This document shows positions 1 to 64,000 of a DNA stretch of 64,000 nucleotides, piece by piece. The DNA comes from Corynebacterium efficiens YS-314 (GTDB lineage Bacteria > Actinomycetota > Actinomycetes > Mycobacteriales > Mycobacteriaceae), in the NCBI RefSeq assembly GCF_000011305.1, contig NC_004369.1, forward strand, positions 682,001 to 746,000, given 5' to 3'. The notes beneath the pieces are model-generated. The model did no database searches and had not been told where the DNA came from. It saw only the letters and a list, made by a program, of their open reading frames with translations. The position numbers and the translations under genes are program-made. How positions within the stretch are numbered: the first letter of the stretch is position 1; the number at the start of each line of letters is the position of its first letter.

Positions 1-904
1 TGTTCTCGGTGTGGTGGAGATCGCCCGCGGAGATCACGATGTCCGCCGGGATCTTCTCCAGCTCACCGTCGTGCAGGACACTGACATCGGTGGTGATGGT
101 CTTGCCACCGACCTTGGTGGTGTTGATGGAGATGGCCTCGGTGGACAGACGGAAGTTCACCCCGTGCTCGGTGGCCAGCTTGTGCAGCGCGGTGACCACC
201 GCCGTGAACCCGCCGATCGGGTATTTCACACCCTGCACCAGGTCGGTGTGGCTCATCAGGTGGTACATCGAGGGGGTGCCCTCGGGGCGTGAGGACAGGA
301 ACACCGCCGGGTAGGTGAGGATCTGCCGCAGGATGGGGTTCTCGAACTGGCTGTTGACATAGGACTCCAGTGAACGGGTCAGCAGGGAGGCCAGGCGGCC
401 GGCACGGCTGAGCACATCCTTATGCAGCAGGGGGCCGAGTTCGGAGAAGGTGTTGTAAAGGAAACGGTCGATGGCGATGTTGTAGGCATCCTCCGCCCCG
501 TCGAGATAGGTGAGCAGTTTCTCCCCGGCGCCCGGCTCGATGGACTCGAACAGCGCAGCGGCCTCCTCACGACCGGTGGGCACATCCACCGTGGTCGTAT
601 CCCCGGAGAACACCCGGTAACCCGGGGTCAGGTCCACCAGGTCCAGGTGGTCCTCGGTCTTCGTGCCGAACAGGGCGAAGAAGTGGTCGAAGGCCTCGGG
701 CATGAGATACCAGGACGGCCCGGTGTCCCAGCGGAAACCGTCGAAACCGTCGATCTCGAGGGAGCCGGCGCGGCCACCCACATCGGCATTCTTCTCCACA
801 ACGGTGACATCCCAGCCATCGCGGGCCAGGAGGGCGGCGGTGGCAAGTCCTGCCACGCCGGCACCGATGACTACTGCTGAACCAACCCTGTTGTTTCCGG
901 TCAT
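1..904 (-). CDS. crtI: Phytoene desaturase CrtI, C-terminus beyond window
   Basis: FAD-dependent phytoene/lycopene desaturase of the carotenoid pathway, acting on the CrtB product. Translating from the ATG at 902-904 gives a start MTGNNRVGSAVVIGAGVAGL, the dinucleotide-binding GxGxxG fold expected at a CrtI N-terminus, then VGGRAGSLE and DTGPSWYLMPE, both typical of the family. About 301 codons are visible; the reading frame is still open at the window edge, so the gene is incomplete here. It begins two bases after the crtB stop codon, so it is the fourth gene of the crtE-mmpL-crtB-crtI operon and probably translationally coupled. Confidence 0.93.
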   Translation of the reverse strand, partial: MTGNNRVGSAVVIGAGVAGLATAALLARDGWDVTVVEKNADVGGRAGSLEIDGFDGFRWDTGPSWYLMPEAFDHFFALFGTKTEDHLDLVDLTPGYRVFSGDTTTVDVPTGREEAAALFESIEPGAGEKLLTYLDGAEDAYNIAIDRFLYNTFSELGPLLHKDVLSRAGRLASLLTRSLESYVNSQFENPILRQILTYPAVFLSSRPEGTPSMYHLMSHTDLVQGVKYPIGGFTAVVTALHKLATEHGVNFRLSTEAISINTTKVGGKTITTDVSVLHDGELEKIPADIVISAGDLHHTEN

Positions 905-906
905 GC

Positions 907-1833
907 CTATTGCTTCTTTCTGTAGATGCTCATGGACAGACCCTTCACGGTGGCCCTGCCCAGGATCATGAGTTTGGTGGTGATGGGGATACTGATGCGT
1001 TCCTCCAGCAGTTTCACTGCCGGGGTCTGCTCAATCCGGTCGGTGAGCCCCTCGAACAGCAGGGCCGCCGCGATCACACCGATCCGCGCCTGCACCGGCA
1101 GTGCCGGGTAGGTGCGTTCGGCAGTGGACAGATCCACCCGGATATCAGCGATGAGCTGCTGTTTCTGCGGCTCGGTCAGTGCCCCGGCGGTGGTGCCGGG
1201 GAAGTAGGTCCGCCCCAGTTCCTGCTGATCCTCGGCCAGATCACGCAGGAAGTTGATCTTCTGGAAGGCGGCACCCAGGGCACGGGCGCCCTCCCGCATG
1301 CGCTGCTGGCGGGCCTCGCTGACAGGTCGGCCCTGGTTGAACACGCTCAGGCACAACAGGCCGATGACCTCGGCGGAACCGTAGACATAGGCTTCGAAAC
1401 TACCCGGGTCGTGCTCACTGGCCGTCAGGTCCCGACGCATGGAGGCGAAGAACGCCACCACGTGCTCCTCCTGGAAATCACAGCGCCGGGCGGTGTCGCC
1501 GTAGGCCTGGAGGGCCAGATCGGTGTGGAAATGCTGCGCGGGCGCGGCGAGGACGGCGGCCTCGTAGTCGTCGAGAAGCGTGCCCAGCTCGGCTGGGGTG
1601 TACCCGGCGGCCAGCGCGGTGCCGTCGACGATCTCGTCGGCGATGCGCACCACCGAGTACAGGTTGCGGATGTCCCGCCGGATCTGCGGCGACAACATCA
1701 GGGTGGCCATGCTGAAACTGGTGGAGTACCGCTTGATCACCTGGTGCGAGGCCTTGACCGCCACCCTGTTGTACAGCCCCAGTGCGCTGTTGAGAAAAGA
1801 TACCGACCGGTTGGTCAGCTGATGCTGCGTCAT
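907..1833 (-). CDS. crtB: Phytoene synthase CrtB
   Basis: Condenses two geranylgeranyl diphosphates to phytoene, the first committed carotenoid step. The 308-residue protein has the squalene/phytoene synthase signatures: DEIVD at about residues 66-70 (first Asp-rich, Mg-diphosphate binding motif) and NFLRDLAEDQQELGRTYFP at about 194-212 (second Asp-rich motif). The length is normal for actinobacterial CrtB. Its ATG overlaps the stop of the upstream mmpL-type gene by four bases (ATGA at 1830-1833), which indicates translational coupling. It should make the precursor for the C50 carotenoid decaprenoxanthin made by this group of corynebacteria (inference; the later crtY/crtEb genes are outside the window). 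Confidence 0.95.
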   Translation of the reverse strand: MTQHQLTNRSVSFLNSALGLYNRVAVKASHQVIKRYSTSFSMATLMLSPQIRRDIRNLYSVVRIADEIVDGTALAAGYTPAELGTLLDDYEAAVLAAPAQHFHTDLALQAYGDTARRCDFQEEHVVAFFASMRRDLTASEHDPGSFEAYVYGSAEVIGLLCLSVFNQGRPVSEARQQRMREGARALGAAFQKINFLRDLAEDQQELGRTYFPGTTAGALTEPQKQQLIADIRVDLSTAERTYPALPVQARIGVIAAALLFEGLTDRIEQTPAVKLLEERISIPITTKLMILGRATVKGLSMSIYRKKQ

Positions 1834-4094
1834 GCCTCTACGAGCTCCTCAGTGCGGGGGTTGTGTGCGGCGCGGGCCTTGTCGGCGGCCACGGAATCCT
1901 CGTGCTTCTGGGAAGCAAGTTTAGACGGCCACCAGACCTTCGGCCCGATATCGTAGAACAACGCCGGCACCAGGAAGGCACGGACCAGGAAGGTGTCGAT
2001 GAGCACACCGAAGGCCACGATGAAGGCGATCTGCGCGAGGAACAGGATCGGGATGACATACAGCGCCGCGAAGGTGGAGGCCAGCACCAGACCGGCTGAG
2101 GTGATGACACCACCGGTGACAGCCAGACCACGCAGGATGCCCTCCCTCGTGCCGTGCCTGACGGTCTCCTCCCGCACCCGGGTGGCCAGGAAGATGTTGT
2201 AGTCGATGCCCAGGGCCACCAGGAACACGAACCCGTAGAGCGGGACGGCCGGGTCCGCGCCGGGGAAGTCGAAGACGGTGTTGAACAGCAGCGCGGAGAC
2301 ACCGATGGCGGTGCCGAAGGAGATCACCGTGGTGATGATGAGCAGCACCGGGGCCACGATGGACCGCAGCAGGAGCATGAGAATCACCAGGATGACCACC
2401 AGCACGATCGGGATGATCAGGGTGCGGTCCTGGATGGAGGCCTCATTGGTATCCAGGGCGGTGGCGGTCACACCACCGACCAGGGCGTCGATGTTCTCAT
2501 CGGCGAAGGTGGCCCGCAGGTCACGGATACTGTTCTGTGCCTCCTGGGAATCCGGTGCATCGACCAGGGTGGCCTGGATGAGAACCTGCCCGTCCACCAC
2601 GGTCGGGGCAGGTGCGGGACCGGGGCCCATGGGGGCGATCCCGTCCGCGGTGAGCGGTGCGGAACCGGCCGGGGATTCAGTACTGGAGACCGTGACACCG
2701 TCGAAACTGTCATCGGAGAGCAGGACATCGGCGACCTGCTGCAGATTGGTCTCATCGGTGAGCACGTAGGCGGGGCTGCCCGCACCACCCGGGAAGTGCT
2801 CGCCCAGGGCCTCCTGGCCGTCGCGGGCCTCGGAGGCGCCAAGGATCAGATCGGACTGGGAGACACCGTCGGCCTTGAGGGTGGGCACGAAGGCAGCGCC
2901 GGCGAGCAGGACGATGAGGGTGGTAACCCAGATGGCGCGGGGATGGTTCTTCACCAGGCGTGCCACCTTGGTCCAGATACCCTTGGACGGCATGCCGCCC
3001 TCCTCGCGGACCACCTCGGGCTCATACGCGGGGCGCTTCGGCCAGAAGGCCGCACGACCGAACACGAACAGCAGCGCGGGCAGCAGGGTCAGGGCGGCGA
3101 GCATGGCGAAGATGATGCCGATGGAGGCCACCGGCCCCAGGGTGGAGTTGGATTTCAGGTCACTGAACAGCAGGCACAGCAGACCCGCGATGACGGTACT
3201 GCCCGAGACCAGCACCGGTTCGATGGTGGCGCGGATGGCCTTGAGGGTGGCCGTGGCCTTATCCCGGTACTGGCGCAGCTCCTCGCGGTAACGGGCCACA
3301 TACAGCAGTGAATAGTCGGTGGCTGCACCGATGACCAGGATGAACAGGATGCCCTGGGTCTGGCCGGACAGCAGCAGGATCTCCCACTTGGCCAGCCACC
3401 ACACCACCAGCAGTGCGGCGGTCAGGGCGAAGATACTGGTGGTCAGCACGGCGATCGGCAGAATGAAGGAACGGTAGACGAAAACGAGGATCACCAGGAC
3501 CGCCGCGAGGGCGACCGCCAGCAGCAACCCGTCGATACCGGCGAACGCAGCGCCGAGGTCGGCGCTGAACCCGGCGGGTCCGGTGACATAGGTGGTCACG
3601 TTGTCCGGCGTCTGCCCACTCAACGTCTCAGAGAGCTTGTCGACGACATCCGCCACTTCCGCACCACTGTCAATGGGCACGAACGCCTGGACCGCCAGAC
3701 CGTCCTCGGACGGGATGGCCGGGGACACCTCCGCACCGACACCCTCCAACTCGGTTAAACCGGCCACCACCGCATTGAGCTCACCGATCTCCTGTTCGGT
3801 CAGCGGTTCATCACCGACCATGACCACCACCGCCGGGATGGAGTCAGAGTCACTGAATTCACCCAGCTGCTGCTGCACCTGCGTGGCATCAGAGGACTCG
3901 GGCAGGTAGGCGGTCTGGTCATTGGAGGAGACCTCACCGACCTTGCCGAAGTACGGTCCCCCGACCCCGGCGGCGGCGAGCCAGACGAGGATCAGGACCG
4001 CGGGGAGGAGGACCCGGACCCAACGCGCAGGCCCGGTTTTCCGGGGCTTATCACCCTGAACCGGGTCGGGGGGTGTGCTGATGCGAGTAGACAT
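1830..4094 (-). CDS. MmpL-family RND transporter in the carotenoid operon
   Basis: A 754-residue RND-superfamily membrane protein of the MmpL type. An N-terminal membrane segment is followed by a periplasmic domain, a bundle of transmembrane helices, a second periplasmic domain, and a second helix bundle. The paired proton-relay Asp-Tyr motifs are visible: GAATDYSLL (D260-Y261) and LGIDYNIF in the second half, equivalent to the DY pairs of mycobacterial MmpL3. The gene is inside the crt operon, between crtE and crtB, and overlaps crtB by four bases. The conserved position suggests export or membrane placement of a carotenoid or other isoprenoid lipid; this is inferred from context and the sequence does not give the substrate. 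Confidence 0.9.
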   Translation of the reverse strand: MSTRISTPPDPVQGDKPRKTGPARWVRVLLPAVLILVWLAAAGVGGPYFGKVGEVSSNDQTAYLPESSDATQVQQQLGEFSDSDSIPAVVVMVGDEPLTEQEIGELNAVVAGLTELEGVGAEVSPAIPSEDGLAVQAFVPIDSGAEVADVVDKLSETLSGQTPDNVTTYVTGPAGFSADLGAAFAGIDGLLLAVALAAVLVILVFVYRSFILPIAVLTTSIFALTAALLVVWWLAKWEILLLSGQTQGILFILVIGAATDYSLLYVARYREELRQYRDKATATLKAIRATIEPVLVSGSTVIAGLLCLLFSDLKSNSTLGPVASIGIIFAMLAALTLLPALLFVFGRAAFWPKRPAYEPEVVREEGGMPSKGIWTKVARLVKNHPRAIWVTTLIVLLAGAAFVPTLKADGVSQSDLILGASEARDGQEALGEHFPGGAGSPAYVLTDETNLQQVADVLLSDDSFDGVTVSSTESPAGSAPLTADGIAPMGPGPAPAPTVVDGQVLIQATLVDAPDSQEAQNSIRDLRATFADENIDALVGGVTATALDTNEASIQDRTLIIPIVLVVILVILMLLLRSIVAPVLLIITTVISFGTAIGVSALLFNTVFDFPGADPAVPLYGFVFLVALGIDYNIFLATRVREETVRHGTREGILRGLAVTGGVITSAGLVLASTFAALYVIPILFLAQIAFIVAFGVLIDTFLVRAFLVPALFYDIGPKVWWPSKLASQKHEDSVAADKARAAHNPRTEELVEA

Positions 4095-4142
4095 GGTGGT
4101 CGTTTCCGTTTCACAAAGGGGGTGGGTGGTGGATGGAGGTGA

Positions 4143-5267
4143 TCAGGACCGGCGGTTGTCCAGCTGATCAACCTGGGCGAACAGCAGGTCGATGACCTCA
4201 CGGTTCAGGTTGCTGCGCAGGTCTGCGATGGAGGCGCGGCACGCATCCAGGTGGTGCCTGATGGTGTCGCGGGAGTACTCCTCCGCACCGCACTGGATGA
4301 GCAGATCGCGGATCTGTTCCCCCTGCGCGGTGGTGAGCTCGGCGTTGTTGAAGTTGACCTCGATGTCCTTCCAGTACCGGGTGGCGCGGGCGAACCCGAT
4401 GATGGTGGTCTCCTTGCCCTCCCGGAGGTCGGAGAAGGAATCCTTGCCGTGTTCGGCTGCTTCGCCAAAGGTGGAGAGGTAGTCATCCTGCAGCTGGTAC
4501 GCGGTGCCCAGGTGGGTGCCGATCACACCGACCTTCTGCTCATCCTCCTCCGACAGCCCGGCCAGGATGGCCGCGGCACGAAGAGGGAGTTCAAAGGTGT
4601 AGGTGGCGGTCTTCAGCCGGCTCATCTCCAGGGCGGTGCTGATATCGGGTGTGATCGCCCGGCTACTGAGTCCGACGTCGAGGAATTCCCCGACCAGGCT
4701 GTCGTTCATGGTGTGGTCGAGCAGGTCCAGCAGTCGCAGGCGGGTGGGGTGGGGCAGATCAACCCGGGCGAAGACCTGGTGCGTGGCGGCCAGGAAGAGA
4801 TTGCCGATGAGGATGCCATTGGAGCATGCCCAGTGCAGATGCTCCGGATCCGGGCCCCTGTCCGAGAAGTTGTCGGGGTCACGCTGTTTGAGGATCTGGC
4901 CGATGAAGTTGAGCTTGCCGCGGCGGTAGAGATCCCCGTCGATGACATCATCATGGACCAGGAAGGCGAAGTGCAGCAGTTCCGTGGCCACCGCGATCTG
5001 CAGGGCGGCCTCGCGGTTGGCCGTGCCTGCCGTCGCATCTGCGGTCATGGTGCGGTGGGTGCCCAGGAGCATGCGGGGGCGCACCAGTTTGCCACCACGG
5101 AGTGCCTGGAATGCGGTGTCGAGGCAGGCCCGGAATTCCGGCCCGTAACCACTGCACCGGTTAGACAGGGAGGAGAAGGTGCGATTGAGTTCCCGGTAGA
5201 TCTCCTCATTGAAGTCGAAGCCCGGGGGAGCCAACTGCTCGGTTGTCAGTGTCATGCCGTTGTCCAT
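4143..5267 (-). CDS. crtE: Geranylgeranyl diphosphate synthase CrtE
   Basis: Trans-isoprenyl diphosphate synthase that supplies GGPP to CrtB; first gene of the crt operon. The first Asp-rich motif is DDVID at residues 106-110 (in FLVHDDVIDGDLYRRGK) and the second is DDYLS at 261-265 (in YQLQDDYLSTFGE). The second motif has Ser where the last Asp of DDxxD is usual, a variation seen in other actinobacterial GGPP synthases. Length (374 residues) is normal. An alternative ATG lies four codons downstream (5253-5255); the upstream ATG is preferred because the C. glutamicum homologue, as I recall it, starts similarly. The promoter is shared with divergent crtR. Confidence 0.93.
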   Translation of the reverse strand: MDNGMTLTTEQLAPPGFDFNEEIYRELNRTFSSLSNRCSGYGPEFRACLDTAFQALRGGKLVRPRMLLGTHRTMTADATAGTANREAALQIAVATELLHFAFLVHDDVIDGDLYRRGKLNFIGQILKQRDPDNFSDRGPDPEHLHWACSNGILIGNLFLAATHQVFARVDLPHPTRLRLLDLLDHTMNDSLVGEFLDVGLSSRAITPDISTALEMSRLKTATYTFELPLRAAAILAGLSEEDEQKVGVIGTHLGTAYQLQDDYLSTFGEAAEHGKDSFSDLREGKETTIIGFARATRYWKDIEVNFNNAELTTAQGEQIRDLLIQCGAEEYSRDTIRHHLDACRASIADLRSNLNREVIDLLFAQVDQLDNRRS

Positions 5268-5394
5268 TTCGAATATCGCCTGTCAAAACCTGTCAGTTAC
5301 GCCACCACGTCACCATTTACGACTTTTCTGTACTCCGAGTGGGAAATAGGGGTCCAACAACGGTGGTGTGAGCAAGTATACCTGCATACCCGAC

Positions 5395-5440
5395 AATAAT
5401 ATCTTAAAGGTTAATGTTTTCAATTTTTAACAGTATCTGA
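5395..5440. promoter_or_regulatory. Divergent crtE/crtR promoter with putative CrtR operator
   Basis: The element ATCTTAAAGGTTAAT at 5401-5415 contains TTAA-3-TTAA and matches 14 of 15 bases of a motif before the lipocalin gene at 6852-6866. For crtE (minus strand) a fitting promoter is TTGAAA (5418-5423), 16 bases, TATTAT (5396-5401), so the motif fills the spacer. For crtR (plus strand) TTAATG (5411-5416), 17 bases, TATCTG (5434-5439) is possible. A MarR protein bound here would block both promoters. Known background: C. glutamicum CrtR represses the crt operon and is released by GGPP-type isoprenoid diphosphates. The exact operator is my inference. Confidence 0.65.
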
Positions 5441-5471
5441 CATTGAAAGAAAAAGGCGTTATCATTGATCT

Positions 5472-6101
5472 ATGCAGGAATCCGAAACAAAACACGGGGA
5501 CGAGTCGCCACTCAACAATCTCTATGATGTGAAATCGAGTGACCCGCGCAGCGAGCTCATCGACCGTTCAGACGTGTCACCAGCTGATGTCGCGCAGATC
5601 GGTCGGTTGATGAAGGCGCTGGCGAATCTCCGTGACACCGAGCGGGCCGTCGCCGCGGCCGCCTCGCGTTATATGGCGCTCAGCGCGCAGGACATGCGTG
5701 CCCTGCATTATCTGATGGTGGCGGGCAATACCGGTCAGGTGGTGACCCCCGGAATGCTGGGTGCACACCTCAACCTGTCTCCGGCATCGGTGACCAAGAT
5801 GCTCAACCGTCTGGAAAAGGGTGAACATATCATCCGAAAGGTTCACCCGGTTGACCGTCGTGCGTTCGCCCTTGAGGTCACCCAGGCCACCCGTGCCGAG
5901 GCCATGGAGACCCTGGGCAGGCATCAGGCGCGTCGTTTTGAATCCGCCAAACGCCTCACCAGTGAGGAGCGCGAGGTGGTTATCCGGTTCCTCGAGGATA
6001 TGGCCAATGAGCTCTCCCTCTCCAATGCCGCCTGGGCCGAGGGTGATGCCGGTTCGCGCGCTGCTGCACCGCCAGCAGGTCAGGATGCCAAGTCCGGCTA
6101 G
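5472..6101 (+). CDS. crtR: MarR-family regulator CrtR
   Basis: A 209-residue MarR-type winged-helix repressor divergent from the crt operon. After a hydrophilic N-terminal extension of about 40 residues there is a dimerisation helix, then the DNA-binding region at about 85-135: LGAHLNLSPASVTKMLNRLE is the recognition-helix segment and HPVDRRAFALEVT is the beta-wing. The position opposite crtE matches C. glutamicum crtR, which senses isoprenoid diphosphates. Only a weak purine-rich ribosome site (AAAAGG, about 15 bases upstream) precedes the ATG. The Ala/Pro-rich C-terminal tail is not conserved-looking. Transcription probably ends at the perfect hairpin directly downstream. Confidence 0.9.
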   Translation: MQESETKHGDESPLNNLYDVKSSDPRSELIDRSDVSPADVAQIGRLMKALANLRDTERAVAAAASRYMALSAQDMRALHYLMVAGNTGQVVTPGMLGAHLNLSPASVTKMLNRLEKGEHIIRKVHPVDRRAFALEVTQATRAEAMETLGRHQARRFESAKRLTSEEREVVIRFLEDMANELSLSNAAWAEGDAGSRAAAPPAGQDAKSG

Positions 6102-6115
6102 TGGCGTAAATATTT

Positions 6116-6151
6116 CAGGCCCCAGGGGGATCATGATCCCCCTGGGGCCTG
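6116..6151. terminator. Bidirectional terminator between crtR and lipocalin gene
   Basis: A perfect 36-base palindrome with 18-base arms (CAGGCCCCAGGGGGATCA and its complement) between two convergent genes, followed on the plus side by TTGTGTTT. The extreme stability and the location 14 bases after the crtR stop and 20 bases from the lipocalin stop support a shared two-way terminator. Confidence 0.85.
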
Positions 6152-6170
6152 TTGTGTTTCCCGGTGGTTT

Positions 6171-6821
6171 CTACAGGGTGCAGAGTGGTGCGACGTCGGT
6201 CTTGCTGCCTGCTGCTGGCACGGTCACGAAGGCGCATGACCACCAGCCACGGTCCTCGGTGATGTTGCGGACCTTGGTCCAGTCCTCAGGGCTCAGGTCC
6301 GGGGTGCGGGACAGGACGAAACCTGACAGGCGGTTGGGGCTGCCCACGATCGCCAGGGAGTAGTCGTCCTCCAGGTAGGTCACGCGGTAGTTCGGCTCGC
6401 CCTCCTCGGTCTGGAAGGGCACGCCCCCGAAGGTGACCTTGAGGGAGGCGTCGGAGCGCACCGTCGCCTTGCCCTGGATGACGGAGGGGCCGAATGGGGT
6501 GCCGCAGGAGTTGGCCACGGAGATGGTGTTCTCATCGATCTTCTCGTATTCCGCGGTGGTGTCATTGGAGCACTGCAGGGTGTAGGGCTGTGGGATGGCC
6601 GCGACCTGGTACCACTTGCCCTGGTAGCGCTCGAGGTCCACCTTCTGGTCGACCTCCGGCAGTGCCTGGCTCTCCGGGGTGGAGCTGAGGTTGGTGATCT
6701 GGGATGAACCGCCGGCGAGGCGACCACCGTCGAAGATGTCCTGGGCCTGGGCCGTGCTGACCCCGGTGATGGAGAGTGCGGACAGCAGCGCTGCGATGGT
6801 GAGTTTTCTGGACAGGCGCAT
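6171..6821 (-). CDS. Secreted lipocalin (Blc-like)
   Basis: A 216-residue exported lipocalin. A Sec signal peptide is clear (MRLSRKL, hydrophobic core, AQA cleavage after about residue 26) and no lipobox Cys is present, so it should be released or wall-associated rather than lipid-anchored. The lipocalin signature GKWYQVAAIP is at 68-77. Several Cys residues (QCSND, NSCGTP, WWSCAF, PLCTL) could form disulfides in the exported protein. The gene is convergent with crtR, and its promoter carries the same 15-base element as the crtE/crtR region, so co-regulation with carotenoid synthesis is likely. An isoprenoid or carotenoid ligand is a reasonable guess but is not shown by the sequence. Confidence 0.88.
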   Translation of the reverse strand: MRLSRKLTIAALLSALSITGVSTAQAQDIFDGGRLAGGSSQITNLSSTPESQALPEVDQKVDLERYQGKWYQVAAIPQPYTLQCSNDTTAEYEKIDENTISVANSCGTPFGPSVIQGKATVRSDASLKVTFGGVPFQTEEGEPNYRVTYLEDDYSLAIVGSPNRLSGFVLSRTPDLSPEDWTKVRNITEDRGWWSCAFVTVPAAGSKTDVAPLCTL

Positions 6822-6845
6822 GATGAAACTCGCTTTGTTTCTGTT

Positions 6846-6877
6846 TATATTATCTTAAAAGTTAATACTTCTTGAAG
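6846..6877 (-). promoter_or_regulatory. Lipocalin promoter with CrtR-like operator
   Basis: ATCTTAAAAGTTAAT at 6852-6866 differs at one base from the crtE/crtR element at 5401-5415. On the minus strand TTCAAG (6871-6876), 18 bases, TAATAT (6847-6852) would be a promoter ending about 26 bases before the ATG, with the motif filling the spacer exactly as at crtE. Confidence 0.6.
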
Positions 6878-6974
6878 TGTACTACAAACCGGTTCGTTTG
6901 GGGATGTCTCTGCAAAGATGCACCTCACGGCACTGTGATGAGCCACACCATGGAAAATCCCTATACTCGCGCCC

Positions 6975-8537
6975 ATGAACAGCCACATCCAGCCCACCCT
7001 CACCTACCGCGCCCGCCATCCACAACGCCGCGTCCTGGTCACCGGGGCCACCGGCTATGTCGGGGGTCGCCTCGTCACCGAATTACTCGCCGCCGGTTTC
7101 ACCGTGCGCGCCACCTCCCGCCGGAAAGAGAGCCTGGAACGATTCGACTGGCACACCGAGGTGGAGATGGTCGAGGCCGACCTCATCGAACCCGCCGACC
7201 TGGATGCCCTGTTCCAGGATGTGGATGTGGCCTTCTACCTCGTCCACTCCATGGGTGGCAAGGACATCGACTTCGAGGAACAGGAACGCCGCACCGCGGA
7301 GAATGTCGCCGGCGCCGCCGACCGCGCCGGGGTGAAACAGATGGTCTACCTGTCCGGTCTGCATCCCCGCGACCGCGCACTGGAGGACCTGTCCAAACAC
7401 ATGCGCTCGCGCGAACGGGTGGCGCAGATCCTGCTGAACAGCGACACCCCCTCACTGATCCTGCGGGCCGCCACCCTCATCGGTTCCGGTTCCGCCTCCT
7501 TCGAGATGATCCGCCACCTCACCGAACGCCTGCCCATCATGACTGCACCGCAGTGGATCACCAATCAAATTGAACCGCTGGCCATCCGTGACACCCTGCA
7601 CTACCTGGTCTCCGCGGCGGACCTGGATGAACCGGTGAACCAGGCCTGTGACATCGGCTGCGGTGAGACCTACGAATTCGCCGATCTGCTGCGCATCTAC
7701 GCCGATGTGCGCGGGTTGAAGCGACGGGTGCATTCCATCCCGCTCAATCTGCCGATGGACAGGCTGAGCGGATTCTGGATCAGCCTGGTCACCCCGGTGC
7801 CCTTCCAACTCACCTTCCCGCTGGCGCAGTCCATGGCGGAGGATGCCGTCACCGAGGAACACAGCATCAGGGATATCATCCCGGATCCCCCGGGAGGGCT
7901 CATCGACTACCGCCGGGCGGTGGAACTCGCCCTGGCCGCCGAGGGGGACCGCGGGGTGCCCACCTCCTGGGACCGCAGCTGGACACGCTTCGGTGACACC
8001 GAGGAGGAGGAAGGGGTACCCGCCTGGGCCAGCCACCCCACCGACCCCGAGTGGGCGGGTAAAACCCTCTACGAGGATGTCCGCACCGAGACCACCGACC
8101 TCACCGCGGCACAGGTCTGGCCGATCATCGAGGGGCTCGGTGGGCCCAACGGATGGTATTCCGCACCACTGCTGTGGCGTCTGCGAGGTATCGCGGACCG
8201 TCTCATCGGCGGACCGGGCCTGGGCGGACGACGTGATCCCCGCACCCTCAAGGCCGGTGACCGGCTCGACTGGTGGCGGGTCACGGAGGTCACCCCACCC
8301 AACCGGCTGGTGCTCACCGCGGAGATGAAGGTCGACGGCAACGCCTGGCTGGTCTTCGAGGTCGAGGACAAGGAAGAGGGTGGTTCCACCTACACCCAGC
8401 GGGCACTGTTCGAACCCAAGGGGCTGCAGGGCTACCTGTACTGGTGGGTGGTCTCACCGTTCCACTCGGTGATCTTCCCCTTCATGCGCCGCAATATCCT
8501 CAAGGCGGCCCGCGACGGGGTGGACTCGGTTATTTAA
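6975..8537 (+). CDS. NAD(P)-binding SDR fused to DUF2867
   Basis: A 520-residue two-part protein. Residues about 18-330 are an atypical short-chain dehydrogenase/epimerase fold: nucleotide-binding VLVTGATGYVGGRLVTELL, then FYLVHSMGG and QMVYLSGLHP. Residues about 370-520 are a DUF2867/SRPBCC-like domain with many Trp residues (GPNGWYSAPLLWRLRG, GDRLDWWRV). This fusion is common in actinobacteria; the substrate is unknown. TATACT at 6962-6967 lies eight bases before the ATG, so the mRNA is probably leaderless. The 3' end overlaps the convergent photolyase gene by eight bases. Confidence 0.85.
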   Translation: MNSHIQPTLTYRARHPQRRVLVTGATGYVGGRLVTELLAAGFTVRATSRRKESLERFDWHTEVEMVEADLIEPADLDALFQDVDVAFYLVHSMGGKDIDFEEQERRTAENVAGAADRAGVKQMVYLSGLHPRDRALEDLSKHMRSRERVAQILLNSDTPSLILRAATLIGSGSASFEMIRHLTERLPIMTAPQWITNQIEPLAIRDTLHYLVSAADLDEPVNQACDIGCGETYEFADLLRIYADVRGLKRRVHSIPLNLPMDRLSGFWISLVTPVPFQLTFPLAQSMAEDAVTEEHSIRDIIPDPPGGLIDYRRAVELALAAEGDRGVPTSWDRSWTRFGDTEEEEGVPAWASHPTDPEWAGKTLYEDVRTETTDLTAAQVWPIIEGLGGPNGWYSAPLLWRLRGIADRLIGGPGLGGRRDPRTLKAGDRLDWWRVTEVTPPNRLVLTAEMKVDGNAWLVFEVEDKEEGGSTYTQRALFEPKGLQGYLYWWVVSPFHSVIFPFMRRNILKAARDGVDSVI

Positions 8538-9960
8538 CCGCCTCATAGGCATCCAGCGCCTCGCGCCGGGATTCCTTCAGATCCACGATCGGGGCGGGGT
8601 ACTCCGGGGTGCCGTACTCCGGGATCCAGCGTCGGATATATGTCTCATCCGGATCGAATTTCCTCGCCTGCGTCTCCGGATTGAAGATGCGGAAATACGG
8701 GGAGGCGTCATCACCGCTGCCCGCAGCCCACTGCCAGTTGAAGGCGTTGGAGGCGGGATCGGCGTCCACGAGGGTCTCCCAGAACCATTCCTCGCCGTGA
8801 CGCCAGTGGATCTGCAGGTTCTTGGTGAGGAAACTGGCCACCACCATGCGGGAGCGGTTGTGCATGGAGCCGGTTGCCCACAGCTCCCGCATGCCGGCAT
8901 CCACCAGGGGGATGCCGGTGCGCCCGGCGCGCCAGGCCGCCAGGGCCACGTGGAACTCATCCGAGGAGGTGGGGGACAGGGGGTGGCGGCCGTCGACAAG
9001 CCGGGCGGCCTCGTGTTCATCCCACGCCCAGCCGAAGCGGTTGAACTGTTCGCGGACGTTGGTGGTGGCCATGTCGGGCAGGGCGTAGAGGCGGTGCCAG
9101 GCGAAATCACGCCACAGCAGCTCCTTGCGGAACACCTGGGCATCGGTGGCATCGATGTCTCCCGCGTCCGCAGCGGCCGTGATCTCCTCCCACACCCGGT
9201 GCACGCTGATCTCACCGAACCGCAGATGGGGGGATAATCCGCTGGTGACCGCACGGGCCATCTCATCGCGCCCGTCGGCGTAGCCACCGCGTTCACGCAT
9301 CCGGTCGAGGAAATCTCCGAGGCGGTCCAGGGCGGCCTGCTCACCGGGGCGGCAGTGGGTGGCCATCTCCGCGGCCCAGAAGGGGTCGGGCGCATCGATT
9401 CCACCGGTGTCCGCCACCGGGGTGTCGGGGCCGGTCAGCTGAGCGGGCATCGGATCACCCAGCCGGGCGGCGGATTCGTCTGCCAGGGGGAAAGCCGCCT
9501 TGGAGAACGGGGTGTAGACCTTGTAGCCGGTGCCTGCGCCGCTGGTGACCTCCCACGGTTCGGTGAGCAGGAACCCGGCATGACTGTGCACCTCCAGCCC
9601 CTGCTCCCGCAGCTGTGTCTTGATCTCAGCATCCCTCTCGCGGAGTGGTCCGTGGTAGCGGCGGTTCCAGGTCACTGCAGCAGCCCCGGTCTCACGGACC
9701 ACCTCCGTCAGCAGCACCACCGGATCGCCGGAGCGCCGCAGGAGGGGAACCCCGTGGGTGGCCAGGGCGTCGACAAGCAGGGTCAGACTGCGGTCGCGCC
9801 ACCAGCGCGCGGCACCACCCAGGGCGCGGGGCTGGTCCTCGTCGATGAACAGGCCGATCACCGGCCCCCGGTCGGCGGCCCAGGCCAGGGCGGCGTTGTC
9901 ACGGATGCGGAGATCATCGCGGAACCAGACGATGGTGGGGGACGCGGTTGAGAGGCTCAT
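8530..9960 (-). CDS. phr: Deoxyribodipyrimidine photolyase
   Basis: FAD-dependent photolyase repairing UV-induced pyrimidine dimers. The N-terminal antenna (Rossmann) domain begins TIVWFRDDLRIRDNAALAWA. The C-terminal FAD domain has the family-defining run NRSRMVVASFLTKNLQIHWR followed by Trp-rich WFWETLVDADPASNAFNWQW and the FNPETQARKFDP segment. I use the ATG at 9958-9960 (about 476 residues), because WFRDDLR normally lies within about 15 residues of the start; an in-frame upstream start at 10008 would add 16 unconserved residues. The gene is divergent from a glycosyltransferase gene and overlaps the preceding convergent SDR gene by eight bases. Confidence 0.92.
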   Translation of the reverse strand: MSLSTASPTIVWFRDDLRIRDNAALAWAADRGPVIGLFIDEDQPRALGGAARWWRDRSLTLLVDALATHGVPLLRRSGDPVVLLTEVVRETGAAAVTWNRRYHGPLRERDAEIKTQLREQGLEVHSHAGFLLTEPWEVTSGAGTGYKVYTPFSKAAFPLADESAARLGDPMPAQLTGPDTPVADTGGIDAPDPFWAAEMATHCRPGEQAALDRLGDFLDRMRERGGYADGRDEMARAVTSGLSPHLRFGEISVHRVWEEITAAADAGDIDATDAQVFRKELLWRDFAWHRLYALPDMATTNVREQFNRFGWAWDEHEAARLVDGRHPLSPTSSDEFHVALAAWRAGRTGIPLVDAGMRELWATGSMHNRSRMVVASFLTKNLQIHWRHGEEWFWETLVDADPASNAFNWQWAAGSGDDASPYFRIFNPETQARKFDPDETYIRRWIPEYGTPEYPAPIVDLKESRREALDAYEAVK

Positions 9961-10049
9961 GGAGACCGAGTCTAAAATAAACCGCGCGGGCACTCCCGCC
10001 GCGCCCACCTTCCATGTGTAGACACACTGCGTAGAAAGCCCGGGTCACA

Positions 10050-10847
10050 ATGCCCTCCCCACGCCGCACACTCACCGTCGTTATCCCCTGCCTCAACGAC
10101 GCGGAACTGCTCCGCGACTGCCTCGCCTCGATCAACGCCCAGACCGTCACACCGGATGAGATCATCGTGGTCGACAACGGCAGCACCGATGACTCCGTCC
10201 GGGTGGCCGAAACCGGCGGCGCGACCGTCATCCGCGAACCGCGCCGGGGCATCACCTGGGCGAGCGCTGCCGGGTACAACGCCGCCACCGGCGACGTGAT
10301 CGTGCGCATCGACGCCGACTGCACCCTGCCTGTCGACTACCTCGACCGCATCCACCGCATCTGGGACCAGGCGGAACAGGACCCCACCCGGACCGTGGTG
10401 GCACTGACCGGTGTCGGATCCTTCCAGCTCCCGGGGCGCCTGGGGCGGTGGAGCGCCGACCTCTACCTGGGTGCCTACCGCTGGGCCTCGAAGCAGGCAC
10501 TCGGGCACTACCCGATCTTCGGCTCGAACTGCTCACTGAGCAGCACCTGGTGGGAGGAGGTCCGGGATGACATCGACCTGGCCAACACCTTCGTGCATGA
10601 GGACATGTACTTCTCCTTCTTCGTCCGCCCGCATGAAACCGTGTGGTTCCAGCGCGACCTGACGGTGATGATGCACCCCCGGGCGCTGTTCGGCCTGCGC
10701 CAGCTGTGGACCCGCGTTGCCCGCGGGTTCCACACCGTCCGCTCAGCGTGGGAACGCGAACCTGTCTACATCCGCCTCGTGCGCCGCGGGCTTGTCGACG
10801 CCTCCATCGTCCCCAAACGCCTCCTACCGGCGGATCTGCAGGCCTGA
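10050..10847 (+). CDS. Family 2 glycosyltransferase
   Basis: A 265-residue GT-A fold glycosyltransferase. LTVVIPCLNDAELLRDCL at the start and EIIVVDNGSTDDS at about 40-50 bind the nucleotide sugar; IDADC at about 89-93 is the metal-binding DxD-type motif. HEDMYFSF and the later RALFGLRQLW region resemble other single-domain GT2 enzymes. There are no obvious transmembrane segments, so it is probably cytoplasmic or peripherally membrane-bound. Donor and acceptor cannot be told from the sequence; cell-envelope glycans or glycolipids are the usual targets in this group. Confidence 0.85.
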   Translation: MPSPRRTLTVVIPCLNDAELLRDCLASINAQTVTPDEIIVVDNGSTDDSVRVAETGGATVIREPRRGITWASAAGYNAATGDVIVRIDADCTLPVDYLDRIHRIWDQAEQDPTRTVVALTGVGSFQLPGRLGRWSADLYLGAYRWASKQALGHYPIFGSNCSLSSTWWEEVRDDIDLANTFVHEDMYFSFFVRPHETVWFQRDLTVMMHPRALFGLRQLWTRVARGFHTVRSAWEREPVYIRLVRRGLVDASIVPKRLLPADLQA

Positions 10848-10903
10848 TCCCGGGTCCTGCCCCGGTGTCGCCGGGGTGGGGACCTGCGGGCACAATGGGG
10901 GAC

Positions 10904-11386
10904 ATGAAGCACACCACACCTGAGCCCCACGAGGGCATGAACCCCGTCTCGCCGAAACTGACCACGGCCCGGTACATCAGCAGCCTGCCGTGGTGGGTGC
11001 TGATCGCCCTTGGCTTCGCAGCGGCCGGTTTCTGGGTGTCACCGTGGTTCTACATCGGCACCGCCGTGGCCGTGGTGACGCTGATCTGGCAGGCGTGGCT
11101 GATCCCCCAGCAGGTCAGAAGGCTGGGCTGGTTGGAGACCGAGGATGAACTCCTGCTCACCCGCGGCAAACTCTGGCACACCTACACCGTGATTCCCTAC
11201 GGACGCATCCAGTTCGTCGATGTCACCGCCGGCCCCATTGAACGAGCCCTGGGCATGAAGACGGTCAAACTCAACACCGCCTCCGCCACCACCGACTCCT
11301 CGGTGAAGGGCCTGCCCGCCGATGTCGCCGATGCCTTGCGCGACCGTCTGGCCATCAAGGCGCGGGAGAGGATGAGCGGACTGTGA
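10904..11386 (+). CDS. Bacterial PH-domain membrane protein, YdbS-like
   Basis: A 160-residue membrane protein with two hydrophobic segments near residues 30-65 (SLPWWVLIALGFAAAGFWVS and a following helix), then a bacterial pleckstrin-homology domain (bPH2) with LLLTRGKLWHTYTVIPYGRIQFVDVTAGPIER. The start is the ATG at 10904; an open frame extends upstream into the glycosyltransferase region but it is a shadow of that gene. The stop codon overlaps the GTG of the next gene (GTGA at 11383-11386), so the two make a YdbS-YdbT-type pair. Function is unknown; a membrane complex is the usual inference. Confidence 0.8.
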   Translation: MKHTTPEPHEGMNPVSPKLTTARYISSLPWWVLIALGFAAAGFWVSPWFYIGTAVAVVTLIWQAWLIPQQVRRLGWLETEDELLLTRGKLWHTYTVIPYGRIQFVDVTAGPIERALGMKTVKLNTASATTDSSVKGLPADVADALRDRLAIKARERMSGL

Positions 11387-12915
11387 ACACGGCTGACAAC
11401 CCTGCTGACAACCCTGCTGACACCACCGGCGGTTTCCGCCGGGTCCACCCCCTCACCCCGCTGCTGCGCTTCTGGACACTCATCCTCGCCGTGCTCGCCG
11501 GCCTGGTCCTCAACCTCAATCTGTCCTCCCTGCAGACGATCTGGACTGCGCTGAGCGAGGACAACGACGTGGTCATCTGGCCCCTGCTGGCCTCCATCGG
11601 GGGATTCGTGCTGGCCTGCGTGCTGATCTGGCTGCTGTCCCTGATCTGGTGGAAAGCCACCGGCTTCCGCCTCACCGACGAGGAGGTCCAGCACCGCCGT
11701 GGCGTGCTCAACACTCAGCTGCGCACCGCCCGCTATGACCGCATCCAGGCCGTTGACCTCGTTGAATCAGTGATCGCCCGCATCTTCCGCGTGGCTGCCG
11801 TCCGCGTCGAGACCGCCGGTGGCAACAACTCAGCCATCGAGATCGCCTTCCTCAGACGCGCCGAGGCCGAGGACCTGCGCCGGCAGCTCATCGACGCCAC
11901 CCACGCCCGGCGTGCTGATCCGGAGCCGACGCAGGAGGGGGTCGGGTCGGCGGGGATCGACCCGTCCCGGGATAGGGGGACACCGGTTGCCACCGGGCAA
12001 CAGGTGGTGCCCTCCATCCCCATCATGCGCACCCTGGGCAGCACCGCGGTGTCCCTGAACACCGTCATCACGGTGCTGGCGCTGTTGATCGTCGCGGTCA
12101 CCCCCCTCGGATTCACGGCTTTGGTGCCCGTGGTCGTGGGGCTGGTTCCCTCGGTGTGGAACCTCATCGACAAATCCTGGAAATTTCAGGCTGATCTCGC
12201 GGGCGATATCCTCAATGTGTCCTACGGGCTTGCCGATCGACGCCGCCAGTCGATCCCCCTCAGCCGCATCCACGGGGTGTCCATGACCCAGCCGCTGCTG
12301 TGGCGCCTGTTCGGCTGGTGGACGGTGTCGGTCTCGGTCGCAGGCTACGGTGTGGAGACCAAACAGGGCGGCACCACGCGCCTGCTTCCCGTGGGGTCGA
12401 AGGATCTGGCGCTCCGTCTCGTCGAGGTGGTCGGCCCCCTGGATGGCGGCGATCTCAAGACCTACGCCGATCCCGCAGGCATCACCCACCCCACCTACAC
12501 CAGCCCACCGCAGGCCAGGTGGGTTTCCCCCGTGGACAGGAAACAACAGGGTGTCACGCTCGTGGGGGAGTCCGGCCACGGTGGTGGGGATGCAGCCCCG
12601 CGAGCAGTCATCGTCCACTCCGGCCGGTTCTACCACCGCATGGCGCTCATCGATGTCAGCCACATCCAGGAACTCACCCTCCAGCGCGGCCCCATCCAGA
12701 AACTGCTGGACCTGAGCACGGTGAAGCTCAACCTGGTGCCCGGTCCGGTGTCCATGCAGGGCAGTGACCTCACCTACACCGACGGCATGGAGCTGCTCAC
12801 CGTCCTGCGACGCAGGTCCCTCCCCGAGCTGACCGGCCCCGTCGTTGACGAACCCGTGCTGGATGAACCGGTGGTTGAGCGGGAAAACCGCCCCGGGGCA
12901 GTGGGCTACGATTAG
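11383..12915 (+). CDS. Bacterial PH-domain membrane protein, YdbT-like
   Basis: A 510-residue partner of the preceding gene, starting with GTG in a four-base overlap. It has two transmembrane pairs (about residues 28-90 and 225-265) and three bPH2-type segments, each with a version of the motif seen in the smaller partner: TARYDRIQAVDLVESVIARI, RRQSIPLSRIHGVSMTQPLL and MALIDVSHIQELTLQRGPIQ. The N-terminus carries a short repeat (NPADNPADT) from near-identical GACAACCCTGCT units. Role unknown; the pair probably forms a membrane complex. No enzymatic motif is visible. Confidence 0.8.
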   Translation: MNTADNPADNPADTTGGFRRVHPLTPLLRFWTLILAVLAGLVLNLNLSSLQTIWTALSEDNDVVIWPLLASIGGFVLACVLIWLLSLIWWKATGFRLTDEEVQHRRGVLNTQLRTARYDRIQAVDLVESVIARIFRVAAVRVETAGGNNSAIEIAFLRRAEAEDLRRQLIDATHARRADPEPTQEGVGSAGIDPSRDRGTPVATGQQVVPSIPIMRTLGSTAVSLNTVITVLALLIVAVTPLGFTALVPVVVGLVPSVWNLIDKSWKFQADLAGDILNVSYGLADRRRQSIPLSRIHGVSMTQPLLWRLFGWWTVSVSVAGYGVETKQGGTTRLLPVGSKDLALRLVEVVGPLDGGDLKTYADPAGITHPTYTSPPQARWVSPVDRKQQGVTLVGESGHGGGDAAPRAVIVHSGRFYHRMALIDVSHIQELTLQRGPIQKLLDLSTVKLNLVPGPVSMQGSDLTYTDGMELLTVLRRRSLPELTGPVVDEPVLDEPVVERENRPGAVGYD

Positions 12916-12919
12916 CGAC

Positions 12920-13591
12920 ATGCACATCTCAGATCTTCCCGACAAGACCCAGGACTATCTGAAGACGATTTGGGACATCACCGATCGCAACGGCGGTCAA
13001 CCCGCCACCCTCGGTGAGATCGCGGAGATCCTCGAACAGAAAACCCCCACAGCATCCGAGGCGATCAAACGCCTGGCCACCCGCGACCTGGTGCATCATG
13101 AGCGCTACTCCGGTGTCACCCTCACCGCCACCGGCCGGGCACTCGCGCTGGAGATGGTGCGCCGTCACCGTCTGCTCGAGACATTCCTCCACGACGTGCT
13201 GGGCTACACCTGGGATGAGGTCCATGAGGACGCCGACCTGCTGGAACATGCCGCCTCCGACCGGCTCATCGCACGCATCGACGCCCACCTCGGCCACCCA
13301 CGCCGCGACCCCCACGGCGATCCCATCCCCACCGCCGAGGGGCTTATCGACGACCTCGGCCACACCACCCTCGCCACGGCCGTACCCGGCACCACGGTCA
13401 CCATCACCCGCGTCCAGGACATCGACCCCGAGCTGCTGCGCTACCTCGCCGAACACGACGTGGTCCCCGGCTCGCGGATCATCATCGCCAGGGAACCCTT
13501 CGCCGGCATCGTCGAAGCCGTGGTCGAGGACACCGGACAGCGCTTCCCCCTCGCAGTCACCCAACTGCCCCTGATCACCGTGCAGGTGTAG
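12920..13591 (+). CDS. mntR: DtxR-family metalloregulator, MntR-like
   Basis: A 223-residue DtxR/MntR-type repressor. The N-terminal winged helix starts at about residue 5 (DKTQDYLKTIWDIT, then EILEQKTPTASEAIKRLATR as recognition helix). The dimerisation domain has HHERYSG, EMVRRHRLLETFLHDVLGY, EDADLLEHAASDRL and the HLGHPRRDPHGDPIP segment typical of metal-sensing members. A C-terminal FeoA/SH3-like domain follows from about residue 150. The ATG at 12920 is chosen because the family motif starts at once; it lies five bases after the preceding stop. In C. glutamicum the regulator at this locus, as I recall, is the manganese repressor MntR. Iron rather than manganese sensing cannot be excluded from sequence. 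Confidence 0.83.
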   Translation: MHISDLPDKTQDYLKTIWDITDRNGGQPATLGEIAEILEQKTPTASEAIKRLATRDLVHHERYSGVTLTATGRALALEMVRRHRLLETFLHDVLGYTWDEVHEDADLLEHAASDRLIARIDAHLGHPRRDPHGDPIPTAEGLIDDLGHTTLATAVPGTTVTITRVQDIDPELLRYLAEHDVVPGSRIIIAREPFAGIVEAVVEDTGQRFPLAVTQLPLITVQV

Positions 13592-13631
13592 GCGGGGCCG
13601 TGGGCAGGGCCTCGCCACCTCCAACTCCCCA

Positions 13632-13714
13632 TAACCCAGAGATCCTGTCCCCAGAAAGCAGTCGCGGTCTCTGGGTTAAGTCGCGCGGTCTCTGGGAACA
13701 GGATCTCTGGGTTA
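13632..13714. repeat. Complex inverted repeat between convergent genes
   Basis: Arms of 24 bases at 13632-13655 (TAACCCAGAGATCCTGT...) and 13691-13714 pair with one mismatch. Between them, CGCGGTCTCTGGG occurs twice as a direct repeat, and the first copy reads on into TTAAG, so TCTCTGGG(TTA) appears three times in 50 bases. The element separates mntR from the convergent YdjM-like gene. It may act as a terminator, but its structure and lack of a U-tract look more like a dispersed palindromic repeat. Confidence 0.65.
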
Positions 13715-13741
13715 GTGCAGATCAGCAGAACTCAGGGTCGG

Positions 13742-14614
13742 TCACGGCGACAGGCCCAGCCCGAGGTCCTGCCCCAAGTAGTCCTGCCCCAAGTCCTGCC
13801 CCGGGTCCTGGGCCACCACCTCGAAGGGCAGAAGATCTACCATCACGTCACGCATGTTGCCCGAGGCCACCAGGCCGATCTGGGCGATCACGGCGATGGT
13901 GAAACCGGCGAGCAGGATTCTGTCGGCTGGTCCGTTGGCGCGGATGCTGAGGAATTTCGGGAGCTTCAGGTTCCACCAGCGTCGTCCCTTCAGGGGAAGC
14001 AGTGGTGCGAAGGCGGGGATGCCCTGTTTTGTGGCAAGATCGCCCAGCATGTGGGTGAGGCACCCGACCGTGATCGCCGATCCGAGGAACACACCGAAGG
14101 ATTCCTCAGGTACATAACTCCACACTGCGTAGGCGAGGGCGGCGGACAGTCCCGTGACGATCAACCAGTCTGTCTTCTTTGACCATTCCGGCAGCAGCCC
14201 CCTGATGCCGAGACCGAGGAGGAAGAACAGCAGGCCGATCACCGCTGTTTTACCGAAGGCACCGATCAGGGCAGTGGCTCCGACACCCGCCGCCAGCGCA
14301 GCCCAGATGGTGTGGGTGGCGGTACGGTGGCCGTTTTTGCAGGGTTTGTCCTTGCGGCCCCGGGTGACATTGACGAAGGTCTGCGCGATGTTCTCCGTGA
14401 AACGGGAGATCACCTGTGTCACCGGCCCGAAGGAACGGGAGACCGTGGCGGAGGGGGCGTCCAGATCGGGGAGCAGGGCGGCTCCGGCGGCGAGTCCGGC
14501 GTAGATGAATGTCTCCTCTGCGGTGGTGACGCCGCCCCATTGTTCCGGGAGGATCTGGGCCACGGCCAGGCCGACCGCGGCACCGCTCATCGCATGGGTG
14601 GGGCCCATGACCAT
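13742..14614 (-). CDS. YdjM/DUF457-like membrane metal-dependent hydrolase
   Basis: A 290-residue membrane protein resembling the YdjM (LexA-regulated, DUF457) family. The N-terminal GPTHAMSGAAVGLAVAQ and LLPDLDAPSATVSRSFGP carry the His and Asp residues of the family; GHRTATHTIWAA adds two further conserved His and CLTHMLGDLATKQG another His/Asp set. Several hydrophobic helices span the rest. A second ATG two codons downstream is an equally good start. The last 20 residues (QDLGQ-type repeats) come from a DNA tandem repeat at 13765-13810 and look like a non-conserved tail. The phospholipase/hydrolase activity sometimes assigned to the family is unproven here. Confidence 0.75.
   Translation of the reverse strand: MVMGPTHAMSGAAVGLAVAQILPEQWGGVTTAEETFIYAGLAAGAALLPDLDAPSATVSRSFGPVTQVISRFTENIAQTFVNVTRGRKDKPCKNGHRTATHTIWAALAAGVGATALIGAFGKTAVIGLLFFLLGLGIRGLLPEWSKKTDWLIVTGLSAALAYAVWSYVPEESFGVFLGSAITVGCLTHMLGDLATKQGIPAFAPLLPLKGRRWWNLKLPKFLSIRANGPADRILLAGFTIAVIAQIGLVASGNMRDVMVDLLPFEVVAQDPGQDLGQDYLGQDLGLGLSP
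13765..13810. repeat. Short tandem repeat in a coding tail
   Basis: GTCCTGCCCC occurs at 13766, 13781 and 13793 followed by GGGTCCTG, with 15- and 12-base spacing. All spacings are multiples of three, so copy-number change would lengthen or shorten the protein tail without shifting frame. Confidence 0.7.
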
Positions 14615-14773
14615 TGGTGCATCCCTGCCTTCGAAATTGTTATCGGTTGGTACTGTCTTTCACACTTTAGACCCTGTGGTGGGCGTGGGATTTACAGCTC
14701 CCGGCTAAGTGTGTCCGCCCGGCTGTTCGCTTTGGCCCGGCGGGGGTGCAGCCGTAGCGCTACCCTGGGTGGC

Positions 14774-15538
14774 ATGGACGAGCATTCGATCATGCAGGCA
14801 GTGGCCGTGGCGCGTGGGGCCCGCAATATTGAGGTGTTCACCGGCGCCGGGATGAGTGCTGATTCAGGGTTGGAGACCTATCGTGACCCGGAGACCGGGG
14901 TGTGGTCGAAGGTTGATCCGCAGGCGATGGCGAGCATCGATGCGTGGGCGAGGGATCCGGAACCGATGTGGGCGTGGTACCGGTGGCGTGCCGGGCAGGC
15001 GATGAAGGCGCGGCCCAATGCGGGGCATGAGACCATAGCGTACTGGGAGGGTAGTCACCTGGTGGATGCGGTTCATGTGACCACGCAGAATATCGATAAT
15101 CTCCATGAGCGGGCTGGTTCCACGGAGGTCACCCATCTGCATGGCAGTCTCTTCGAGTTCCGGTGTTCGATTTGTTCCAAACCATGGCGGGATGACGGGG
15201 ATTATCCGCGGGAGCCGGTGGAGCGGCTTGCTCCTCCGACGTGTTCGTTGTGTGGGAATCCGGTGCGCCCCGGGGTGGTCTGGTTCGGTGAGGCGTTGCC
15301 ACAGGAGGAGTGGGCGGTTGCGGAGCGTCGTATGCGGGAGGCTGATCTGGTGGTGATTGTGGGTACGTCTGGGATTGTCTATCCGGCGGCGTCGTTGCCG
15401 GTTCTGGCGCACCAGCGTGGGGTGCCGATTCTCGAGATCACGCCGAAGGAGACCGATCTGTCACGGATCGCCACGTATTCGTGGCGGGCGACGGCCGCGG
15501 AGGGGCTCCCGGCGCTGGTCAGGCGGCTCGGCGTCTGA
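14774..15538 (+). CDS. cobB: Sir2-family NAD-dependent protein deacylase
   Basis: A 254-residue sirtuin. The NAD site is GAGMSADSGLETYR (24-37) and QNID (105-108); the catalytic His is H123 in HLHGS. A Cys4 zinc module is present (C131-x2-C134 and a later C-x2-C in TCSLCG). Y69 and R72 in WAWYRWR match the Tyr-x2-Arg pair that lets SIRT5/CobB (class III) enzymes remove succinyl and malonyl groups, so desuccinylase activity is likely. The upstream open frame is a shadow; TACCCT at 14761-14766 lies seven bases before this ATG, so the mRNA is probably leaderless. Confidence 0.9.
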   Translation: MDEHSIMQAVAVARGARNIEVFTGAGMSADSGLETYRDPETGVWSKVDPQAMASIDAWARDPEPMWAWYRWRAGQAMKARPNAGHETIAYWEGSHLVDAVHVTTQNIDNLHERAGSTEVTHLHGSLFEFRCSICSKPWRDDGDYPREPVERLAPPTCSLCGNPVRPGVVWFGEALPQEEWAVAERRMREADLVVIVGTSGIVYPAASLPVLAHQRGVPILEITPKETDLSRIATYSWRATAAEGLPALVRRLGV

Positions 15539-15610
15539 GCGGATGCTTCTCGACGCCTCCTTCACCCCGCGGATACCACTCCAGGCGGGGTAGAGGGCAT
15601 GATGTAGAAC

Positions 15611-16249
15611 ATGGAAAAGTTTTTCGCAGCAGGTGTGGGCAGGACCCTGGGGATCGTCGGCGCGGTGGCGCTGACCACGGCCGGACTGGTGGCGTGTTCC
15701 TCCCCGCCGAATGAGAACCCCTCCCCGTGTAATGATCAGACCCCGCAGGACACCGCGTTCGCGAAATATCTCGACGCCGGCGAGATCCCGACCACGGGTG
15801 ATGAACCCTTCCGTTTCGAGGTCACCGACAACCACTATGACGCCTGTGACCACATCAGTTGGCTGGGACTGACCGGCACCACCCAGCCCGAGGGGGAGGA
15901 GGACACCAGTGGTTTTGTCGTCTTCTTCCAGGACGGTGACCTGGTTACGGATCCCCGGCCGGTTCAGATGGGATCAGCCCCGTTCGTCGACCGCAATGAT
16001 GCTGATGACCAGGCCATCGTCCAATTCAGCCACTATGCACCTCCCGGAGAGGCCACCACCACCGAGCTGCGGGAGGAGATCTTCAACTATGTCGATGGCA
16101 AAATCGAGGTCGAGGATGAGGCCGCCTACGAGGACTACGCCCAGGGGCGTAACCAGCTGGTGATGCAGGCCGGTGAGGTGTGTTCCGTCGAATCCGAAGA
16201 TCCCGGCGAGTCCGGGGATGCCGCTGGCGCCGGCGCTGCCGCCTGCTGA
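15611..16249 (+). CDS. Putative lipoprotein, LppP/LprE-like
   Basis: A 212-residue exported lipoprotein. The signal peptide ends in the lipobox LVAC (about residues 26-29), so the mature protein should be lipid-anchored on the outer face of the cytoplasmic membrane. The body (about 40-165) has paired Cys residues (PSPCND, YDACDH), a WLGLTGT segment and GFVVFFQDGDLV, resembling the LppP/LprE lipoprotein domain of actinobacteria. The C-terminus is Gly/Ala-rich and ends in AAC. No function is established for the family. It stands alone between the sirtuin and deaminase genes. Confidence 0.75.
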   Translation: MEKFFAAGVGRTLGIVGAVALTTAGLVACSSPPNENPSPCNDQTPQDTAFAKYLDAGEIPTTGDEPFRFEVTDNHYDACDHISWLGLTGTTQPEGEEDTSGFVVFFQDGDLVTDPRPVQMGSAPFVDRNDADDQAIVQFSHYAPPGEATTTELREEIFNYVDGKIEVEDEAAYEDYAQGRNQLVMQAGEVCSVESEDPGESGDAAGAGAAAC

Positions 16250-16330
16250 TCTGAGCATCCACGAAAAACAACTCCTCTAGACTGGGCCCCTGGGGAATAC
16301 CAGGAACCGGCACCGTGAAGGAGCACGACG

Positions 16331-16810
16331 ATGTTCACCGAGACCGACATGTTCTACCTGAACCGCAGTGTGGCCCTCGCCGCGATTGCACTGGATAAGG
16401 GCAATAGCCCCTACGGGTCCGTACTGGTTGCCGATACCGGTCAGGTGTTGTTCGAGGATCACAACCGCGACGGTAACGGTGACGATACCCGGCATCCGGA
16501 GTTCGAGATCGCCCGGTGGGCGGCGACGAATCTCACGGCGGACCAGCGTGCCATCTCGGTGGTGTACACCTCCACCGAGCACTGCCCGATGTGCGCCGCG
16601 GCCCATGCCTGGGTGGGGCTGGGCCGGATCATCTATGTGACATCCGGTGCTGAGGTGGGGCAGTGGTACCGGGAGTGGGGTGCGAAACCCACCCCGGTGG
16701 CGAAACTCCCCATCAACCGGGTCGCCCCGGATGTGCACGTGGAGGGGCCGGTGCCCGAGCTCACCGGGCAGCTCAAGGAGATCCACCACCGGTACTTCCT
16801 CACGCTGTGA
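16331..16810 (+). CDS. Cytidine/guanine deaminase-family protein
   Basis: A 159-residue zinc-dependent nucleoside/base deaminase of the CDA superfamily. Zinc ligands and catalytic Glu are seen as HPEFE (H-P-E, about residues 56-58) and the PCxxC motif in EHCPMCAAA (about 86-90). NSPYGSVLVAD at about 25-35 is the usual substrate-binding segment. The size suits guanine deaminase or TadA-like stand-alone enzymes; the missing TadA tRNA-binding tail makes a free base or nucleoside more likely as substrate. A good GAAGGAG ribosome site precedes the ATG. The next gene is convergent and begins its stop 12 bases away. Confidence 0.8.
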   Translation: MFTETDMFYLNRSVALAAIALDKGNSPYGSVLVADTGQVLFEDHNRDGNGDDTRHPEFEIARWAATNLTADQRAISVVYTSTEHCPMCAAAHAWVGLGRIIYVTSGAEVGQWYREWGAKPTPVAKLPINRVAPDVHVEGPVPELTGQLKEIHHRYFLTL

Positions 16811-16821
16811 CCGCGGGGTGG

Positions 16822-18013
16822 TCAGAACCTGGCGATGATGAGCAACAGCAGTCCCGCCAGGATAGGCATGGACAACAACAGGACACCCATGCTCAGGGCG
16901 TTGGCAGTGGTGCGGTTGACCGCAGGCCACCGCAGTACCTTCCGGGCGATGAAGCGGTGGCTGAGCCATGCCGGCAGGACTGATGCGGCAACCAGCAGCA
17001 TGCCCTGCCCCACGGTGGGAGTGGTCCCGAGGAGGTGGGCACCGGTGACCAATACCGGCCAGTGCCACAGATAGATCGCGAGGGAATGTTCACCGAACCA
17101 CCGCACCGGGGTGCTGTCCAGGGCCCTGCCCATTCCCAGCCCCGGATTGACCAGTGTTCCGATGATCATGGCGGCTGCGCCGAGTGTGGGAATCAGTGCG
17201 AGGTACCCGGGGTACTGCATGGAGCTGTCGAAGAGGGCCGCCGCCCCCAGAATGCCCAGCAGGCCAATGGCGGAGGCAAGGTGTCCCGTAATTTGCGGGA
17301 GTCGGCTGAGCGGGGTGGCGAACACCGCCAGGATGGCTCCGAGCCCCAGTTCCCATATCCGGGTGGAGGTGTGGAAGAAGGTCGGACCCTGGTCCCCGGT
17401 GGCGAACAGGACAGTCCAGATCAGTGACGCCCCGGTCAGGATGATGGCCGCCCAGGCTATGTTGCGTCGCAAAGCAACCGGGTTTACCCGCCACCTGCTG
17501 CGCCCCGAACTCCGGCTGGAGTGGGGACGGGCGAGGAAGACCATCATCATGAGGATGATGGTCCAGAGAATGAAGAACTGGAAGTCCACCGCGATGGCCC
17601 AGTAGTGCTGGAAGGGATTGTCGAGGCCCACAGGCAGGACGGCGACCTCGGAGGGAAAAGCCGGGAAAAGTCCCGCGAACAGCCAGTTGGTGATGAAGAA
17701 TGCGGAGGCGACGATCGCAATGCCGAAATTCTCCCACTGTGTGGAGGGATAGATCAGCAACACTGTCACCGTGAGCATGAGCAACATGAACGTGGTCAGG
17801 GGGAGAAGTGCGCGGGCGCGGTGGGCCAGAATCTCTCCCAGGAGCACCTTTCCCGGGATGCTCACCTCCCGGAGGGCGATCCGGAAAAACTGTTCCGTCA
17901 TGACGAAACCGGAAATCACAAAAAAGAGATCGAAACCGACAAATCCGCCGGGGAGCACCGCCCCGCCGGAGGCATGGAACAGCAGGATCAACACCCGTGC
18001 GACCGCGCTTAAC
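16822..18013 (-). pseudogene. Acyltransferase-3 family protein, 3' part, interrupted by IS
   Basis: Membrane O-acyltransferase (acyltransferase 3, OatA-like) cut near its N-terminus by an IS4-family element. The frame entering from the IS side reads SAVARVLILLFHASGG then LPGGFVGFDLFFVISGFVMT, the family N-terminal motif, and continues with about ten transmembrane helices (HYWAIAVDFQFF, LWHWPVLV). It misses only the first 20-35 codons. The missing start lies at 19470-19585; joining the flanks across the duplicated GTTAAG restores LHGLSAVARVLILLFHASGG in frame. An open frame starting inside the IS (ATG at 18073-18075) could still give a nearly full-length product. The acyl acceptor is unknown. 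Confidence 0.8.
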
Positions 18014-19469
18014 CCCAATACCGTTAAGTTAGTGGTGTGATGACGGTGACCACTGGGCCGAGTGGCCGACCACAATGATGGGATCGTTTCACCGGCTATT
18101 TCGACATCTTTCGTTTAATCACCCGCGGATTCTTCCGCCTTCGTCGCGGTGGGTTGAGGTACCTGGCCAGCCAAGACGCTGCCTGATCCCATAAACTTCG
18201 GGCGGTGTGCGGGTCGTCAGGGGGGGAAAAGAGCCCTGGATCACCGAACGACGGGTAAGCTTCAAGGCCTTAACAAATGACACCCGCACCGGAGGGTGCT
18301 CACTGGCAGTGGCCGCATCAGCCATCAGTGTCCTGATCGCGTAGTGGCAGCACAGATGCCCCCAGATCTCCTGACGCACCAACTCCGGGGACTTTGACCG
18401 CAACACCCTTTCTCGTCCACGCTGATGGGTTTTCAACTCATCGAAAGTGTTCTCGATCTCCCACCGGGCGTGATACGCCGCGATCAGATCCTCCACCGAC
18501 ACCTCATCAGGATCCAACAAGGTGGTCAACAACCGATGCTGCTGGTCGACAATGCCAGCCTCATCGTCACCGGTATCGATGTGGTAGTCCACCACCCGCA
18601 CCATCCTTGGGGCAACCTGCCGCCACCCCGGCCCACTGCTCGGGGTAATCGTGGCCAACCATGTTCCATCCTCCAGGGTTCGCACATGGTGTGGTTTCAC
18701 ATTGTTCCGGATCCGCCACACCAGATCCGCACCACGGTCCTGGGCGGTAGCCCACCGGTGGAAACTATAAAACCCCCGATCAGCGACCAGTACTGAGCCT
18801 GGATCCAGCCGGTCGATCAGTTCATCAGCCAGGGTCGTTTCCCCGGTGCCCAGCCCGCCGATGACCGCGTCCAGGATCGCGTGTGATCCACATTCCGCGA
18901 TCGCCACGACACGGGCCTGCGGGTACCCGGCCTGACCACGTCCGGTGCCGGGACGCCCGAAATGCTCGACATTGGCTGGCGTATCCGGGACATCCAAGGT
19001 GGTGCCATCAACAGCCAACAGGCGTTTGCCCGCCAGCCAGGCCCCCTCCCACCCCGGCCGGGCCAATGGTTGGGCAACACGGGCAAACAACGCTGCCATC
19101 GGTTCATGTCCCAGCCTGACCCTGGCCTGGAAAATCGCGGAGCGTGACGGAGCAGGTACTGCCTGTTCCTCCCACCTGCAGGCCCAGGACAGTCCATCGG
19201 TGAGATCGGCGTAGATATCCTCATAGGATCCATCGGGGTTCAAAGCCATTGTGATGGTGTAATACACCATCACCCGGGAGGGCAGGATGCGGGATCGTTG
19301 CTGGGTACGACCGGCCTGCGCGACGACCTCGTCCACGACATCGGCCGGAAACACCCGGGTGAGCAGGCCCACCGAGATTAAATCCGATAACCGACGATCA
19401 GTATCAGGTTGTGTCCGTCCATGTCGAGGCATAGCACAACACTACACCCACTAACTTAACGGCATTGGG
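18014..19469. mobile_element. Complete IS4-family insertion sequence, 1,456 bp
   Basis: Bounded by 22-base inverted repeats: CCCAATACCGTTAAGTTAGT (plus GG) at 18014-18035 and its complement with one mismatch at 19448-19469. The six bases CTTAAC flank it on both sides (18008-18013 and 19470-19475), a target-site duplication, so the copy moved here by transposition and both ends are intact. It carries one transposase gene and splits an acyltransferase gene. Near-identical repeats and a clean duplication suggest a fairly recent insertion. A 6-bp duplication is short for IS4 relatives, which more often give 7-13 bp. Confidence 0.92.
18119..19432 (-). CDS. IS4-family DDE transposase
   Basis: A 437-residue transposase. 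An N-terminal IS4-type domain (DLISVGLLTRVFPADVVDEV, about 15-35) is followed by the DDE catalytic domain: first Asp in LLAVDGTTLDVPD, second in VLVADRGFYSFHRW, and Glu in YHARWEIENTFDELK. The last segment fits the IS4 signature Y-(2)-R-(3)-E-(6)-K exactly. The frame is intact from ATG to stop, so the enzyme is probably active. It fills most of the element between the inverted repeats. Confidence 0.93.
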   Translation of the reverse strand: MPRHGRTQPDTDRRLSDLISVGLLTRVFPADVVDEVVAQAGRTQQRSRILPSRVMVYYTITMALNPDGSYEDIYADLTDGLSWACRWEEQAVPAPSRSAIFQARVRLGHEPMAALFARVAQPLARPGWEGAWLAGKRLLAVDGTTLDVPDTPANVEHFGRPGTGRGQAGYPQARVVAIAECGSHAILDAVIGGLGTGETTLADELIDRLDPGSVLVADRGFYSFHRWATAQDRGADLVWRIRNNVKPHHVRTLEDGTWLATITPSSGPGWRQVAPRMVRVVDYHIDTGDDEAGIVDQQHRLLTTLLDPDEVSVEDLIAAYHARWEIENTFDELKTHQRGRERVLRSKSPELVRQEIWGHLCCHYAIRTLMADAATASEHPPVRVSFVKALKLTRRSVIQGSFPPLTTRTPPEVYGIRQRLGWPGTSTHRDEGGRIRG

Positions 19470-19585
19470 CTTAACCCGTGCAGGCTGGGCGGACGAAGCT
19501 GGTTCCGGTCCAGGTGGGGCCGGGTGGTGGTGGGAACAGGGGGATGTTCATGGACGTCCCTCTTTCGCGTGGGAAGTAACAACAT
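19470..19585 (-). pseudogene. Acyltransferase-3 gene, 5' fragment beyond the IS
   Basis: This is the start of the gene interrupted by the IS. In the frame that continues into the downstream part it reads TTTRPHLDRNQLRPPSLHGL, the usual lead-in to the acyltransferase-3 core. The in-frame ATG at 19583-19585 lacks a good ribosome site. A better start, ATG at 19549-19551 with GAGGG seven bases upstream, is in a different frame; adding one C to the five-C run (19539-19543 on the other strand) would join it to the right frame. The gene may therefore carry a frameshift as well as the IS, or switch by slippage. Confidence 0.6.
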
Positions 19586-19951
19586 CTGGGGATGACTGGA
19601 GTGCCTCTCTGAAGGAGATGTCGACAGAGAGGCGGGGGAATGCGATGCGGTGGTGTGGAGGTCCGAGGGGTGGGCCACGTGCCCACCGGGAGGGGCGAAG
19701 CGAGACGGGGTTATGACGGGTCCCGACGGGGCTCCGTCGGTGCTGTGTGAATGATGATATAGCAGCAATACCGAGAGCAATATACCCGGCGGGAATGCCC
19801 CGAAGTTCCACCCCGTCGGTGGGTATTTGCGCGGAAGGTGGCATACCTCCTCCGGAGCTGGTATTCAGCTTTTGCTGAAGAAATGCTTAACGAAAATATC
19901 CTGATCTAATAGGGCAATTCTTGGACAAAACCACAGAAACTGAGAATTTAC
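19586..19951. other. Gene-free stretch upstream of the acyltransferase fragment
   Basis: No credible gene on either strand. It should hold the promoter of the broken acyltransferase gene; AT-rich TATTGCTGCTATATCATCA (minus strand, around 19760) is a candidate. The part next to the trmL-like stop is AT-rich, and I see no clear terminator hairpin. Confidence 0.5.
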
Positions 19952-20425
19952 TTAGATTGCTCCGGGGAAGCCGAGCTGTCGCCAGGCCTCATATGTGGCC
20001 ACTGCTGCGGAGTTGGATAGATTCATGGAACGGCGCCCCTCGAGCATCGGGATCCGGACCTCTGCCGTCACGCGCGGATGAATGATGTGTTCGTGGGGTA
20101 ACCCGGTGGGCTCGGTGCCGAATAACAGGGCATCACCCGGTTGGTAGGTGATATCCGTGAACCATCCGGTGGCCTGGGTGGTGAAGGCGAAGATGCGTCC
20201 CGGAAGTGCCCCGAAGCAGTCCTCGATGTTTGCATGCACAGTCACGTCGGCAAGGTCGTGGTAATCCAGACCCGCCCTGCGCAGGTGTTTCTCGGTCAGA
20301 TCGAAACCGAGGGGCTCAACCAGGTGCAGGTGTGCACCTGTTCCCGCGCACATCCGGATGGCATTTCCGGTGTTGGGTGGGATGACGGGATTGTCGAAGA
20401 CAACATGCAGAGGTGGGACAGACAT
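19952..20425 (-). CDS. trmL: tRNA (cytidine-34-2'-O)-methyltransferase, TrmL-like
   Basis: A 157-residue SPOUT-class RNA methyltransferase (SpoU/TrmH superfamily). [20 protein letters not shown] at the N-terminus, [12 protein letters not shown] at about 100-111 and [20 protein letters not shown] near the C-terminus are the three SpoU motifs, with the knot-forming SAM site. The minimal, single-domain size matches TrmL (YibK), which methylates the wobble ribose in tRNA-Leu. The ATG at 20423-20425 is used because a longer open frame upstream overlaps folD and is unconserved. Only 25 bases separate it from divergent folD. Confidence 0.85.
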
Positions 20426-20450
20426 GGGAAAGATTGTAGATCGTGGAATA

Positions 20451-21314
20451 ATGGCGAAGGTGACTGCTATCAAACTTGACGGAAACCTCTACCGCGATGA
20501 AATCTTCGCCGACCTCGCCCAGCGCGTCGCAGCGCTGAAGGAAAAGGGCATTGTCCCGGGTCTGGCGACCGTGCTGGTCGGTGATGACCCCGCCAGCCAT
20601 TCCTATGTGAAGATGAAGCACCGTGACTGCGAGCAGATCGGTGTCAACTCGATCCGCCGTGATCTGCCTGCCGATATCTCCCAGGAGGAGCTCTTCGCGG
20701 TGATCGATGAACTCAATGCGGATGATTCCTGCACCGGTTATATTGTGCAGCTACCGCTGCCGAAACACCTCGATGAAAACGCGGTGCTGGAGCGGATCGA
20801 CCCGGCCAAGGATGCAGATGGCCTCCACCCGGTGAACCTGGGCAAGCTGGTGCTCAACGAGCCCGCCCCGCTGCCGTGCACCCCGAATGGATCCATCAGC
20901 CTGCTGCGACGTTTCGGCATCGAGCTCAATGGCGCAAAGGTGGTCGTCATCGGACGTGGTGTCACCGTCGGTCGTCCTATCGGTCTGATGCTCACCCGTC
21001 GTTCGGAGAACTCCACGGTCACCCTGTGCCACACCGGCACGAAGGATCTGGCGGCAGAGACCCGCGCGGCTGATGTCATTGTGGCCGCCGCCGGTCAGCC
21101 ACATATGCTCACTGCCGACATGGTCAAGCCTGGTGCAGCCGTGCTCGATGTCGGTGTTTCCCGCAAGGACGGCAAACTGCTCGGGGATGTCCACCCCGAT
21201 GTGTGGGAGGTGGCGGGTGCTGTTTCCCCGAACCCGGGCGGTGTCGGTCCCCTGACCCGTGCCTTCCTGGTCCACAATGTCGTCGAGCGTGCAGAGAAGC
21301 TGGCGGGTCTTTAA
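20451..21314 (+). CDS. folD: Methylenetetrahydrofolate dehydrogenase/cyclohydrolase FolD
   Basis: Bifunctional one-carbon enzyme converting 5,10-methylene-THF to 10-formyl-THF. The 287-residue protein has the catalytic [13 protein letters not shown] region (Lys for cyclohydrolase) at about 51-63, [11 protein letters not shown] at about 93-103, [13 protein letters not shown], and the NADP site [18 protein letters not shown] at about 160-177. The C-terminal [18 protein letters not shown] is invariant in the family. The ATG at 20451 is preferred over upstream frames because of the short divergent gap to trmL and the strong match from residue 1. It is followed 13 bases later by a DUF3017 gene. 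Confidence 0.96.
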
Positions 21315-21327
21315 GGGGGAGTTGTTG

Positions 21328-21666
21328 ATGGACACCCCCCTCACCCCCTCCGGGCGGTTGGCCAATCCCCATGACCGGGGTCTCGCCCCCTCACGGCTGC
21401 CGGTGACCGCGCAGCGGGTATTGGTGGGTTTGTTTGTCATCGCAGTGGCGGTGGCGACGTTGTTCGCCGTCACCGAGCACTGGCGGCGTGCCACCTTCAC
21501 CCTCGGCGTGTCCATGATCTACCTGGCGGTTCTCCGCCTGTCATGCGATTCGAAGGTCATGGGTCTGCTGGCGGTGCGGTCACGGCGTTTCGACGCCTTC
21601 TACTGCACCGTGCTCGGAGGCATCATGGCCTTCCTTGCGGCCTCGGTGGACTCATTGGGTAGCTGA
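21328..21666 (+). CDS. DUF3017 small membrane protein
   Basis: A 112-residue protein with three hydrophobic segments (about residues 25-45, 52-68 and 85-105), matching the actinobacterial DUF3017 family that regularly follows folD. The pattern RVLVGLFVIAVAVATLFAV, ATFTLGVSMIYLAVLRL and VRSRRFDAFYCTVLGGIMAF is characteristic. The ATG at 21328 is 13 bases after folD and preceded by AGGGGGAG; the longer upstream frame runs through folD and is rejected. Its end overlaps the convergent lipoprotein gene by 15 bases. Function unknown. Confidence 0.8.
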   Translation: MDTPLTPSGRLANPHDRGLAPSRLPVTAQRVLVGLFVIAVAVATLFAVTEHWRRATFTLGVSMIYLAVLRLSCDSKVMGLLAVRSRRFDAFYCTVLGGIMAFLAASVDSLGS

Positions 21667-22686
21667 GTCTACGCTGGGGTCCTCGAAGATCGATCGGATG
21701 GAGGGGGTGCCGTCCTCCGAGAAGGTCTGTTGGAACTCGATGAAGACCTCGGGCCCGTCGATACGCAGCTGCAGTCCCTCGTCGTCACGCTCCTCGGTGA
21801 CCCCGGCGAGGGTGAACACCGTGTCGTCGAGGGTCGCGGCGATCCGCTCCTGCTTTGCCTGGGCCGTGGGTTCGTGCCCCACACAGATCCACTGGGAGGC
21901 GACGGCGAGCAGTCTCTCCTTCTGTTCCCCGGTGAGAGCAGCCCCCCGCAATCCGCCGTTCCCGGACAGATTCTGGCTGGTCAGCGCCGCGCGCTGGGAA
22001 TCGGTGAGACTATCGAGCAGTTCGACGACGGGCTCGTGGGCGGTGTCGTGATGAGGGGGCACACCGGTTTCGGTGGCCGCCATGATTGTTCTGACATCAT
22101 TACTGGTCAGATTGAAACGGGCCGATTCGAGGGCGACATCGCCCTCCTCGCTGAACATCGCGTGGAGGCCCAGCAGGGGGCCGTCCAGATCCAGCCGCCA
22201 GCGCTCATTGGGGGCCGGGACGGTGGAGAACCTCAGCAGGTGGGGTGCGGCCCCGGGGTTGCTGTCGATGTACTCGAGAAGCGCGCGCATCATGCTGTTG
22301 GACTCATCATCGAGTAGGGTTTCCAGCACCTTGAACACAGTGAGTTTCTGCGCATGGGTGAGGGTGTTGATGTCCAAACCCTCGCCGGTGATCTGCTCCC
22401 GTTGATTACCATCCAGGTATTCCATGAGCGTCCGCGCAGTCAGGGTGGTGTCCCGGGCGGCGGTGTAGCGCATGCTCGCGGTTGGGGGGATACTGGGTAT
22501 CCCTGATGGGGCCTCCGCGGTCCTCGTACCCATCGCCGTGGCGACCTTCGGGGGCTCCTCACTAGACGTCTGACCGCCTCCGCGGTCGGAACCACAGGCC
22601 ACCAGGGCCATGCTGCCGATCGCAAGGGTGGTCATGAGCGCATAGGCGGTCCTGCCACGAGGGGAGATCATCAAAGTCACGTCCAA
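21652..22686 (-). CDS. DUF3500-family lipoprotein
   Basis: A 344-residue exported lipoprotein. The N-terminal signal ends in a lipobox (MALVACGSD, Cys near residue 31). The body from about residue 75 resembles DUF3500: RDTTLTARTLMEYLDGNQRE, then LLDSLTDSQRAALTSQNLSG and GAALTGEQKERLLAVASQWI, with a final beta-rich segment (LQLRIDGPEVFIEFQQTF). No enzymatic function is known for the family. The start could also be the ATG five codons in (MISPRGR), which gives a more typical signal peptide. It precedes the phenylacetate region. Confidence 0.75.
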   Translation of the reverse strand: MDVTLMISPRGRTAYALMTTLAIGSMALVACGSDRGGGQTSSEEPPKVATAMGTRTAEAPSGIPSIPPTASMRYTAARDTTLTARTLMEYLDGNQREQITGEGLDINTLTHAQKLTVFKVLETLLDDESNSMMRALLEYIDSNPGAAPHLLRFSTVPAPNERWRLDLDGPLLGLHAMFSEEGDVALESARFNLTSNDVRTIMAATETGVPPHHDTAHEPVVELLDSLTDSQRAALTSQNLSGNGGLRGAALTGEQKERLLAVASQWICVGHEPTAQAKQERIAATLDDTVFTLAGVTEERDDEGLQLRIDGPEVFIEFQQTFSEDGTPSIRSIFEDPSVDSATQ

Positions 22687-22772
22687 TAATTTAAACCACT
22701 GACCATGGTTAAACCGTTAAATTAGCTGTGAACACCTCACCAGATTTTCTACCTGCCCACAGTTTTAAAGAA

Positions 22773-22809
22773 AACCACCGCGTCCCCTGGTGCAGGGGAC
22801 GCGGTGGTT
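22773..22809 (-). terminator. Terminator after the MFS transporter gene
   Basis: A perfect stem of 17 base pairs (AACCACCGCGTCCCCTG and complement) around a 3-base loop. In the minus-strand transcript the stem is followed by TTTTCTTT. It lies 20 bases after the transporter stop, a classic intrinsic terminator for the paaK-transporter unit. Confidence 0.9.
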
Positions 22810-22828
22810 GGGATGGTGGGAGGGTGGA

Positions 22829-24229
22829 TCAGTGGTGCAGGTTCCGGCCCTGGACACCGGTGCGGGGGACCATGAGCACTGCTGCCAGGGAGATCGCGGA
22901 GATCACGGCGATGTACACACCGATGGACAGTGAGTTGCCGGTGGAATCCAGGAGCATCTCCGCGATCATCGGGGCGAAGGCGCCGCCGATGATGGAACCG
23001 ATGGCGTAACCGATGGAGACACCGGACAGTCGGACCTGAGCGGGGAACATCTCAGCGTAGAGCGCCGGCTGCGGGCCGTAGGTGACACCGAGCAGCACAC
23101 CGAGAACCACCACGGCGATACCGAAGAACAGCGGGTTCGCGGTGTCGATGAGCATCCAGGTCGGGAGGGCCCAGATGATCATGGCCAGGTAACCCAGGGC
23201 GAAGGTGCGGCGACGGCCCCAGCGGTCGGATGCAGCGCCGAAGAAGAGGGTGGAGACAATCCACGCGACGGCGGTCAGGCAGGTCAGCAGCAGAACGATC
23301 GGGCGACCCATCCCCAGTACACCGGTGCCGTAGGAGACGAAGAAGGCGATGGCCAGGTAGCCGGCGGCGTTGACACCCGCGAAGATCAGAGCGGCGAGAA
23401 CAACCGTCTTGAGGTGCTTGCGGAAGAGCTCGGACAGGGGTGCGGAGGCCTTCTTCTTCAGGTCCTCCATCTCGGAGAAGACCGGGGACTCATGAACCAG
23501 ACGGCGGATGAAGAAGCCGACACCGATGAGGACCACACTGGAGATGAACGGGATGCGCCAGCCCCACGCCTCGAACTGTGCGGGGGTCAGGACGGTGGTC
23601 ATGACGAGCATGAACAGGGTGGCCAGCAGCATACCGGCCGGGACTCCGACCTGGGGGAAGGCACCGAAGAAACCACGACGGTTGGTGGGGGCGTGCTCGA
23701 CGGCGATCAGCGCCGCACCACCCCATTCGCCGCCGGCGGAGATGCCCTGCAGAATGCGCAGCAGCACCAGGATCAGAGGAGCAGCGAGACCGATCTGTGC
23801 GTAGGTGGGCAGCAGGCCCATTGCGACGGTCGCACCACCCATGCCCACCAGCGTGAGAACCAGAACCGGCTTGCGCCCGAAGCGGTCACCGAGGTGTCCG
23901 GCGATGACAGCACCGAAGGGACGGAACAGGAAGCTGATACCCAGTGAGGCCCAGGCAATGATCTGTGCGATGGAGGCACTGGAGTTGCTGGCTGGATTGA
24001 AATACTGGGTGGCGAAGATCAGGCCGGCAGCCTGCGCATAGATGAAGAAGTCGAACCACTCGATGGTGGTGCCCACCATCGAACCGGCCAGAACCTTGCG
24101 GTGTTCCGGGGTGATTGGCTGTGGGGTGTCGTTGTTGGAGGCGTTCGAGGTGCTGGTGATGTCGGCGGGGGCGCCGGTCAGGACGGCGGCATCACGCTGT
24201 CCTGTGGTGAGGATTTCATTGGTGGTCAT
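22829..24229 (-). CDS. MHS-family MFS transporter in the paa cluster
   Basis: A 466-residue major-facilitator transporter of the metabolite:H+ symporter (ProP/ShiA-like) branch with 12 helices. GTTIEWFDFFIYAQAA at the first helix and GHLGDRFGRKPVL in loop 2-3 are diagnostic; SDRWGRRRT is the matching loop 8-9 motif. The N-terminal 40 residues are a polar, Ser/Thr-rich cytoplasmic extension. It follows paaK on the same strand after a 248-base gap containing two inverted repeats, and precedes a strong terminator. The context suggests it imports phenylacetate; this is inference, as other carboxylates are known substrates of the family. Confidence 0.88.
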   Translation of the reverse strand: MTTNEILTTGQRDAAVLTGAPADITSTSNASNNDTPQPITPEHRKVLAGSMVGTTIEWFDFFIYAQAAGLIFATQYFNPASNSSASIAQIIAWASLGISFLFRPFGAVIAGHLGDRFGRKPVLVLTLVGMGGATVAMGLLPTYAQIGLAAPLILVLLRILQGISAGGEWGGAALIAVEHAPTNRRGFFGAFPQVGVPAGMLLATLFMLVMTTVLTPAQFEAWGWRIPFISSVVLIGVGFFIRRLVHESPVFSEMEDLKKKASAPLSELFRKHLKTVVLAALIFAGVNAAGYLAIAFFVSYGTGVLGMGRPIVLLLTCLTAVAWIVSTLFFGAASDRWGRRRTFALGYLAMIIWALPTWMLIDTANPLFFGIAVVVLGVLLGVTYGPQPALYAEMFPAQVRLSGVSIGYAIGSIIGGAFAPMIAEMLLDSTGNSLSIGVYIAVISAISLAAVLMVPRTGVQGRNLHH

Positions 24230-24283
24230 CGGGGGAACTTTCTGCTGGGCACAGTTGCTGTGCTACCGGAAGGGGAGAGGGGA

Positions 24284-24326
24284 CAAACCCCGAAAAGGAG
24301 GCGTGTAGGGGTCATTTCGGGGTTTG
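24284..24326. repeat. 12-bp stem with 19-base loop upstream of the transporter
   Basis: CAAACCCCGAAA (24284-24295) pairs with TTTCGGGGTTTG (24315-24326). In the minus-strand transcript it would lie 55-97 bases before the transporter start, so it could be a leader hairpin or part of an attenuator. No U-tract follows, so a simple terminator is less likely. Confidence 0.5.
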
Positions 24327-24332
24327 TGAAGT

Positions 24333-24363
24333 ACAGCATCCGGTAGGAGGCAACGGATGCTGT
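24333..24363. repeat. 10-bp stem after paaK-side of the gap
   Basis: ACAGCATCCG (24333-24342) pairs with CGGATGCTGT (24354-24363) around an 11-base loop, about 115 bases past the paaK stop. It may weaken readthrough from paaK into the transporter gene. Together with the neighbouring 12-bp stem it makes a two-hairpin leader. Confidence 0.45.
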
Positions 24364-24477
24364 GAGTGTTGGGTGTGGAGAGAAAGTGCCGGATGGCCCC
24401 GGCCCGCGCGGGGTGGCTGTGGGCGGGATCCCGGTGCGGCGGTCCCCGGGGGTGACGGGGACTGCGCCGGAGGGGTG

Positions 24478-25788
24478 TTACTGGTTACGCAGATCGAGCA
24501 GACGCTTGGCCTTGCCCTCGCCGGATTCAACACGCTCGCGGACGTCGACCTGGACGGAGACACCGATGCGGTCCTTGATCTGCTTGCTCAGGCGCTGGGC
24601 GGCCAGGGTGATGTCCTCGGCGCTGCAGCCGGGTGCATGCTCCACGGCCAGGGTGAGGTGGTCCATGCGGCCCCTCTTGCTCAGGATGCACTGGTAACGC
24701 GGACGCAGGGTCTTGTCCTCGACGATGATCTCCTCGAACTGGCTTGGGAAGCAGTTCACACCGCGCAGGATGATCATGTCGTCATTGCGGGCGCTGATCT
24801 TGTCGATGCGTCGCATGGAGAAAGCGGTGCCGGGCAGGATGCGGGTCAGGTCGTGGGTGCGGTAACGCACGACCGGGAACGCCTCCTTGGTCAGGGAGGT
24901 GAGGACCAGTTCGCCGTATTCACCGTCGGGCAGGACTGCGCCGGTCTCCGGGTCAATGATCTCCGGGTAGAAGTGATCCTCCCAGATGGTCAGGCCGTCC
25001 TTGGTTTCCACGCACTCCTGGGCGACGCCCGGTCCCATGACCTCGGAGAGGCCGTAGATGTCGGTGGCGTCGATGCCGAAGCCGTCCTCGAGATCGCGGC
25101 GCATGCCCTCGGTCCAGGGCTCGGCACCCATGACACCGACGCGCAGGGAGGTCTCACGGGGATCAACGCCGTCGGCGCGCATCCGGTCGAGAACAGTGAG
25201 CATGTAGGACGGGGTGCCCAGGATCGCATCCGGCTGGAAGTCGTTCATGATCTGGATCTGACGCTCAGTCTGCCCACCGGAGGTGGGGATGACGGTTGCG
25301 CCGAGCTTCTCGACGCCATAGTGGGCGCCGAGGCCACCGGTGAACAGGCCGTAACCGAAGGTGACCTGAACCTTGTCGCCGGCGCGGACACCACCCGCGC
25401 GCAGGGAACGTGCCACCAGATCGGACCAGTTCTCAATATCATTGCGGGTGTAGGCAACCACGGTGGGGCGTCCGGTGGTGCCGGAGGAGGCATGCAGTCG
25501 GACGATCTGGCTCTGCGGAACTGCGAACATACCGAATGGGTACTCGGAGCGCAGGATCTCCTTGTCCGTGAAGGGGAAGTTGGCCAGGTCCGACAGCTCG
25601 CGGAAGTCATCCGGGTGCACGCCGGTCTCGTTGAAGGCCTTACGGTAGTGGGGGACATTGAAGTAGGCGTGACGCAGTGTGTTCTTGGCACGTGCAATCT
25701 GCAGTGCGGTGATCTCATCGCGTGATGCGTACTCGATACCCGTCTGAGGACCGATGTGGGTGGAGTGAATTTCAGTGACGGAGGTCAT
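24478..25788 (-). CDS. paaK: Phenylacetate-CoA ligase PaaK
   Basis: AMP-forming ligase that activates phenylacetate to phenylacetyl-CoA, the entry step of the pathway. The 436-residue protein has the ATP-binding motif LHASSGTTGRPTVVAYT at about 95-112, FGYGLFTGGLGAHYG, MGAEPWTEGMR, the AMP-binding IYGLSEVMGPGVAQE, and a C-terminal RDDMIILRGVNCFPSQFEE hinge. The ATG at 25786-25788 is chosen because AAAGGAATATCCC gives a ribosome site just before it and the family starts here; a longer upstream open frame is unconserved. The promoter region carries a PaaR-like palindrome. It is the first gene of a minus-strand unit with the MHS transporter. Confidence 0.95.
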   Translation of the reverse strand: MTSVTEIHSTHIGPQTGIEYASRDEITALQIARAKNTLRHAYFNVPHYRKAFNETGVHPDDFRELSDLANFPFTDKEILRSEYPFGMFAVPQSQIVRLHASSGTTGRPTVVAYTRNDIENWSDLVARSLRAGGVRAGDKVQVTFGYGLFTGGLGAHYGVEKLGATVIPTSGGQTERQIQIMNDFQPDAILGTPSYMLTVLDRMRADGVDPRETSLRVGVMGAEPWTEGMRRDLEDGFGIDATDIYGLSEVMGPGVAQECVETKDGLTIWEDHFYPEIIDPETGAVLPDGEYGELVLTSLTKEAFPVVRYRTHDLTRILPGTAFSMRRIDKISARNDDMIILRGVNCFPSQFEEIIVEDKTLRPRYQCILSKRGRMDHLTLAVEHAPGCSAEDITLAAQRLSKQIKDRIGVSVQVDVRERVESGEGKAKRLLDLRNQ

Positions 25789-25942
25789 TGGGATATTCCT
25801 TTCTGGCTGTGCGCGGTGGTGCTGGCGCGCATCGTTACCCGCAACGGGTGTGGTGCGACCTGGCCTGCGACTCGGTGTGGCATCCGGTTGTGAGGGGGAT
25901 GGCGTCATGGTGCAGGATCCTCTTTGAGTACGTTTCCCATTT

Positions 25943-25968
25943 ACCAACTGACCAGTCGGTAAGTTGGT
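25943..25968. promoter_or_regulatory. Putative PaaR operator upstream of paaK
   Basis: A 26-base imperfect palindrome (ACCAACTGACC...TAAGTTGGT) whose right half CGGTAAGT is identical to one half of the operators at the other paa promoters. It diverges in the left half. A possible GlxR/CRP half-match, TGTGA...CTACA, adjoins at 25970-25985. It lies about 155 bases before the paaK start. Confidence 0.6.
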
Positions 25969-26037
25969 ATGTGATGGACGCTACATTATTCAATCAGCTA
26001 TTTCCAGAGTCACAACGAAATCCGTCATATTTTGTAC

Positions 26038-26094
26038 AAAAAAGGGCCCCCATCCCGTACCCCTGTTCGCAAAGCGCACGGTTGGAGGGCCTGG
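26038..26094 (-). terminator. Probable terminator after paaR
   Basis: On the minus strand, AGGCCCTCC pairs imperfectly with GGGGGCC and is followed at once by six T residues. The loop is long (about 30 bases) and contains a further small stem. It lies just after the paaR stop at 26104. Confidence 0.5.
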
Positions 26095-26103
26095 TGAGGG
26101 GGG

Positions 26104-26709
26104 TTAGCGGACTGCGAGCCCCTGGAACACAAAATCCGGCATGATCTTGCTGAGCTCCTCGGGGGAGATCGGTCCATCGGGGCGATACCACTCCACCAGG
26201 GAGTTGATCATGCCGAAGGTCAGTCGGGCAACCATGCCGGCATCCAGATTGGAGCGCACGGCACCCTCCTCCTGGGCGGATGCAACATAGTCAATGAAAC
26301 GGCGGGTAATTAGCCGTCGACGCTCGAGGATCTGTTTCTCCACCTCTGTATTGCCCCGTAGGCGCAGGAGGAGGGTGACATTCTCCGGCTTCTCGCACAG
26401 TACCCGGGTGGCGCCACTGATCACTGCGGACAGGCGGTCCTCTGCCGTGCCGGGCATGGCATCGGCCTCCTCGATCACGTCGAAAAGCGCCTCGAGCGCC
26501 TGGTCGGTGGCCTCGACCAGGATCTCCTCCTTGGAGCTGATGTGGTGGTAGATGGCTGACTTGCTCACGCCGAGGGTGGTGGCGAGTGCGCCCATGGAGG
26601 TCGCCTCATAGCCGTGGGTGTTGAACTGGTTGACCGCGATGCGGATGACATCCTCGCGTGCATAGCCTGGTCTGCCCCGTTGGGTGGTGGCTGTGGTGAC
26701 TGATTGCAT
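26104..26709 (-). CDS. paaR: TetR-family repressor PaaR
   Basis: A 201-residue TetR/AcrR regulator placed between paaK and paaI. The N-terminal helix-turn-helix (about 15-60) reads EDVIRIAVNQFNTHGYEATS and ALATTLGVSKSAIYHHISSK, as in TetR proteins. The C-terminal ligand domain follows. The ATG at 26707-26709 is preceded by AAGGAG; the longer frame upstream overlaps the paaI promoter and is rejected. Known background: in phenylacetate-degrading C. glutamicum a TetR-type PaaR represses paa genes until phenylacetyl-CoA is made. Matching palindromes lie at its own promoter and at the paaK, paaA and paaZ promoters. Confidence 0.88.
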   Translation of the reverse strand: MQSVTTATTQRGRPGYAREDVIRIAVNQFNTHGYEATSMGALATTLGVSKSAIYHHISSKEEILVEATDQALEALFDVIEEADAMPGTAEDRLSAVISGATRVLCEKPENVTLLLRLRGNTEVEKQILERRRLITRRFIDYVASAQEEGAVRSNLDAGMVARLTFGMINSLVEWYRPDGPISPEELSKIMPDFVFQGLAVR

Positions 26710-26804
26710 GGTTTCTCCTTGTCGGAACCAATGGACTGATAGGGGGGACGGTGTGAAGCTCTCATTTCCCCGCGGGAATGTGCCTGGATCCGTACACTCC
26801 CATG

Positions 26805-26830
26805 ATACTACCGTCCATTCGGTAAGTAAT
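26805..26830. promoter_or_regulatory. Putative PaaR operator between paaR and paaI
   Basis: ATACTACCGTCCATTCGGTA (then AGTAAT) contains ACCG-6-CGGT with the outer AGT, close to the operators at 27441 and 35778. It lies between divergent paaR and paaI, 34 bases before the paaI start, so PaaR could control both its own gene and paaI. Confidence 0.65.
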
Positions 26831-26863
26831 CTCCACCACTTTTCCTGCGAAAGGGGAAAACAC

Positions 26864-27313
26864 ATGCTTAATGCAGTTGAAACCGATCAGATTCTCGCTC
26901 CGGGTGTTGCAGAGGGGGCTGAATATGATCATGTCCGCGCCATGTTTGCCAATGATGCCGCGTCGAAAATGCTCGGTGTGGTGATCACCGAGCTGTCGCC
27001 CGAGCAGGCCCGGGGCCACTTCACCATCCGCGAGGATATGTGCAATGGGCACGGTACCGCGCAGGGTGGAATCCTGTTCACCTTTGCGGACGCTGTGTTT
27101 GCCGGTGTCTGTAATGCGGCCGGCGATGTCGCGGTCGCGGCACAGGTGGGTATCCATTATCTTTCCCCGGCCCGCGTCGGTGAGGTGGTGGAGGCGGAGG
27201 CTGTCTGCCGTCAGAACTGGGGCCGTAATGGCATCACCGATGTCACCCTCCGCGTCGGCGATCGCATCGTGGCGGAGTTCCGTGGCACCTCCCGCGTGGT
27301 GAAGGGGATGTAG
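26864..27313 (+). CDS. paaI: Hydroxyphenylacetyl-CoA thioesterase PaaI
   Basis: A 149-residue hotdog-fold thioesterase of the PaaI type. The catalytic region NGHGTAQGGILFTFADAVFA (about 58-77) has the Asn and Asp positions of PaaI enzymes, and VAAQVGIHYLSPARVGEVVE forms the following strands. PaaI is known to hydrolyse dead-end hydroxyphenylacetyl-CoA, freeing trapped CoA. The ATG at 26864 has a GAAAGGGG ribosome site eight bases upstream; an upstream frame overlapping paaR is rejected. It is divergent from paaR and 258 bases before paaA. Confidence 0.88.
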   Translation: MLNAVETDQILAPGVAEGAEYDHVRAMFANDAASKMLGVVITELSPEQARGHFTIREDMCNGHGTAQGGILFTFADAVFAGVCNAAGDVAVAAQVGIHYLSPARVGEVVEAEAVCRQNWGRNGITDVTLRVGDRIVAEFRGTSRVVKGM

Positions 27314-27414
27314 GGGGTACCGGAATCACCCCCCGCCCCAGCAGTGTGACCTGCATCAATGTTGGGGAAGCGTGTGGGAGGGGTCGCCCCCGCCCCTGCG
27401 TCGGCCGGAAAAGT

Positions 27415-27467
27415 GTTGACGTAGATCACACTTCCCCCATATACTGACCGGGCGGTCGGTTAGTAAA
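27415..27467 (+). promoter_or_regulatory. paaA operon promoter with PaaR and possible GlxR sites
   Basis: TTGACG (27416-27421), 18 bases, TATACT (27440-27445) is a near-consensus promoter. ACTGACCGGGCGGTCGGTTA (27443-27462, continuing GT) overlaps the -10 and fits the PaaR motif I recall from C. glutamicum at every fixed position (ACTNACCG, central CG, CGGTNAGT). GTTGACGTAGATCACA (27415-27430), over the -35, resembles a GlxR/CRP site (TGTGA-6-TCACA, left half imperfect). A second weaker one, TGTGACCTGCATCAAT, is at 27345-27360. Confidence 0.75.
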
Positions 27468-27570
27468 TGGTAGCCGGCTAACCGACACACAAACCTCTAC
27501 ACTCAGCCACTTCCTTCGCCCGAGAGCGGCGAACCTGCGGGTAGACCGCGACACTACGAGGAGGACCCTC

Positions 27571-28548
27571 ATGACGACAGCCACACAGCAGCTGACATCC
27601 ACCGATGATGTCCAGGCCCAGGAGCACTTCGATGCTCTCATCGCCCAGGATTCCCGCATCGAGCCCACCGACTGGATGCCAGCCGCCTACCGTAAGACCC
27701 TGACCCGTCAGATCTCCCAGCACGCACATTCCGAGATCATCGGCATGCAGCCGGAGGCCAACTGGATCACCCGCGCACCATCGCTCAAGCGCAAGGCCAT
27801 TCTCATGGCCAAGGTCCAGGACGAAGCCGGCCACGGACTCTACCTCTACTCCGCAGCCGAGACCCTCGGCACCGGCCGCGATGAGCTGGTGGACCAGCTG
27901 CTCAGCGGCAAGGCGAAGTACTCATCCATCTTCAACTACCCGGCACGCACCTGGGCCGACATCGGAGCCATCGGCTGGCTTGTCGACGGCGCCGCCATCG
28001 CCAACCAGGTCCCACTGTGCCGCGCCTCCTACGCACCCTACGGTCGCGCCATGGTCCGTATCTGTAAGGAGGAGTCCTTCCACCAGCGCCAGGGTTGGGA
28101 GATCCTCTACGAACTGGCCAACGGCACCCCGGAGCAGAAGCAGATGGCCCAGGAGTCGATCAACCGCTTCTACGGGCCGGCCCTGCAGATGTTCGGCCCA
28201 CCGGATGAGGATTCCCCGAACTCCCAGCAGTCCATGGCCTGGAAGATCAAGCGTTTCAGCAACGATGAACTGCGTCAGCGCTTCGTCGACATGATCGTTC
28301 CGCAGGCGGAGGAACTCGGTCTCCACTTCGAGGACCCGGACCTGAAGTGGAACGAGGAACGCGGCCACTACGACTACGGCCAGCTCGACTGGGATGAATT
28401 CAAGTCCGTCATCAACGGCGAGGGGCCCTGCAACGTCCAGCGTATGCAGCGCCGTCGTCAGGCATTCAACGATGGAGCCTGGGTTCGCGAGGCGGCCGCC
28501 GCCTACGCCGAGCGTCAGCGCCCAGCCGCCACCCGCCTCACCGCCTAA
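27571..28548 (+). CDS. paaA: Phenylacetyl-CoA epoxidase catalytic subunit PaaA
   Basis: Diiron subunit of the multicomponent monooxygenase that forms ring-1,2-epoxyphenylacetyl-CoA. The 325-residue protein has the helical diiron ligands, including [19 protein letters not shown] (ExxH) at about 86-104 and [17 protein letters not shown] (ExxH) at about 168-184, as in E. coli PaaA. GAGGAGG precedes the ATG. It is the first gene of paaABCDE and is followed after 27 bases by paaB. The regulated promoter lies about 110 bases upstream. Confidence 0.96.
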
Positions 28549-28575
28549 ACCGCCCCATATATAAGGAGAAACATC

Positions 28576-28863
28576 ATGTCCAACAAGTCGTGGCCCATGT
28601 GGGAAGTGTTCGTCCGCACCTCCCGTGGCCTCTCCCACGTCCATGCCGGTTCCCTGCACGCAGCTGACGCCACCATGGCACTGCGTAACGCCCGCGATCT
28701 GTACACCCGCCGCAATGAGGGAACCTCCGTGTGGGTTGTTCTCGCCGAGGCCGTTGTGTCCTCCGATCCCGATTCCAAGGGTGGCTTCTTCGAGTCCTCC
28801 CAGGGCAAGAACTACCGCCATGCCACCTACTACTCCAAGGCCGAGGGGGTGCCACACCTGTGA
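28576..28863 (+). CDS. paaB: Phenylacetyl-CoA epoxidase subunit PaaB
   Basis: A 95-residue subunit needed for electron transfer or assembly in the PaaABCE complex. WPMWEVFVRTSRGLSHVHAG at the N-terminus, followed by MALRNARDLYTRRNEGTSVW, is characteristic of PaaB. The leader CCCCATATATAAGGAG (28553-28568) is repeated before paaD. Its TGA overlaps the GTG start of paaC (GTGA at 28860-28863), so the two are translationally coupled. Confidence 0.95.
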   Translation: MSNKSWPMWEVFVRTSRGLSHVHAGSLHAADATMALRNARDLYTRRNEGTSVWVVLAEAVVSSDPDSKGGFFESSQGKNYRHATYYSKAEGVPHL

Positions 28864-29696
28864 GCAGCTTCGCATCCGTTGATTCCGCGACCCGCCAGAC
28901 CCAGGGCGACGGCATCACAGCAGAAGACATCCAGGCCGCCGGCGCCGTCGCAACCGAGGACGTGGCCAACTACGCAGTCTCCCTCGGCGACGACGCTCTC
29001 ATGCTGGCACAGCGCCTGGGCTGGTGGATCTCCCGTGCACCCGAGATGGAAGAGGATATCGCGATCGGCAACATCGCCCTCGACCTGGTGGGACATGCAC
29101 GATTCCTCTACAGCTACGCCGGCACCGCCTGGAACAAGACCGAGGATGATCTCGCCTACTTCCGCGATGAGGAGGAGTTCCGCTCCGCCCGCCTGACCGA
29201 AACCGAAAACGGTGACTTCGGCCAGACCATTGCCCGCCAGCTGCTGATGTCCCATTACTTCCTGGGCCTCTACACCGCACTGGAGAACTCGACCGATGAG
29301 ACCCTCGCCGCCATCGCGGCGAAGGCCGTCAAGGAGATCGAGTATCACGCAGACCACGCCAACCAGTGGACCCTGCGCCTGGGTCTGGGCACCGAGGAGT
29401 CCCACCGCCGTATCAGCGAGGGCCTCTACTACATGTGGCCGTACGTGGCGGAGCTCTTCGAGGATCTGCCGATCCACACCAAACTCGCCGAGACCGGCGA
29501 GGCGGTTCTCCCCTCCAGCCTCTGGGATGAGTTCCACCGCAACATCTCCTACGTCCTCGAGGAGGCCGGCCTGGAGATCCCGCAGGTACCCTTCGCACGC
29601 AGCAGCCAGCGCACCGGCAAGTACAACGAGTACCGCGGTTACATCCTGGCCGAGATGCAGTCCCTGGCCCGGCGCCACCCGGGCGCCACCTGGTAA
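28860..29696 (+). CDS. paaC: Phenylacetyl-CoA epoxidase structural subunit PaaC
   Basis: A 278-residue ferritin-like subunit that pairs with PaaA in the epoxidase. YAVSLGDDALMLAQRLGWWI at about 41-60 and the FLYSYAGTAWNKTEDDLAY segment are typical of PaaC; the helical bundle is kept though it is structural rather than catalytic. The start is the GTG at 28860, overlapping the paaB stop by four bases; the longer frame upstream runs through paaB and is rejected. It is followed after 45 bases by paaD with a strong ribosome site. Confidence 0.94.
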   Translation: MSSFASVDSATRQTQGDGITAEDIQAAGAVATEDVANYAVSLGDDALMLAQRLGWWISRAPEMEEDIAIGNIALDLVGHARFLYSYAGTAWNKTEDDLAYFRDEEEFRSARLTETENGDFGQTIARQLLMSHYFLGLYTALENSTDETLAAIAAKAVKEIEYHADHANQWTLRLGLGTEESHRRISEGLYYMWPYVAELFEDLPIHTKLAETGEAVLPSSLWDEFHRNISYVLEEAGLEIPQVPFARSSQRTGKYNEYRGYILAEMQSLARRHPGATW

Positions 29697-29741
29697 CTAA
29701 TCACACCCCGTATATCCGCACCCCATATATAAGGAGCAACC

Positions 29742-30284
29742 GTGGACACCACTGAAACTGTGATTCACCCCCTGCGACCGGCCACGGCAGCAGAAGCAGA
29801 GCTGTGGGATCTCGCAGCGACTGTGCCTGACCCGGAGATCCCGGTGATTTCCATCGCCGATCTGGGCATCCTGCGTGGTGCCCGGTTCGAGGGGACCACC
29901 GCTGTCATCACCATCACCCCGACCTACTCCGGCTGCCCGGCCATGGACCGGATCACCAGTGATGTCAGGGAGGCGCTCCAGGGTGCCGGATATGAGGATT
30001 CCAGGGTCGAGCTGGTGCTCCAGCCGGCCTGGAGCACTGACTGGATGACCGAGCAGGGACGTCAGCAACTGCGTGACTATGGCATCGCCCCACCTGCCCG
30101 CCGCACTGATGATGAGGGCAGCAGGGTGGTCCGTCTGACCCTCATGCGTCCTGAGACCATCGCCTGCCCCCAGTGTTCCTCCACCAATACCCGCAAGCTC
30201 AGCCACTTCGGCTCGACCTCGTGCAAGTCCCTCTACAACTGCCTGGACTGCCTCGAGCCCTTCGACTACTTCAAGGTGCACTAA
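29742..30284 (+). CDS. paaD: PaaD, Fe-S maturation factor for the epoxidase
   Basis: A 180-residue protein with an N-terminal MIP18/DUF59 domain (DLAATVPDPEIPVISIADLG, then TPTYSGCPAMDRI with the conserved Cys) and a C-terminal Cys4 zinc ribbon (IACPQCSS and YNCLDCLE). PaaD is thought to help install the iron centre of the epoxidase. The start is GTG at 29742, supported by AAGGAG five bases upstream in the repeated leader CCCCATATATAAGGAG. Its TAA overlaps the paaE ATG by one base. Confidence 0.93.
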   Translation: MDTTETVIHPLRPATAAEAELWDLAATVPDPEIPVISIADLGILRGARFEGTTAVITITPTYSGCPAMDRITSDVREALQGAGYEDSRVELVLQPAWSTDWMTEQGRQQLRDYGIAPPARRTDDEGSRVVRLTLMRPETIACPQCSSTNTRKLSHFGSTSCKSLYNCLDCLEPFDYFKVH

Positions 30285-31435
30285 TGACTACTCCCACCAT
30301 CTCCAAGCAAAAGGCAAAGTTCAACGCCCTCACCGTTTCAGAGGTGCGCCGACTCACCGACGACGCCGTCGAGATCAGCTTCGAGGTTCCTGAGGAACTC
30401 CAGGCGGACTACGACTACATCCCTGGCCAGTACGTGGCACTGCGCACCCAGCTCGACGGCGCCGAGGTACGCAGGTCCTACTCCATCTGCGACATCCCAC
30501 GTCCGGGCACCATCCGGGTCGCGGTGAAGAAAAACCTCGGTGGATTGTTCTCCACCTGGGCCAATGAGGAGCTCAAGGCCGGTGACACCCTTGAGGTCAT
30601 GAACCCCCAGGGCGGATTCACCTCCAAGACCCATGTCACCTCCCTCAATGATGCCGAGACCATCGCCCAGGAGGCCGGCAACAACCACCTGGTCGCCGTT
30701 GCCGCCGGCTCCGGTATCACCCCGATCATGGCCATCGCCCAGACCGTGCTGGCGGAGAACCCCAAGGCCACCTTCGAGATCGTCTACGCCAACAAGGGCG
30801 GAGCCGATGTCATGTTCGCCGAGGAGATCGGTGACCTGAAGGACAAGTACCCCCAGCGGTTCGCGGTTCACCACGTCCTCTCCCGTGAGCAGCGCGTCAA
30901 TCCGCTGTTCTCCGGGCGCATTGACGACGAGAAGCTGAACTTGCTGCTCGATCAGGTGCTGCGCACCGACGAGGTCAAGGAATGGTTCCTCTGTGGCCCC
31001 TTCGAACTGGTCCAGCTGTGCCGTGATGAACTCGAGGGCAGGGGAGTGGACTCCGCCAACGTCCGCTTCGAGCTGTTCACCACCGGCAAGCCCGGTGACG
31101 GCCCCGGCCAGGGCAACACCGGACGCCCTGTCATCGCCGACCCGGAGGGTGACAACATCACCATCTCCTTCACCCTTGATGGACTGTCCGGCACCATCGA
31201 ATCCCCCTCCAGCGCCCGCGAATCCGTGCTCAATGCCGCACTCCGTGCCCGCCCGGATGTTCCCTTCGCCTGCGCCGGCGGTGTCTGCGGCACCTGCCGC
31301 GCCAAGGTCATCGAAGGTGAGTACGAGATGGAGGAGAACTACGCCCTGGAACCCGATGAGGTTGAGGCCGGTTATGTCCTGACCTGCCAGACCCGACCCA
31401 AGGGTGACACCCTGGTCGTGGACTACGACGCATAG
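30284..31435 (+). CDS. paaE: Phenylacetyl-CoA epoxidase reductase PaaE
   Basis: NADPH reductase that feeds electrons to PaaA. The 383-residue protein has an FAD domain (RRSYSICD at about 62-69), an NAD(P) domain (AVAAGSGITPIMAIAQTVL), and a C-terminal plant-type [2Fe-2S] ferredoxin with CAGGVCGTCRAK and a later Cys (LTCQTRPKGD). The ATG at 30284 overlaps the paaD stop; the upstream frame is a paaD shadow. The last codons and TAG stop are the first of five 11-bp tandem repeats. Confidence 0.95.
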   Translation: MTTPTISKQKAKFNALTVSEVRRLTDDAVEISFEVPEELQADYDYIPGQYVALRTQLDGAEVRRSYSICDIPRPGTIRVAVKKNLGGLFSTWANEELKAGDTLEVMNPQGGFTSKTHVTSLNDAETIAQEAGNNHLVAVAAGSGITPIMAIAQTVLAENPKATFEIVYANKGGADVMFAEEIGDLKDKYPQRFAVHHVLSREQRVNPLFSGRIDDEKLNLLLDQVLRTDEVKEWFLCGPFELVQLCRDELEGRGVDSANVRFELFTTGKPGDGPGQGNTGRPVIADPEGDNITISFTLDGLSGTIESPSSARESVLNAALRARPDVPFACAGGVCGTCRAKVIEGEYEMEENYALEPDEVEAGYVLTCQTRPKGDTLVVDYDA

Positions 31436-31479
31436 ACGACGCATAGACGACGCATAGACGACGCATAGACGACGCATAG
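31425..31479 (+). repeat. Five exact 11-bp tandem repeats at the paaE 3' end
   Basis: ACGACGCATAG is repeated five times without mismatch. The first copy encodes the last residues and TAG stop of paaE; the others fill most of the gap to paaG. Each copy carries TAG, so copy-number change would not extend PaaE but would alter the paaE-paaG spacing by 11 bases per step. Confidence 0.95.
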
Positions 31480-31512
31480 ACACAGCACACATACGCAAGG
31501 GAGTAACAGTCC

Positions 31513-32283
31513 ATGATTGACCTGCACATCGAGAACAACACCGCCGAGATCGTCCTGAACAACCCCCAGGCCCGCAATGCCCTGGCAGAAGCCGATCTCA
31601 AGGATCTGTCGGCCGCCTACACCGAGGCCGAGGTTCGCGGGGTGCGGGCTCTCATCCTCCGGGGCGAGGGTAAGGGGTTCTGTGCGGGCCGCAACATCCG
31701 CGGTGTGGTCCCGGCTGAGGACGACGCCACCGATTACCTGGCCAACAAGGTCACCCCGGTGTTGAAGCAGATGAGCAACTTCCCGGCACCGACCTTCGCC
31801 GCCGTGCAGGGTGCCTGCCTGGGTGTGGGACTGGGCCTGGTGATCGCCACCGACATTGTCTACGTGGCCGAGGACGCCAGATTCGGGTCCCCGTTCGCCA
31901 ACCTGGGCGCCACCCTGGATTCCGGTGGGCACGCCCTCTTCTTCGAGCGTCTCGGTGCGCACCGCGCCATGGACCTCATTGTCACCGGGGATCTCATCTC
32001 CGGTGCGGAGGCGGTGCAGGCGGGTCTGTTCTCCCGTGCCATCCCTGCTGACCAGCTCCTGGAGGTCACCCGGGAGGCTGCCCACAAGGCGGCCACCGGG
32101 GCCACCCGCGCATTCCTCACCAGCCGCGCACTCATCCAGGATCTGCGCGATCAGCGCGTCGGCCTGTGGGAGTCGGTGGAGAAGGAGAACATCGCCCAGG
32201 GTGAGATGTGCTCCTCGGCTGATTACGCGGAGGGTTTCGCCGCGTTCAACGAAAAGCGTCCCCCGGTATTCGCTGGCCGTTAG
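31513..32283 (+). CDS. paaG: 1,2-epoxyphenylacetyl-CoA isomerase PaaG
   Basis: A 256-residue crotonase-fold enzyme converting the epoxide to oxepin-CoA. The oxyanion-hole segment is GKGFCAGRNIRG at about 54-65. The catalytic region is FGSPFANLGATLDSGGHALF, with Asp in LDSGG and no Glu at the QPE position of hydratases. This pattern fits the isomerase PaaG rather than the hydratase PaaF and distinguishes it from the paralogue at 33611. AGGGAG lies seven bases before the ATG. It is in line with paaE and paaJ. Confidence 0.88.
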   Translation: MIDLHIENNTAEIVLNNPQARNALAEADLKDLSAAYTEAEVRGVRALILRGEGKGFCAGRNIRGVVPAEDDATDYLANKVTPVLKQMSNFPAPTFAAVQGACLGVGLGLVIATDIVYVAEDARFGSPFANLGATLDSGGHALFFERLGAHRAMDLIVTGDLISGAEAVQAGLFSRAIPADQLLEVTREAAHKAATGATRAFLTSRALIQDLRDQRVGLWESVEKENIAQGEMCSSADYAEGFAAFNEKRPPVFAGR

Positions 32284-32360
32284 GCTGACGGCAACGCCCG
32301 GTAGGACGGGCGTCGACAAGCACTCTGCACACCGCAACAAACCCAAGGAGCTCCCCACCC

Positions 32361-33566
32361 ATGTCCACCCCCAATGCGTATCTGGTTTCCGGCCGTCGAA
32401 CCCCTGTCGGACGGTACGGTGGCGCCCTGTCCGCCGTGCGTCCCGATGATCTGGCGGCACTGACCATCAAGGCAGTCGTCGAGGAGGCCGGCATCGATCC
32501 GGCGGCCGTGGATGAGGTCATCTTCGGCAACGCCAACGGCGCCGGTGAGGAAAACCGCAATGTGGCACGCATGGCGTGGCTGCTGGCCGGGTACCCGGAT
32601 TCCGTCCCCGGCATCACCGTCAACCGTCTGTGCGCGTCGGGTATGTCCGCGATCACCATGGCAGCGAACATGATCAAGGCCGGTGAGGCTGACATCGTCG
32701 TGGCCGGTGGCGTGGAATCGATGTCACGGGCGCCCTGGGTCCAGGAGAAACCGACAACCGCCTTCGCCAAGCCGGGACAGATCTTTGACACCTCCATCGG
32801 CTGGCGTTTCACCAACCCGGTGTTCGCGGCCCAGGAGAAGACCACCTACTCCATGCCGGAGACCGCGGAGGAGGTCGCCCGCGTGAAGAACATCAGCCGC
32901 GAGGACGCCGACGCCTTCGCCGTGGAGTCCCAGCGCCGCGCCGTGGAGGCCATCAAGGCGGGACGTTTCAACTCGGAGATCGTCCCCGTCGAGGTCAAGG
33001 GCCGCAAGGGCCAGGTCACCGTCGTGGATACCGATGAGGGACCCCGCGAGAGAACCACCGCCGAGGTGTTGGCCAAGCTGCGCCCTGTCGTGGGTGGGGG
33101 AGAGGTGGTCACCGCCGGTAACTCCTCCTCCCTCAATGACGGTGCCTCGGCGATCCTGGTGGTCTCCGAGCGTGCCCTCGAGAAATACGGCCTCACCGCC
33201 CGCGCCCGCGTGGTCGGTGGTGCCAGCGTCGGACTGGCCCCGGAGATCATGGGTATGGGCCCGGTCCCGGCCACCAGGAAGGTGCTGGAACGCGCCGACT
33301 GGTCCATCGATGATGTGGATGCCGTGGAACTGAATGAGGCCTTCGCCTCCCAGTCCCTGGCCTGCATCCGCGAACTGGGACTGGACACCGACAAGGTCAA
33401 CACCTGGGGTGGCGCCATCGCACTGGGGCACCCGCTGGGTTCCTCCGGTGCGCGCATCACCATCACCCTGCTCAACAGACTCGAGCAGGAGGGCGGCACG
33501 AAGGGTGTCGCCACCATGTGCATCGGTGTCGGCCAGGGTGCCGCCATCGCCATCGAGAAGGTTTAG
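32361..33566 (+). CDS. paaJ: Thiolase PaaJ (3-oxoadipyl-CoA / 3-oxo-dehydrosuberyl-CoA)
   Basis: A 401-residue acyl-CoA thiolase cleaving 3-oxo intermediates to acetyl-CoA and shorter acyl-CoA. The nucleophilic Cys is in TVNRLCASGMSAI (about 88-100). The ELNEAFA, ALGHPLGSSGARI and MCIGVGQGAA motifs give the remaining catalytic His and Cys. The N-terminus NAYLVSGRRTPVGRYGGALS is typical of the PaaJ/PcaF branch. In the paa pathway it acts twice, on 3-oxo-5,6-dehydrosuberyl-CoA and on 3-oxoadipyl-CoA. It lies between paaG and paaF. Confidence 0.92.
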   Translation: MSTPNAYLVSGRRTPVGRYGGALSAVRPDDLAALTIKAVVEEAGIDPAAVDEVIFGNANGAGEENRNVARMAWLLAGYPDSVPGITVNRLCASGMSAITMAANMIKAGEADIVVAGGVESMSRAPWVQEKPTTAFAKPGQIFDTSIGWRFTNPVFAAQEKTTYSMPETAEEVARVKNISREDADAFAVESQRRAVEAIKAGRFNSEIVPVEVKGRKGQVTVVDTDEGPRERTTAEVLAKLRPVVGGGEVVTAGNSSSLNDGASAILVVSERALEKYGLTARARVVGGASVGLAPEIMGMGPVPATRKVLERADWSIDDVDAVELNEAFASQSLACIRELGLDTDKVNTWGGAIALGHPLGSSGARITITLLNRLEQEGGTKGVATMCIGVGQGAAIAIEKV

Positions 33567-33610
33567 CAGAACCCCTCCCCGGGACGACCCAGAAAAGGTA
33601 AGAACATTCC

Positions 33611-34411
33611 ATGACCACCTCTATGACATCAGACACCACAACCACCGCCCTGAACGGTGATTTCAACGCACTGACCCTCACCGAGACCGACACCTACCTC
33701 CTGGTGGAGATCACCCGCCCTGAGGTCCGCAACGCCATCGATGAGACCATGGTCAGTGAACTCCATGAGGTGTGCTCCTACCTCGAACTCAATCCCAAGA
33801 TCCTCATCATCACCGGTTGCGAGGCCAACGGCAAGGGCATCTTCGTGTCCGGTGCCGACATCGGCCAGATGCGCGACCGACGCCGCGATGACGCCCTGCG
33901 CGGCATCAACAACATGCTCTTCCACCGCATCGCCCAGCTGCCGGCCCCGGTCATCGCGGCGGTGGACGGCTACGCACTCGGTGGGGGTATGGAACTGGCG
34001 CTGGCCGCCGATTTCCGTCTCGCCACCCCGGGCGCCAAGTTCGGTCAGCCGGAGGCGGGTCTCGGCATCATCGCGGCCGCCGGTGGCCTGTGGCGGCTGA
34101 AAGCCCTGATCGGGGAGGCCGTGGCCAAGGAGATCCTCCTGGCGGGCAAGATCCTCGACGGAAATGAGGCCCTCGCCGTCCACCTGGTCACCGAGGTGCA
34201 CAAACCCGCGGAGCTTCTCGACGCCGCCCTCGCCCTCGCCGGCCGCATCGCCAAGCTCGATCCCCTCGCCGTGCGCATCTCCAAGCAGGTCATGGCGATG
34301 CCAGCCGGCGCCCACCCCCAGGTGGACAACATCGCCCAGGCGATCCTCTTTGAATCCGAGGCCAAGTTCGACCGGATGCAGGCCTTCCTCGACCGCAAGA
34401 AGAACAAGTAA
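33611..34411 (+). CDS. paaF: Enoyl-CoA hydratase PaaF
   Basis: A 266-residue crotonase hydrating 2,3-dehydroadipyl-CoA. The oxyanion-hole region is GIFVSGADIGQM. Both catalytic Glu residues expected of hydratases are present, one in FGQPEAGLGIIAAAGGLWRL and the second in EAVAKEILLAG; this separates it from PaaG. The first 20 residues (Thr-rich) are an unconserved extension, so a later start is possible, but the ATG at 33611 follows AAAGGTAAG. It precedes paaH by 15 bases. Confidence 0.88.
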   Translation: MTTSMTSDTTTTALNGDFNALTLTETDTYLLVEITRPEVRNAIDETMVSELHEVCSYLELNPKILIITGCEANGKGIFVSGADIGQMRDRRRDDALRGINNMLFHRIAQLPAPVIAAVDGYALGGGMELALAADFRLATPGAKFGQPEAGLGIIAAAGGLWRLKALIGEAVAKEILLAGKILDGNEALAVHLVTEVHKPAELLDAALALAGRIAKLDPLAVRISKQVMAMPAGAHPQVDNIAQAILFESEAKFDRMQAFLDRKKNK

Positions 34412-34426
34412 GCAGGAGACACACCC

Positions 34427-35311
34427 ATGACCAGCCCAGCAGACACCTTCAACCTCACCTTCGATTCCACCGACGCCGGTGTACCCACCGTGGTGGGCGT
34501 GCTCGGCGGTGGCCGGATGGGCGCAGGTATCGCCCATTCCTTCCTGGCCGCCGGTGCGCATGTCACCGTGGTGGACATCAACGACGCCGCGGTCGAGGCC
34601 GCACGCGAACGCATCACCAACGACATCGAGGGGTCCATCAAACGTGGTGCCGAAGGCACGGTGGAGCAGTGGCTGGACCGCCTCACCCTGAGCACCGACA
34701 CCGCAGCCTTCGCCGATCACCCCGTGGTGGTCGAGGCAGTGCCGGAGATCATCGATCTCAAGGCGGATTCCTTCCGGAAGATCGCCGCGGCCGCACCGGG
34801 TGCGGTCATCGCCACCAACACCTCCTCACTGTCGGTGAGCGATCTCGCCCTGTCCGTGGACAACCCCGTCATCGGTCTGCACTACTTCAACCCGGTACCG
34901 GCGTCGAAGCTGGTGGAGGTCGTGGTGGCTGACTCCACCCCGGAGGCCCTGGTGGATCTGGCACGCGAGTGGGTCGCCGGTCTGGGCAAGACCCCGATCG
35001 TGGTCAAGGACGCGCCGGGCTTCGCCTCCTCCCGTCTGGGTGTGGCCATCGCACTCGAGGCGATCCGCATGGTGGAGGAGGGTGTGGCCTCCCCGGAGGA
35101 CATCGACAACGCCATGGTGCTGGGGTACAAGTTCCCCGTCGGCCCGCTCAAGCTCACCGACATCGTAGGCCTGGATGTGCGCCTGGGCATCGCCGAGTAC
35201 CTCGAGTCCACCCTCGGTGAGCGCTTTGCGCCACCGCAGCTCATGCGCGACATGGTCGCGCGTGGTGAGCTGGGCCGGAAGTCCGGCCGCGGCTTCTACG
35301 ACTACAGCTAG
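34427..35311 (+). CDS. paaH: 3-hydroxyadipyl-CoA dehydrogenase PaaH
   Basis: A 294-residue NAD-dependent 3-hydroxyacyl-CoA dehydrogenase. The NAD site is VVGVLGGGRMGAGIAHSFL at about 23-41, and the catalytic His-Glu region includes NPVIGLHYFNPVPASKLVEV, followed by the C-terminal dimer domain (FPVGPLKLTDIVGLDVRL). It is the short form of about 290 residues; the E. coli PaaH is nearly twice as long because of a duplicated C-terminal domain. AGGAGA precedes the ATG. It closes the paaA-H operon and overlaps the convergent thioesterase gene by four bases. Confidence 0.92.
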   Translation: MTSPADTFNLTFDSTDAGVPTVVGVLGGGRMGAGIAHSFLAAGAHVTVVDINDAAVEAARERITNDIEGSIKRGAEGTVEQWLDRLTLSTDTAAFADHPVVVEAVPEIIDLKADSFRKIAAAAPGAVIATNTSSLSVSDLALSVDNPVIGLHYFNPVPASKLVEVVVADSTPEALVDLAREWVAGLGKTPIVVKDAPGFASSRLGVAIALEAIRMVEEGVASPEDIDNAMVLGYKFPVGPLKLTDIVGLDVRLGIAEYLESTLGERFAPPQLMRDMVARGELGRKSGRGFYDYS

Positions 35312-35700
35312 CGCTTATCGACGACCATATTCGTGATCCGCGCAGTACAGAGGCGGTCACCATCCTCATTGGTGATGACCACCTCGTGGCTGCACACCGA
35401 GCGGCCCAGGCGGATCGCGGTGGCGGTGGCGGTGACCAGCCCGTCCCGGCTGGACTTGTGGTGCGTGGCATTGATGTCCACGCCCACGCACACCTTGCCC
35501 ATCGTGGAGGCGTGGATGACGGCGGCCCAGCTGCCCACCGCCTCGGCCAGGGACACCATCGCACCACCGTGCAGCAGCCCCAGTGACTGGCGGTTGCCCT
35601 CCACCGGCATCGTGGCCACCACCCGTTCGGCGGATTCCTCGATGACCTTGACACCCATCTTCTCATCCAGTTCGCCGAGAACGATCTTCCAGGGTTCCAT
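35308..35700 (-). CDS. Second hotdog-fold thioesterase in the paa cluster
   Basis: A 130-residue PaaI/DUF4442-like hotdog thioesterase. SLGLLHGGAMVSLAEAVGSW (about 45-64) is the catalytic helix with HGG, and VCVGVDINATHHKS the following strand. The ATG at 35698-35700 is preferred (AAGGAG nine bases upstream); the longer frame adds 18 residues. It is distinct in sequence from paaI at 26864 and is closer to the menaquinone-type (MenI/EntH) hotdog proteins. It is encoded against paaH and divergent from paaZ, sharing the PaaR-motif region, so a CoA-recycling role in phenylacetate use is inferred. Confidence 0.82.
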   Translation of the reverse strand: MEPWKIVLGELDEKMGVKVIEESAERVVATMPVEGNRQSLGLLHGGAMVSLAEAVGSWAAVIHASTMGKVCVGVDINATHHKSSRDGLVTATATAIRLGRSVCSHEVVITNEDGDRLCTARITNMVVDKR

Positions 35701-35757
35701 CTTCTTCAACTCCTTCGCGTGAATTATTGTGAAAGACCCTCTGGTGCTTTCCACATT

Positions 35758-35803
35758 TGTGACTATACTAACAGTAATTACTGACCGGCCGTTCGGTAAC
35801 TAA
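35758..35803. promoter_or_regulatory. PaaR operator and possible GlxR site before paaZ
   Basis: ACTGACCGGCCGTTCGGTAA (from 35780, continuing CT) fits the PaaR motif except for one outer base (ACT instead of AGT). TGTGACTATACTAACA (35758-35773) matches 9 of the 10 fixed bases of a GlxR/CRP site. TATACT inside it could be a -10. The region serves divergent paaZ and the hotdog thioesterase. Confidence 0.68.
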
Positions 35804-35843
35804 CACTTGTTCGGCCCTATCTTCCCGAAAGGAAACAGGACCA

Positions 35844-37961
35844 ATGACCACTGCTCATACCGACACCCAGTCTGCTACCACCGCCACCCTCGACCGTGAG
35901 GTGGCCATCGTCCCCAGTTACCTCAGCGGCCAGTGGGTCACCCCTGACAACCCCACCCGCATCGCCGAGGTCGCGGATGCCTCCACCGGTGAGATCGTGG
36001 CCCGGGTGTCCACCGACGGGCTGGATATCGGCGCAGCGGTCGCCTACGCCCGTGACATGGGCCAGAAGAACCTGCGCGAACTCACCCTCCACGAGCGCGC
36101 CCTGAAGCTCAAGGAGCTGGCGCTCTACCTCTCCGAGCACAAGCAGGAACTCTACGAGATCGCCTACTGCACCGGCGCCACCAAGCGCGACAACGGTGTG
36201 GATATCGACGGCGGCATCTCCACCCTGTTCACCTACTCCTCCAAGGGACGCCGTGAACTGCCCAACGCCGATGTGATCATCGACGGCCCCACCGAGGTCC
36301 TGTCCAAGGACTCATCCTTCCAGGGCACCCACATCTACACCCCGCTGCCGGGTGTCGCAGTCCAGATCAACGCCTTCAACTTCCCCGTCTGGGGCATGCT
36401 GGAGAAGTTCGCACCGTCCTTCATCGCCGGTGTGCCCTCCCTGGTCAAGCCGGCCACCCCGACCGGTTATGTCACCCAGGCCTGCGTGCGACTGATGGTG
36501 GAGTCCGGCATCCTGCCCGAGGGCTCCATCCAGCTGATCTCCGGTTCCGCCCGTGACCTGCTCGACCACCTGGACTACCGCGACCACGTCGCCTTCACCG
36601 GTTCCGCAACCACCGCCGCCACCCTACGCGCACACGACAATGTCCAGCACGCCGGCCTGCGTTTCAGCGCCGAGGCCGACTCCGTCAACGCCGCCATCCT
36701 CGGTGAGGATGCCACCCCGGACACCCCGGAGTTCGACGCCTACGTCAAGACCCTCTTCAACGAACTGACCTCCAAGGCCGGCCAGAAGTGCACCGCCGTG
36801 CGCCGCGCGATCGTGCCCACCGGGCTTATCGACGACGTGGCCTTCGCCCTCGCGGACCGCATCACCGCCAAGATCGTCGTCGGGGACCCGCGCGATGAGA
36901 AGACCACCATGGGACCGGTGGTCTCCGTGGAGCAACGTGATGATGTGGCGGCAGCCGTCGACAAGCTCATTGCCGCCGGTGGCACCGTGCGCCTCGGTGG
37001 CCCGGAGGAGCTCGACGGTGCGTTCTTCGCCCCGACCATCCTCACCTTCGACAACGCCGACGCCGACGCCGTGCACGACACCGAGGCCTTCGGTCCGGTT
37101 GTCTCCATCATCGGCTACAGCGACACCGCCGACGCCATCCGCCTGGCCGCCCGCGGACAGGGGTCCCTGGTCGCCTCCGTGATCACCCACGACCCGGCCC
37201 TGGCCAACCAGTTCGCCATGGGCATCGCCGCCCACCACGGCCGCCTGCACTTCCTCGACCGTGACGACGCCCGCACCTCCACCGGCCACGGCTCCCCGCT
37301 GCCGCACCTCATCCACGGCGGCCCGGGCCGCGCCGGTGGTGGCGAGGAGCTCGGTGGCATCCGTGGTGTCAAGCATTACATGCAGCGCACCGCTATCCAG
37401 GGCACCCCGGACCACCTCACCGCCATCACCGGCCAGTGGCACCGCGGTGCCGCCGTCAACCGCGTCACCCGCGCGGATGTCACCGCCGGCACCGGCGTGC
37501 ACCCCTTCCGCAAGGACCTGGCCACCCTGCGCATCGGCGACCAGTTCGCCTCCGACCTGCGCAAGGTCAGCCTCGAGGAGATCCTCGAATTCGCCGAGAA
37601 GACCGGCGACACCTTCTACGCACACGTGGACGAGGAGGCCGCCATGGCCAACCCGTTCTTCCCACGTCGCGTCGCCCACGGCTACCTGTTGGTCTCCTGG
37701 GCCGCCGGTCTCTTCGTCGAGCCGCAGCCGGGCCCGGTGCTGGCCAACTACGGCCTGGAGAACCTCCGTTTCATCACCCCGGTGACCTACGACGACTCCA
37801 TCCGCGTGGAGCTGACCGCCAAGCGCATCACCCCGCGCGTCACCGATGACTACGGTGAGGTCTGCTGGGATGCCGTGCTGTACAACCAGAACGATGAGAT
37901 CGTCGCCAGCTACGACGTGCTCACCCTCGCCGAGAAGGTGGACACCCTCTACAAGAAGTAA
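35844..37961 (+). CDS. paaZ: Bifunctional oxepin-CoA hydrolase/aldehyde dehydrogenase PaaZ
   Basis: Opens the oxepin-CoA ring and oxidises the resulting semialdehyde. The 705-residue protein has an aldehyde dehydrogenase domain (about 20-520) with FSAEADSVNAAIL (general-base Glu) and SKAGQKCTAVRRAI (nucleophile Cys), and a C-terminal MaoC hydratase domain (about 555-700) with GDTFYAHVDEEAAMANPFFP and RRVAHGYL giving the Asp/His catalytic pair. The full-length fusion matches E. coli PaaZ. AAAGGAAAC precedes the ATG. It is a separate transcription unit under the PaaR-type operator, ending in a strong hairpin. Confidence 0.96.
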   Translation: MTTAHTDTQSATTATLDREVAIVPSYLSGQWVTPDNPTRIAEVADASTGEIVARVSTDGLDIGAAVAYARDMGQKNLRELTLHERALKLKELALYLSEHKQELYEIAYCTGATKRDNGVDIDGGISTLFTYSSKGRRELPNADVIIDGPTEVLSKDSSFQGTHIYTPLPGVAVQINAFNFPVWGMLEKFAPSFIAGVPSLVKPATPTGYVTQACVRLMVESGILPEGSIQLISGSARDLLDHLDYRDHVAFTGSATTAATLRAHDNVQHAGLRFSAEADSVNAAILGEDATPDTPEFDAYVKTLFNELTSKAGQKCTAVRRAIVPTGLIDDVAFALADRITAKIVVGDPRDEKTTMGPVVSVEQRDDVAAAVDKLIAAGGTVRLGGPEELDGAFFAPTILTFDNADADAVHDTEAFGPVVSIIGYSDTADAIRLAARGQGSLVASVITHDPALANQFAMGIAAHHGRLHFLDRDDARTSTGHGSPLPHLIHGGPGRAGGGEELGGIRGVKHYMQRTAIQGTPDHLTAITGQWHRGAAVNRVTRADVTAGTGVHPFRKDLATLRIGDQFASDLRKVSLEEILEFAEKTGDTFYAHVDEEAAMANPFFPRRVAHGYLLVSWAAGLFVEPQPGPVLANYGLENLRFITPVTYDDSIRVELTAKRITPRVTDDYGEVCWDAVLYNQNDEIVASYDVLTLAEKVDTLYKK

Positions 37962-38005
37962 CGTGCCCCGCTGCCTCTGCTGAGGCAGATTACACGGCGA
38001 CACAG

Positions 38006-38047
38006 GACCTGAGCTCCGCCCCCTTCAAGGGGGTCGGAGCTCAGGTC
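38006..38047. terminator. Terminator between paaZ and metX
   Basis: GACCTGAGCTCCG pairs with CGGAGCTCAGGTC, extended by CCCCTT/AAGGGG with one mismatch, total about 20 base pairs with a 2-base loop. TTT follows on the plus side. It lies between convergent genes and may serve both. Confidence 0.85.
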
Positions 38048-38079
38048 TTTCAGCCCTGTGCCCCGGGTGGACGGCCTAT

Positions 38080-39213
38080 CTAGATGAAGAACTCGATATA
38101 GGTCGAGGGGTTGTCTTCATCAGGGGAGATGAGACTGAAGAAATTCCGCAGGATGCGGTCCATCTGACGGGATTCGGTGAGGAAGGCGTCATGGCCGACC
38201 GGTGAGACGATCTTGGCCATGGCCAGCAGATTGCCCAGGTTGCGGGAGAGGTGTTCCTGCTGGTGGTAGGGGTAGAGGATGTCGGTATCCACACCGGCAA
38301 CCATGACGGGGATGGTGATGGACTCCAGTGCCTTGTTCAGGCCCCCGCGGCCGCGGCCGATGTCGTGGCGGTTGAGTGCGTCGGTGAGGGTGACATAGGA
38401 GCCGGCGTCGAAACGTTTGACCAGTTTGTCGGCCTGGTGGTCGAGGTAGGATTCCACGGCGAAACGCTGATCGGGCCTGCGGTAGGGGCCGAGTGGATTC
38501 TCGCCCTTCTGTGGCTGGGTGCCGAAACGTTCGTCGATCTCCAGCTCACCGCGGTAGGTGAGGTGGGCGATGCGACGGGCGGCGCCGAGACCCTTGGAGG
38601 GATTGCACCCGGATTCGTAGTAGTTGCCCTCATGCCAGTGGTGGTCGTTTTCAATCGCCATGATCTGTGCGGACTGGATGCCGATCTGCCAGGCGCTGGC
38701 GCGGGCGGACACCGCCAGGACCGCGGCCGCATCCACCACATCCGGGAACATGGCTGCCCATTCCAGGGTCCGGGCACCACCCATGGACCCGCCGAGCACC
38801 GCCTTGACCCGGGTGATGCCGATGGCATCGAGGAACTGTTTCTCCGCCTTGACCTGGTCCCGGATGTCGGTGGCGGGGAAACGGCTGCCCCAGAACCCGC
38901 CGTCCGGGTGCTGGGAGGAGGGGCCGGTGGATCCGTTGCAGCCACCCAGCACATTGGTGCAGATCACGCAGTAGAGGTCCGTGTCGATCGCCTTGCCCGG
39001 TCCCACCAGGTCACACCACCAGTCGGCGGCATTGGAATCACCGGTCAGGGCATGTTCAATGAGGACCACGTTGGTTGACCCGTCGGCGTTCTCCTCATAT
39101 TCGCCCCAGCGGTGGTAGGCGATGGTGACATCCGGGATGAGGGCACCGGCTTCCGTCCGGATGTCACCGATCTGCTGCGTGGCGAGCTGACCTTCGGGGG
39201 CAAGTTGTGGCAT
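38080..39213 (-). CDS. metX: Homoserine O-acetyltransferase MetX
   Basis: Acetyl-CoA-dependent enzyme making O-acetylhomoserine for methionine synthesis. The 377-residue alpha/beta-hydrolase has ALTGDSNAADWW, the nucleophile elbow AVLGGSMGGARTLEWA (catalytic Ser, about 146), catalytic Asp in AGVDTDILYPYHQQ and His in VSPVGHDAFLTESRQ. The sequence is very close to C. glutamicum MetX as I remember it, including the C-terminus PSTYIEFFI. The ATG at 39211-39213 matches that protein's start; an in-frame ATG at 39246 would add 11 residues and lies closer to the promoter. An McbR-like site overlaps the promoter. Confidence 0.95.
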   Translation of the reverse strand: MPQLAPEGQLATQQIGDIRTEAGALIPDVTIAYHRWGEYEENADGSTNVVLIEHALTGDSNAADWWCDLVGPGKAIDTDLYCVICTNVLGGCNGSTGPSSQHPDGGFWGSRFPATDIRDQVKAEKQFLDAIGITRVKAVLGGSMGGARTLEWAAMFPDVVDAAAVLAVSARASAWQIGIQSAQIMAIENDHHWHEGNYYESGCNPSKGLGAARRIAHLTYRGELEIDERFGTQPQKGENPLGPYRRPDQRFAVESYLDHQADKLVKRFDAGSYVTLTDALNRHDIGRGRGGLNKALESITIPVMVAGVDTDILYPYHQQEHLSRNLGNLLAMAKIVSPVGHDAFLTESRQMDRILRNFFSLISPDEDNPSTYIEFFI

Positions 39214-39295
39214 CGGGAATTCCGCCTGTTCAGACTGTGGGAGCATCGTTGAGGTTCGCTGGGTGGGAGCCCCGGGGGTGGGAACTCGGGCCAAG

Positions 39296-39317
39296 TTTAT
39301 ATGGACAGCTCTGTCTA
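39296..39317 (-). promoter_or_regulatory. metX promoter -10 with McbR-type operator
   Basis: On the minus strand TAGACAGAGCTGTCCA (39302-39317) matches the McbR consensus TAGAC-6-GTCTA in 9 of 10 fixed bases, and TATAAA (39296-39301) directly follows as a -10. McbR is the repressor of sulfur and methionine genes in C. glutamicum and is released by S-adenosylhomocysteine. Confidence 0.75.
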
Positions 39318-39445
39318 GGCCAGTTTCCGGTGGTCTTTCATGCAGGACTCCCGCGGGGTGGGACTGAATGTAGCGATGCCCCGCCTGTGGGGCGCGCGCG
39401 ACAACGCGTCCCCACCGGCAGGGCATCAGTCAAACCGCGGACAAC

Positions 39446-40762
39446 CTAGATGGCTGCGAAACCACGCTCGAGGTCGGCGATGATGTCCTCGACGTTCTCG
39501 ATACCCACCGACAGGCGCACGGTGCCCTGGGTGATACCGGCGCGGGCCAGGCCGGCCTCATCCGACTGGGAGTGGGTGGTGGTGGCCGGGTGGACCACCA
39601 GGGAGCGCACATCACCGATGTTGGCCAGGTTGGAGTGCAGCTTGAGTGCGTCGATGAAGGCCCAGGCCTCGTCCTTGCCGCCGGCGAGCTCGAAGGTGAG
39701 CACGGAACCGGTGTACTTCAGGCCCAGCTTCTCCTTGGTGGCGTACCACGGGGAATCCGGCAGGCCGGCGAAGTGCACCTTGGTCACCTTCTCGTGGTTG
39801 TTGAGGAACTCGGCGACCTTGATGGCGTTTTCGTTGTGTCGCTCCAGGCGCAGGGAGAGGGTATCCAGGCCCTGGTTGGTGACCCACGCGTTGAAGGGGG
39901 AGGGGGCGGCACCGGTGTCGCGGAGCAGGCCGACGCGGGCCTTGAGGCCGAAGGCCGGGGCGCCCAGGTCGGCGTACTTCAGGCCGTGGTAGGCGGGGTC
40001 CGGGGTGACGAAGTCGGGGAAGACGGGCTTGCCGTCACGCTCGACGGTCCAGTCGAACTTGCCGCCGTCGACAAGCGCACCGCCGAGGGCGGAACCGTTG
40101 CCGGTGTAGAACTTGGTCAGGGAGGCGACGACGATGTCCGCACCCAGTTCGATCGGGCGGACCAGGGCGGCGGTGGCGATGGTGTTGTCGACGATCAGGG
40201 GCACCTGGTTGCGGTGTGCGACCTCGGAGACAGCTGGGATGTCCAGGACATCGGCCTGCGGGTTGGCGAAGGTCTCACCGAAGAAGGCGATGGTGTTGTC
40301 GCGCACCGCAGCCTGCCAGGACTCGGGATCATCCGGATTCTCCACGAAGGTGAACTCAATGCCCAGGCGCTTGAGAGTGACCAGGAAGAGGGTCTCGGTG
40401 CCACCGTAGAGACGCGGTGAGGTCACCACATGGGAACCTGCGCCACCGAGGTTGAGGATGGCTGCGGTGGTCGCGGCCTGGCCGGAGGCGAAGAAGACGG
40501 TGTGGGCGCCGCCCTCGAGGTTGTTGATGCGGTTCTCCACGGCCTCAACGGTCGGGTTGGTCAGGCGGGTATACACCGGGCCGAGGTCCTCCAGGGCGAA
40601 ACGCTGCTTGGCGTGCTCGGCGGAGTCGAAGACGAAGGCCGTGGTGAGGTGGATCGGCAGGTTGCGGGACCCGGTGTCGGAATCCACCGGCTGACCGGCG
40701 TGGATGGAACGGGTCTCAAAGCCCCAGCCGGAGACATCGGAGTTGTCGTATTTCGGTGCCAT
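39446..40762 (-). CDS. metY: O-acetylhomoserine sulfhydrylase MetY
   Basis: PLP enzyme converting O-acetylhomoserine and sulfide to homocysteine. The 438-residue protein has the Cys/Met-metabolism fold: FETRSIHAGQPVDSDTGSRN, YTRLTNPTVEAVENRI, FASGQAATTAAIL, the PLP Lys in VVASLTKFYTGNGSALGG, and SDEAGLARAGITQGTVRLSV near the C-terminus. It is 230 bases from metX on the same strand with its own regulatory palindrome upstream. Together with MetX it gives the direct sulfhydrylation route to methionine. Confidence 0.95.
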   Translation of the reverse strand: MAPKYDNSDVSGWGFETRSIHAGQPVDSDTGSRNLPIHLTTAFVFDSAEHAKQRFALEDLGPVYTRLTNPTVEAVENRINNLEGGAHTVFFASGQAATTAAILNLGGAGSHVVTSPRLYGGTETLFLVTLKRLGIEFTFVENPDDPESWQAAVRDNTIAFFGETFANPQADVLDIPAVSEVAHRNQVPLIVDNTIATAALVRPIELGADIVVASLTKFYTGNGSALGGALVDGGKFDWTVERDGKPVFPDFVTPDPAYHGLKYADLGAPAFGLKARVGLLRDTGAAPSPFNAWVTNQGLDTLSLRLERHNENAIKVAEFLNNHEKVTKVHFAGLPDSPWYATKEKLGLKYTGSVLTFELAGGKDEAWAFIDALKLHSNLANIGDVRSLVVHPATTTHSQSDEAGLARAGITQGTVRLSVGIENVEDIIADLERGFAAI

Positions 40763-40864
40763 GTCTTTTCATCCTCTGTTGAAGTATCGGGGGTGGTTGT
40801 TCGTCGGTAAGCCCGGGGCGCCCCACGTCGGTGGTGCCGGAAAGGCAATACCCGCTACCCTAAT

Positions 40865-40900
40865 GAACCGCTCGGTCTAGTGCAATAGACCGAGCGGTTC
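40865..40900. promoter_or_regulatory. Large perfect palindrome upstream of metY, McbR candidate
   Basis: GAACCGCTCGGTCTA and TAGACCGAGCGGTTC (15-base arms, six-base loop) form a perfect palindrome about 100 bases before metY. Each arm contains TAGAC-6-GTT, related to the McbR site but with the second half degraded. It may bind McbR as a double site or act as an RNA hairpin. Confidence 0.55.
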
Positions 40901-41174
40901 GGCCCCCGCATGGGGTGGGTGGACGGACAACTTTCGGCGTTAGTGACCCTCAAATCCGCGGACACCACGACAGATGATGTCCCGGTCCACACTAACGTCA
41001 CTGACCTCCCGGTGGGTGGGAAACCGGCAGAAAAGTCACCCACCACCCAGGTGATCCTGTGCCCACCGAACGTAGGTACCGGCGCGCCCGCTGCTGCTGA
41101 GCTTGTCGTACGCTTATCGACGCACAACCACCCCGACCCTCCCCCGTTGAGGTGCCGGGGTGGTTCGTATTGAT

Positions 41175-41260
41175 GGGGGTTGTTGACAAAAAGTGTTGTT
41201 CTGCGTCAGAAACAGGCATTGTCAACCCCCTCCTGAGCACAAAACAACACTTTTTGTCAG
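41175..41260. repeat. MITE-like inverted-repeat element
   Basis: TGACAAAAAGTGTTGTT (41184-41200) and its exact complement (41243-41259) are 42 bases apart. Inside, GGGGGTTGTTGAC (41175-41187) can instead pair with GTCAACCCCC (41221-41230), so two exclusive folds exist. No coding capacity. It could be a miniature mobile element or a leader structure. Confidence 0.6.
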
Positions 41261-41272
41261 CCGCTCCCCGGA

Positions 41273-42004
41273 TCAGCCTCCGTGCCGGGTGGTTTTCCGG
41301 GAATTACCCCACGCCCGGACACCCAGCGCCACCAGGGTCAGGACAATGGCACCACCCAGGATCAGGTACTGCAGCGGGATGGGGCGGGCATCATCGATCG
41401 CATCCACGCAAGCCTGGAAATCCTCGCGCAGTTCGAACTGCGTCTGGTTGTAATCGCCGGTGCGCTCGGAGAACACCTCGGCACGGATCTCAGCAAGTCG
41501 GGTACCGGCGTCCGCGGCCTGGTCGAGTTGGTGCTGCACATTGGCCGCCGGGTCCTCGGGGATGTCGGCGATGATCTGCTGGGCCTCGTCATAGGTGTAG
41601 TCGGTCTGGAACCGCTGCCGGTTCTGCAGGTCCACCACCTCGGGGTCGGTGCGGGATTCAGGTAGCAGCATGGCCAGGCCCTCACCGGCGTCGATTGCAT
41701 CCAGCCGTCTCTGGAGATCGGCTGCGGAGGGGGCTACCGGGTCCTCGGCGATGAAGGCCTCGATGTCGTTCTTGAGGCCGGGGTCCTGTGCATCCAGTTC
41801 GGTCAGGCGCTGCTCACGGACATCGGCCTCCAGGTCATCCCAGAACCTGATCACGCTGGAGTTGTCATTCTGGCTGGCCACGCAGGTTTCCCGGTCGGTG
41901 TCCGCGGTGATGGTGTCTGCGACGGCAACGGGGGTGCCCAGCGCAGCGATCAGACCCACGGCGGAAACGGCGGACAGGATGGCGGGGACACGGGGGCTGT
42001 TCAT
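41273..42004 (-). CDS. Secreted, C-terminally anchored protein of unknown function
   Basis: A 243-residue exported protein that I do not recognise beyond corynebacterial hypothetical proteins. A signal peptide (residues about 1-29, ending TPVAVADT) precedes a hydrophilic, acidic, helical region with one Cys pair (ETCVASQ and QACVDAID), and a C-terminal transmembrane helix (LQYLILGGAIVLTLVALGVR) followed by basic residues. It should be displayed outside the cell and held by its tail. The ATG at 42002-42004 is preferred over the longer frame because the signal peptide then starts normally. It lies between metY and icd on the same strand, separated from icd by a terminator. Confidence 0.75.
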   Translation of the reverse strand: MNSPRVPAILSAVSAVGLIAALGTPVAVADTITADTDRETCVASQNDNSSVIRFWDDLEADVREQRLTELDAQDPGLKNDIEAFIAEDPVAPSAADLQRRLDAIDAGEGLAMLLPESRTDPEVVDLQNRQRFQTDYTYDEAQQIIADIPEDPAANVQHQLDQAADAGTRLAEIRAEVFSERTGDYNQTQFELREDFQACVDAIDDARPIPLQYLILGGAIVLTLVALGVRAWGNSRKTTRHGG

Positions 42005-42047
42005 CTCACCATTATCACCGAAGTGTTCACTCCAGTGCCAGAAACGG

Positions 42048-42091
42048 CCGACGGCCACGATCCCCCGTGGGCGGGGGAGCGTGGCCGTCGG
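42048..42091 (-). terminator. Terminator after icd
   Basis: CCGACGGCCACG pairs with CGTGGCCGTCGG, extended by TCCCCC/GGGGGA after one mismatch, loop six bases. It lies 21 bases after the icd stop on the minus strand. The U-tract is weak. Confidence 0.75.
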
Positions 42092-42112
42092 CTGTCGGCT
42101 CCGGAGAAGGGG

Positions 42113-44335
<2,223 letters not shown>

Positions 44336-44386
44336 CTATCAAGAATACAGGGTGAGGCACGCCTGCGGACCCTCAGGGAAGCGATA

Positions 44387-45301
44387 TCAACCCCTCATGG
44401 CCACTCCCTGCCTCCAATAACCCATGAATGCCACCTGCGATCTGTCCAGGCCGTGATCCTTCACCAGGGCACGCCGCAGGCGTGTGACCATGCTGCTCTC
44501 CCCGGCGATCCAGTGGTAGGTGTGCCTGTTGGGACGGGGTTGTGGCACCTGTTCACCCAGGGAGGAGAACCCGGGTGTCTCCCACACCAGATCGGCGGCT
44601 GGTTCGGCGGTGGGGGGTTCGTCGTCGACAAGCACCACCCCGAGGTGCCCGAGGACGGCGGGGGTGAGCAGCGTGCCGTGGGCGGCACCGGCGCGGGGCA
44701 GCCAACGCACCTCCATGCCGGGCGGTGCGTCGATAGGTAAGAGGTCATCCGGGGTGGGGATCTCGATGAAGGCGACCCCCGTGATGTCGGGCCCGAGGTC
44801 CTCGAGGATCCGCGCGATGGCGGGTGCCGCGGTCTCATCCCCGGCGAGCACGACATCCGTGGCCGCCCCGGGGGCGAATTCGATGCCGGAGGGATCCGCG
44901 CCCCGTTGCGGTGCGACGAGGATGATCTCCTGCCCCGGTGCCGCCTGCTCCGCCCAAGCCGCCGCCGGCCCGGGATCCGGGTGCAAGACGAAATCGACGG
45001 TGAGGCGCGCGGGTTCGGTACCCAGGTCCAGCGCGCGGATGGAGTAGGTGCGCATAACACCACGGGTGTCCTCCGGCAGCGCGCACCAGCTGGCGTACCA
45101 GTCCCTGGTCAGGTCCGGCAACGGGTGGCCAGGGACGGGGAAGATCAGCTTGATGCGCTGGTCATAGATCGGGGTGCCGGGCGTGCCCACCCCGGGCGCG
45201 GTGAAGGTGATGCGGGTGAAGTGTGCCGAGAGCTTGTCGACGCCCACCACCGCGGCACGCACCGGTGCGTGGGTGGGACGGGTCCGGGTGGTGGTGTTCA
45301 T
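44387..45301 (-). CDS. Siderophore-interacting protein (ferric-siderophore reductase)
   Basis: A 304-residue SIP/ViuB-type flavin reductase that reduces ferric siderophores in the cytoplasm to release iron. The N-terminal FAD-binding domain has RTYSIRALD (RxYS, about 82-90) and VDFVLHPDPGPAAAWA, and the C-terminal SIP domain has VLAGDETAAPAIARILEDL and HWIAGESSMVTRLRRALV. The C-terminus QVAFMGYWRQG is typical. Its ATG overlaps the end of the upstream ABC ATPase gene, so it is the last gene of a five-gene iron operon. Confidence 0.92.
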   Translation of the reverse strand: MNTTTRTRPTHAPVRAAVVGVDKLSAHFTRITFTAPGVGTPGTPIYDQRIKLIFPVPGHPLPDLTRDWYASWCALPEDTRGVMRTYSIRALDLGTEPARLTVDFVLHPDPGPAAAWAEQAAPGQEIILVAPQRGADPSGIEFAPGAATDVVLAGDETAAPAIARILEDLGPDITGVAFIEIPTPDDLLPIDAPPGMEVRWLPRAGAAHGTLLTPAVLGHLGVVLVDDEPPTAEPAADLVWETPGFSSLGEQVPQPRPNRHTYHWIAGESSMVTRLRRALVKDHGLDRSQVAFMGYWRQGVAMRG

Positions 45302-46116
45302 GATGTGACCGTTCCAGTGGTGGTGTGGTGCCTGCCGAGGGGGAGCACCAGGGGTGCGCCGGAGACCGGATCCGGGATCACCTGCGCCCGGATGCCGAAG
45401 ACCTCCCGCATGGTCTCGGGGGTGACCACCTCCGCAGGGGTACCGGTGGCGTAGATGGCGCCTGCGTGCATGGCGATGAGGTGATCGGAGTAGCGGGCGG
45501 CCAGGCCGAGGTCATGCAGCACCATGACGATGGTGGTGCCCAGCCGGGTGTTGAGGTCGGTGAGCAGATCCAGCACCTCGAGCTGGTTGGCGATATCCAG
45601 GTAGGTGGTCGGTTCATCCAACAGCAGGATGTCCGGTTCCTGAGCCAGGACCATGGCGATCCACACGCGTTGACGTTGACCCCCGGAGAGCTCATCAACA
45701 CAGCGGTCTGCGAGATCCGCCGTGCTGGTGATATCCAGGGCGTGGGCCACCGCCTCATGATCCCGGTTGCTCCAGCGACCCATCATCCCCTGGTGGGGAT
45801 GCCGACCCCGGCCGACCAGCTCCGTGACGGTGATGCCCTCCGGGGCGGTGGGGGACTGGGGCAGCAGACCGAGCACCCGGGCGAGTGCCTTACCCCGGTA
45901 GCTGGACAGCGCCGCCCCGTCGAGCTGGACTGTGCCGGCGACCGGTTGCAGGAGTCGGCACAGGGCATGCAGCGTGGTGGACTTCCCGCAGCCGTTGGGG
46001 CCGACGATGGAGGTGATCCGGCCCGGCGGGAGATCAAGGGTGAGGTCACGGGCGATGATGCGCTCGCCATAACCCAGGGTGATCCCGCTCGCGCTGAGGG
46101 TGTGGTGGATGGTCAT
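45298..46116 (-). CDS. Iron-siderophore ABC transporter ATPase (FepC-like)
   Basis: A 272-residue ATP-binding subunit. Walker A is GPNGCGKST (about 39-47), the Q-loop is LLPQSPTAPEG, the signature is LSGGQRQRVWIAMVLAQEP, and Walker B is ILLLDEPTTYLD. This arrangement is that of FepC/FecE-type iron chelate importers. It lies between the permease (four bases upstream) and the SIP reductase (overlap). It powers uptake through the two adjacent permeases. Confidence 0.93.
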   Translation of the reverse strand: MTIHHTLSASGITLGYGERIIARDLTLDLPPGRITSIVGPNGCGKSTTLHALCRLLQPVAGTVQLDGAALSSYRGKALARVLGLLPQSPTAPEGITVTELVGRGRHPHQGMMGRWSNRDHEAVAHALDITSTADLADRCVDELSGGQRQRVWIAMVLAQEPDILLLDEPTTYLDIANQLEVLDLLTDLNTRLGTTIVMVLHDLGLAARYSDHLIAMHAGAIYATGTPAEVVTPETMREVFGIRAQVIPDPVSGAPLVLPLGRHHTTTGTVTS

Positions 46117-46120
46117 GGGA

Positions 46121-47143
46121 TTATCCCGCCTCCCGGTTGGAACGGATGAGCATATATATAAGGAATGGGGCGCCGAGTGCGCCGGTGATCACACCCACCG
46201 GATAGCGGGTGCCCAGCAGGTACTGACCGGCCAGATCCGCGGTGAGCACCACCAGTGCCCCGACCAGCGCCGCGGGCAGGACCGGTGGGGCGCCCGGACC
46301 CAGCAACCGGAGGGCCAGCGGTCCGGAGACAAACGCCACGAACGCGATCGGACCGCAGGCCGCGGTGGCCACGGCGATGAGTGCGACCGCCGCGATGATG
46401 ACGATGACCCGGGTGGCGGTGACATTGACCCCCAGGCCGGTGGCGGTGGCATCCCCCAGACGCAGGAGTATGATGTTGCGCTGTGCGGCGAGCAGGACCG
46501 GCAGCAGCACCGCGACGGTGACCCCCAGGGGCAGGGTCCGTTCCCAGGTCGCCCCGTTGAGCGAACCGGTCAGCCACCGGGTGGCGGTGGGCAGATCCCA
46601 CGTGTCGGCCCTGGACAGGGAATACGTCACCAGGGAGTTGAGCATGGCGGCCATCCCGATGCCGATGAGGATCAACCGCGCCCCGGAGAACCCGCCGCGG
46701 TGGGACAGCACATAGATCAGCACCGCGACCCCCAGCGCCGCGATCAGTGACACCACCGAGACCATGGTCTGTCCCAACCCGAGGAAGACAATGCAGATCA
46801 CCCCGGCCGCCGAGGCACCGGAGGAGATACCGATGATGTCCGGGGAGGCCAGCTGGTTGCGCAGCAGGGTCTGGAAGACCACACCCGCCGCCCCGAAGGC
46901 CAACCCGGCGGCCAATCCCAGCACGGCCCGCGGCAGACGCAGGGTGCCCACCGCGTAGCTGGCACCGGCCACCTGCTCACCTGACAGGACCTGCCACACC
47001 TGGGTGGGGGAGTAGATGACCTCACCCCAGATCAGGCTGGCGCAGAACACGGCCATCACCAGCAGTGCCAGGGCGGTGGTGGTGGCCGCGCGCCGGGTCC
47101 GTGCTTGTCGACGCAACCCAGTGATCCGCATCGTGGTGGTCAC
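46121..47143 (-). CDS. Iron-siderophore ABC permease (FecCD family), second
   Basis: A 340-residue FecCD-type permease with about ten helices. LRLPRAVLGLAAGLAFGAAG and NQLASPDIIGISSGASAAGV (about 85-110) are the family N-terminal motifs, and GPIAFVAFVSGPLALRLLGP the cytoplasmic loop that contacts the ATPase. The start is the GTG at 47141-47143, overlapping the upstream permease stop by four bases (GTGA); a longer frame is a shadow. The two permeases should form a heterodimer. Confidence 0.91.
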   Translation of the reverse strand: MTTTMRITGLRRQARTRRAATTTALALLVMAVFCASLIWGEVIYSPTQVWQVLSGEQVAGASYAVGTLRLPRAVLGLAAGLAFGAAGVVFQTLLRNQLASPDIIGISSGASAAGVICIVFLGLGQTMVSVVSLIAALGVAVLIYVLSHRGGFSGARLILIGIGMAAMLNSLVTYSLSRADTWDLPTATRWLTGSLNGATWERTLPLGVTVAVLLPVLLAAQRNIILLRLGDATATGLGVNVTATRVIVIIAAVALIAVATAACGPIAFVAFVSGPLALRLLGPGAPPVLPAALVGALVVLTADLAGQYLLGTRYPVGVITGALGAPFLIYMLIRSNREAG

Positions 47144-48138
47144 AGCTGCCTCACCTTCTGCCGACGGATGATCCAGATGAACAACGGTGCCCCCAGCAGC
47201 GGCATGATGATGCCCACGGCGACCTCCTCGGGGCGGGTGAGCACGCGTCCGACGGTGTCGGCCAGCAGCAGGAGAACCGCACCGGCCACGGCGGTGACGG
47301 GGATGAGCCACCGGTGGTCGGTGCCGATGGCCAGGCGGCACAGATGCGGGATGATCAGGCCGACAAACGCGATCGGGCCGGCCAGTGCGGTGGCCACACC
47401 ACACAGGAGCACCGCCCCGGCGGAGGCCACCAGCCGGGTGCGCCAGACGCTCTCGCCCAGGCCGGCGGCGATATCATCCCCCAGGGCCAGGGCATTGAGT
47501 CCGCGGGCGCACGCGAAGCAGATGAGGAAACCGACAGCCAGCGCCGGGGCGGCGAGGGTGATGCGTTCCCAGTCCGCGCCGCCGATCCCACCGATCTGCC
47601 AGAACCGGAAACTGTCCATCACCTCCAGGCGGGGCAGCAGCACCGCGCTGACCAGGGAGGACAGTGCGGCGGCGGTGGCGGCACCGGCGAGGGCGAGTTT
47701 GAGGGGTGTGGCACCACCGATGGAACCCACGGTGTAGACGAAGACCGCCGCCAGCGCCGCACCGGTGACCGCCACCATCATGGTGGGTACCGCCGCGGAC
47801 AGGCCGAAGAAGGCGATGCCGGTGACCACGGCCAGTGATGCACCGGAGAGCACACCGAAGATCCCGGGATCGGCCAACGGGTTGCGGGTGACGGCCTGCA
47901 GGGTGGTGCCCGACACCGCCAGCGCCGCACCGGTCAGGATACCGAGCACGGTCCGTGGAATCCGTTTGGCGGCTGCGGCCTCCCCGGCGGTGGCGGTGTG
48001 TCCGGCCAGGGAGTGCAGGGCGTCACCGGCGCCGATGGACCGCACGCCGAACATCAGTGAGCAGATGCACGCGGCAACCAGGAGCGCGCCCAGGATGATC
48101 AGGGGGAGCGGGCGTCGGGAGAGGATGACGGTGGTCAT
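47140..48138 (-). CDS. Iron-siderophore ABC permease (FecCD family), first
   Basis: A 332-residue FecCD permease. RIPRTVLGILTGAALAVSGT and NPLADPGIFGVLSGASLAVV are the characteristic helix-2/3 motifs, and GPIAFVGLIIPHLCRLAIGT the ATPase-contact loop. It is six bases after the binding-protein gene and overlaps the second permease by four bases. The two permease sequences are clearly different, so this is an ancient duplication. Confidence 0.92.
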   Translation of the reverse strand: MTTVILSRRPLPLIILGALLVAACICSLMFGVRSIGAGDALHSLAGHTATAGEAAAAKRIPRTVLGILTGAALAVSGTTLQAVTRNPLADPGIFGVLSGASLAVVTGIAFFGLSAAVPTMMVAVTGAALAAVFVYTVGSIGGATPLKLALAGAATAAALSSLVSAVLLPRLEVMDSFRFWQIGGIGGADWERITLAAPALAVGFLICFACARGLNALALGDDIAAGLGESVWRTRLVASAGAVLLCGVATALAGPIAFVGLIIPHLCRLAIGTDHRWLIPVTAVAGAVLLLLADTVGRVLTRPEEVAVGIIMPLLGAPLFIWIIRRQKVRQL

Positions 48139-48144
48139 GGTGGG

Positions 48145-49191
48145 TTAGCCGAGTCCCCCGGCGAGGGTGGCGAAGTACTCGTCGATACCCCAGGGGATCG
48201 ACAGGGGCGACGGGGTCGCGGCGGCCGCGATGGGGTTCTCACCCAGGAACACCACCCGGCCCTGCGCAATGGCGGGGATGCGGGACAGCAGGGGATCAGC
48301 CTGCAGTTTCGCCAGGAGCGCGGCGTTGACGGCGGCATCCCCGGAACCGTAGGTGATGAGCAGGTCCACATCATCGAAGGCCTCGGGGTTCTCGGCGGAG
48401 ATCTGCTCATAGAAACTGTCGGACCCGGCGTACTCCTCCAGGATGGAAGCCTGCCGCATGCCCGCGTCCAGCAGGAAACCCATCCGCGGATCCAGCGCGG
48501 TATACACACCGATCTGCGACAGGTCCGACTCGTCGAAGAAGGCGAACACCGGGGTGGTCTCCCGCAGCTGTGGGTGCGCGTCCATCGCGGCGGCCACCTC
48601 GCCGTCAAGCTTTGCGACGAGCTGTTCCCCCTCGTTCTCCAACCCGAGGGCGGTGGCGTTCATGAGGATCTGATCCTCCAGCGTGGTGCCCCAGGGCTGC
48701 TCCGGGTAGGCCACCACCGGTGCGATCTGGGAGAGCTGGTCATAGTCCTCCTGGGTCAGACCGGAATAGGCCGCCAGGATGACATCGGGTTGCGTGTTGG
48801 CGATCGATTCGAAGGGGAGGCTGTCGGTGGCGTCGAAAAGCACCGGTTCGGGTGCGCCCAGGACCGCGAGCTGCTCCGCAACCCACGGCAGGACGCCGTC
48901 GCCGTCATCGTCACCCCAGGTGGCCTTCTCGAAGCCGACGGGGGTGACACCCAGGGCCAGCGGCACCTCATGGTTGCTCCAGGCCACGGTGGCCACGCGT
49001 TCGGGGCGCGCCGGGATGGTGGTCTCGCCGAAGGCGTGCTCGATGGTGACAGGGAAGGTCCCGTCGCTGGACTCGGCCGACTGCGGGGTGTTGTCCGGGG
49101 CGCTGGTCTGGGGGCCGGAATCTGCGCAGGCCGCCAGTGTCAGGGTGAGGGTTACGGCCAGAAGGCCGGTGATGCCGCGTGATCGTCGCAT
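48145..49191 (-). CDS. Iron-siderophore binding lipoprotein
   Basis: A 348-residue periplasmic-binding-protein-fold lipoprotein. The signal peptide ends in the lipobox LAAC (about 18-21). The mature body has the FepB/FhuD-like pattern: FGETTIPARPERVATVAWSN, QPDVILAAYSGLTQEDYDQL, and a C-terminal GIDEYFATLAGGLG. It is the first gene of the operon and captures the ferric siderophore. A DtxR-like box precedes it. C. glutamicum has, as I recall, a homologous locus (irp1) next to its SIP genes. Confidence 0.92.
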   Translation of the reverse strand: MRRSRGITGLLAVTLTLTLAACADSGPQTSAPDNTPQSAESSDGTFPVTIEHAFGETTIPARPERVATVAWSNHEVPLALGVTPVGFEKATWGDDDGDGVLPWVAEQLAVLGAPEPVLFDATDSLPFESIANTQPDVILAAYSGLTQEDYDQLSQIAPVVAYPEQPWGTTLEDQILMNATALGLENEGEQLVAKLDGEVAAAMDAHPQLRETTPVFAFFDESDLSQIGVYTALDPRMGFLLDAGMRQASILEEYAGSDSFYEQISAENPEAFDDVDLLITYGSGDAAVNAALLAKLQADPLLSRIPAIAQGRVVFLGENPIAAAATPSPLSIPWGIDEYFATLAGGLG

Positions 49192-49214
49192 GGTCCAAGG
49201 GTCACTTTCATTGC

Positions 49215-49248
49215 TTAGTGGAGCCTTACTTAGGTTAGGGTGTCCAAC
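49215..49248 (-). promoter_or_regulatory. Putative DtxR box upstream of the siderophore operon
   Basis: Two overlapping 19-base windows resemble the DtxR consensus TTAGGTTAGSCTAACCTAA: TTAGTGGAGCCTTACTTAG (49215-49233) at about 13 of 19 and TTAGGTTAGGGTGTCCAAC (49230-49248) at about 14 of 19. They lie 24-57 bases before the start, where an iron repressor would block transcription. Confidence 0.68.
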
Positions 49249-49371
49249 ATTAACACGATAGGTGTGCGAACTTTAAATGATGCAGGTCACATTTGATTTC
49301 GGCCGGTGGGATGCCCACAGCCACCAGCGGTGATGGAGAGAATCCCCACCGCGTCCGTTAGTGTGTCCTCC

Positions 49372-50640
49372 ATGCACGACTCAGGAAACTCCCCCGTCAC
49401 GGTGGTCGCCCACACAGAACCCGCCGGTGGTGGTACCGGTCCGCGCCTCCAGCGTCGCCGGGTGCCCCGCCAGACGGAGATCTCCTCCACGCGCCGCTAC
49501 ATCGTCATGACCGCCCTCGCCCTGGGCGGTTTCGGCATCGGTGTCACCGAGTTCGTCTCCATGGGGTTGCTGTCGATGATCGCCCAGGATTTCCCCATCA
49601 CGGAGGACCAGGCCGGTCTGATCATCACCCTCTACGCTCTCGGTGTGGTGATCGGTGCACCCCTGATCACCGCCTTCACCGGGCGCATTCCCCGGCGTCG
49701 CCTGCTGCTCATCCTCATGGCGGCGTTCGTCGTGGGCAATGCACTGTCGATATTCGACTCCTCCTACACGATGCTGCTCGTGGCGCGTTTCCTCGCCGGT
49801 CTGCCGCACGGTGCGTACTTCTCCGTGGCGGGACTCTCGGCCGCCTCCATGGCACCGGAGGGTCAGCGCGGCCGGGCCGTGGCATTCGTGGGCATGGGCC
49901 TGTCGGTGGCCACCGTCATCGGTGTGCCCGCCGCACAGCTGCTGGGCACCAGCCTCGGATGGCATGCGGCCTACGGGCTGGTCACCGCCATCGGCGTGGT
50001 GACCCTGGTGTCGCTGTGGTTCCTCATGCCGCACATGTCCCGGATGGCCGCCACCAGCCCCCTGACCGAACTCGGCGCGTTGAAGAAGGGCCAGGTGTGG
50101 CTGACGCTGGCCATCGGCTCCGTCGGTTTCGGCGGCATGTTCGCCGTGTACACCTACATCTCCTGGACCATGACTGAACAGGCCGGGATGCCGGACTCCC
50201 TGATCTGGGTGGTGCTCATGGCCTACGGCGTGGGCATGGTCATCGGCAACTATGTCGGTGGCCGACTGGCGGACTGGAATGTCGACCGCGGCATCCTGCT
50301 CGCGCTCATCTGCATCGTGGTGGTGCTCATCGGTTTCTACTTCACCTCCCACCACCCGGTGGCCGGCACCATCAACTTCGGTCTGGTCGGTTTCTTCGGT
50401 TCCACCCTGGTGCCGTCCCTGCAGGTCCGCCTCATGGATGTCGCCGGCCGGGCACAGACCCTGGCGGCCTCCCTCAACCACTCCGCCCTCAATATCGGCA
50501 ACGCGGTGGGCGCCTCCATGGGTGGTGCCGTGATCGCCGCCGGATACTCCTACAGCGCACCCGCCCTGGCCGGCGCGCTCCTGGCCACGGCCGCCATCGG
50601 CATCTGGTTCCCCATGGTGTGGCTGCGCCGGCGGACATAA
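49372..50640 (+). CDS. MFS transporter, DHA1/AraJ-like
   Basis: A 422-residue 12-helix major-facilitator protein of the drug:H+ antiporter-1 or AraJ/NepI type. YIVMTALALGGFGIGVTEFV is the first helix with the family GVTEF pattern, LLVARFLAGLPHGAYFSVAG is the helix-4 motif, and GRLADWNVDRG the second-half loop. The ATG at 49372 is used; an upstream frame adds 22 unconserved residues. A ~45-residue polar N-terminal tail precedes helix 1. It is divergent from the siderophore operon, so siderophore or metabolite export is possible but not shown. Confidence 0.85.
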   Translation: MHDSGNSPVTVVAHTEPAGGGTGPRLQRRRVPRQTEISSTRRYIVMTALALGGFGIGVTEFVSMGLLSMIAQDFPITEDQAGLIITLYALGVVIGAPLITAFTGRIPRRRLLLILMAAFVVGNALSIFDSSYTMLLVARFLAGLPHGAYFSVAGLSAASMAPEGQRGRAVAFVGMGLSVATVIGVPAAQLLGTSLGWHAAYGLVTAIGVVTLVSLWFLMPHMSRMAATSPLTELGALKKGQVWLTLAIGSVGFGGMFAVYTYISWTMTEQAGMPDSLIWVVLMAYGVGMVIGNYVGGRLADWNVDRGILLALICIVVVLIGFYFTSHHPVAGTINFGLVGFFGSTLVPSLQVRLMDVAGRAQTLAASLNHSALNIGNAVGASMGGAVIAAGYSYSAPALAGALLATAAIGIWFPMVWLRRRT

Positions 50641-50696
50641 CCGCCCGCGGGGTGCGGATGGGGGAGGGTCCCCGCTGGCGGGTTAGGGTTGAGAAC

Positions 50697-51614
50697 ATGA
50701 GTTTTCAGATCACCACCGTCAACGTCAACGGCATCAGGGCGGCCGTGAAGGAACGCAGCGAGACCAACCTCGGGTTCATCCCGTGGCTGGAGGAATCCGG
50801 CAGTGATGTGGTCCTCCTCCAGGAGGTCCGCGCCAGCGAGAAGGACACCGAGAAGGCCCTCCAGCCGGCGCTGGAGGCCGGGTGGCATTATGTCGGCGCC
50901 CCGGCCGCCGCGAAGGGCAGGGCCGGGGTGGGTATCCTCTCCCGCCACGCGCTCAGCGACGTCTCCATCGGTTTCGGTTCCTTCCTCGACTCCGGCCGCT
51001 ACATCCAGGCCAGCATCGCCGACACCACGCTCGGGGTGCCCGTGACCGTCGCCTCGCTGTACCTGCCGTCCGGTTCCGCCGGGACGGACAAACAGGATGA
51101 GAAATACCACTTCCTCGACGAGTTCTCCGAGGTGCTCGCCGAGCGTGCCGCCACCCATCCGCACATGGTCATCGGTGGCGACTGGAATATCTGCCACCGT
51201 CGTGAGGACCTGAAGAACTGGAAGACCAACCAGAAGAAATCCGGTTTCCTGCCCGATGAACGTGCCTGGATGGATTCCGTCTTCGGGTGCTTCCCGGATG
51301 AGCAGTCCCAGGTGGTCGGCGGGGGAGACTTCTTCGGGGCGGTGGACTATGTGGGGACGGCGGGGCGTCGTGAAGCAAACCCCGACCCGGCGTGGTTCGA
51401 CGTCGCACGCCGCCTGCAGCCGGAGGGCGACGGCCCGTACACCTGGTGGACCTACCGCGGTAAGGCCTTCGACACGAACGCCGGGTGGCGCATCGACTAC
51501 CAGGCCGCCACGAAGTCCATGTGTGAGCGCGCCGAGCGCAGCTGGGTGGACAAGGCGGCCGCCTATGATCTGCGATGGTCGGATCATTCACCCCTCAATG
51601 TGATTTACTCATAA
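50697..51614 (+). CDS. xthA: Exodeoxyribonuclease III (Xth-type AP endonuclease)
   Basis: A 305-residue metal-dependent DNA repair nuclease cutting at abasic sites. [15 protein letters not shown] at the start, VVLLQEVRA (catalytic Glu), [21 protein letters not shown] (Asp/Asn) and [14 protein letters not shown] (final Asp-His) are the endonuclease/exonuclease/phosphatase motifs in order. TAGGGT at 50684-50689 lies seven bases before the ATG, suggesting a leaderless mRNA. The upstream part of the open frame is a shadow. The next gene starts two bases after the stop. Confidence 0.93.
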
Positions 51615-51615
51615 T

Positions 51616-52281
51616 ATGCTGCTGACAATTCTCTGGGTGATCGGCATCACCGCGGAAGGGATGACCGGTGCCCTGGCTGCGGGGCGTCAGAAGATGGATC
51701 TCTTCGGTGTCTCGGTCATCGCCTGCGTGACCGCCATCGGTGGTGGTTCGATCCGCGACATGCTGCTGGGACACTACCCCCTGGTGTGGGTGGAGAAACC
51801 GCACTTCCTGTTGCTGATCATCGGGGCCGCCATCCTGACGGTGTCCATCTCCTACCTGATGCAGCACTTCCGGGTGCTGTTCCTGGTGCTCGATGCCGTG
51901 GGATTGTCAGCGTTCGCCGTGATCGGCACGCAGATCGCCCTGGAGATGGGGTACGGCTTCATCATCGCGGTGGTCGCCTCCGTGCTCACCGGTGTCTTCG
52001 GCGGCGTGCTGCGTGACCTGTTGTGCGACCGTATCCCACTGGTGTTCCAGAAGGAGCTCTACGCCTCCATCGCCCTGCTGGCCACCTGCGTGTACTTCCT
52101 CATGATGTACCTCGGTGTGGGGGAGAACACCACGGTGATCGTATCCGTGCTGGTGGCCTTCACCGCCCGACTGCTCGCCCTGTGGCGGGGCTGGTCCCTG
52201 CCGGTGTTTGAGTACCAGGAGCGTGAGGTCCAGCGTGATCCCACCAACCGGATCTGGCGTTTCTGGAACTGGAAGAAGTAG
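51616..52281 (+). CDS. TRIC/UPF0126 membrane protein (YadS-like)
   Basis: A 221-residue protein with seven hydrophobic helices. It contains the two repeats of the UPF0126/TRIC family, each with a Gly-rich helix and Arg-Asp: [20 protein letters not shown] and [20 protein letters not shown]. Family members act as trimeric cation (K+) channels, or in some cases glycine transport has been proposed; the role here is open. It is one base after xthA and probably co-transcribed. The C-terminus is polar ([10 protein letters not shown]). Confidence 0.87.
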
Positions 52282-52429
52282 GCCACCGGCCCCGGGGGTC
52301 GATTATGAAAGAAAACCCCTGATTTTCTCTGTTATTGATAGGACAGGGTAGGGTGTTAGCCGGAACTTTTTTGAGTTATATCAACTGTGGGGCACTCGGC
52401 CCGGTTGGAATACAACGTAAGGATTGCAC

Positions 52430-52621
52430 ATGGGCAAGGCATTCATTCTTCTCATCCTGGGCGCCGTCATTCTGGCCGCAGGTATCTGGTACGCGGCAGC
52501 GGTTGGATACGCCGTGATGGCGATCGTCGCAGCGCTGATCATCGCTCTCGGTGGCGGCATCATCGTGTGGGGTATCAGCGTGGCCCTGGACATCCATTCC
52601 CCGACCTCCCGCAAGCTCTAA
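52430..52621 (+). CDS. Small two-helix membrane protein, 63 residues
   Basis: Starts ATG at 52430 with AAGGA nine bases upstream. The peptide has two hydrophobic stretches (KAFILLILGAVILAAGIWYA and YAVMAIVAALIIALGGGIIV) and a short polar tail. It resembles conserved small corynebacterial membrane proteins, but I cannot name its family. A strong terminator follows directly, which supports it being a real, separately expressed gene. Confidence 0.65.
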   Translation: MGKAFILLILGAVILAAGIWYAAAVGYAVMAIVAALIIALGGGIIVWGISVALDIHSPTSRKL

Positions 52622-52660
52622 ATGCGGCCGGCTCCCCGCTCCGGTGCGGGTGAGAGGTTG

Positions 52661-52716
52661 AAACAGTGGTGCCGCACTCTTCCCAACTATGGGAAAGGGT
52701 GCGGCACCACTGTTTT
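52661..52716 (+). terminator. Strong intrinsic terminator
   Basis: AAACAGTGGTGCCGCAC pairs with GTGCGGCACCACTGTTT, with an inner CTTcCCA/GGgAA extension, followed by a U-tract (GTTTTTCC). It ends the small membrane-protein gene; the opposite strand also has an A-rich flank. Confidence 0.93.
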
Positions 52717-52746
52717 TCCTCCCTTGTCCGTGCCCTCAGGCGGGCT

Positions 52747-52782
52747 GGTCAACCGGCCGGTCAACCGGCCGGTCAACCGGCC
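52747..52782. repeat. Three exact 12-bp tandem repeats
   Basis: GGTCAACCGGCC occurs three times in a row, followed by a partial GGTCGG. It lies just beyond the 3' end of the second siderophore-binding gene (stop at 52794). Each unit contains the palindrome CCGG. Confidence 0.9.
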
Positions 52783-52793
52783 GGTCGGACGCT

Positions 52794-53801
52794 CTAGGCG
52801 CGGATCATCTCCGAGACCTCCAGCAGGCCCTGGGTGATGTCGGTGCCGGCGGTGAAACCGGTGGTGCGGGTGTCGGCGTAGAAGACCTTGTCCTCTGCAA
52901 TCGCCGGCACCTCCGCCAGTGCCGGATTGTTCAGCAGGTCGGCGAAGTCTTCCCGGCCACGGCCCAGGTAGTCCTGGATGATGATGATGTCCGGGTTCAT
53001 GGCCACCACCTGCTCGGGGTCGGCGGTGACGGTGCCGGTCGCACCGAGGGAATCCACCACGGGGATGCCACCGGCCTCCCGGATCAGACCACTTATCATG
53101 GACGATTCCGGCATGATCATCTGGCGTGGGCCACGCTGCATCAGGGCGAGCACCCGCGGTGCCTCCTCCGGCTGCTCGACCTCGGCGCGGGTCTCCTCGA
53201 TCTCGGCGATGGCCCGGGCGGCCTCCTCCTCCGCACCGACGAGTTCACCCACGTAGGTCATGTGGGTGATGATCGAGTCGATACCGTTCCACCCATCGAT
53301 GTCGAAGTTGACCACCGGCACCCCGAAACCCTCGAGGATGTCGATGGTGTCCTGCTCGGTGTCGAACCGGGCACTGATGATCACCAGATCGGGATCAGCG
53401 GCCATGACCTGCTCAGGGTCCACGGAACCACCCGGTTTGACCTTCGTCGGGACCTGTTCGGCCAGTGCGTAGAGGTCCTCGTCCTCGGGGTTCATCTCCG
53501 AGGTGAGCACCACCCGTTCCGGACCGGCCAGGGGCAGCACGAGGGAGGCCGCCTCGGGGGTGACCACCGCGATGCGGGTGGGTTCGGATTCCAGGGTGAT
53601 CTCCTGGTCGTCGATGGTGACGGTGCGGGGGTAGGCCGCCTCAGCGTCATCCACGTCGGCCGATGCCGTGGCAGTGCCTGTCCCGCCACCGGAGGGGTTC
53701 TCCTCCGCTGGGGAGCATGCGGTCAGCACCAGTGGTGCGCACAGCACCGCCGCGAGCAGGGAGGTGGTGAACTTCACGGGTGTACCGATGGTCTTCTTCA
53801 C
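52794..53801 (-). CDS. Second iron-siderophore binding lipoprotein
   Basis: A 335-residue binding lipoprotein. A signal peptide (MKKTIGTPVKFTT, hydrophobic core) ends at the lipobox LTAC. The body has the FepB/FatB pattern: RIAVVTPEAASLVLPLAGPE, ADPDLVIISARFDTEQDTID, and NPALAEVPAIAEDKVFYADT. The GTG at 53799-53801 is chosen because it puts two Lys at the signal peptide start and is preceded by AAGGA; a TTG six codons upstream is an alternative. It is the last gene of permease-ATPase-binding protein on the minus strand. Confidence 0.9.
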   Translation of the reverse strand: MKKTIGTPVKFTTSLLAAVLCAPLVLTACSPAEENPSGGGTGTATASADVDDAEAAYPRTVTIDDQEITLESEPTRIAVVTPEAASLVLPLAGPERVVLTSEMNPEDEDLYALAEQVPTKVKPGGSVDPEQVMAADPDLVIISARFDTEQDTIDILEGFGVPVVNFDIDGWNGIDSIITHMTYVGELVGAEEEAARAIAEIEETRAEVEQPEEAPRVLALMQRGPRQMIMPESSMISGLIREAGGIPVVDSLGATGTVTADPEQVVAMNPDIIIIQDYLGRGREDFADLLNNPALAEVPAIAEDKVFYADTRTTGFTAGTDITQGLLEVSEMIRA

Positions 53802-53824
53802 TGGGGGATCATCCTTCAATCTTG

Positions 53825-54619
53825 TTACAGCAGTGGATCGGGGTGGGTGGGCAGCGGTGTCACACGCAGGCTGCCGGTCAGGGGGTCACTGTCCACGGCG
53901 ATGGGCAGCCCGTAGACATCGGAGAGGGTGCCGGGTTGCAGCACCTCGGCCACGCTGCCGGCGGCCGCGAGCTCACCCCGGTGCAGGAGCACGGCGTGAT
54001 CGCACCACCGCGCAACGTGGTTGAGGTCGTGGAGGACCACGACCACGGTGGTGCCGGCTGCCGCGCGGGTGCGCAGCAGTTGCAGCACTTCCACCTGGTG
54101 GCGCAGGTCGAGGGCGGAGACGGGTTCGTCGAGAAGCATCACGGCGGTGTCCTGCGCCAGGGCGCGTCCGATGTGGATGAGCTGGCGTTGCCCGCCGGAG
54201 AGTTCGTTGACGGGGTGGTCCGCGATGTCGAGGGCGTTGATGGCGGCGAGCGCCTCCTCGGTGGCGCTACGGTCCTCCTCGGACTCGGCCGTGAACCGTT
54301 TCCGGTGCGGGTAGCGGCCCATCGCGACCACGTCGCGCGCCGCGAACCCGATCCGCAGCTCGGTGTTCTGCGGCACCAGCGACATCTGCCGTGCGCGCTC
54401 CGGGGTGCTTTGCGACATCACATCCACCCCTCCGATCAGCACCTTCCCGGTACTGGGGACCAGGCCGGCGATGGCATTGAGGGCGGTCGACTTGCCGGCA
54501 CCGTTCGGACCGATCAGGGCGGTGACCCGACCGGCGGGTGCCCGGAAGGACACATCACGCACGGCATGGTGGGTGGGGAAGGTGACATCGAGATGTTCCA
54601 CGGCGATATCCACGCTCAC
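53825..54619 (-). CDS. Second iron-siderophore ABC ATPase
   Basis: A 264-residue ATP-binding subunit with Walker A GPNGAGKSTALNAIAGL, Q-loop LVPQNTELRIGFAARD, signature NELSGGQRQLIHIGRALAQD and Walker B AVMLLDEPVSALDLRH. Its features are those of FepC/BtuD-type chelate importers. Its ATG overlaps the upstream permease stop by four bases. It is clearly different from the ATPase at 45298, so the two loci are separate systems. Confidence 0.92.
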   Translation of the reverse strand: MSVDIAVEHLDVTFPTHHAVRDVSFRAPAGRVTALIGPNGAGKSTALNAIAGLVPSTGKVLIGGVDVMSQSTPERARQMSLVPQNTELRIGFAARDVVAMGRYPHRKRFTAESEEDRSATEEALAAINALDIADHPVNELSGGQRQLIHIGRALAQDTAVMLLDEPVSALDLRHQVEVLQLLRTRAAAGTTVVVVLHDLNHVARWCDHAVLLHRGELAAAGSVAEVLQPGTLSDVYGLPIAVDSDPLTGSLRVTPLPTHPDPLL

Positions 54620-55623
54620 AGGCCCAACCCCCTGCGTTTGCGCACCGTCAGCAGCAGGTAGAGGAAGATCGGGGAGCCGATGAAGGCCACCACCACGCCG
54701 GTCTGCAGGACGATGGGGGAGAAGAGCATGCGCGCGACGGTGTCGGCCACGATGACAAACGTGGCACCCAGGATCGCCGCGGCGGGCAGCAGCGCCCGGT
54801 GGTCCGCGCCGATGACGATGCGGATGAGGTGGGGGACCACCAGACCCACGAAGGTGATGGTGCCGGACACCGCCACCGCCGTGGCGGTGAGCAATGCCGC
54901 CAGGGCCAGCAGGAAGATGCGGGCGCGTCCGACATTCAGGCCGGAGGTCTGCGCGGTGGACTCCCCGAGCAGCAGGAGGTTGAGGTCCCGCGAGGCACCC
55001 ACCGCCAGGATCAGACCCACGATGATGGGGATCACCGAGACCCCCACATGGTCCCAGGTCCGGGACACCAGATCACCGTTGAGCCAGAAGGTCACCGACC
55101 GCAACTCGGAATCCTGCGGGGCGTTGGCGGTGGCCGCGGAGATCACCGCACCCAGGAAGGCGGTGATCGCCAGGCCGACCAGCACGAGCGTGGCGGGATC
55201 AGCCCCCCGGCCGTCCATCGCCCGGGAACTGGCGATGAGATAGACCACCGCCACCGTGATGATGGCACCGATGAACGCCGCGAAGGGGATAGTCCATTCA
55301 CCGAAGAAACTGGCGCCGGTGACAATCGCCAACACCGCTGCGACCGCGGCTCCCGAGGAGACACCCACGATGCCGGGATCGGCCAACGGGTTGTGGAACA
55401 CCGTCTGCATGATCGCCCCGGACACCGCCAGGGCGGCACCGACGAGGGCGGCGATGATGATGCGCGGGGCACGGATCTCGGTGACCACGGGGGAGGAGGC
55501 GAGATCGGACAGCGGTACGGTGACCGGGCCCATCATGAGGGAGATCACGAAGGAGACCACGAGCAGAATGAGTGAGCCGATGATCACGACCGGCGTGGTC
55601 AACCTGCTGTGAGTTCGCGACAC
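54616..55623 (-). CDS. Second iron-siderophore ABC permease (FecCD family)
   Basis: A 335-residue permease with about nine to ten helices. RAPRIIIAALVGAALAVSGA and NPLADPGIVGVSSGAAVAAV are the family motifs, and GTITFVGLVVPHLIRIVIGA the ATPase-contact loop. A single permease gene is present, so the transporter probably uses a homodimer. It is the first gene of this operon. The 194-base region upstream to trpS holds its promoter; I see only weak half-sites for DtxR there (GGTTAGC near 55764). Confidence 0.91.
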   Translation of the reverse strand: MSRTHSRLTTPVVIIGSLILLVVSFVISLMMGPVTVPLSDLASSPVVTEIRAPRIIIAALVGAALAVSGAIMQTVFHNPLADPGIVGVSSGAAVAAVLAIVTGASFFGEWTIPFAAFIGAIITVAVVYLIASSRAMDGRGADPATLVLVGLAITAFLGAVISAATANAPQDSELRSVTFWLNGDLVSRTWDHVGVSVIPIIVGLILAVGASRDLNLLLLGESTAQTSGLNVGRARIFLLALAALLTATAVAVSGTITFVGLVVPHLIRIVIGADHRALLPAAAILGATFVIVADTVARMLFSPIVLQTGVVVAFIGSPIFLYLLLTVRKRRGLGL

Positions 55624-55802
55624 TACATCCCTTAATGAAAATTACGTTTAAAAGAGTACCCGACCAGCTTAGTCAACCGGATGAGCAAAATCCCAAACTT
55701 TCGGGTGACCGTCGAGGAAAGGTCATCTTAAAATCCAGGCGCATCGACGGCTTCCCCGCCGCAGCTAACCTCGCCTCACCCCAGTCTGTCACCTGCGGGT
55801 GA

Positions 55803-56858
<1,056 letters not shown>

Positions 56859-56902
56859 CAACCCAGGTGTGCCGGCGCTGCTGGTGACCGCCTGATTATT
56901 AC

Positions 56903-56939
56903 AATCCGGCCACGCGACGAGCCTCGGTGGCCGGATTTT
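56903..56939 (+). terminator. Terminator after trpS
   Basis: AATCCGGCCAC pairs with GTGGCCGGATT (11 bp) around a 13-base loop, followed by TTTTCC. It lies 45 bases past the trpS stop. Confidence 0.88.
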
Positions 56940-57036
56940 CCTATCCTTGGGGGTACCTGTTCACACCGCCCGCCGAGAATCGCCCGAGGCAGCCCCTCGG
57001 GAATCTCCCTGAGACCTTCGGAGGATCGACCCCCTC

Positions 57037-58122
57037 ATGGCCACAAGAACCTCGCCCGACGAACGCCACACCGATGATTTCGGCATCGAGCGCATCAACG
57101 AGGACGATCCCGGCTTCGTCGACAAGATGCGGGACAAGCACGAATGGTTCGACCACATCATGCGCATGCAGGAGCGGTTCAGCTCCAAGGGCGGCAATCA
57201 ACTGTCCGCGGGCATCACATACTTCTCCGTGCTGTCCGTGTTCCCCATCGCGATGCTCGGTTTCGCGATCCTCGGTTTCGTCCTCGCCGGCAACCCGGAT
57301 CTGCTGACCAGGGTTCAGGACGCGATCGCCGGGGCCTTCGACGGTGAGGTCGGTGACACCGTCAACAGTGTCCTGGAAAGCGCGATCGCCCAGCGTGGCG
57401 CGGTGCTGGGCATCGGTGGTCTGACAGCCCTGTGGTCGGGACTGGGGTGGATGAGCAACCTCCGTTTCGGTGTCAGCCGCATGTGGTCACTGGACCCCAC
57501 CGACGGCAACTTCGTGCTCAAGAAGCTCAATGACCTGCTCGGTCTGATCCTGTTGCTCCTCGCGCTGTCCATCGCCTTCGGCATCACCGCGATCGGTGCC
57601 TCCGGTCTGACCACCACCCTGCTGGAATGGGTGGGGCTCGGGGACATCCCCGGCATCAGCGTGATCACCTGGGCGGTGGCACTGCTGGTCGGTTTCCTGG
57701 CCAACTTCCTGGTGTTCTTCTGGCTGATCAAATTCCTGCCCCGCACCAAGGTGCCGCTGAAGTCCGCCATCCAGGGTGCGCTGCTCGGTGCGCTGGCCTT
57801 CGAGGTGGTCAAGCAGCTGGCCTCGGTGTTGGCCTCCAATGCGCTGGCCAACCCGGCGGGTGCCACCTTCGGTCCGATCATCGGCATCATGGTGGTGCTC
57901 TACCTGGTGTGGCGCATCCTGATGTACTGCTCCGCCTGGGCCGCCACCAGTGAGGAATCCATGCGACTGGCCGAGGTCCCTGCACCGGAACCCGCGGTGA
58001 TCCGGGTGCGCAATGAGATCTCCCCCGAGGCCCCGCCGGTGGAATCCGCCCGCAACGTCGGCATCGGTGTGGCCGTGGGTGCCGCCGCAGCCGGTGCGCT
58101 CGCGCTGCTGCGGAGGAAGTGA
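57037..58122 (+). CDS. YihY/BrkB-family membrane protein
   Basis: A 361-residue integral membrane protein with six helices in the YihY/virulence factor BrkB pattern: QLSAGITYFSVLSVFPIAML, LTALWSGLGWMSNLRFGVSR, FFWLIKFLPRTKVPLKSAIQ and GPIIGIMVVLYLVWRI. Once misnamed ribonuclease BN. An N-terminal acidic region (about 45 residues) and a C-terminal tail ending in a hydrophobic stretch (GIGVAVGAAAAGALALLRRK) flank the core. Function is not established. The first eight codons of homologues vary; this ATG lies at a reasonable distance from a purine-rich site. Confidence 0.88.
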   Translation: MATRTSPDERHTDDFGIERINEDDPGFVDKMRDKHEWFDHIMRMQERFSSKGGNQLSAGITYFSVLSVFPIAMLGFAILGFVLAGNPDLLTRVQDAIAGAFDGEVGDTVNSVLESAIAQRGAVLGIGGLTALWSGLGWMSNLRFGVSRMWSLDPTDGNFVLKKLNDLLGLILLLLALSIAFGITAIGASGLTTTLLEWVGLGDIPGISVITWAVALLVGFLANFLVFFWLIKFLPRTKVPLKSAIQGALLGALAFEVVKQLASVLASNALANPAGATFGPIIGIMVVLYLVWRILMYCSAWAATSEESMRLAEVPAPEPAVIRVRNEISPEAPPVESARNVGIGVAVGAAAAGALALLRRK

Positions 58123-58153
58123 CAACCCGGATGTGCAGGTTGGGTGGACATTT

Positions 58154-58186
58154 CAGGGCATTCCCCGATTCCCGGGGGATGCCCTG
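58154..58186 (+). terminator. Possible terminator after the YihY gene
   Basis: CAGGGCATTCCCC pairs with GGGGGATGCCCTG (13 bp, one G-U pair) around a seven-base loop. It is followed by TTG only, so termination may be weak. It ends seven bases before the -10-like TAGAGT of the next gene. Confidence 0.55.
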
Positions 58187-58204
58187 TTGCATAGAGTAGA
58201 AGGT

Positions 58205-59122
58205 ATGAACACAAATCTGCCCAACCTGTACACAGCGTTTGATCTCGATCGCAGTGATGATTGTGATGCGCTCGGGATTGTCCTGTCCGCCCGGGATCTG
58301 CGTTTGGAGCAGATGGGTGTGCTTCCCGATGATCCCCGCCGCACCCAGACTGTGATGGCGTTCTCGGTGCTCAACGACCCCACCAAGCGGGCGCTTTACG
58401 ACGAAAAACTGGACTCCGGCACACCCCTGACCTGGGATCAGATCCAGCACCTCGGCAACTTCGGCACCATCCCGGATGCGCCGCCGCAGCAGTCATTCCA
58501 CCAGACACATCAGGGCTACCAGACCCCACAGCCTGCCCCGCAGCCGGAACCGGACACCACCTTCGGGTACCAGTTCGGCCAGCCCACCGCGGAGTACTCC
58601 TCACCCGCCTTCAACCCCTTTGACCAGCAGGTCCACAGTTCAATGGCGGGGTCCTCGGCATTCAGTGCCTCCCAGGTGGCACCCTTCAGCACCGGGTACA
58701 CCGCGAACGTGCAACGCCCCACCGCCGGTGCGCGCCTGGGTATGGCCTGGTTGGATTTCATCCTCGCGTCCATGGCCTCGGGCATCATCGTGGGGATCCT
58801 GGGGATGAACTCCTTCGGCGGGTGGATCATCACGGCCCTGGTGATGATCGCCTATGTGGTGGGTTTCGAGACCATCATGGGTGCCACACCAGCCAAGAAG
58901 TTCTTCGGTTATGAGGTCCGCGATGTGGACACCCATTCCCGCCTGTCCGCCCAGGCCTCCCTGAAGCGCAACTGGTGGAAGTTCCTCAACCTGGTGCCCC
59001 CGGCCGGCATTGTCTCCCTGGTGATGGCCGGTTACTACGGCAGCCAGATCAATGAGGAGAACAACATGCGCGGTGGCCACGACAAGTTGGCCAACGCCGA
59101 GGTGGTGAAGAAACAGGGGTAG
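58205..59122 (+). CDS. RDD membrane protein with degenerate J-like N-terminus
   Basis: A 305-residue protein in three parts. Residues about 5-72 resemble a DnaJ J-domain in outline (LYTAFDLDRSDDCDALG and FSVLNDPTKRALYDEKLDSG, with the J-type 'DPxKRAxYD' end), but the HPD tripeptide that stimulates Hsp70 is absent. Residues about 80-165 are a Gln/Pro-rich linker. Residues about 170-290 form an RDD-type domain with three helices (RPTAGARLGMAWLDFILASM and GFETIMGATPAKKFFGYEV). The ATG at 58205 is used; TAGAGT seven bases upstream suggests a leaderless start. Function unknown. Confidence 0.78.
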   Translation: MNTNLPNLYTAFDLDRSDDCDALGIVLSARDLRLEQMGVLPDDPRRTQTVMAFSVLNDPTKRALYDEKLDSGTPLTWDQIQHLGNFGTIPDAPPQQSFHQTHQGYQTPQPAPQPEPDTTFGYQFGQPTAEYSSPAFNPFDQQVHSSMAGSSAFSASQVAPFSTGYTANVQRPTAGARLGMAWLDFILASMASGIIVGILGMNSFGGWIITALVMIAYVVGFETIMGATPAKKFFGYEVRDVDTHSRLSAQASLKRNWWKFLNLVPPAGIVSLVMAGYYGSQINEENNMRGGHDKLANAEVVKKQG

Positions 59123-59125
59123 GGG

Positions 59126-60442
59126 CTACCCCCGGCGCCTGCGTCCGAAGGTCCACACCAGCGCGGCCAGCAGCAGCACCACGATGGTGCTGATCGGCAG
59201 CGCCACCCGCGCGATATCCAGGGCGGTGGTGTCCTGACCATCCCCACCGTCCTGCGCCTGCGGGGCGGGGGAGACTGGGGGTTCGGGGCGTTGCGTGGGG
59301 GTGGTGTTCTGCTCCCCGCCCGGCTGCCCGAGCTGCCCCACACCCGCGCCCGGGAGGGTGATGAGGGAGGCGTCGATAAGCTCCCTGGCCTGCTCCCAGG
59401 GGCGTCCCTTGTCGATGGTGGTGTCCAGGATGACAGCCCCGATGCGGCGTCCCTCCCGGTTGAGCGCACCGACGAAGGTGTGGTTCGCGTCGTCGGTGTA
59501 CCCCGTCTTGCCGCCGATGCCGTCCGGGTCGTTCATGAACAGGCCGTTGTCGTTCCACACCTGGAATCCCTCGTTGTCGCCCCAGCCCGGGAAGTCGATG
59601 AACTCGGTGTCCACGATCTGGGCGAAACGGGGATTTTTCCATGCGTGCTGGTAGATCAGGGCCATGTCATAGGCGGAGGTGGACATCCCCGGCGCATCCA
59701 GGCCGGAGTAGGTGGCCACGAAGGTGTCCTCGGTGCCGATCTCACGGGCCCGCTCATTGACCATCTCCAGTGTGGCCTCATCACCACCGAGTTCCTGCGC
59801 CAGCAGATAGGCGGCATCATTGCCACTGGCCAGCAGCAGACCGTGCAGGAGCTCATCGACGGTGTACTCACCACCCTCGCCGACACCGACCCGGGAGCCC
59901 TCGATGTTGGCGGCATCCCAGGTACCGGTCACCTTCTGTGTCGGGTCGAGTTGCTCGATGGCGATCAGCCCGATGAGCGCCTTGATGATGCTGGCGGGAC
60001 GGTACCGGCCGTGGGGATCCTTCGCGGCGAGGATCTCCCCGGAATCCAGATCGAAGACCATCCATGCGGATGCCGTCTGATTCTCCGGCAGGGTGAAACC
60101 CTCCGGGGCGATGACACCGCAGTTGGCCATGAGCGGGCCACCGGCGGGTACCTCTGGGACCGGCAGGAGGACCGGTGCCCGACCACCGGGTACGACCGCC
60201 TCGGAGGTGGTGCGTGCGGTGGCGGGGGACTCCAGGTGGGGGCAGTCATCGGTGTCCGGTGCCCGCTCCCGGGTGGTGGGTTGGCCGTCGTCCTGTTGTT
60301 CCTCCAGGGTTTCGGCGTTCTCCGCGGTCACCGCCGGCTGCGGGGGCTCCGGTGGGAGGGTGTCCTGGGCGGTGGCTGCGCTGAGGATGGGCGACAGGGC
60401 GATGGTGAGTGCGGTGGTAACCGCCACAAGGGTTGTCCTCAT
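59126..60442 (-). CDS. dac: D-alanyl-D-alanine carboxypeptidase (S11, DacA/DacB-type)
   Basis: A 438-residue penicillin-binding protein that trims peptidoglycan stem peptides. Signal peptide about residues 1-26; then a Pro/Glu-rich spacer of about 80 residues. The active-site motifs are present: SIIK (SxxK, 151-154), SGN (206-208) and KTG (312-314). A Pro/Gln-rich stretch and a C-terminal transmembrane helix (VALPISTIVVLLLAALVWTF) with an Arg tail anchor it outside the membrane. The ATG at 60440-60442 is chosen; TACTAT nine bases upstream fits a leaderless -10. It is convergent with the RDD gene, three bases apart. Confidence 0.92.
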   Translation of the reverse strand: MRTTLVAVTTALTIALSPILSAATAQDTLPPEPPQPAVTAENAETLEEQQDDGQPTTRERAPDTDDCPHLESPATARTTSEAVVPGGRAPVLLPVPEVPAGGPLMANCGVIAPEGFTLPENQTASAWMVFDLDSGEILAAKDPHGRYRPASIIKALIGLIAIEQLDPTQKVTGTWDAANIEGSRVGVGEGGEYTVDELLHGLLLASGNDAAYLLAQELGGDEATLEMVNERAREIGTEDTFVATYSGLDAPGMSTSAYDMALIYQHAWKNPRFAQIVDTEFIDFPGWGDNEGFQVWNDNGLFMNDPDGIGGKTGYTDDANHTFVGALNREGRRIGAVILDTTIDKGRPWEQARELIDASLITLPGAGVGQLGQPGGEQNTTPTQRPEPPVSPAPQAQDGGDGQDTTALDIARVALPISTIVVLLLAALVWTFGRRRRG

Positions 60443-60523
60443 GGGGACTAAATAGTACCGACGCCCCATGACAGGACCTTAATGTGGTCCCGCCGCGGGG
60501 CGTCGGGCGGATGAACAGTCAGT

Positions 60524-61753
60524 TCAGAACTTGGAGAAACGCTTGGTCAGCATGTCTTCCAGTTCACGCCAGGACTTGGAGTGATCGTTGAAGGGGGCGT
60601 GTGGGACATAACCGGCGGTGTCGCCGGAACCGAGCATGTAGGAGATGTAATCCTGCATCCGGGGGTTGGCCAGGAAGTAGGAGTTCATGGAATCATCACC
60701 GGCCCAGTCGGCGGCGTCGGCCATGAGCTCATAGGCACGGCCCATCTGTTTGGTGTCCACGGCATCCACGGAGGTGTTGATGTCCTGGGCGAGGCCGTTG
60801 AAGGAGTAGACATTGTCGCGGTGGACCAGCAGCTCGGTCTCACCGGCGTTGACACCCAGCATGAGATCCGGCCAGGTGGACGCTCGCGCCAGATCATGGT
60901 CGTCGTGTTCAACCAGCCAGCGCAGCAGGGCCTTCTGACTGTTGAAGGTGAAGATCTCCCCGAACTTACCCAGGAACACCGGCTGGCCCTCGATGTAGGT
61001 GCGCAGGGTGTAGACGGAACGACCGTCGATGCTGATCTTGATCGGGTCGATGCCGGCCAGGCCCCATGCGGAGGTGTCATAGGGGTCAACCTTCTCGGCC
61101 TCCTCCTTCGCGATCTGCTCCTCCGCCTCGCGGGCGGCCTCACGGGCGGCCTGGGCCTCGCGGATCCGGGTGGCGGCATCATCGACGAAGACCTTGTCCA
61201 CCTCCTTGACGGTGACGGCCTCGTCGAGCGCGTCCACCACGTTGTTCCAGTTGGTCAGGACCGCACGACCGATCGCGGACCACTCACCGAGACCATTGGG
61301 GCCGGAGAAGTGGTCGGCACCGCGGTCCACATTGCCCAGCACGGAATGGGAGGAGAAGAAACCACTGACCGGCATGGCGGAGGTGACGTTGCCCAGGCTG
61401 CGCACCACCGCGAAGACGCGGGAGATGGTCTTGACATTGACATAGGAGGGGCGCTCGGCCAGCAGAGCGGGGGCGCCGACGATGTCGTGCTGCTCATTGT
61501 CGTCCGGGACCACGCGGGCCGCGTCACCCGCGTTGAAGGATGCCCAGTCGGGGTGCGAGGTCAGATCGTGGCGGGAATCGGATTCGAGGAAGACGAGCAG
61601 TTCCTCCGGGGAGGTGAAGACATACAGCTCCTCATTCGCACCGAGAAACGCCTGCCACTCACTGCCGTGCTCCCTCCAACTGGGAGCCCAGAGAGTATAG
61701 AAGTCACCTTCAGTGAGGGAGAGTCTAACGGGAACGATTCCTTTTTCAGCCAT
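60524..61753 (-). CDS. Conserved protein of unknown function with internal duplication
   Basis: A 409-residue soluble protein without signal peptide or known motif; I do not recognise a named family. It contains two copies of one module, residues about 15-90 and 245-320. Each has yTLw, then FLG, E-I/L-y-v/t-F-tS, LL-x-wL/fL, a D-HDL pair and a Trp: FLGANEELYVFTSPEELLVF versus FLGKFGEIFTFNSQKALLRW. An Ala/Glu-rich helix (REAQAAREAAREAEEQIAKE, about 198-220) links the halves. It lies between dac and the NlpC/P60 gene, same strand. The gene looks intact with normal codon use. Confidence 0.8.
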   Translation of the reverse strand: MAEKGIVPVRLSLTEGDFYTLWAPSWREHGSEWQAFLGANEELYVFTSPEELLVFLESDSRHDLTSHPDWASFNAGDAARVVPDDNEQHDIVGAPALLAERPSYVNVKTISRVFAVVRSLGNVTSAMPVSGFFSSHSVLGNVDRGADHFSGPNGLGEWSAIGRAVLTNWNNVVDALDEAVTVKEVDKVFVDDAATRIREAQAAREAAREAEEQIAKEEAEKVDPYDTSAWGLAGIDPIKISIDGRSVYTLRTYIEGQPVFLGKFGEIFTFNSQKALLRWLVEHDDHDLARASTWPDLMLGVNAGETELLVHRDNVYSFNGLAQDINTSVDAVDTKQMGRAYELMADAADWAGDDSMNSYFLANPRMQDYISYMLGSGDTAGYVPHAPFNDHSKSWRELEDMLTKRFSKF

Positions 61754-61831
61754 GCTGCTAAATCCTAGCCGTTGCGATATTTCTCCGTCACCTATCTCTA
61801 CTGATAGGAGTGAAACCGCAGTCCGCTGGGG

Positions 61832-62797
61832 TTAACCGGTCGGCCGGTAGAAGCCGTGGAAGGCCATACCCATGTTGGAGGTCCGCACCGGGTTGGTCTG
61901 CACGGGGTTGCCCGCCTCGATGATCTGGCCGTCACCGGCGTACATCGCGGCGTGCCCGTCCCAGATGAGCAGATCCCCGGGTTGTAGCTCCTCATAGGCG
62001 ACAGAGCGGCCCACCGCCTGCTGGTCCGCGGTACGGGGAATCTCCACCCCGGCTTCCCGCCACGCCCACTGGGTCAGGCCACTGCAGTCGAATCCGTCCG
62101 GGGTGGTGCCACCCCACACGTACGGTGTCCCGATCATGCTCCGGGCCGCCGCCACCGCGCGTTCCCCGACGGCCACGGAATCCATGCTGGATCCCGTGCT
62201 GTGCGCCGTGGGCACTGGGGGAGCCGCGGGTTCGTCGGGGATCCCCTCCGGCGCGTCTGCAGGTGAGCCCGCAGACGGTCCCGGGATCGTCTGCGCCACG
62301 GCGGCTGACCCGGGCAGCTCCGGTGCCTGCACCATCCCGATCTCCCCGGCCCGGAGTGCCACCACCTTCTTCTCCAGGCGGGTGACCACCGGGTGGAGCG
62401 CGCTGACCAGCTCAAGTGCCCGGATGGCGGCGGCGTCGATGAAGATCCCGGGCAGGGCCATCAGCTGCGTCCGGGCGGACAGGGCGACACCGGGGTTGGG
62501 GGACCAGGACTGCACCAGCAGCGGTGGCACCTGATGCAGGAGGTCGGTGGCCAGGTGGTGCAGGTCGAGGCGGGCTGCCTCCAGATGGGGTGCGGCATCA
62601 CCCAGGGCGCCCATGATCACCGTGCGTTGCGCCTCCAGCTCGTCGGCGAGGGTGAGCAGGGCGGCGGGGGAGGTACCCAGCTCCGTGGCCAGGTCGAGGA
62701 TCGGGTTGAGATCAGGGAGGGTGGGCAAGATCACCTCAGGTGCCGGGGCGGGCGCATGTCCCAGGATGAGGCGCACCGCGGTGGTGAGATCAATCAT
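61832..62797 (-). CDS. NlpC/P60 cell-wall hydrolase without signal peptide
   Basis: A 321-residue protein. The C-terminal 115 residues are an NlpC/P60 peptidase: [20 protein letters not shown] carries the nucleophile C238, [14 protein letters not shown] the H282, so DL-endopeptidase activity on peptidoglycan is likely. Residues 1-150 are helical and Leu/Ala-rich, with no Sec signal peptide, and a Pro/Ala linker joins the halves. The ATG overlaps the stop of the small upstream gene (ATGA). In mycobacteria such pairs of a small helical protein and a leaderless hydrolase are often type VII (ESX) substrates; export by that route is inference. Confidence 0.87.
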
Positions 62798-63081
62798 GTT
62801 CGCCGTCCCGCCAACCGGTGGAAATCACCGGCGAGTCCGGCATCGATGGACCCCACCACGGTGAGGGTGTGCAGGGCACTGTCGGCCATCGAACGGGTGG
62901 TCTGTGTCAGGGTGGAGGCGTTGTCGGTGTAGGTGGCCAGGGCTTTTGCCACCACACCATGGAAACCGGAGGTGCCCTCCCCGGGGCTGTCATCCGGTGG
63001 TGGGGAACCGGCCACCGGTGTGAACTCCTGGTGGAGGATCGTGTGGGCGAGTAGGCGGGCGTGATCGATATCCATTCTCAT
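62794..63081 (-). CDS. Small EspC-like (type VII-associated?) helical protein
   Basis: A 95-residue protein coupled to the NlpC/P60 gene by a four-base overlap. It has two helical regions, about 5-15 and 45-90 ([20 protein letters not shown] and [20 protein letters not shown]), joined by a Pro/Gly-rich loop. The layout recalls EspC/DUF2580 secretion-associated proteins but there is no WxG motif, so the assignment is uncertain. The ATG at 63079-63081 is chosen; a nearby in-frame ATG at 63075 is possible. The longer open frame is unconserved. It is divergent from upp. Confidence 0.6.
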
Positions 63082-63251
63082 GTCCGGTAGGACTGCGCAA
63101 ACGCCCGAGAGGTTCCCACCGGCGGGGAAACACCGGTGTTTCCCACGCTGTGGGAAAGTAGTACCACATCGTCCCAGGGTGGTCCCGTTGCGGTCCGGAG
63201 ATGCTTTTCGACGGGATTGGCCACCCCCACGCATGCCCTAACATGATGGGC

Positions 63252-63887
63252 ATGGACATCACCATCGTCAATCATCCCCTCGTCGCAAGCCGGCTGACCC
63301 TCATGCGCGATGAGCGTAGTGACAACGCGGCCTTTCGTGCCGCCGCCTCCGATCTCGGCGCCATGCTCATCTATGAGGCCTCCCGTGATCTCGCCGTGGA
63401 GCATTTCGACACCCAGACCCCCGTCGCCGTCGCCGAGGGCACCCGCCTGGAGAAACCCCCGATCATCGTGCCCATCATCCGCGCTGGACTCGGCATGATC
63501 GACCCCGCCCTGTCCATGATCCCGGATGCCCAGGTCGGTTTCATCGGTCTGGCCCGCGATGAGGAGACCCACGAGCCTGTCCCGTACCTGGAGGCCCTAC
63601 CCGAGGACCTCAGCGATCAGCCGGTCTTCCTCGTCGATCCGATGCTGGCCACCGGGGGTTCCCTCCTGCACGCGATCCGTCTGCTGGCCGAGCGTGGCGC
63701 GACCGACATCACCGCCATCTGCATGGTCTCCGCGCAGCCGGGTGTGGATGCGCTGAAGAACTCCGGCCTGCCGTGCCGTCTGGTCACCGCGGCCATCGAT
63801 CCTGAACTCAATGAGGATGCCTACATCGTCCCCGGCCTGGGTGATGCCGGTGACCGCCTCTACGGCCCCCGTAACATCGAACTGTAA
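63252..63887 (+). CDS. upp: Uracil phosphoribosyltransferase
   Basis: Salvages uracil to UMP with PRPP. The 211-residue enzyme has [20 protein letters not shown] at its start, the [20 protein letters not shown] segment, the PRPP loop [17 protein letters not shown] (about 128-144) and the uracil-binding C-terminal [19 protein letters not shown] (63239-63244) lies seven bases before the ATG at 63252, supporting a leaderless start; an alternative ATG at 63243 would overlap this -10. Length is standard. Confidence 0.95.
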
Positions 63888-63955
63888 CCCCCTTTTTTCT
63901 GCCCACTATAGTTGGCGGTGGATTCCCATCGCAGTGGGCATTCTGGGGCGCGTGT

Positions 63956-64000
63956 ATGAGGGAAGAGAACAGCTCCACTGGCCGAGTTACGGCCACACCC
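63956..64000 (+). CDS. Possible start of a downstream gene, truncated by window end
   Basis: ATG at 63956 opens a frame running off the window (MREENSSTGRVTATP). Its ATG overlaps the TGA of a 13-codon frame beginning GTG at 63918, which lies five bases after TATAGT (63907-63912). This looks like a leaderless micro-frame coupled to the next gene, but the frame is too short here to judge. Confidence 0.3.
   Translation, partial: MREENSSTGRVTATP

What the first reader, a model, noticed from the sequence alone, without database searches (positions are those of the whole stretch)
5395..6877. Near-identical CrtR-type operator shared by the carotenoid operon and a secreted lipocalin gene
ATCTTAAAGGTTAAT (5401-5415) and ATCTTAAAAGTTAAT (6852-6866) match at 14 of 15 positions and both sit in the spacer between plausible -35 and -10 elements (crtE and the lipocalin, each on the minus strand). 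CrtR is known as an isoprenoid-diphosphate-responsive repressor. A shared operator would place a lipocalin, a family of small hydrophobic-ligand carriers, in the same regulon as carotenoid synthesis.
Basis: partly seen in the sequence, partly recalled or inferred. Interest (0 to 1): 0.72.

Follow-up and report, generated by a model that had tools for sequence, protein, structure and literature searches.

The report
Probable second CrtR operator at lipocalin
The repressor that switches off carotenoid (pigment) synthesis in this bacterium very probably has a second DNA docking site, in front of a neighbouring gene for a secreted lipid-binding-type protein, so that pigment and protein are made together.

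Summary
In detail: two near-identical 15-mers lie in the crtE and lipocalin promoters; in the 3.2-Mb genome nothing else comes within 2 mismatches. They are the core of a 22-bp imperfect inverted repeat whose downstream arm overlaps the -10. A consensus made from crtE sites alone finds 13 places with at most 2 mismatches in eight whole genomes: the 8 crtE promoters and 5 lipocalin promoters. Among 68 Corynebacterium lipocalin upstream regions the eight top scores all come from genomes where lipocalin, crtR and crtE are neighbours. In C. glutamicum, deleting crtR raised only the crt operon and the lipocalin gene cg0726 (8-10-fold; Henke 2017), but the authors proposed a single CrtR site. A second operator explains that result. 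The C. glutamicum lipocalin is also a reported O-mycoloylated protein (Cgl0628; all six reported serines match), which would tie carotenoid synthesis to an outer-membrane protein. Caveats: I found no test of CrtR binding at the lipocalin promoter; published gel shifts show the downstream arm dispensable at crtE; of nine core genomes one lacks the upstream arm and another lacks TTAA. What the lipocalin does is inference.

The parts
5396..5417 (-). CrtR operator of the crt operon, 22 bp: ACATTAAC-CTTTAA-GATATTAT (upstream arm 5410-5417, downstream arm 5396-5403)
   Evidence: Position corresponds to the TTAA element shown by EMSA, mutation and footprint in C. glutamicum; whole-genome scans
5418..5423 (-). 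putative -35 of crtE (TTGAAA); -10 TATTAT at 5396-5401, 16-bp spacer
   Evidence: sequence reading; not mapped in this species
6847..6868 (-). proposed CrtR operator of the lipocalin gene, 22 bp: GTATTAAC-TTTTAA-GATAATAT (upstream arm 6861-6868, downstream arm 6847-6854)
   Evidence: 1 mismatch to the crtE-only consensus, and the only place besides crtE with up to 3 mismatches in this genome; 18 of 22 identical to the crtE operator, 0 of 400 shuffles as good
6844..6852 (-). putative -10 of the lipocalin gene (TAATAT 6847-6852, or TATAAA 6844-6849, the hexamer and offset of the C. glutamicum crtE -10)
   Evidence: sequence reading; comparison with the C. glutamicum crtE promoter
6875..6884 (-). 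TAGTACACTT, a conserved element just upstream of the operator (alternative -10-like TACACT 6876-6881)
   Evidence: similar in the 13 aligned lipocalin promoters; function unknown
5472..6101 (+). crtR, MarR-type repressor (209 aa), divergent from crtE and convergent with the lipocalin gene
   Evidence: PF12802; 73% identical to C. glutamicum CrtR
6171..6821 (-). secreted lipocalin (216 aa), orthologue of cg0726/Cgl0628
   Evidence: PF08212; best solved relatives temperature-induced lipocalin and Blc; 69% identical to the only C. glutamicum match at E 1e-30
4143..5267 (-). [quoted passage not shown]
   Evidence: PF00348
1830..4094 (-). MmpL-type RND transporter, second gene of the crt operon
   Evidence: PF03176
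907..1833 (-). crtB, phytoene synthase type
   Evidence: PF00494

Best explanation
CrtR is a local repressor with two operators. It sits on a 22-bp imperfect inverted repeat over the crtE promoter and on a second copy over the promoter of the lipocalin gene on the other side of crtR, and blocks RNA polymerase at both. When CrtR lets go (reported triggers: GGPP and other isoprenoid diphosphates in vitro, blue light in vivo), carotenoid enzymes, the MmpL transporter and the secreted lipocalin are made together. Shown elsewhere: CrtR represses crtE directly, and crtR deletion derepresses the C. glutamicum lipocalin gene 8-10-fold. Shown here: the second operator-like site, its near-confinement to these promoters, and its co-occurrence with crtR. 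Inferred: direct binding at the lipocalin promoter, and the lipocalin's role, most likely an envelope protein that holds or shields carotenoids or other lipids under photo-oxidative stress.
For: Motif rarity. crtE-only consensus: all 13 places with at most 2 mismatches in 8 genomes are crtE (8, by construction) or lipocalin (5) promoters. crtE-trained matrix, own genome left out: the top 8 of 68 lipocalin upstream regions are all crtR/crtE-linked, at a constant -46/-47. 13 of 68 reach 12/16 on the repeat, all from genes near crtR, 0 of 52 others. The same repeat, spacing 6, in crtR upstream regions not used to define it: 7 of 78 reach 13/16 against a shuffle mean of 0.04; perfect in Leucobacter sp. 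7(1). C. glutamicum crtR-deletion transcriptome: 7 crt genes plus cg0726 only. TTAA essential for CrtR binding and repression; footprint with TTAA in its centre.
Against: No binding assay at the lipocalin promoter. G046 lipocalin lacks the upstream arm (best match 14/22, reached by 31 of 400 shuffles). TTAA is in the upstream arm in only 5 of 9 lipocalin sites; in G186, C. glutamicum (G212) and G046 it is in the downstream arm, and G044 has none. The downstream arm coincides with the -10, so its conservation is not independent; in Henke 2017 fragment F (primers SFT29/SFT27) ends before that arm at crtE and was still bound at 30-fold excess. At 3 mismatches chance sites appear (30 places, 15 of them crtE or lipocalin; backwards control 7 matches), and the lipocalin sites of G186 and C. 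glutamicum are not unique at their score. 71 of 78 other crtR upstream regions do not reach 13/16. The nine core genomes are one clade, so their promoters are not independent samples.
Confidence: 0.85

Rival explanations
1. The lipocalin gene responds to crtR loss only indirectly: through carotenoid or isoprenoid changes, or because the deletion removes the convergent crtR transcript. The shared sequence is then not used by CrtR.
For: Henke 2017 proposed a single CrtR site and called cg0726 only 'possibly' in the regulon; crtR and the lipocalin gene are convergent neighbours.
Against: A crtE-like site sits at a constant distance in the lipocalin promoter in 8 of 9 crtR/crtE-linked genomes (scores 16.1 to 26.7), while the best of 52 comparison regions scores 8.2; only the adjacent crt genes and this gene changed, which an indirect metabolic effect would not predict.
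Confidence: 0.08
2. The similarity is only that of two AT-rich sigma-A promoters (-10 and surroundings) in a GC-rich genome.
For: The downstream arm overlaps the -10 in both promoters; the motif is AT-rich, and some unrelated lipocalin regions also beat their own shuffles at low scores.
Against: The upstream arm ATTAAC lies outside the -10; no other place in this genome comes within 2 mismatches of the 16-mer or within 3 of the crtE-only consensus; own-genome shuffles reach the crtE-lipocalin match in 0 to 2 of 400 for 8 of 9 genomes; in C. glutamicum and G186 the crtE half-site is inverted in the lipocalin promoter (GAGTTAATAT against ATATTAACTC), which a -10 alone does not require.
Confidence: 0.04
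3. A different regulator binds the lipocalin site.
For: No direct binding data for CrtR there.
Against: The site co-occurs with a nearby crtR and resembles the crtE site, and crtR deletion derepresses the gene in C. glutamicum.
Confidence: 0.03

Closest known systems
CrtR-crt operator of C. glutamicum (Henke 2017 PMC5401885, Sumi 2019 PMC6739363, Henke 2020 PMC7432914)
   Same: Same regulator family, same gene order, same TTAA-centred element overlapping the crtE promoter; lipocalin cg0726 up 8-10-fold without crtR.
   Different: Those papers describe one operator (Henke: short palindromes TTAA and AAATTT, a 15-19-bp motif; Sumi: no inverted repeats found). Here there is a second operator-like site at the lipocalin gene, and both fit one 22-bp inverted repeat.
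O-mycoloylated 'bacterial lipocalin' Cgl0628 of C. glutamicum (PMC11066868)
   Same: Orthologue of the window's lipocalin: all six reported serines (39, 40, 43, 46, 138, 165) are serines in the C. glutamicum protein.
   Different: The passages I saw do not speak of its regulation; in the window protein three of the six positions are Ser, two Thr, one Leu.
Light-induced crt cluster with lipocalin gene in Chryseobacterium lacus (PMC7064467)
   Same: A lipocalin gene next to carotenoid genes, up-regulated with them.
   Different: Another phylum (recalled), regulator unknown; the passages I saw give no operator.
E. coli Blc and plant temperature-induced lipocalin
   Same: Sequence relatives among solved structures, E 1e-4 or better.
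   Different: The window protein has a signal peptide without a lipobox cysteine; stress protection by such lipocalins is from abstracts and recall (listing), not tested here.

Membership tests
CrtR regulon | CrtR-type operator overlapping the promoter | tested here: met
   shared 22-bp element at 6847-6868
CrtR regulon | TTAA core required for CrtR binding | tested here: met
   present in the window's lipocalin site; in one or other arm in 8 of 9 core-genome lipocalin sites, absent in G044
CrtR regulon | derepression on crtR deletion | not testable with these tools
   published for the C. glutamicum orthologue, 8-10-fold
CrtR regulon | CrtR binds the promoter fragment in vitro | not testable with these tools
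   seen in print only for the crtE-crtR region and orthologous crtR upstream regions
CrtR (MarR family) | MarR domain and divergent crt operon | tested here: met
MarR-type palindromic operator | inverted repeat of two half-sites | tested here: inconclusive
   repeat found with a spacing peak at 6, but the downstream arm is also the -10 and is dispensable for binding at crtE in the published gel shift
Lipocalin | lipocalin domain and G-x-W motif | tested here: met
   PF08212 E 1.2e-46; G68 and W70 invariant in 6 orthologues
Lipocalin | eight-stranded beta-barrel fold | tested here: inconclusive
   AlphaFold2 model too poor, mean pLDDT 52; not used
Bacterial lipoprotein (annotation of cg0726) | lipobox cysteine after the signal peptide | tested here: not met
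   no cysteine before residue 84 in the window or C. glutamicum protein
O-mycoloylated protein | mycoloylated Ser/Thr | not testable with these tools
   reported for C. glutamicum Cgl0628; S39 and S40 invariant in 6 aligned orthologues

The most novel reading that the evidence does not exclude
The CrtR regulon is a built-in carotenoid delivery and membrane-shielding unit: the crt enzymes make the C50 carotenoid, the co-transcribed MmpL transporter moves it (or a relative) across the inner membrane, and the co-regulated, mycolate-anchored lipocalin holds it or protects lipids in the outer mycomembrane. This would be a carotenoid or isoprenoid transport route in mycolate-bearing bacteria.
Probability: 0.15. 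Interest if true: 0.75.

Novelty: new member of a known kind. Interest (0 to 1): 0.45.

Why it matters
It turns an unexplained line in a 2017 transcriptome (cg0726 up without crtR) into a likely direct target, argues against the idea that CrtR has one site, and gives the operator a testable longer shape that could help tune CrtR-based GGPP biosensors. It also links carotenoid synthesis to a lipid-modified lipocalin, so the question of how carotenoids reach, or protect, the mycomembrane becomes testable with single-gene mutants.

Tried and rejected
Considered and rejected: chance or plain promoter similarity. The idea that the operator is only the 15-mer was replaced by the 22-bp element. Presence or absence of crtB-type genes across the genus is uninformative, since 230 of 242 genomes have one; gene proximity was used instead. 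The AlphaFold2 model (mean pLDDT 52) was too poor, and no fold search was made. I looked for the repeat in 16-kb stretches around crtB of four genomes in which crtR and lipocalin lie apart from crtB (G061, G018, G220, G168): none at 11/16 or better in the first three, one 11/16 site in G168; whether CrtR controls crt there is open. A search for LitR/photolyase/carotenoid/lipocalin papers (22 papers, 15 listed) led me to open one new paper, the Chryseobacterium case. The 12/16 and 13/16 thresholds and the genome classes were chosen by me after seeing the promoters. Own-shuffle p-values are weak evidence: several unrelated regions with low scores also reach p 0.025 or less (G199, G121, G113, G096, G075, G039), so the ranking by score is what I rely on.

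Full report
WHAT WAS CHECKED. Within the window they are the only matches with up to 3 mismatches (shuffle mean 0.10). Across the whole genome, the 16-mer with one leading T has 4 matches with up to 3 mismatches: these two, exact, and two at 3 mismatches; the backwards control has 8. The window is G000:C3:682001-746000; C3 is 3,147,090 bases, which I recall as the chromosome length of C. efficiens YS-314 (not verified by a call). Gene calls by Pfam: polyprenyl synthase (crtE), MMPL transporter, squalene/phytoene synthase (crtB), MarR regulator (crtR), Lipocalin_2, an NAD-binding/epimerase-type protein with DUF2867, photolyase.

THE ELEMENT. Lining up the crtE and lipocalin promoters of related genomes shows that the 15-mer is part of a 22-bp imperfect inverted repeat, ATATTAAC-N6-GWTAATAT, read in the sense of both genes. 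In the window: crtE ACATTAACCTTTAAGATATTAT (5396-5417, minus) and lipocalin GTATTAACTTTTAAGATAATAT (6847-6868, minus), 18 of 22 identical; 0 of 400 shuffles of the lipocalin upstream region did as well. The same test in the other eight core genomes: 0 of 400 in five, 1 in G117, 2 in C. glutamicum, 31 in G046. The upstream arm at crtE holds the TTAA that is essential for CrtR binding and repression in C. glutamicum (Henke 2017, PMC5401885; passages, sections 16 and 17 and part 1 of section 21 seen). Sumi 2019 (PMC6739363, passages seen) footprinted CrtR from -58 to -7 of the crtE start, with TTAA in the centre, and said they could not find inverted repeats. Henke 2020 (PMC7432914, passages and section 6 seen) gives a 15-bp motif conserved upstream of crtR orthologues.

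SPECIFICITY. To limit circularity I made a consensus from eight crtE sites only (AYATTAACNNWTNRGATANTAT) and scanned the eight whole genomes. With at most 2 mismatches there are 13 places: the eight crtE promoters (matched by construction) and five lipocalin promoters. With up to 3 mismatches there are 30 places, 15 of them crtE or lipocalin; the backwards control has 7 matches. In the window's genome there are two places even at 3 mismatches. The repeat itself, ATATTAACNNNNNNGWTAATAT (derived from both gene sets), gives 19 places with at most 2 mismatches in these eight genomes, 15 of them crtE or lipocalin, and 4 in C. glutamicum, 2 of them crtE and lipocalin; at 3 mismatches it has other hits in each of these genomes, the window's included. 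The lipocalin sites of G117 and G090 are perfect palindromes.

CO-OCCURRENCE. CrtR-like proteins (E 1e-20 or better) are in 24 of 242 Corynebacterium genomes, lipocalins (E 1e-30 or better) in 63 of 242, 68 places. I took the 250 bp upstream of all 68 matches. A matrix trained on crtE sites, own genome left out, ranks the lipocalins of 8 of the 9 genomes with crtE, crtR and lipocalin side by side as the top 8 of 68, starting at -46 or -47 in all eight; the ninth, G046, ranks 15th. These nine average 20.2 against -2.5 (maximum 8.2) for 52 others. The 52 include three second lipocalins of crtR genomes and five genes of genomes with a more distant CrtR-like protein; five genes next to a crtR without crtE beside it and two about 6 kb from crtR were kept out of that comparison. 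Counting matches to the repeat at spacing 6, 13 of 68 reach 12/16: 9 of 9, 3 of 5 and 1 of 2 in those classes, 0 of 52 others; other spacings from 2 to 10 give 0 to 5 of 68. This second count is partly circular, since the repeat was drawn from the core genomes. The nine genomes are one clade, so the Mann-Whitney p of 1e-6 overstates independence.

OTHER SUPPORT FOR THE REPEAT. In 78 crtR upstream regions from named records (80 kept of 324; two dropped because they are the genomes G156 and G046), 7 reach 13 of 16 at spacing 6 against a shuffle mean of 0.04 (largest 2 in 100 sets); other spacings from 0 to 12 give 0 to 2. Leucobacter sp. 7(1) has a perfect copy. 71 of 78 do not reach that score, so the repeat is not universal for CrtR-like proteins. 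In C. glutamicum and G186 the crtE half-site is turned round in the lipocalin promoter (GAGTTAATAT, the complement of ATATTAACTC), which fits a symmetric operator.

RESULTS AGAINST. The downstream arm is also the -10, and in Henke's gel shifts fragment F, which stops before that arm, was still bound at 30-fold excess; so one arm suffices in vitro at crtE, and the repeat as a functional unit is not proven. G046 lacks 17 bases, including the upstream arm. TTAA is in the upstream arm in 5 of 9 lipocalin sites, only in the downstream arm in G186, C. glutamicum and G046, and absent in G044. In the crtR-lipocalin subclade apart from crt (C. hylobatis, C. lemuris, C. pollutisoli, G168) the lipocalin sites are weak (11 to 12 of 16).

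TRANSCRIPT EVIDENCE. Henke 2017, Table 2: without crtR eight genes change: the seven crt-operon genes (13- to 69-fold) and cg0726 (8-fold in LB, 10-fold in CgXII), 'putative secreted lipoprotein'; lpc, putative lipocalin, appears in the legend of their Figure 1. [quoted passage not shown] G212 holds four of that paper's primer sequences exactly, so it is C. glutamicum (3,309,401 bases; ATCC 13032 by recall); the lipocalin gene next to its crtR is therefore cg0726 by position. Its promoter carries GTAATAACTATTGAGTTAATAT, followed by the same TATAAA at the same offset as the crtE -10. phrB, close by, is not CrtR-regulated (Sumi 2019).

THE LIPOCALIN. It has a signal-like N-terminus (by eye) without a lipobox cysteine, four invariant cysteines in six orthologues, and its closest solved relatives are temperature-induced lipocalin and Blc. 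It is the only match at E 1e-30 in C. glutamicum. A chemical-proteomics study (PMC11066868, passages seen) lists 'Cgl0628 bacterial lipocalin' as O-mycoloylated at S39, S40, S43, S46, S138, S165; all six are Ser in the G212 protein (chance 5e-6 for random positions), which identifies it. Thus the 'secreted lipoprotein' is probably held in the mycomembrane by mycolates. By my reading of the tables, at least 18 of 68 lipocalin genes lie within 10 kb of a crtB-type gene (the crtB list was cut, so this is a lower bound), including three in genomes without a CrtR at E 1e-20 (G019, G178, G029); this ties the lipocalin to carotenoid genes even apart from CrtR. In C. glutamicum S9114 a lipocalin (CgS9114_02593) fell with Tween 40, and its deletion is mentioned as aiding ornithine production (PMC6943917, two passages); I did not check that it is the same gene.

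PRINT STATUS. Searches for cg0726 (28 papers, 15 listed), lipocalin with C. glutamicum (23 papers, 15 listed), CrtR with inverted repeat (7 papers) and cg0725/cg0726/lipocalin (1 paper): in the listings and in the passages I opened I saw no operator upstream of the lipocalin. Papers outside the held library and supplements were not searched. MprAB work lists cg0726 with values 0.22 and -1.05 in two comparisons (PMC12113857, one passage).

VERDICT. Co-regulation was already reported for C. glutamicum; the second operator, its conservation and its near-confinement to two promoters are what is added. Direct control of the lipocalin by CrtR is very likely; the lipocalin's job is open.

Noticed in passing
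L172 (G061), L173 (G018), L167 (G220), L171 (G168): In C. lemuris, C. hylobatis, C. pollutisoli and G168 no crtE or crtB match lies beside crtR (crtB lies elsewhere), yet the lipocalin gene is still its convergent neighbour.
   Followed up: partly
L252:1545-1566 and L253:1578-1599: A conserved palindrome ATATCAACCRAAAGTTTGATAT lies between two divergent genes in the C. lemuris and C. hylobatis genomes; regulator unknown.
   Followed up: no
L251:5198-5219 (G205): One of the two best matches to the repeat in that genome (2 mismatches to the scan pattern) lies just upstream of a gene resembling cysteine synthase (by eye) that heads a gene run ending in the lipocalin gene.
   Followed up: no
window:6875-6884: TAGTACACTT upstream of the lipocalin operator is conserved even in promoters that lack the operator's upstream arm; it may be another promoter element.
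   Followed up: no
window:6975-8537: The gene divergent from the lipocalin encodes an NAD-binding/epimerase-type domain joined to DUF2867 and stays near the lipocalin and photolyase genes in several relatives.
   Followed up: no
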